A stretch of DNA of 14,570 bases from Chloroflexota bacterium (GTDB lineage Bacteria; Chloroflexota; Anaerolineae; UBA7937; JACPPX01). The notes below the pieces were generated by a model. It saw nothing but the letters and a program-made list of their open reading frames with translations. It was not told the origin of the DNA and searched no databases. Shown in pieces: positions 1-14,570 of the stretch. The stretch is from assembly GCA_016196905.1 (NCBI GenBank), contig JACPWV010000054.1, positions 1-14,570 on the forward strand, in the 5' to 3' direction. The position numbers and the translations under genes were made by a program. Numbering within the stretch: the first letter of the stretch is position 1; each line of letters begins with the position of its first letter.

Positions 1-655
1 CGGGGAGAGGGAGCCGGAGAACGTCATCTCGGTCAACGGGCAGGGGCGGGCCTCCGGCGAGCCCGACCTGGCCCAGATCGTAGTGGGGGTGGAGACGCGG
101 GCCGAAACGGCCCGGGAGGCGGCCGAGGAGAACGCGGAGAAGATGAGCGCTGTGCGCGAGGCATTGCGCGGCTTGGGAGTGGACGAGAAGGACATCCAGA
201 CCACCAACTACACCATCCAGCCTGAGCTCAAGTTCGACCAGTTCGTAAAGATCGAACAACGCGTCATCGGCTACGTGGTCTCCAATCAAGTCCTGATCAA
301 AGTACGCGATCTGGACCGTGTCGGGGAGATGTTGGACGCGGTGACCGAGGCGGGGGCCAACAACATCTTCGGCATTAGTTTCACTATCGAAGATATGCAG
401 CCGCTCTTAGACGCTGCCCGCGAGCAGGCGGTGGCGGATGCCCGCCATAAGGCCCAGCAGTTAGCCGATTTCGCTGGTGTCCGCCTGGGTGATCTGCTTA
501 ACATCAGCGAGTTCTCCGGCGGCGGGCCGCCGCCCATCTTCTTCGAGAGGGCCGCGCTTGCGCTGGGCGCGGGGGGCGAAGCAGCCCCGCCCATCTCGCC
601 GGGCACGCTGGAGATCACCGTCGAGGTCCAGCTCAGCTACGAGATCGAGCAATAG
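1..655 (+). CDS. SIMPL-domain (DUF541) protein, 5' truncated
   Basis: The frame is open from base 2 to the TAG at 653-655, so the start lies outside the window; 217 residues are visible. The first ATG-like or GTG positions in the window fall inside the domain and are not the true start: the segment before base 83 reads EPENVISVNGQGRASG, which is the typical opening of a SIMPL domain (ISVxGxG). Further along come the usual helix with ARxxAxxxAxxLA (about residues 138-152 of the visible part) and a final beta strand (TLEITVEVQLSYEI). SIMPL proteins are usually exported or lipid-anchored and have a poorly defined role (oxidative stress, signalling); any signal peptide would be in the missing part. 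A segment rich in Gly and Pro (GGGPPP) sits in the loop before the last strand. It is the only plus-strand gene and is followed within 20 bases by a strong terminator. Confidence 0.88.
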   Translation, partial: GEREPENVISVNGQGRASGEPDLAQIVVGVETRAETAREAAEENAEKMSAVREALRGLGVDEKDIQTTNYTIQPELKFDQFVKIEQRVIGYVVSNQVLIKVRDLDRVGEMLDAVTEAGANNIFGISFTIEDMQPLLDAAREQAVADARHKAQQLADFAGVRLGDLLNISEFSGGGPPPIFFERAALALGAGGEAAPPISPGTLEITVEVQLSYEIEQ

Positions 656-672
656 CTTCAGCCCAATGAACG

Positions 673-709
673 AAAGTCCCGAGCGGCAGGCTCGGGACTT
701 TTCTTTTTC
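673..709 (+). terminator. Intrinsic terminator after the SIMPL gene
   Basis: A perfect 12-bp stem (673-684 with 690-701) closes a 5-nt loop, and the stem runs into a T-rich tract (TTTTCTTTTT, 699-708). It begins 18 bases after the SIMPL stop codon. On the opposite strand the stem is followed by only three T residues, so it probably works mainly for the plus-strand transcript, although it may help end the leftward operon too. Confidence 0.9.
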
Positions 710-725
710 GACAGGCCTGGTTCGA

Positions 726-947
726 TCAGGGCTCCTCGTTGGTCGAGGCCAGGCCCTCCAAGAGAAGGCGGGCCCGATGGACACTCTCGCGCGGCACCAG
801 AACGCGCACGCGAGCCATCCCACCCGGGACCAGGCCGCCCAACTCCGACTTGAGTAGAGTGGGTATCCCCTCGCTCTCCAGGCGGCCCGCGATCACGCGG
901 GCCTCCACCTCGCCCAGAGCGATGTAGACCACATCGAACTCGTTCAT
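726..947 (-). CDS. DUF2007-family small protein
   Basis: A 73-residue protein with the pattern of the putative signal-transducing DUF2007 family: an N-terminal strand (FDVVYIALG), a helix with EARVIAGRLESEGIPTLL, a variable loop, then RVRVLVPRESVHRARLLLEG. These proteins resemble a small ferredoxin-like fold, often linked to membrane or regulatory proteins, and have no proven biochemical function. The ATG at 945-947 lies four bases past the TGA of the CPBP protease gene upstream and has no strong Shine-Dalgarno of its own, so translation is probably coupled to that gene. It is the last gene of the leftward run and converges on the SIMPL gene. Confidence 0.8.
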   Translation of the reverse strand: MNEFDVVYIALGEVEARVIAGRLESEGIPTLLKSELGGLVPGGMARVRVLVPRESVHRARLLLEGLASTNEEP

Positions 948-951
948 GGGA

Positions 952-1671
952 TCAAAAGCCGGCTGGCGGGAAGACCTCCAAAAGATAAGCGCAGCCGATG
1001 GCCGCCGCGTTGCGCAGGACGTGCAGGGCGATGCTTGGCCACAGGGAGCCCGAGAAGTGATACAGCCAGGCCAGGAAGCATCCTAGGATAAAGATGGGAA
1101 CGCTCAAGGTCAGCGAGAGGTGAAACAGGGCGAAGATGGCTGAGCTCAATACGATGGCCGGCGCCGGTCCGATGTAGCCACGCAACCCGGCGAAGAGAAA
1201 CCCTCGAAAATAGATCTCCTCGGCCAACGGAGCAAGCATGGCTCCAGCCAAGATAGCTAGTAGGAAACCGCCCAGACCCCCACCGAAGAAGGGAAGGATC
1301 TCGGGGACCTCCGGCGCCACTCCCAAGAGGGCCAGCAGGATAAACCAGGCCAGGAGGATGAAATAGGAGGCGATCCACAGGGCACAGCCCATGGCCATGT
1401 GGCCTGCCAGAAACTCGCGAAAGCCCAAGTCCGCCCAGGAGCCCCCTAGCCGACGGATGACCAAGTACCAGGGGGGCAGGATAAGGATCGCCTCCAGCAG
1501 GCTCACCGCCAGGGTCAAGGGGATCGGTGAGGGGAGCTCCGGCGAGGGGCCCCGCAATGCGGCGAGTAGGACGATCGCTCCCCCAATGACGGCGACGGGG
1601 AACAAGAAGCCCAGCAGCAGCTCGCGACGGCTGACCAAGGCCGCTTGCCGGGGTGCCACCGATTCCGTCAC
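952..1671 (-). CDS. CPBP-family intramembrane metalloprotease
   Basis: A polytopic membrane protein with the three signatures of the CPBP (Rce1/Abi) family. Numbered from the upstream TTG at 1713 these are EEIYFR (EExxxR, residues 165-170), FALFH (FxxxH, 194-198) and HVLRN (HxxxN, 231-235). The Glu and His residues are the expected metal and catalytic ligands in the membrane. Several hydrophobic segments occur (about 33-53, 65-85, 106-130, 147-163, 185-218). The start is uncertain: GTG at 1669-1671 has AAGAGG nine bases upstream and is preferred here; a TTG at 1711-1713 would add 14 basic residues and also has a purine-rich leader (GGAAAG). Members act as prenyl-protein proteases, in bacteriocin immunity or in unknown processing; the substrate here is unknown. 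The gene lies just after the acyl-CoA dehydrogenase on the same strand, without an obvious functional link. Confidence 0.85.
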   Translation of the reverse strand: MTESVAPRQAALVSRRELLLGFLFPVAVIGGAIVLLAALRGPSPELPSPIPLTLAVSLLEAILILPPWYLVIRRLGGSWADLGFREFLAGHMAMGCALWIASYFILLAWFILLALLGVAPEVPEILPFFGGGLGGFLLAILAGAMLAPLAEEIYFRGFLFAGLRGYIGPAPAIVLSSAIFALFHLSLTLSVPIFILGCFLAWLYHFSGSLWPSIALHVLRNAAAIGCAYLLEVFPPAGF

Positions 1672-1720
1672 CGGGCGTGGCCTCTTAAGAGCGCTGGCGC
1701 GACCGAAGCGCAAAGCACGG

Positions 1721-2875
1721 TTAGCTTTCCACGATGTGGGCCAGGCCCAGGATCTCGCGGGCGATGACCAAGCGCTGGATCTCAGAAGTGCCCTCGCCGA
1801 TGGTGGTCAGGCGGTTATCCCGATAATAGCGCTCCACAGGGAACTCCCGGCTGTAGCCGTAGCCGCCGAAGATTTGTATCGCGTCCCGGCAGGCCCGCTC
1901 CGCCGCCTCCGAGGCGAACAGCTTGGCCATGGCCGCCTCCTTGGTGAAAGGTGTTCCGCGATCCTTCAGGCTGGCCGCCTCCCAGATCATCAGTCGCGCT
2001 GCCTCCAGCTCGGTGGCGGCGTTGGCGATCATCCACTGAATGGCCTGATAATCGCCGATGGGCCGCCCGAAGGCGCTACGAGCCTGGGCATAGCCGATGG
2101 CCGCCTCCAGGGCCGCCTCTCCTAACCCCAGGGCCATGGCCCCGATGCCGATGCGCCCCGCATCCAGCACCTGCAAGAACTGCTGCAGCCCATGCCCCCT
2201 TACGCCCAACAAGTTCTCGGCGGGGATGCGGCAGTCCTCAAAGATCAATTCGGAGGTGACCGAGCCTCTCAACCCCATCTTAGGCTCGTCCTTACCGGCT
2301 ATGAATCCGGGTGTCCCCTTCTCGATGATAAAGTTGGAGAGACCATCGCCTTCTGCCTCGGTCCGGGCGGCAATCACCACCACATCAGCTATAGATCCGT
2401 TGGTGATCCAGGCCTTGCGTCCGTTGACCACCCACTGGTACCCGTCCAGGACGGCGGTGGTGCGCGCGGCCGCGGCGTCGGACCCGGCGTGGGGCTCGGT
2501 GAGCCCGAAAGCCCCCAGCCACTCGCCCTTGGCCAGCGGCAGCAAATATCTTTGCTTTTGTTGCTCAGTTCCGAAATAGAAGATGGGGCCCGAGGCCAGC
2601 GAGATGTGGGCGGCGTAAGAGAGGGCGGTGGAGCCGTCGGCCTTAGCGATCTCCTCGATGGCCAGGGTCAGGCTCACGGTATCGCCGCCGGCGCCGCCGT
2701 ATTCCTGGGGCCAGGGCAGGCCCATCAGCCCCAATTCGGCCAGGCGCCGAAAATTCTCCGTGGGGAAACGGCTGGTCTCGTCGATCTCGTGGGCGCGAGG
2801 GGCGAATTCGCTCTGGGCTACCTCGCGCACCAGATCGCGAATCATCTCCTGCTCTTGGCTGAGTTGAAGATCCAT
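1721..2875 (-). CDS. Acyl-CoA dehydrogenase
   Basis: A full-length (384 aa) FAD-dependent acyl-CoA dehydrogenase, which forms the trans-2,3 double bond of an acyl-CoA and passes electrons to ETF. The three domains are present: N-terminal helices, the middle beta domain with FGLTEPHAGSD and WITNGSIADVVV that bind FAD and substrate, and a C-terminal helical domain with RIGIGAMALGLGEAALE and RSAFGRPIGDYQAIQ. The catalytic Glu is kept in the C-terminal signature GEGTSEIQR. The ATG at 2873-2875 is chosen because GAGGAAATCGAT puts a good Shine-Dalgarno seven to eight bases ahead; a TTG at 2899 would add only eight residues and overlap the preceding gene. It follows the DUF35 gene by 20 bases. Substrate cannot be read from sequence; the neighbouring thiolase-like and DUF35 genes suggest a branched or cyclic acyl-CoA. 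Confidence 0.95.
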   Translation of the reverse strand: MDLQLSQEQEMIRDLVREVAQSEFAPRAHEIDETSRFPTENFRRLAELGLMGLPWPQEYGGAGGDTVSLTLAIEEIAKADGSTALSYAAHISLASGPIFYFGTEQQKQRYLLPLAKGEWLGAFGLTEPHAGSDAAAARTTAVLDGYQWVVNGRKAWITNGSIADVVVIAARTEAEGDGLSNFIIEKGTPGFIAGKDEPKMGLRGSVTSELIFEDCRIPAENLLGVRGHGLQQFLQVLDAGRIGIGAMALGLGEAALEAAIGYAQARSAFGRPIGDYQAIQWMIANAATELEAARLMIWEAASLKDRGTPFTKEAAMAKLFASEAAERACRDAIQIFGGYGYSREFPVERYYRDNRLTTIGEGTSEIQRLVIAREILGLAHIVES

Positions 2876-2895
2876 ATCGATTTCCTCGCCGACGA

Positions 2896-3372
2896 TCAAG
2901 ATTTAGTGAGCGGGCGAACATGGGCAATGTCGAGGATCGATCCCTCTCGTTCCTGGGGTGGGCGAAAGACGACTTCCACCGGCATGCCGACCTCGACCTG
3001 CGCCGCGTCGATTTCCCCCAGGCGATGGATCAACCCGCCCTCGCAGCCCTCGAAGCGCACCAGCGCGATCAATTCGGGCTGCTCCAATCGATTATCCTCT
3101 AGATCGAGATGCACCACGGTGAAGGTGTCGATCACGCCATGCGGAACGATCTCGCGCCACTCTCCGCTAGTGCTGAAACAGTTGCCGCAGTAGAGTGTCG
3201 GCGGGAGGAAAGTGCGGCCGCATTCCTGGCAGTGCGCCGCCAACAACTTTCCATCCATCAGGCCGCGAAAGAAAACCTCGCCCGCGATGCCGACAGTGTA
3301 CTGGTTCTGGATGGGGATGTTATCGAACCAGGCGCGGGCCTGTTGTGGATGACTCAATTTATCCAAAGGCAT
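2896..3372 (-). CDS. DUF35 zinc-ribbon/OB-fold protein (acyl-CoA associated), copy 1
   Basis: 158 residues: an N-terminal helix (FFRGLMDGKLLAAHC), a rubredoxin-like zinc ribbon with all four Cys (C48, C51, C62, C65: CQEC then CGNC), and a C-terminal OB fold (HGVIDTFTVVH through VGMPVEVVFRP). DUF35 proteins pair with thiolase-fold enzymes: they form the scaffold of the archaeal thiolase/HMG-CoA synthase complex and, as the C-terminal domain of ChsH2, partner the aldolase Ltp2 in steroid side-chain breakdown. ATG at 3370-3372 is preferred over a TTG at 3402 because GAGGAG lies seven bases upstream. It sits between a second DUF35 gene and the dehydrogenase, probably co-transcribed, and the partner is most likely one of the two thiolase-like proteins. 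Confidence 0.9.
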   Translation of the reverse strand: MPLDKLSHPQQARAWFDNIPIQNQYTVGIAGEVFFRGLMDGKLLAAHCQECGRTFLPPTLYCGNCFSTSGEWREIVPHGVIDTFTVVHLDLEDNRLEQPELIALVRFEGCEGGLIHRLGEIDAAQVEVGMPVEVVFRPPQEREGSILDIAHVRPLTKS

Positions 3373-3398
3373 GCGAGATCTCCTCGAATAAGGGGTCT

Positions 3399-3908
3399 TC
3401 AAATGGGCTGGAAATACAGGATATCGGTGATGGCCCCGTTGCGCTCTTCAGCGGGTTTCCAGACCGCCTTCACCGGCATGCCGACCTTGACCTGTTGGGG
3501 ATCGACTTCGCCCAGCTTATGCAATATCCCCACCCGCGGCGAGGTCCCATCGATCTCGATCACTGCGGGGATCTCAGGCACTTCGAGTCTTTTGACGTCC
3601 CAAGAGACGTAACAAATCGAGAAAGTGTTGACGGTGCCGGTATCGGGAAGCTCGCCCCACTCGTCCATGGGCGCGAAGCACTGCTCGCAGAAGATGCGCG
3701 GCGGGATGACCGTGCGCCCACAACGACGATGGCGCACGCCCATCAACCGCCCATTCCGCAGTTCTTCGAGATAGCGCCCCATGGCGATCCCCGCATCCCA
3801 GGCGTATTCGGCCTTGGGGACCCAGGAAGTCGAGAGCACCTTGCGTTGTGAGATGTCCTCGGGCGTCAAGGCTAGGCCGGGCAGTTCACGAACGATCTTC
3901 GCCATCAT
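3399..3908 (-). CDS. DUF35 zinc-ribbon/OB-fold protein (acyl-CoA associated), copy 2
   Basis: 169 residues with the same plan as the next DUF35 gene: helix (MGRYLEELRNGRLMG), zinc ribbon, OB fold (TGTVNTFSICY to VGMPVKAVWKP). The ribbon is unusual: the first Cys of the usual Cx2C pair is His (H60-x2-C63, then C74-x2-C77), although a Cys3His site can still hold zinc. The N-terminal extension of about 40 residues is longer than in copy 1. Two ATG codons in tandem (3908 and 3905) follow GAGGGC; the second gives better Shine-Dalgarno spacing, so the start could be three bases in. The gene begins seven bases after the thiolase-like gene's stop, which argues for a complex between these two products. 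The two DUF35 copies differ enough not to be a recent duplication. Confidence 0.88.
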   Translation of the reverse strand: MMAKIVRELPGLALTPEDISQRKVLSTSWVPKAEYAWDAGIAMGRYLEELRNGRLMGVRHRRCGRTVIPPRIFCEQCFAPMDEWGELPDTGTVNTFSICYVSWDVKRLEVPEIPAVIEIDGTSPRVGILHKLGEVDPQQVKVGMPVKAVWKPAEERNGAITDILYFQPI

Positions 3909-3915
3909 GCCCTCG

Positions 3916-5094
3916 TTATACTCCCAGGATGGCCACGGTGCCTACCTGCATCAGGTCGCCCCAGGCCTGGGCCAGGCCGGTTCGCGGGTTGCCAGGCACC
4001 TGACGCTTCCCTGCCTCGCCGCGCAGTTGCCAGAAGAGCTCGGCCACCTTCATCAGGCCCGCGGCGGCGATGGGGTTGCCCACCCCCAGCAAACCACCCG
4101 AGGGCGTGGCGGGGAGGTCCCCGTCGCGGTCGAAGACGCCCTCCGCCAACAAGCGGGGCGCCTCACCTTTGGGAGCGAGCAGCAGCCCTTCCAGGTGATG
4201 GAGCTCTTTGTAATCGAAGGGATCGTAGGGTTCAACGATGTGGATCTCCTTGCGCGGCTCTTTAATGCCCGCCATCTCGTATGCCATCCGCGCGGCGCGC
4301 TCGACATACTCTGGGTAGGAGAGATCGCGATTGGTCCAGTAGGCGCTGTCCAGGCACCAACCGACGCTCTTGATCCACACCGGCTTATCGGTGATGCGCT
4401 TGGCGGCATCCTCCGAGGCCAGGATCACCGCCACGGCGCCATCGCTGGTAGGGCTCACGTCCAGGCGCTGCACCGGCCAGGCCAGCACCTCGGAGTTGAG
4501 GACGTCCTCGACAGTGATCTCGGCGGCCAGTTGGGCTGCGGGGTGGTCCATAGCGTTGCGCTTGTTCTTGACCGCGACGCGGGCGATATCCTTCTTGGAG
4601 AGGCCGTACTTTTGCATATAGCGATTCATCTCCAGGGCGAAGATCCACAGGAGGTTCGGCTTCAAGGGCCGCTCGGTGGTGTGGTCGAAGATGGTCAAGA
4701 AGGCCGCCTGGGGATGGGGCAAGCAAGAGGACATTTTCTCTTCGCACACCACCAACACGGCATCGAAAAGGCCGGAGGCCACATGGTACCAGCCTTGGAT
4801 GACGGAGAAGACGCCGGTCCCCCCGCCCACGTAGGCGCGCATAAATGGTTTTCCGTAAGCCCCCGCGCCATCGCTGAGGTACTCGCCGTTCATGTGCACG
4901 CCGTCGAAGGCGTCGGGGGCGGTGCCCAGACAAACGGCTCCGATGTCTTGAATGCGCAGACCGCAGGAGTCGAGGGCCAGGCGGGAGGCATGGAAGGCTA
5001 ACTCCTGGGCCGTCTCCTGAGCCCGGCGCACGAACTTGGTCATCCCCGCGCCGACCACCGCTACTCGGCGAAGACCAGTGCGACGAAATGCCAT
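3916..5094 (-). CDS. SCP2-thiolase-like protein lacking catalytic residues, copy 1
   Basis: 392 residues covering the whole thiolase fold: N-terminal VAVVGAGMTKF, a mid-region EEKMS (118-122), VKNKRNAMDHP (175-185), EPYDPFDYKEL (288-298), and C-terminal GGLLGVGNP and QLRGEAGKRQV. The residues that define thiolysis are missing. The nucleophile motif CxSG is GGTG (G91), the GHP His is Asn (GVGNP, N340), and the C-terminal CxG motif reads AWGDL. This matches the SCP2-thiolase-like group that includes non-thiolytic enzymes such as the retro-aldolase Ltp2, which works with a DUF35 partner. The ATG has GAGAGG five bases upstream. The closely spaced downstream DUF35 gene is the probable partner. Reaction and substrate are not known; C–C bond cleavage of a beta-hydroxyacyl-CoA is a reasonable guess. 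Confidence 0.9.
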   Translation of the reverse strand: MAFRRTGLRRVAVVGAGMTKFVRRAQETAQELAFHASRLALDSCGLRIQDIGAVCLGTAPDAFDGVHMNGEYLSDGAGAYGKPFMRAYVGGGTGVFSVIQGWYHVASGLFDAVLVVCEEKMSSCLPHPQAAFLTIFDHTTERPLKPNLLWIFALEMNRYMQKYGLSKKDIARVAVKNKRNAMDHPAAQLAAEITVEDVLNSEVLAWPVQRLDVSPTSDGAVAVILASEDAAKRITDKPVWIKSVGWCLDSAYWTNRDLSYPEYVERAARMAYEMAGIKEPRKEIHIVEPYDPFDYKELHHLEGLLLAPKGEAPRLLAEGVFDRDGDLPATPSGGLLGVGNPIAAAGLMKVAELFWQLRGEAGKRQVPGNPRTGLAQAWGDLMQVGTVAILGV

Positions 5095-5149
5095 GTTAAC
5101 CTCTCATCGGTTCTTGGGCAGTTATTTTGAGTGAAGACACGGATAGACT

Positions 5150-5205
5150 CGTCGGGCTAAAGCCCGACGCTACACATCCTCGTAGCGTCGCCCTTTAGGG
5201 CGACG
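5150..5205. repeat. Paired palindromes (REP/MITE-like) upstream of the thiolase-like gene
   Basis: Two 20-bp hairpins lie head to head: CGTCGGGCT-AA-AGCCCGACG (5150-5169) and CGTCGCCCT-TT-AGGGCGACG (5186-5205). They are joined by an inverted GACGCTAC (5166-5173) and GTAGCGTC (5182-5189) around an 8-nt spacer, so the unit can also fold as one cruciform. Such GTCGGGCTAAAGCCCGAC units are seen scattered through many bacterial genomes. It occupies the centre of the 193-bp gap between the two thiolase-like genes and may act as a transcript stabiliser or attenuator. The rest of the gap (5095-5149 and 5206-5287) shows only partial CACGGAT/ATCCGT repeats. Confidence 0.75.
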
Positions 5206-5287
5206 TCCACGCTTTTATCAACGGCAACATGATGACTGCCTCGCTGCTCATGCTGGGCCCGTGTCCGTGATCCGTTCGCATGAGTTT

Positions 5288-6439
5288 TCAACGACTCAGC
5301 ACCAATGCAGCTCCGCTGGCAGTCGGTAACCCCCGCCAGGCGAAGGCTAATCCGGTCTCGACGTTTTTGAGTTGACGGGCGCTGGCCTGGCCGCGCAGTT
5401 GGAGGACCACTTCCAGCACACGCTGCAGCCCCGAGGCCTCCAGAAGGTTTCCCACCCCAAGGCTCCCGCCGGAGACATTTATCGGGAGCGACCCACCGGG
5501 CTGAGTCGCCCCCTCATCGATCATTCGCCCTGCCTCTCCCTCGCCACAAAGCTCCAGCGCCTCCATGTGCTGCAGTTCTTTGTAGGAGAAAGTGTCGTCG
5601 ATCTCAGCGAAGTCGATCTCGTCGTGTGGCTTCTCGACCCCGGCCTGATGATAAGCCATCTGGGCGGCTTGTCGAGCATAGTCGGCGTGGGCCCAGTTGC
5701 GCTGTTCGAGGGAATAGGAGCCGTTCGACCAGCCCATGCCGCGGATCCAGATAGGCTGCGGGGTCAAGTCGCGAGCCGCATCGGCGGAAGCCAACACGAA
5801 GACGACGCACCCATCGGAGTGGGGGGCGATGTCTAATTTGCGCAAGGGAGAGGCGACTCTCTCTGAAGCGAGCACATCCTCCAGCGAGATGTCGGAGCCG
5901 TGGCCGGCAGAAGGGTGGTTTAAGGCATTGCGACGGTTTTTGACCACTACTCGCGCGCATTGTTCGACAGTGTTCTTGGTCTGATGGAGGAAGCGTTGCA
6001 TCTCCAGCCCGGCGATGGAATAGGGGTTGAGGCCCAACGGTCGATTGTAGATTGGGTCCAGCGCGTAAGCGGTGACCTGGGACAGGGTCAGGATATTGGA
6101 GGCTTTGCTGTGTCCTTCGACCACGACGATATTCATCGCCCCGCTGAGGATTTTGAGGGCGCCGGCGATGAGACCGTGGATGCCGTCTCCGGTCACCGTG
6201 TGCACGGGCCGCATCACGGCACCCAACTGATCGGGGACATACTCGTCGAAGATGCTGGTCCCCTCGTGGAAATCCTCGGCTACGGTGACGAATCCGTCGG
6301 CGTCCTGGCGCGGATCGATGCCCGCATCCTGGTAGGCGCGCACCGCCGCTTCGTACATCAGCTCTTTGTAAGAGAGGCCAGGGCTGATGGAAGAAAAGCC
6401 GCTGTAGCCCACGCCTACGATGGCCATTTGTTTTTGCAT
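5288..6439 (-). CDS. SCP2-thiolase-like protein lacking catalytic residues, copy 2
   Basis: 383 residues of the same family as the next gene, sharing VVKNRRNALNHP (165-176), DDTFSYKEL (281-289), GGSLGVGN and QLRGQASARQL. It also lacks the catalytic set: the CxSG position reads TGDG (residues 83-86), the GHP His is Asn (N331), and the C-terminal CxG is replaced by AWRGL. The conserved Asp/Glu-rich AEIDDTFSYKEL and the LCGEGEAGRMIDEG stretch resemble the lipid-transfer-protein/Ltp2 side of the family. The ATG at 6437-6439 lacks a strong Shine-Dalgarno. It lies 193 bp before copy 1. Two diverged paralogues next to two DUF35 proteins suggest two enzyme–DUF35 pairs or one four-subunit complex. Function is inferred only at family level. 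Confidence 0.88.
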   Translation of the reverse strand: MQKQMAIVGVGYSGFSSISPGLSYKELMYEAAVRAYQDAGIDPRQDADGFVTVAEDFHEGTSIFDEYVPDQLGAVMRPVHTVTGDGIHGLIAGALKILSGAMNIVVVEGHSKASNILTLSQVTAYALDPIYNRPLGLNPYSIAGLEMQRFLHQTKNTVEQCARVVVKNRRNALNHPSAGHGSDISLEDVLASERVASPLRKLDIAPHSDGCVVFVLASADAARDLTPQPIWIRGMGWSNGSYSLEQRNWAHADYARQAAQMAYHQAGVEKPHDEIDFAEIDDTFSYKELQHMEALELCGEGEAGRMIDEGATQPGGSLPINVSGGSLGVGNLLEASGLQRVLEVVLQLRGQASARQLKNVETGLAFAWRGLPTASGAALVLSR

Positions 6440-6484
6440 GGGGTCTCGATTCTATTCTGCCTCGAAAAGAGACTGAGGGCAAAC

Positions 6485-6680
6485 TAGTGCCGCACCAAAT
6501 ATTTCCTCCCAACTTCCAGCGCCTTGGTGCGGCACTTCCGCTGGGGGGGGCAGGCCCCCCTTTCCGCCGCGGCGGACTCGCTGAGCACCCCCCAAGCGTG
6601 GGGGAGCCTATCCCTCACACCCCCTCAGTGCCCCTTAAGGGGAGGAGTATTCTTGGCCAATGCCATTTAGAGGGGCACTA
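6485..6680. repeat. Inverted-repeat-rich intergenic segment with short terminal inverted repeats
   Basis: The 238-bp gap between the GTPase-like gene and thiolase-like copy 2 is built of inverted repeats: AGTGCCGCACCAA (6486-6498) with TTGGTGCGGCACT (6524-6536), a G-run/C-run hairpin (6543-6560), CCGCCGCGGCGG (about 6564-6575), CCCCTTAAGGGG (6631-6642), and AGTGCCCCT (6627-6635) with AGGGGCACT (6671-6679). The edges carry TAGTGCC (6485-6491) and GGCACTA (6674-6680), a 7-bp inverted pair, so the segment could be a small non-autonomous mobile element. The right edge supplies the TAG stop codon of the GTPase-like gene. No open frame is supported. It may also act as a transcript boundary, though no clear T-run follows any stem. 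Confidence 0.5.
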
Positions 6681-7991
6681 GCCGAAGCGCTGGCCGAGGA
6701 CATCTTCCAGGTTCGGTCGGCCGATCTCCTCTAACTCGTAGCGCACGCGCTGGGCGGGCACCTCCAAGCGAACGACTCGACGCAGGTCGATGGGCGTGGC
6801 GATAAGCACCAGATCGCAAGGGGTAGCCTGAATGGTCGCCCGTAGCTCTTGGATCTGCCGATCACCGTAGCCCATGGCGGGCAGGACCGCCCCAGTGGTC
6901 GGGTAGCGGCGATAAGTCTCGCGGATGGAGCCCACGGCGTGTGGCCGCGGATCGACGATCTCTGCCGCGCCGAAGCGCTGGGCCGCGATCCATCCCGCTC
7001 CGTAAGCCATCTCGCCGTGGGTGAGGGTGGGCCCATCTTCCACCACCAAAACGCGTTTCCCGCGAATGGCCGTTGGATCCTCCACGCTGATGGGGGAGGT
7101 GGCATCGACCACCACCGCCTTGGGGTTGACCGCAGCGATGTTGCGATGGACCGTCTCGATATCCTCCTCTTTGGCGGTGTCAACTTTGTTCACCACCACC
7201 ACATCGGCCATGCGCAGGTTGGCCTCCCCCGGGTGGTAGCGCAGCTCGTGCCCGGGGCGGTGAGGGTCGGCCACCACGATGTGGAGATCGGGTCGAAAGA
7301 AGGGCAGATCGTTGTTACCCCCGTCCCACAAGATAATTTCGGCCTCGCCTTCCGCTTGGCGGAGGACCTCGGCGTAATCTACTCCGGCGTAGACGATGGT
7401 CCCGCGGTCGAGGTGGGGTTCGAACTCCTCCCGTTCCTCGATGGTGGTGTCGTAGCGATCCAGATCCTCGTAAGTGGCGAAGCGTTGGACGCGCTGTGCG
7501 ACCAGATCGCCGTAGGGCATGGGATGGCGGACTATCACCACCTTCTTGCCGCGCCGGCGCAAAATGTCCGAGACGCGCCGCGAGGTTTGGCTCTTGCCGG
7601 CGCCGGTGCGCACGGCGCACACCGCCACCACCGGAACGCGCGCTTTCAGCATGGTCGCCTCGGGGCCCAGCAGTCGGAAGTCGGCCCCCGCCGCCAGGGC
7701 CTGCGAGGCCGCGTGCATCACGTGCTCGTGGGAGACGTCCGAATAGGCGAAGACCACCTGGGTCACGCCATTCTTGCCGATCAGGGAGGCCAGTTCCTCT
7801 TCGGGATAGATGGGAATGCCACGCGGATAGCGGAGCCCCGCCAGCTCTGGTGGGTAGATACGGCCTTGGATATTGGGAATCTGGGTGGCGGTGAAGGCCA
7901 CCACCTCGTAATTAGGGTTGTCCCGAAAATAAACATTGAAATTGTGGAAGTCGCGCCCGGCGGCGCCCAGGATGATTACTCGATCGGGCAT
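6678..7991 (-). CDS. COG2403 P-loop GTPase-like protein (cyclic 2,3-diphosphoglycerate synthetase family)
   Basis: 437 residues. It opens with a Rossmann-like segment (RVIILGAAGRDFHNFNVYF) that is the hallmark of COG2403, followed by a P-loop (AVRTGAGKSQTSR, K133 of this start), a DGGNND motif (about 223-228) and NKVD (268-271), the guanine-recognition-like NKxD. The C-terminal third (GAGWIAAQRFGAAEIVDPRP, PAMGYGDRQIQEL) is also typical. Archaeal relatives include cyclic 2,3-diphosphoglycerate synthetase; bacterial members have no established role. ATG at 7989-7991 is preferred on homology; a GTG at 8000 lies only three bases after AAGGAG and would add three residues. It sits between the CoA-transferase and thiolase-like genes in one leftward run, so a link to that pathway is possible but unproven. 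Confidence 0.85.
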   Translation of the reverse strand: MPDRVIILGAAGRDFHNFNVYFRDNPNYEVVAFTATQIPNIQGRIYPPELAGLRYPRGIPIYPEEELASLIGKNGVTQVVFAYSDVSHEHVMHAASQALAAGADFRLLGPEATMLKARVPVVAVCAVRTGAGKSQTSRRVSDILRRRGKKVVIVRHPMPYGDLVAQRVQRFATYEDLDRYDTTIEEREEFEPHLDRGTIVYAGVDYAEVLRQAEGEAEIILWDGGNNDLPFFRPDLHIVVADPHRPGHELRYHPGEANLRMADVVVVNKVDTAKEEDIETVHRNIAAVNPKAVVVDATSPISVEDPTAIRGKRVLVVEDGPTLTHGEMAYGAGWIAAQRFGAAEIVDPRPHAVGSIRETYRRYPTTGAVLPAMGYGDRQIQELRATIQATPCDLVLIATPIDLRRVVRLEVPAQRVRYELEEIGRPNLEDVLGQRFG

Positions 7992-8085
7992 CGATCCCAC
8001 TCGCTCCTTCGCGTAGTTAGATCGCTATCGAACCCATTCGATTAGCTCAGCTAGCTCAGCAAGTCGCCGAGGCATGCTGGGCGGG

Positions 8086-8859
8086 CTATTCGCGGCCGCC
8101 CAGGAAGATGCCCTGGGGATCGAACTGCTCGCGCAAGAGGTGCAGTTCTTCATCGGTAGGGGGTTCGGTCTCACGGACATCCGGTGAGATAGCGATCTCC
8201 CAGGAGACGTTTTGCTTGATCTTCTCGATGCTGATCCCGGGGTGATGTGACTCCAAGTATATCTCGCGGTTCTCGTCAAAGGCGTAGATGCCTAGATTGG
8301 TGATGACCTTGGCCGGCCCGCCCCGGGGCAGCCCGGCCGCCTCGCGGGTGCCGGGAGGCCCCAACCAGCCCGGGGTGGTGATGTAATCCACTTGCTCCAC
8401 GAACTTGCGTTTATCCTGGGCCATCATAATCACCGTGCGCTTGGCCAGGCTGCCGATGTCGTTTCCGCCGCCGCTCCCCGGCAGCCGCACTTTGGGGTGG
8501 TAGTAGTCGCCGATGACCGAGGTGTTGATGTCGCCGTATTTGTTGATCTGGGCAGCGCCCAGGAACCCCACATCCACCCAGCCGCGCTGCAGGATGGTGC
8601 CCAGGGCCTCGGTGAGGCCGCAGCACATGGCCGCCCCCGGCACCAAGCAGCCATCCCCGATGCTCACCGGGGTGCGTTTGGGCCGCGCGTCCACGATGCC
8701 GGCCTCGTAGATCAGGATGGCGTTGGGCGCATGCAGGGCCTTGGCCAGCATCGCCCCCAGCATGGGCAGCCCAGTGCCGATGAAGGCGATCTCGCCATCT
8801 TGGATCTGGCGGCTGGAAGCCACCGCCATCAGTTCGGCGAGTGAGAATTTCGTCGCCAT
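8086..8859 (-). CDS. CoA-transferase subunit B (glutaconate CoA-transferase type)
   Basis: 257 residues that follow Acidaminococcus GctB closely: GTGLPMLGAMLAK (28-40), GDINTSVIGDYYHPK, GSGGGNDIGS, TVIMMAQDKRKFVEQVDYIT, TPGWLGPPGTRE. The catalytic Glu that carries the CoA thioester in family I transferases (Glu54 of GctB, in VESG) aligns with E52 in YEAG, so the active site appears intact. That separates it from the IpdB ring-opening hydrolases, which lack this Glu. The gene starts three bases after the stop of subunit A, as expected for an obligate heteromer. Its likely job is to move CoA from a donor such as acetyl-CoA onto a carboxylic acid feeding the acyl-CoA genes to its left; the acid is not identified. 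Confidence 0.93.
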   Translation of the reverse strand: MATKFSLAELMAVASSRQIQDGEIAFIGTGLPMLGAMLAKALHAPNAILIYEAGIVDARPKRTPVSIGDGCLVPGAAMCCGLTEALGTILQRGWVDVGFLGAAQINKYGDINTSVIGDYYHPKVRLPGSGGGNDIGSLAKRTVIMMAQDKRKFVEQVDYITTPGWLGPPGTREAAGLPRGGPAKVITNLGIYAFDENREIYLESHHPGISIEKIKQNVSWEIAISPDVRETEPPTDEELHLLREQFDPQGIFLGGRE

Positions 8860-8862
8860 CGC

Positions 8863-9804
8863 TCAGTACCCATAGTTTACCGGATCCGACATGTACGGTT
8901 TAGCCCGCAGTCGATCCAGACGATCTTTCCCCAGCTTCTCCAGGTATCCCTGGTGGCTGCCTGGACCATAAACCCAATCCTCCAAATACCTTTCGAAGCC
9001 CTCGCGGGTTCGAGTCACCTCCGCGTACATCTTGCGGTACTCGAGATCGAGGTCGTAATAGCCCTGGCATTGATAGGGATGAGAACCATAAGGGGCGATG
9101 ACGATGGCGGAGACCATGAAGCTGGGGAGAATGGTGCGGTTGGGATCGCGGCGCACGATTTCGCTGTCCACTATCTCTTCCACCTCCACCACCACCTGCT
9201 GGGCCGCACGCGCGCCCCACTCGTCGTCGCCGATGGGGCCCCAGATCTGGACATTGCCGTCCTCATCGCAGCGTTGGGCATGCACGAAGGCCACGTCCAC
9301 CGGGCAGGCGGGCAAGAGCATCACCTTCTCGCCGCTGAAGGGATCCTCCATGAGGTGGGCTTTTTTCTCGCGAAAGGCGTGGTAGCGAACCAGATCAGAA
9401 CCTAAGTGGCTCTTGACCGGCATGAAGGGCACGCCCATGGCCGCCGCCATGAAGCGCGCGGTCATGCCGTAGTTGGAGTACTCCTCGATTTTTATTTTGA
9501 GTGGGATCCCCTGCTCGTAGGCGCGGCGATAATTGTGGGCCAGTCCCAGAGCCTCCAGGCCGAAATACGATCCTTCCAACTGGGAAGCCACCCCGGCGCC
9601 CACCATGACATCTCCATCCTCGGTGAAGCCGGAAAGGATAAAGGTGATGTTTTTCCGTCTCTGGCGGATGGTCTCGTTGATCAGCGCGAAGGGTTTCCTC
9701 AGGCCGATCCCCCCCGAACGGAGCCGGATGCCGTCCACGACGAAGGTCTCCACCGCCTCGCGCTCGCTCATGATCTTGCTGGAGACTTTTCGGATGCGAT
9801 GCAT
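8863..9804 (-). CDS. CoA-transferase subunit A (glutaconate CoA-transferase type)
   Basis: 313 residues resembling GctA across the length: SGGIGLRKPFALINE, EEYSNYGMTARFMAAAMG, PFMPVKSHLGSDL, VDVAFVHAQRCDEDGNVQIWG, RRDPNRTILPSFMVSAIVIAPYGSHPYQCQGYYD. It forms the CoA-binding half of the transferase with the next gene. The ATG at 9802-9804 follows AAGGA at about 13 bases; an internal ATG 33 bases downstream has no better signal. It starts only 27 bases after the stop of the MerB-family gene, on the same strand, so it may be transcribed through from the housekeeping block, or have its promoter within the MerB gene; no clear promoter was recognised. Confidence 0.93.
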   Translation of the reverse strand: MHRIRKVSSKIMSEREAVETFVVDGIRLRSGGIGLRKPFALINETIRQRRKNITFILSGFTEDGDVMVGAGVASQLEGSYFGLEALGLAHNYRRAYEQGIPLKIKIEEYSNYGMTARFMAAAMGVPFMPVKSHLGSDLVRYHAFREKKAHLMEDPFSGEKVMLLPACPVDVAFVHAQRCDEDGNVQIWGPIGDDEWGARAAQQVVVEVEEIVDSEIVRRDPNRTILPSFMVSAIVIAPYGSHPYQCQGYYDLDLEYRKMYAEVTRTREGFERYLEDWVYGPGSHQGYLEKLGKDRLDRLRAKPYMSDPVNYGY

Positions 9805-9831
9805 GGGCTCAATTCGTCCTTAGATTCAGCC

Positions 9832-10512
9832 CTAGATCTGCCAGAACTCGCCGGTCAGCTCGAGAGACTCGCAAGCAGCGGCGAGCTCCTCCCGGGTCGG
9901 GCGGCCATCATCGATGTCCAGACGATGGGTATACAAGAGTCGCGAGAGTCCTATGAGCTGCGACCAGCTTACTGTTACGCCCTTCTTATCGGGACGGCTT
10001 TCGATCCAGGTATGCAGATGTTCTTCAGACCTGAAGAAGCACATATTGGCTCAGGTATCGACGATGTCCTGCCACCAGCGCGCCGCTGGAACGCCAAAGT
10101 GGATGACGACGGTCGGCGGATCGATCTTCGCGATGCCTCCCGCCTCGAGTCGCACGTCAATGGCCTCGGCGCAATCTGGGCAGACCGCCTGGATGTGGAT
10201 CGGCTCGCCCAGCACGACGTGAAAGGCCACCGCGTCCCAGGCGCAGTTGGCAAAGTAACGCACTCCATCCACGGTTTCGACGCGATAGGGCGTGGGCAGA
10301 GCAGAGAAGGGCATGGCCATCAAGATCTGGGTGGTATCGCTGAGGAGCACCCACTGGCGCTCGCGGGCCAACTCCCGCAGGGCAGCCTCGACCTCGCCCA
10401 AGGGCCACTCCAGAGTGCGCGCGATCTCATCTAGGGTGGGTGCCCGCCCCTGGCGCAAAAAATGCGCGTAGACAAACTGGCGAACTCGCGGTGGCGATAA
10501 GCACCACAGCAT
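9832..10512 (-). CDS. merB: Alkylmercury lyase (MerB) family protein, probable selenoprotein with in-frame UGA
   Basis: 226 residues when the TGA at 10051-10053 is read through. The N-terminus is a winged-helix-like segment (LSPPRVRQFVYAHF, PTLDEIARTLEWP), followed by the MerB core: FSALPTPYRV, YFANCAWDAV and CPDC (111-114), VIHFGVPAARWW. Against E. coli MerB, C90 and D93 match the catalytic Cys96 and Asp99. The TGA (codon 154, DIVDT-TGA-ANMCFF) falls exactly on catalytic Cys159 of FCCHVHFF. The frame then continues with conserved FFRSEEH, HRLD and LTGEFW to a TAG. A SECIS-like hairpin follows the TGA. MerB splits C–Hg bonds with two thiols and an Asp; a selenol there would bind Hg or another soft metal strongly. 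The start ATG lies 86 bases inside tatC and lacks a strong Shine-Dalgarno. The alternative is a pseudogene with a TGC/TGT to TGA change. Actual substrate is not known. Confidence 0.82.
10018..10050 (-). promoter_or_regulatory. Candidate bacterial SECIS element
   Basis: On the mRNA strand, UUCUUCA (10038-10032) pairs perfectly with UGAAGAA (10027-10021) and closes the loop GGUC (10031-10028), giving an AGGUCU apex. The outer AUG or GUG can pair with CAU (10020-10018) around a small bulge. The first loop G is 19 nt after the UGA; in E. coli fdhF the same GGUC loop follows at 18 nt, and bacterial SECIS elements usually fall in the 16-37 nt range. The stem is built from Phe-Phe-Arg-Ser-Glu-Glu codons, with AGG for Arg and TCT for Ser where GC-rich codons might be expected, consistent with selection on the RNA. 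Confidence 0.75.
10051..10053 (-). other. In-frame UGA, predicted Sec codon (position 154)
   Basis: This TGA interrupts an otherwise continuous MerB-family frame at the place where homologues have the catalytic Cys. TGA is used as a normal stop by many other genes here (tatA, tatC, nusB, fabG, fabD, CPBP protease, both DUF35 genes), so a genome-wide UGA-to-amino-acid code is ruled out and context-dependent recoding is required. Confidence 0.75.
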
Positions 10513-11080
10513 GCCGCCGATAATGACGCAGGAAGGCGGGGGAGACGATTCCCAGCTTGGCCAGGAAGAAGATCGCCAGCGGGGTCTCGAAGACCAACCC
10601 CATCGCCAACAGGAAGGTCGTCACGAAGGAGAGGTAAGGGGAGACCGCCCAGGTCTGGGCGATGACGTCGCTGAGGAAGCCCTGCAAGTAGCGCACCGCG
10701 AAGGGGAGTATGACCAGGGCGGCGAAGCCCACCCCCAGGGCAAAGGAAACCCAGGCGGCGGGGACGAAGATCATGAGGTAGCGTCGTTCCTGGTCCGTCA
10801 AAGCCGGGAGCAGGAAGCGGACCAACTGGTAGACGATGACCGGCATGGCCAGCACCACTCCACTGATCAATGAGACCCTGAAAAAGGCGATGATCGTCTC
10901 GGTGGGGCTGAGGGCCACCAGGCGGCCCTCTCCGATGGGCGCAACCAGTAGCAGCATGAGGGGCTTGGCAAAAGCCAGGCTCAACGCGGTGGTCATAGCC
11001 AGGGCGGCCAGGGAGATGAGCAGGCGCGAGCGCAGCTCCTGCAGGTGCTCCAGGATCGTCAGGCGCCGATGTTCGCTCAT
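10427..11080 (-). CDS. tatC: Sec-independent protein translocase TatC, C-terminally shortened
   Basis: 217 residues of TatC, the multi-spanning receptor that binds twin-arginine signal peptides. Recognisable parts are the N-terminal HLQELRSRL (12-20), the FFRVSLISG loop, PALTDQERRY (92-101), the Glu of GLVFETPLA (E165) and LGIVSPAFLRHYRRHAVVLI (176-195). In normal TatC the last motif is followed by a TPxDP-like loop and a sixth membrane helix. Here the frame changes to ATASSPVCLRAFFAPGAG and stops, while the MerB-family gene begins in another frame at 10512. TM6 is therefore missing, either through a deletion or recombination that joined the two genes, or because this lineage has a short TatC. 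The start overlaps the tatA stop by ATGA, so the two are translationally coupled. Confidence 0.88.
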   Translation of the reverse strand: MSEHRRLTILEHLQELRSRLLISLAALAMTTALSLAFAKPLMLLLVAPIGEGRLVALSPTETIIAFFRVSLISGVVLAMPVIVYQLVRFLLPALTDQERRYLMIFVPAAWVSFALGVGFAALVILPFAVRYLQGFLSDVIAQTWAVSPYLSFVTTFLLAMGLVFETPLAIFFLAKLGIVSPAFLRHYRRHAVVLIATASSPVCLRAFFAPGAGTHPR

Positions 11081-11310
11081 GGGTTGTCCTTCCGGCGCGC
11101 CTGAGGGCCTGGATCAGGGCGGGGCTCCTCGGAGACGGTGCCCAGTTCCTGGGTCAGTTCGTCCATTAACTCCTGAGATGTTTTTCTGAGCTGCCGCAGG
11201 GTGCGGGCCACTGTGGTGGCGATCTCGGGGAGCTGGGCGGGGCCGAAGACGAGCAGTGCGATGATCCCAATCGCCAGCAACTCACCCAGCCCGACGCCGA
11301 ATATGTCCAT
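11077..11310 (-). CDS. tatA: Twin-arginine translocase TatA/TatB-family subunit
   Basis: 77 residues: a short N-terminal transmembrane helix (GELLAIGIIALLVFGPAQLPE, Glu at residue 10), the hinge FGPxxLPE, an amphipathic helix (IATTVARTLRQLRKTSQELMDEL) and a charged tail. This is the pore- or linker-forming partner of TatC. The Glu in the membrane helix and GPAQLP hinge look somewhat TatB-like, so TatA or TatB cannot be separated by eye. The ATG at 11308-11310 begins just after the nusB stop; the longer open frame upstream is only a shadow of nusB. Its stop overlaps the tatC start (ATGA). Confidence 0.92.
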   Translation of the reverse strand: MDIFGVGLGELLAIGIIALLVFGPAQLPEIATTVARTLRQLRKTSQELMDELTQELGTVSEEPRPDPGPQARRKDNP

Positions 11311-11314
11311 GAGC

Positions 11315-11731
11315 TCAGGCCCCCCGCGGACTGGGTTGCGCAGCGAAGGTCCCCAGCGCACCGTTGACGAAGCGCCGGGAGCTGTCGCTGCCGAATAGCT
11401 TGGCCAGTTCCACCGCCTCGTTGATGGCCACCTTAAGCGGAGTCTCCGGCTCGTGAAGGATCTCGTAGATGGCCAGGCGCAGGATGTTGCGGTCGATGGG
11501 CGCCATTTGGGCGACAGGCCACTCGGGCGCGATCTGGCTGATGAGAACATCCAAGCGCGCCCGATGTTCCCATGCCCCCTTCACAAGGCGACGGGCGAAC
11601 TCGACGCCCTCCTCGGGCAGGTCGTCCTCCTCCTGGCGTTGGGCGAGTACCACCTCGGCGGCGTGCCCGGCCACATCCACCTCGTACAAGGTTTGCAGGG
11701 CAACGGCGCGTGCTTTTCGTCTAACCTTCAC
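11315..11731 (-). CDS. nusB: Transcription antitermination factor NusB
   Basis: 138 residues, the usual NusB size, with the Arg-rich N-terminus (VRRKARAVALQTLYEVDV) that binds boxA RNA and the conserved helices PIDRNILRLAIYEIL (77-91), KVAINEAVELAKLFGSDSS (99-117) and RFVNGALG. With NusE (S10) it binds boxA RNA in rRNA operons and supports antitermination. The start is a GTG at 11729-11731 overlapping the end of the Asp23-family gene by 11 bases; the MKVRRKAR opening is typical, so the start is good. An Asp23 gene ahead of nusB is a common order in Gram-positive and related bacteria. Confidence 0.96.
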   Translation of the reverse strand: MKVRRKARAVALQTLYEVDVAGHAAEVVLAQRQEEDDLPEEGVEFARRLVKGAWEHRARLDVLISQIAPEWPVAQMAPIDRNILRLAIYEILHEPETPLKVAINEAVELAKLFGSDSSRRFVNGALGTFAAQPSPRGA

Positions 11732-12182
11732 GGGACGCTCGCGGTGAGCCGGGGGCCACGTCTTGGATGTGCACGTTCACCTCGCTCACGGGCAGGCCCA
11801 CCATCTCCTGGATGGCCCGCGAGATCTCGCCTTGGAGGCGCTGTCCCAGGCGATAGAGGTTGACGTTCCGCTGGGCGACGATGTAGAGATCCACGGTCAC
11901 CATCCCGTCCTCCACCTGGACGCGCGCCCCGTGGGGTTCCGGCCGAAAGCCAGGCCGGGGGGATAAGGAGGACTCGGGTCGAAGGCGCGGCGAGCTCCAC
12001 CAGAGATTTAGTCGCTGTCTGCGGCCCGCATGGGCCATGCCCGCCACCCCCGGCGTGCTGAGGGCCACCCGTCGAGCGATGGTGACCAAGACCTGCGGGG
12101 CGAGGATGATCGTCCCCATTCTGCCCACGCCTTGACCGGTTTGTGCATTCATCGACTTTTTCTTACCCTTGGCCACGGACAT
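11721..12182 (-). CDS. Asp23/Gls24-family envelope stress protein
   Basis: 153 residues with the Asp23 domain: TIILAPQVLVTIARRVALSTPGVAGM near the N-terminus, then VEDGMVTVDLYIVAQRNVNLYRLG, and a closing EMVGLPVSEVNVHIQDV. Between them is an Arg/Pro/Ser-rich insert (about 25 residues) that is longer than usual. These proteins lie under or in the cell envelope and are linked to stress tolerance; biochemical role is not settled. The start is uncertain: ATG at 12182 begins two bases past the fabG stop (translational coupling), whereas ATG at 12152 has a purine-rich AAGAAAAAG leader. The gene overlaps nusB by 11 bases. Confidence 0.88.
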   Translation of the reverse strand: MSVAKGKKKSMNAQTGQGVGRMGTIILAPQVLVTIARRVALSTPGVAGMAHAGRRQRLNLWWSSPRLRPESSLSPRPGFRPEPHGARVQVEDGMVTVDLYIVAQRNVNLYRLGQRLQGEISRAIQEMVGLPVSEVNVHIQDVAPGSPRASREG

Positions 12183-12184
12183 CC

Positions 12185-12934
12185 TCACAGCATGGTCATG
12201 CCGCCGTCCACGCACAGCACCTGACCGGTGATATAGGAGGCCTCATCGGAGACCAGGAAGGCCACCGCGTTGGCGACATCCTCCGGGGTCGCCGGGCGAC
12301 CGAGGGGAGTCAGCTTGATAAATTGATCGACTAACTCGGGGGGGAGGTCGCGGGTGAGATCGGTGGGGACGTAGCCGGGGGCCACGGCGTTGGCGGTGAT
12401 GTTGCGCGAGCCCAGCTCCTTGGCCACCGCCTTGGTGAAGCCGACCAGGCCTGCCTTGGCCGCGGAGTAATTGGCCTGCCCGGCTTGTCCCGCCAGCCCA
12501 GAGATAGAAGTGATGTTGACGATGCGCCCGTAGCGCTGCTTGAGCATGGCCCGCTGGGCAGCCCGGGTGCAGTTGAAAGCGCCGCGCAGGGTGGTGTCGA
12601 TCACCGCGTTCCAATCCTCGTCCTTCATGCGCATGAGCAGCGTATCGCGCGTGGTCCCCGCGTTGTTGACCAGGATGTCCAGCCTAGCGAAGGCCTTCAG
12701 GGTGGTATCGATTAGGTTCTGGGCTTGCTGCGCATCGCGCACGTCGCCACGCAAGGCAATACACTCTCCGCCCCGCTGCTGGATCTCCGCGACGACACTC
12801 TCGGCGGCAGCGCGGTTGGACTGATAATTGATGGCCACCTTGGCCCCTCGCTCGGCCAGTTTCAGAGCGATGGCTCGGCCGATGCCGCGTGACCCTCCCG
12901 TAACTAAGCCCACCTTGCCGCTTAGATCGATCAC
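12185..12934 (-). CDS. fabG: 3-oxoacyl-[acyl-carrier-protein] reductase FabG
   Basis: 249 residues, the normal length for a short-chain dehydrogenase. The NADPH site TGGSRGIG (12-19), NNAG (90-93), the catalytic Ser in ITSISG (S143) and YSAAK (Y156, K160) are all present, as is the C-terminal SYITGQVLCVDGGM. It reduces beta-ketoacyl-ACP in the elongation cycle of fatty-acid synthesis. The start is a GTG at 12932-12934 with GAGGG five bases upstream. fabD ends 16 bases before it, so the two form the core of a fatty-acid operon; acpP and fabF are not next to it. Confidence 0.96.
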   Translation of the reverse strand: MIDLSGKVGLVTGGSRGIGRAIALKLAERGAKVAINYQSNRAAAESVVAEIQQRGGECIALRGDVRDAQQAQNLIDTTLKAFARLDILVNNAGTTRDTLLMRMKDEDWNAVIDTTLRGAFNCTRAAQRAMLKQRYGRIVNITSISGLAGQAGQANYSAAKAGLVGFTKAVAKELGSRNITANAVAPGYVPTDLTRDLPPELVDQFIKLTPLGRPATPEDVANAVAFLVSDEASYITGQVLCVDGGMTML

Positions 12935-12950
12935 TGTTGCCCTCGGACGA

Positions 12951-13910
12951 TCAGGAGCCCGTGGTCGCCAGCGTCTTCTCCAGCGAGTCGTTATCCGATA
13001 CGTTGAGCACCTTCACTTGGCCATCGATGCGCTTGACCAGGCCGGAGAGCACCCTCCCCGGCCCCACCTCGATGAAGCAATTCACTCCCTCGGCGATCAT
13101 GCGCTGGATGGATGCGGTCCAGCGCACCGAGCCGATGAGCTGCTGGATCAGCTCCTGGCGGATCTCCTCCGGGTAGGTGATGGGCTCCGCGGTCAGGTTA
13201 GCCACCAGCGGGATCGAGGCCTCGCCGATGGGCGCTCGCGCGATGGCCTGGGCCAGGCCCCGGGCGGCAGGCTCCATGAGCGGCGAGTGGGCGGCGATGC
13301 TCACCGCCAGGGTCAATACCTTGGCCGCGCCGCGCTGGCGGGCCAAGCGCATCGCCTCCTGCAAGGCGTCCCGCTCCCCGGAGATCACCACCTGCCCAGG
13401 GGAATTATAGTTGGCCACGGCTAGAAGCGAAAGGCCCCCGCTTAACCGGCTGTTCACCGTGCGGCAGATCTCCTGGACGGCAGCGTCTTCCAAGCCCAAG
13501 ATGGCGGCCATCCCGCCTGGTCGGCGCTGCCCGGCCTCCTGCATCAACCGTCCACGCTCCCGAACCAGGCGAATTGACTCGGCGAAGGGGAGCGAGCCGG
13601 CTACCACCAGGGCCGTATACTCCCCCAGGCTGTGCCCGGCCACAAAGGCAGCGCGCTTTTCGAATCCGCGCGCGCGCAGCGCCTCCCAGCAGGCCAGGCT
13701 GGCCACCAGGAGGGCCGGCTGGGTGTTGATGGTATCGTCCAGTTCTTCAGCCGGGCCTTGAAAGATGGTTCGCGAGAGGGGGGTTCCGAGGATCTCATCG
13801 GCCTGGGCGAGTACGGCCTGGGCCTGACTGTAGGCCTCGGCCAGGTCGCGTGCCATGCCCACTTGCTGGGAGCCCTGGCCAGGAAAAAGGAGGGCGATCT
13901 GTTCACTCAC
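12951..13910 (-). CDS. fabD: Malonyl-CoA:ACP transacylase FabD
   Basis: 319 residues with FPGQGSQ (9-15), the nucleophile motif GHSLGE (S94), the conserved Arg in RERGRLMQEA, the catalytic His (H208, AVSIAAHSP) and EVGPGRVLSGLVKRI near the end. It loads malonyl groups onto ACP for fatty-acid synthesis. The start is a GTG at 13908-13910 with AGGG about seven bases ahead. It follows rpmF by 76 bases that hold a hairpin, and leads into fabG. Confidence 0.96.
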   Translation of the reverse strand: MSEQIALLFPGQGSQQVGMARDLAEAYSQAQAVLAQADEILGTPLSRTIFQGPAEELDDTINTQPALLVASLACWEALRARGFEKRAAFVAGHSLGEYTALVVAGSLPFAESIRLVRERGRLMQEAGQRRPGGMAAILGLEDAAVQEICRTVNSRLSGGLSLLAVANYNSPGQVVISGERDALQEAMRLARQRGAAKVLTLAVSIAAHSPLMEPAARGLAQAIARAPIGEASIPLVANLTAEPITYPEEIRQELIQQLIGSVRWTASIQRMIAEGVNCFIEVGPGRVLSGLVKRIDGQVKVLNVSDNDSLEKTLATTGS

Positions 13911-13932
13911 CGCTTTTCCCTAGACGCAAAGG

Positions 13933-13965
13933 AGGCCGTGCCTCTGCGGAACGCTGGCACGGCCT
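13933..13965 (-). terminator. Hairpin between rpmF and fabD (possible attenuator)
   Basis: AGGCCGTGCC (13933-13942) pairs perfectly with GGCACGGCCT (13956-13965) around a 13-nt loop. On the minus strand it is followed only by CCTTTGCG, a weak T-tract, so it may damp or process the transcript rather than stop it fully. Its place just after the rpmF stop fits separating abundant L32 mRNA from fabD. Confidence 0.4.
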
Positions 13966-13986
13966 GCACCTGGGATGCGATCTGAC

Positions 13987-14193
13987 CTACTCGCGCTTCT
14001 TGGCGGCCTCCAATTCCAGCACCTCCCGTCCGCGATAGGTCCCGCAGTTGGGGCAGACACGGTGTGCTGGCCGAGGCTCTTTGCAACGGGGGCAGGGCAC
14101 CAGCCTGAGGCGTCCGCCCAAGGCGGACTTCCATTGGCTGTGATGCGCCCCGCGCCGGGCCTGAGATCGCTTTCGCTTGGGTACCGGGGGCAT
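13987..14193 (-). CDS. rpmF: 50S ribosomal protein L32
   Basis: 68 residues with the basic L32 N-terminus (MPPVPKRKRSQARRGAHHSQW) and a zinc-ribbon of four Cys (CPRC and CPNC, residues 34-37 and 47-50) followed by GTYRGREVLE. The four Cys identify the zinc-binding form of L32. It lies after a DUF177/YceD gene, the order found in most bacteria. AAAGGA is about 12 bases before the ATG, somewhat far. Confidence 0.96.
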   Translation of the reverse strand: MPPVPKRKRSQARRGAHHSQWKSALGGRLRLVPCPRCKEPRPAHRVCPNCGTYRGREVLELEAAKKRE

Positions 14194-14241
14194 CTTACGG
14201 GCAGATCCTTTCTTTAAAGAGGTGAACTCGCAGATGATCGA

Positions 14242-14570
14242 TTAAAGCAGCTCGCGCAGGGCAGCCAAGCGGGGATCGCCGGCCGCCTCATGCTGGTGTT
14301 CCGAAGCCTGGTTGAGGTTTTGGCCGCACTGATCGCACAGCCCCGCGCAACTATCACGGCACACTGGGTACATCGGCAAGGACAGGAAGATGCTCTGGCG
14401 CACCACCTCGGTCAGGTCTAAGCTGTGGTGCTCATCGATGGCCGTCTCCGCCCGCCTCTCCAACACGGCTAGAGACGCCCCGCTGAGGATATCCACGCTG
14501 GGTCGGAACTCCTCCTCGATCTCCAGTTGGAGAGGGACGCTGAAATGCTCCAGGCAGCGGCGGCACTCGA
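14242..14570 (-). CDS. DUF177 (YceD) family protein, 5' truncated at window edge
   Basis: The frame is open to the end of the window; about 108 C-terminal residues are seen. The visible part starts ECRRCLEHF, the typical CxRCLE motif of DUF177, then a Glu-rich stretch (EIEEEF), DLTEVVRQSIFLSLPMYPVC and the second Cys pair in GLCDQCGQNLN. The GTG at 14496 is inside the domain and is not the start. The protein is encoded next to rpmF in most bacteria and has been linked to 23S rRNA metabolism in plants and E. coli. Both Cys pairs are intact. Confidence 0.92.
   Translation of the reverse strand, partial: ECRRCLEHFSVPLQLEIEEEFRPSVDILSGASLAVLERRAETAIDEHHSLDLTEVVRQSIFLSLPMYPVCRDSCAGLCDQCGQNLNQASEHQHEAAGDPRLAALRELL

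Follow-up and report, generated by a model that had tools for sequence, protein, structure and literature searches.

MerB is the model enzyme for the cleavage of carbon-mercury bonds. Its mercury is held by two cysteines together with Asp99, and Hg-C cleavage is proton-assisted (PMC4525700 and PMC8261052, in the consulted portions of both); a large MerB survey screened Cys 96, 117, and 159 as well as Asp 99 and, in the portion consulted, names variants only at 99 and 117 (PMC8261052). A MerB-like protein containing selenocysteine (Sec) has been published before, namely SaoL, which belongs to the SAO system. Within the consulted portions of three sources, tables list an alkylmercury lyase MerB-like selenoprotein (PMC9312934), SaoL with the motif CU and one Sec (PMC13188914), and an "Organic mercuric lyase MerB2" among Sec proteins (PMC7435645). 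In the literature searched, we found no mention of the Sec-MerB branch described here, of two Sec residues in MerB, or of a MerA-like Sec reductase, and the same three are absent from the consulted portions of PMC13188914, PMC9312934, PMC7435645, PMC5029168, PMC12013277, PMC2398784, and PMC8261052 (the mercuric, disulfide-oxidoreductase, and FAD-dependent entries in the consulted part of PMC13188914 include no such Sec reductase).

The window, that is, the whole stretch of 14,570 nt analyzed here, is contig C166 of genome G000 (1.41 Mb in 227 contigs, 65% complete). Its features of interest are as follows.

Positions 9832 to 10512, minus strand: MerB-family (PF03243) frame, very probably of a selenoprotein, 226 aa, from ATG at 10512 to TAG at 9834-9832.
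Positions 10051 to 10053, minus strand: UGA predicted to be read as Sec154 and paired with MerB Cys159 (frame reading and alignment).
Positions 10243 to 10245, minus strand: Cys90 codon, paired by alignment with MerB Cys96; UGA in double-UGA relatives.
Positions 10234 to 10236, minus strand: Asp93 codon, paired by alignment with MerB Asp99.
Positions 10021 to 10038, minus strand: SECIS-like hairpin UUCUUCA-GGUC-UGAAGAA, 12 nt behind the UGA, with its loop 19 nt behind.
Positions 10427 to 11080, minus strand: tatC-like gene upstream of the MerB-like frame, whose own match covers profile positions 1-192 of 215.

A preliminary description of this DNA had proposed a continuous MerB frame at these coordinates, broken only by a TGA that stands for the catalytic Cys159. 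The coordinates are correct, the strand being minus, and with TGA read as a residue the 226-aa frame holds a single TGA, at codon 154 (10053-10051); the motifs NCAWD, FFRSEEH, and LTGEFW lie where that description placed them, and its pairing of C90, D93, and the TGA with MerB Cys96, Asp99, and Cys159 is borne out by HMMER alignment. Specifically, the Pfam MerB profile (PF03243) matches residues 69-194, spanning the UGA, with 108.6 bits (gathering score of 27), and phmmer against PDB chains sets residue 154 opposite Cys159 and NCAWD opposite the C96/D99 stretch (the Cys159 assignment was counted by hand along the alignment to 3f2g, a C160S mutant that reads c159-s160). The classical Cys96/Asp99/Cys159 triad is thus not complete, as Cys96 and Asp99 are kept and position 159 is UGA.

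In structure, the read-through model (pLDDT of 96) finds its closest matches in MerB, and a fold search returns 11 PDB chains at E ≤ 0.001, all of them MerB or MerB2. With these enzymes (PF03243; PDB 3f0o and 5c17), the window protein has in common the fold, the winged-helix N-terminus, and the positions of Cys96 and Asp99; it differs from them in having Sec at the position of Cys159, in the surroundings of its gene, where no mer genes were found, and in carrying two cysteines (C111 and C114) where the aligned MerB chain 3f2g has one. A plasmid search yielded 72 records, with a top-ranked identity of 32.6%; among the best 15 of the 72, the annotated matches are named MerB, MerBA, mercury(II) reductase, or alkylmercury lyase family protein. 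The NCBIfam MerB models (equivalog/exception) are not reached (74.3 bits against a cut-off of 193 and 68.4 against 200), and the window protein and the ten relatives tested all fall far under the NCBIfam cut-offs for both SaoL and MerB.

SaoL (NF040728) is likewise MerB-like with one predicted Sec (PMC13188914 and PMC9312934, in the consulted portions); it is the sole MerB-like selenoprotein family in the consulted tables of PMC13188914, and its model is among the three NCBIfam models that match the window protein clearly. That the window protein is SaoL is nevertheless very unlikely. Its score is 59.1 bits against a cut-off of 140, the match to the 159-position profile stops at residue 141, before the UGA column, and the residue preceding Sec is Thr (TU) rather than the Cys of the CU motif listed in the consulted part of the review. 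Moreover, none of 400 phylum genomes has a SaoL match over the cut-off, and SAO families are absent among 10 neighboring ORFs (NCBIfam, E ≤ 1e-5, window only). The preliminary description was therefore right to doubt an SAO assignment on the basis of context; its remark that no other component of such a system is visible holds for the window but not for the genome, in which contig C198 carries a mer-like cluster (see below).

UGA is not a sense codon throughout this genome segment: the 15 CDS of the window terminate with nine TGA, four TAG (among them the MerB-like gene), and two TAA codons, and we rejected that reading on the strength of the terminators, which alone are informative here since other frames are defined as open. 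At the column itself, relatives show UGA or Cys, a comparison that the preliminary description had proposed. GTDB contigs yielded 79 loci, of which 77 span the column, with TGA in 46, TGC or TGT in 30, and CGC in 1 (L092, a fragmentary match); one Cys row, L090, lies in a disturbed frame. The frames downstream of the TGA are not degraded, as each of the 47 UGA rows listed has a single stop, the UGA. By the names in their records, UGA rows derive from Chloroflexota, Acidobacteriota, Gemmatimonadota, Verrucomicrobiota, Planctomycetota, and "Deltaproteobacteria" (Myxococcota in the taxonomy used for the tree), and the 30 Cys rows comprise 22 archaea, 6 Chloroflexota, 1 other bacterium, and 1 member of Verrucomicrobia (L090). 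The best-matching full-length relatives, at 34-45% identity, are MerB-like proteins with Cys at the column; most come from archaea (Thermoplasmata, Bathyarchaeota, and others), the remainder from Chloroflexota. Apart from the Cys, they differ from the window protein in having one extra residue between the column and the FF and in being without the SECIS-like loop. In the tree, the window is sister to this Cys clade (99/87), although an AU test does not reject a union of the window with the 67 single-UGA rows (p = 0.442).

In protein databases, genes of this type appear mostly as fragments. A search of 5.8 billion proteins returned 123 matches; among the 120 of these that were listed, 93 have a length of 142-166 aa, and in 91 of these the C-terminus is WWx(D/N)(I/L/V)xx(T/N), the stretch directly before the UGA column (these are known from protein records alone, and most are nameless or called "hypothetical protein"). 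The nearest database protein among those listed, P0002, shares 73% identity over 146 residues and ends at the same point. Because 93 of the 120 listed relatives are stubs ending at the UGA column, we suggest that surveys of demethylation genes miss the organisms that carry them. One such protein record, P0061 (JRI60_07975 of Archangium violaceum), is a stored 150-aa protein that ends at the UGA column; this species is a possible culturable carrier of the gene type.

These database forms of about 150 aa, and an ORF listing that splits the window gene into two pieces (the downstream one from ATG 10044), would also be expected if the UGA were a genuine stop, giving a product of 153 aa either alone or together with a second one from ATG 10044. 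We regard such programmed truncation as extremely unlikely: the 153-aa fragment is without one metal ligand, Pfam and fold both assign the downstream part to the MerB domain, and the Cys relatives form one uninterrupted chain.

Behind the UGA, the SECIS-like hairpin is conserved. Our comparison covers 92 rows with UGA at column 159 (window included), extracted from the fetched loci by filtering on motif and length; L202 and L212, which the filter passed over, carry the same loop. A [G/A]GTC tetraloop stands at a constant offset after the UGA in all 92 (77 GGTC and 15 AGTC), and the five loop-adjacent pairs are formed in every row. The closing pair is A-T (A-U) in the window, C-G in 74 rows, and T-A (U-A) in 17; for the window's Arg and Ser codons, AGG TCT stands against CGG TCG in most relatives, two synonymous changes that keep the pair. 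Among 29 Cys rows (L090 left out), none has the tetraloop at that offset or shifted downstream by one codon, and an uninterrupted run of six pairs at any point of the stretch occurs in 7 of the 29, against 88 of the 92 UGA rows. The GGUC loop presumably resembles that of E. coli fdhF.

Judged on the window sequence by itself, this hairpin could have arisen by chance (fold z-score of −0.52), and we discarded single-sequence fold energy as SECIS evidence. Random synonymous versions of the window place seven pairs here in 20.7% of cases and seven pairs plus the GGTC loop in 4.0%, and the peptide FFRSEE itself favors such pairing; Rfam reports nothing in the window at gathering score. The window hairpin by itself, being not beyond chance, counts against the preferred selenoprotein reading; the case for that reading rests on conservation among relatives.

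The same conservation bears on the possibility that the UGA is simply a Cys codon turned into a stop, in a pseudogene or by sequencing error, as might be suspected in a draft metagenome assembly of 227 contigs whose gene has relatives with Cys codons at the column. This is scarcely credible, given that the same UGA, as the lone stop in the matched frame, recurs in other assemblies in 46 of 77 relatives and that the hairpin covaries across relatives. Codon-position G+C 3′ of the UGA is also still coding-like (0.58/0.44/0.68), with a third-position value (0.68) lower than that before the UGA (0.79) or in the other CDS (0.80), a difference that weighs against the preferred selenoprotein reading. 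Refutation of the pseudogene or sequencing-error explanation is already close.

The Sec machinery, which the preliminary description had suggested looking for, was recovered in part: the genome contains selA (582.8 bits) and a Sec-type selD (367.5 bits) with its own UGA at CAGUASK, whereas neither selB nor tRNA-Sec (selC) is found over cut-off in this 65%-complete genome, which weighs against the preferred reading. Its selB-like matches fall under the cut-off and are presumably other translation GTPases. Nine RF01852 matches, none over cut-off, were rejected as tRNA-Sec, the eight with loci being tRNAs for Ser (three), Leu (two), Trp, Thr, and Gly. Within the order, selB is present in 7 of 9 genomes and a tRNA-Sec match over cut-off in 6 of 9, although some of these matches could be long-arm tRNAs of other kinds; the sole other genome of the same family has neither selB nor selC over cut-off. 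Across the class, 314 of 396 genomes have selB at E ≤ 1e-60, including 48 of the 52 with a UGA-bearing MerB-like match and 266 of the 344 others (Fisher p = 0.010, for genomes that are not independent). The four UGA-MerB genomes in which selB was missed (G000, G493, G616, and G652) are 65 to 85% complete.

Taken as a whole, support is good for the reading frame, the exchange of Cys for UGA, the conserved hairpin, part of the Sec machinery, and the fold. The replacement of Cys159 by Sec, put forward in the preliminary description, is backed by the UGA/Cys column, the hairpin, and the presence of selA and selD; on this sequence evidence, the reading of UGA154 as Sec is strongly supported, and the MerB-like gene is very probably a real selenoprotein.

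As to function, we infer Sec in the product, the substrate, and the catalytic steps, with organomercury cleavage as the predicted activity. We consider it likely that this is a MerB-fold selenoprotein whose Sec154 is inserted by SelB and whose Cys90/Asp93/Sec154 site most likely acts in the manner of MerB on an organometal. SelB, guided by the hairpin directly 3′ of the codon, would insert Sec at UGA154, giving an active site of Cys90, Asp93, and Sec154 in place of the classical Cys96, Asp99, and Cys159. The thiol and selenol would bind the metal of the organometal (mercury being the leading candidate), Asp93 would assist the proton transfer that splits the metal-carbon bond, and the freed metal would be handed to low-molecular or protein thiols. 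Selenols are more acidic than thiols and bind soft metals more tightly and, therefore, Sec at 159 could provide tighter mercury binding and ionization at lower pH, with the benefit lying in metal capture and bond cleavage when the substrate is scarce. Metal release would be the harder step with Sec, and other thiols may be needed for it.

On one side of the gene are tatC, tatA/B-like, and nusB genes and on the other genes for a CoA transferase, a thiolase, a ChsH2-like protein, and an acyl-CoA dehydrogenase; no mer or organometal family occurs in the 14 neighboring ORFs scanned, which weighs against the preferred reading. The tatC-like gene is context and probably unconnected in function. At its 3′ end it shares 86 nt with the MerB-like frame, whose start codon lies inside the tatC-like gene; the first seven residues of the MerB-like protein are unaligned with the nearest homologue, the tatC-like product falls short at the C-terminus, and the junction at this 5′ end may, judging from the sequence, be rearranged or mis-assembled.

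Around relatives, no mer operon was seen by eye or by neighborhood clustering (103 loci: 63 single-UGA, 31 Cys, and 9 double-UGA). The biggest shared neighbor clusters (13 to 17 loci) are nearly all from Chloroflexota and, by eye, of housekeeping or thiolase type; a four-locus cluster (L028, L032, L054, and L088, one of them single-UGA) is heavy-metal ATPase-like by eye, and double-UGA loci have hardly any neighbors in common. At L145, the genes upstream of the double-UGA gene resemble, by eye, parts of an ECF-type transporter.

Because the window gene sits among acyl-CoA and housekeeping genes, it could instead encode a true selenoprotein that is not an organomercury lyase, with the Sec/Cys pair serving another organometal or metalloid, metal capture, or redox chemistry. 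The lack of mer families in the scanned ORFs and of a mer operon around relatives fits this alternative, as does a separate Cys MerB-like gene beside a MerA end in the same genome, which could handle mercury. We nonetheless hold it to be rather unlikely, as all three MerB catalytic positions are kept, with Sec replacing one Cys, and only MerB chains were returned by the fold search at E ≤ 0.001.

Returning to the MerB-like selenoproteins, stop-read-through searches of the phylum (400 genomes with PF03243, 59 matched) and of the class (396 genomes with alignment A1, 69 matched) revealed relatives in which the Cys96 and Cys159 columns both hold UGA. They number 24 sequences, spread over 22 genomes of this phylum (L098/L151, L099/L152, L144-L150, L185, L187, L189-L201, and L229), and two of the genomes (G003 and G004) belong to the window's own order. 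Six rows are of the type UG(L/F/M)(E/D) ... UxxMxLFRSEEH and seventeen, with small variation, of the type AUxxD ... UxxSxFFWSEE; L229 stands apart. Position 99 is Asp or Glu in all 24, and the tetraloop is kept behind the second UGA. Behind the first UGA, a free search for the best stem recovers a common 15-base stem-loop at one offset in 17 of 17 rows of the larger type and a stem with a CGTG[C/T] loop in 5 of 6 of the smaller (a different stem scores best in 3 of the 24 rows). All six double-UGA rows tested are MerB over the Pfam gathering score, and all four tested against NCBIfam fall below every MerB and SaoL cut-off. In a tree of 136 rows, U96 and U159 each require three changes, and double-UGA rows occupy at least two separate branches, with the caveat that several branches, that of L229 among them, are long and that the branch of the seventeen rows could be in the wrong place. 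Sec at 159, or at both 96 and 159, amounts to a natural experiment on why a selenol would be used for mercury, and the double-Sec relatives merit a study of their own.

Contig C198 of the window's genome contains a MerA end, a Cys MerB-like gene, a MerE-like protein, a thioredoxin-fold (AhpC/TSA) gene, and a membrane-protein gene, along with the following.

Contig C198 (L153), positions 3512-4918: MerA/lipoamide-dehydrogenase-like reductase (flavoprotein) with a TGA at 3626, in GGTUVNVGCIPTK.

The frame of this reductase is broken only by the TGA, which falls at the first redox cysteine. Among the best 120 of its 188 relatives at E ≤ 1e-100 (one being the genome's own), 88 begin right at the redox site, behind the UGA position, 31 further downstream, and 1 is full length with Cys. 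The reductase has the look of a second selenoprotein family that databases store in truncated form. We tentatively raise the possibility, which falls somewhat short of an even chance, of a selenium-based organomercury or organometal pathway outside SAO, in which the lyase and reductase steps would both operate on selenols and the MerB metal site would exist in three states: Cys/Asp/Cys, Cys/Asp/Sec (the window gene), and Sec/(Asp or Glu)/Sec.

A separate variation occurs at L228 (3949 onward, plus strand), where a Sec MerB of the single type has a further in-frame UGA at the Cys of the C-terminal WC motif of its relatives.
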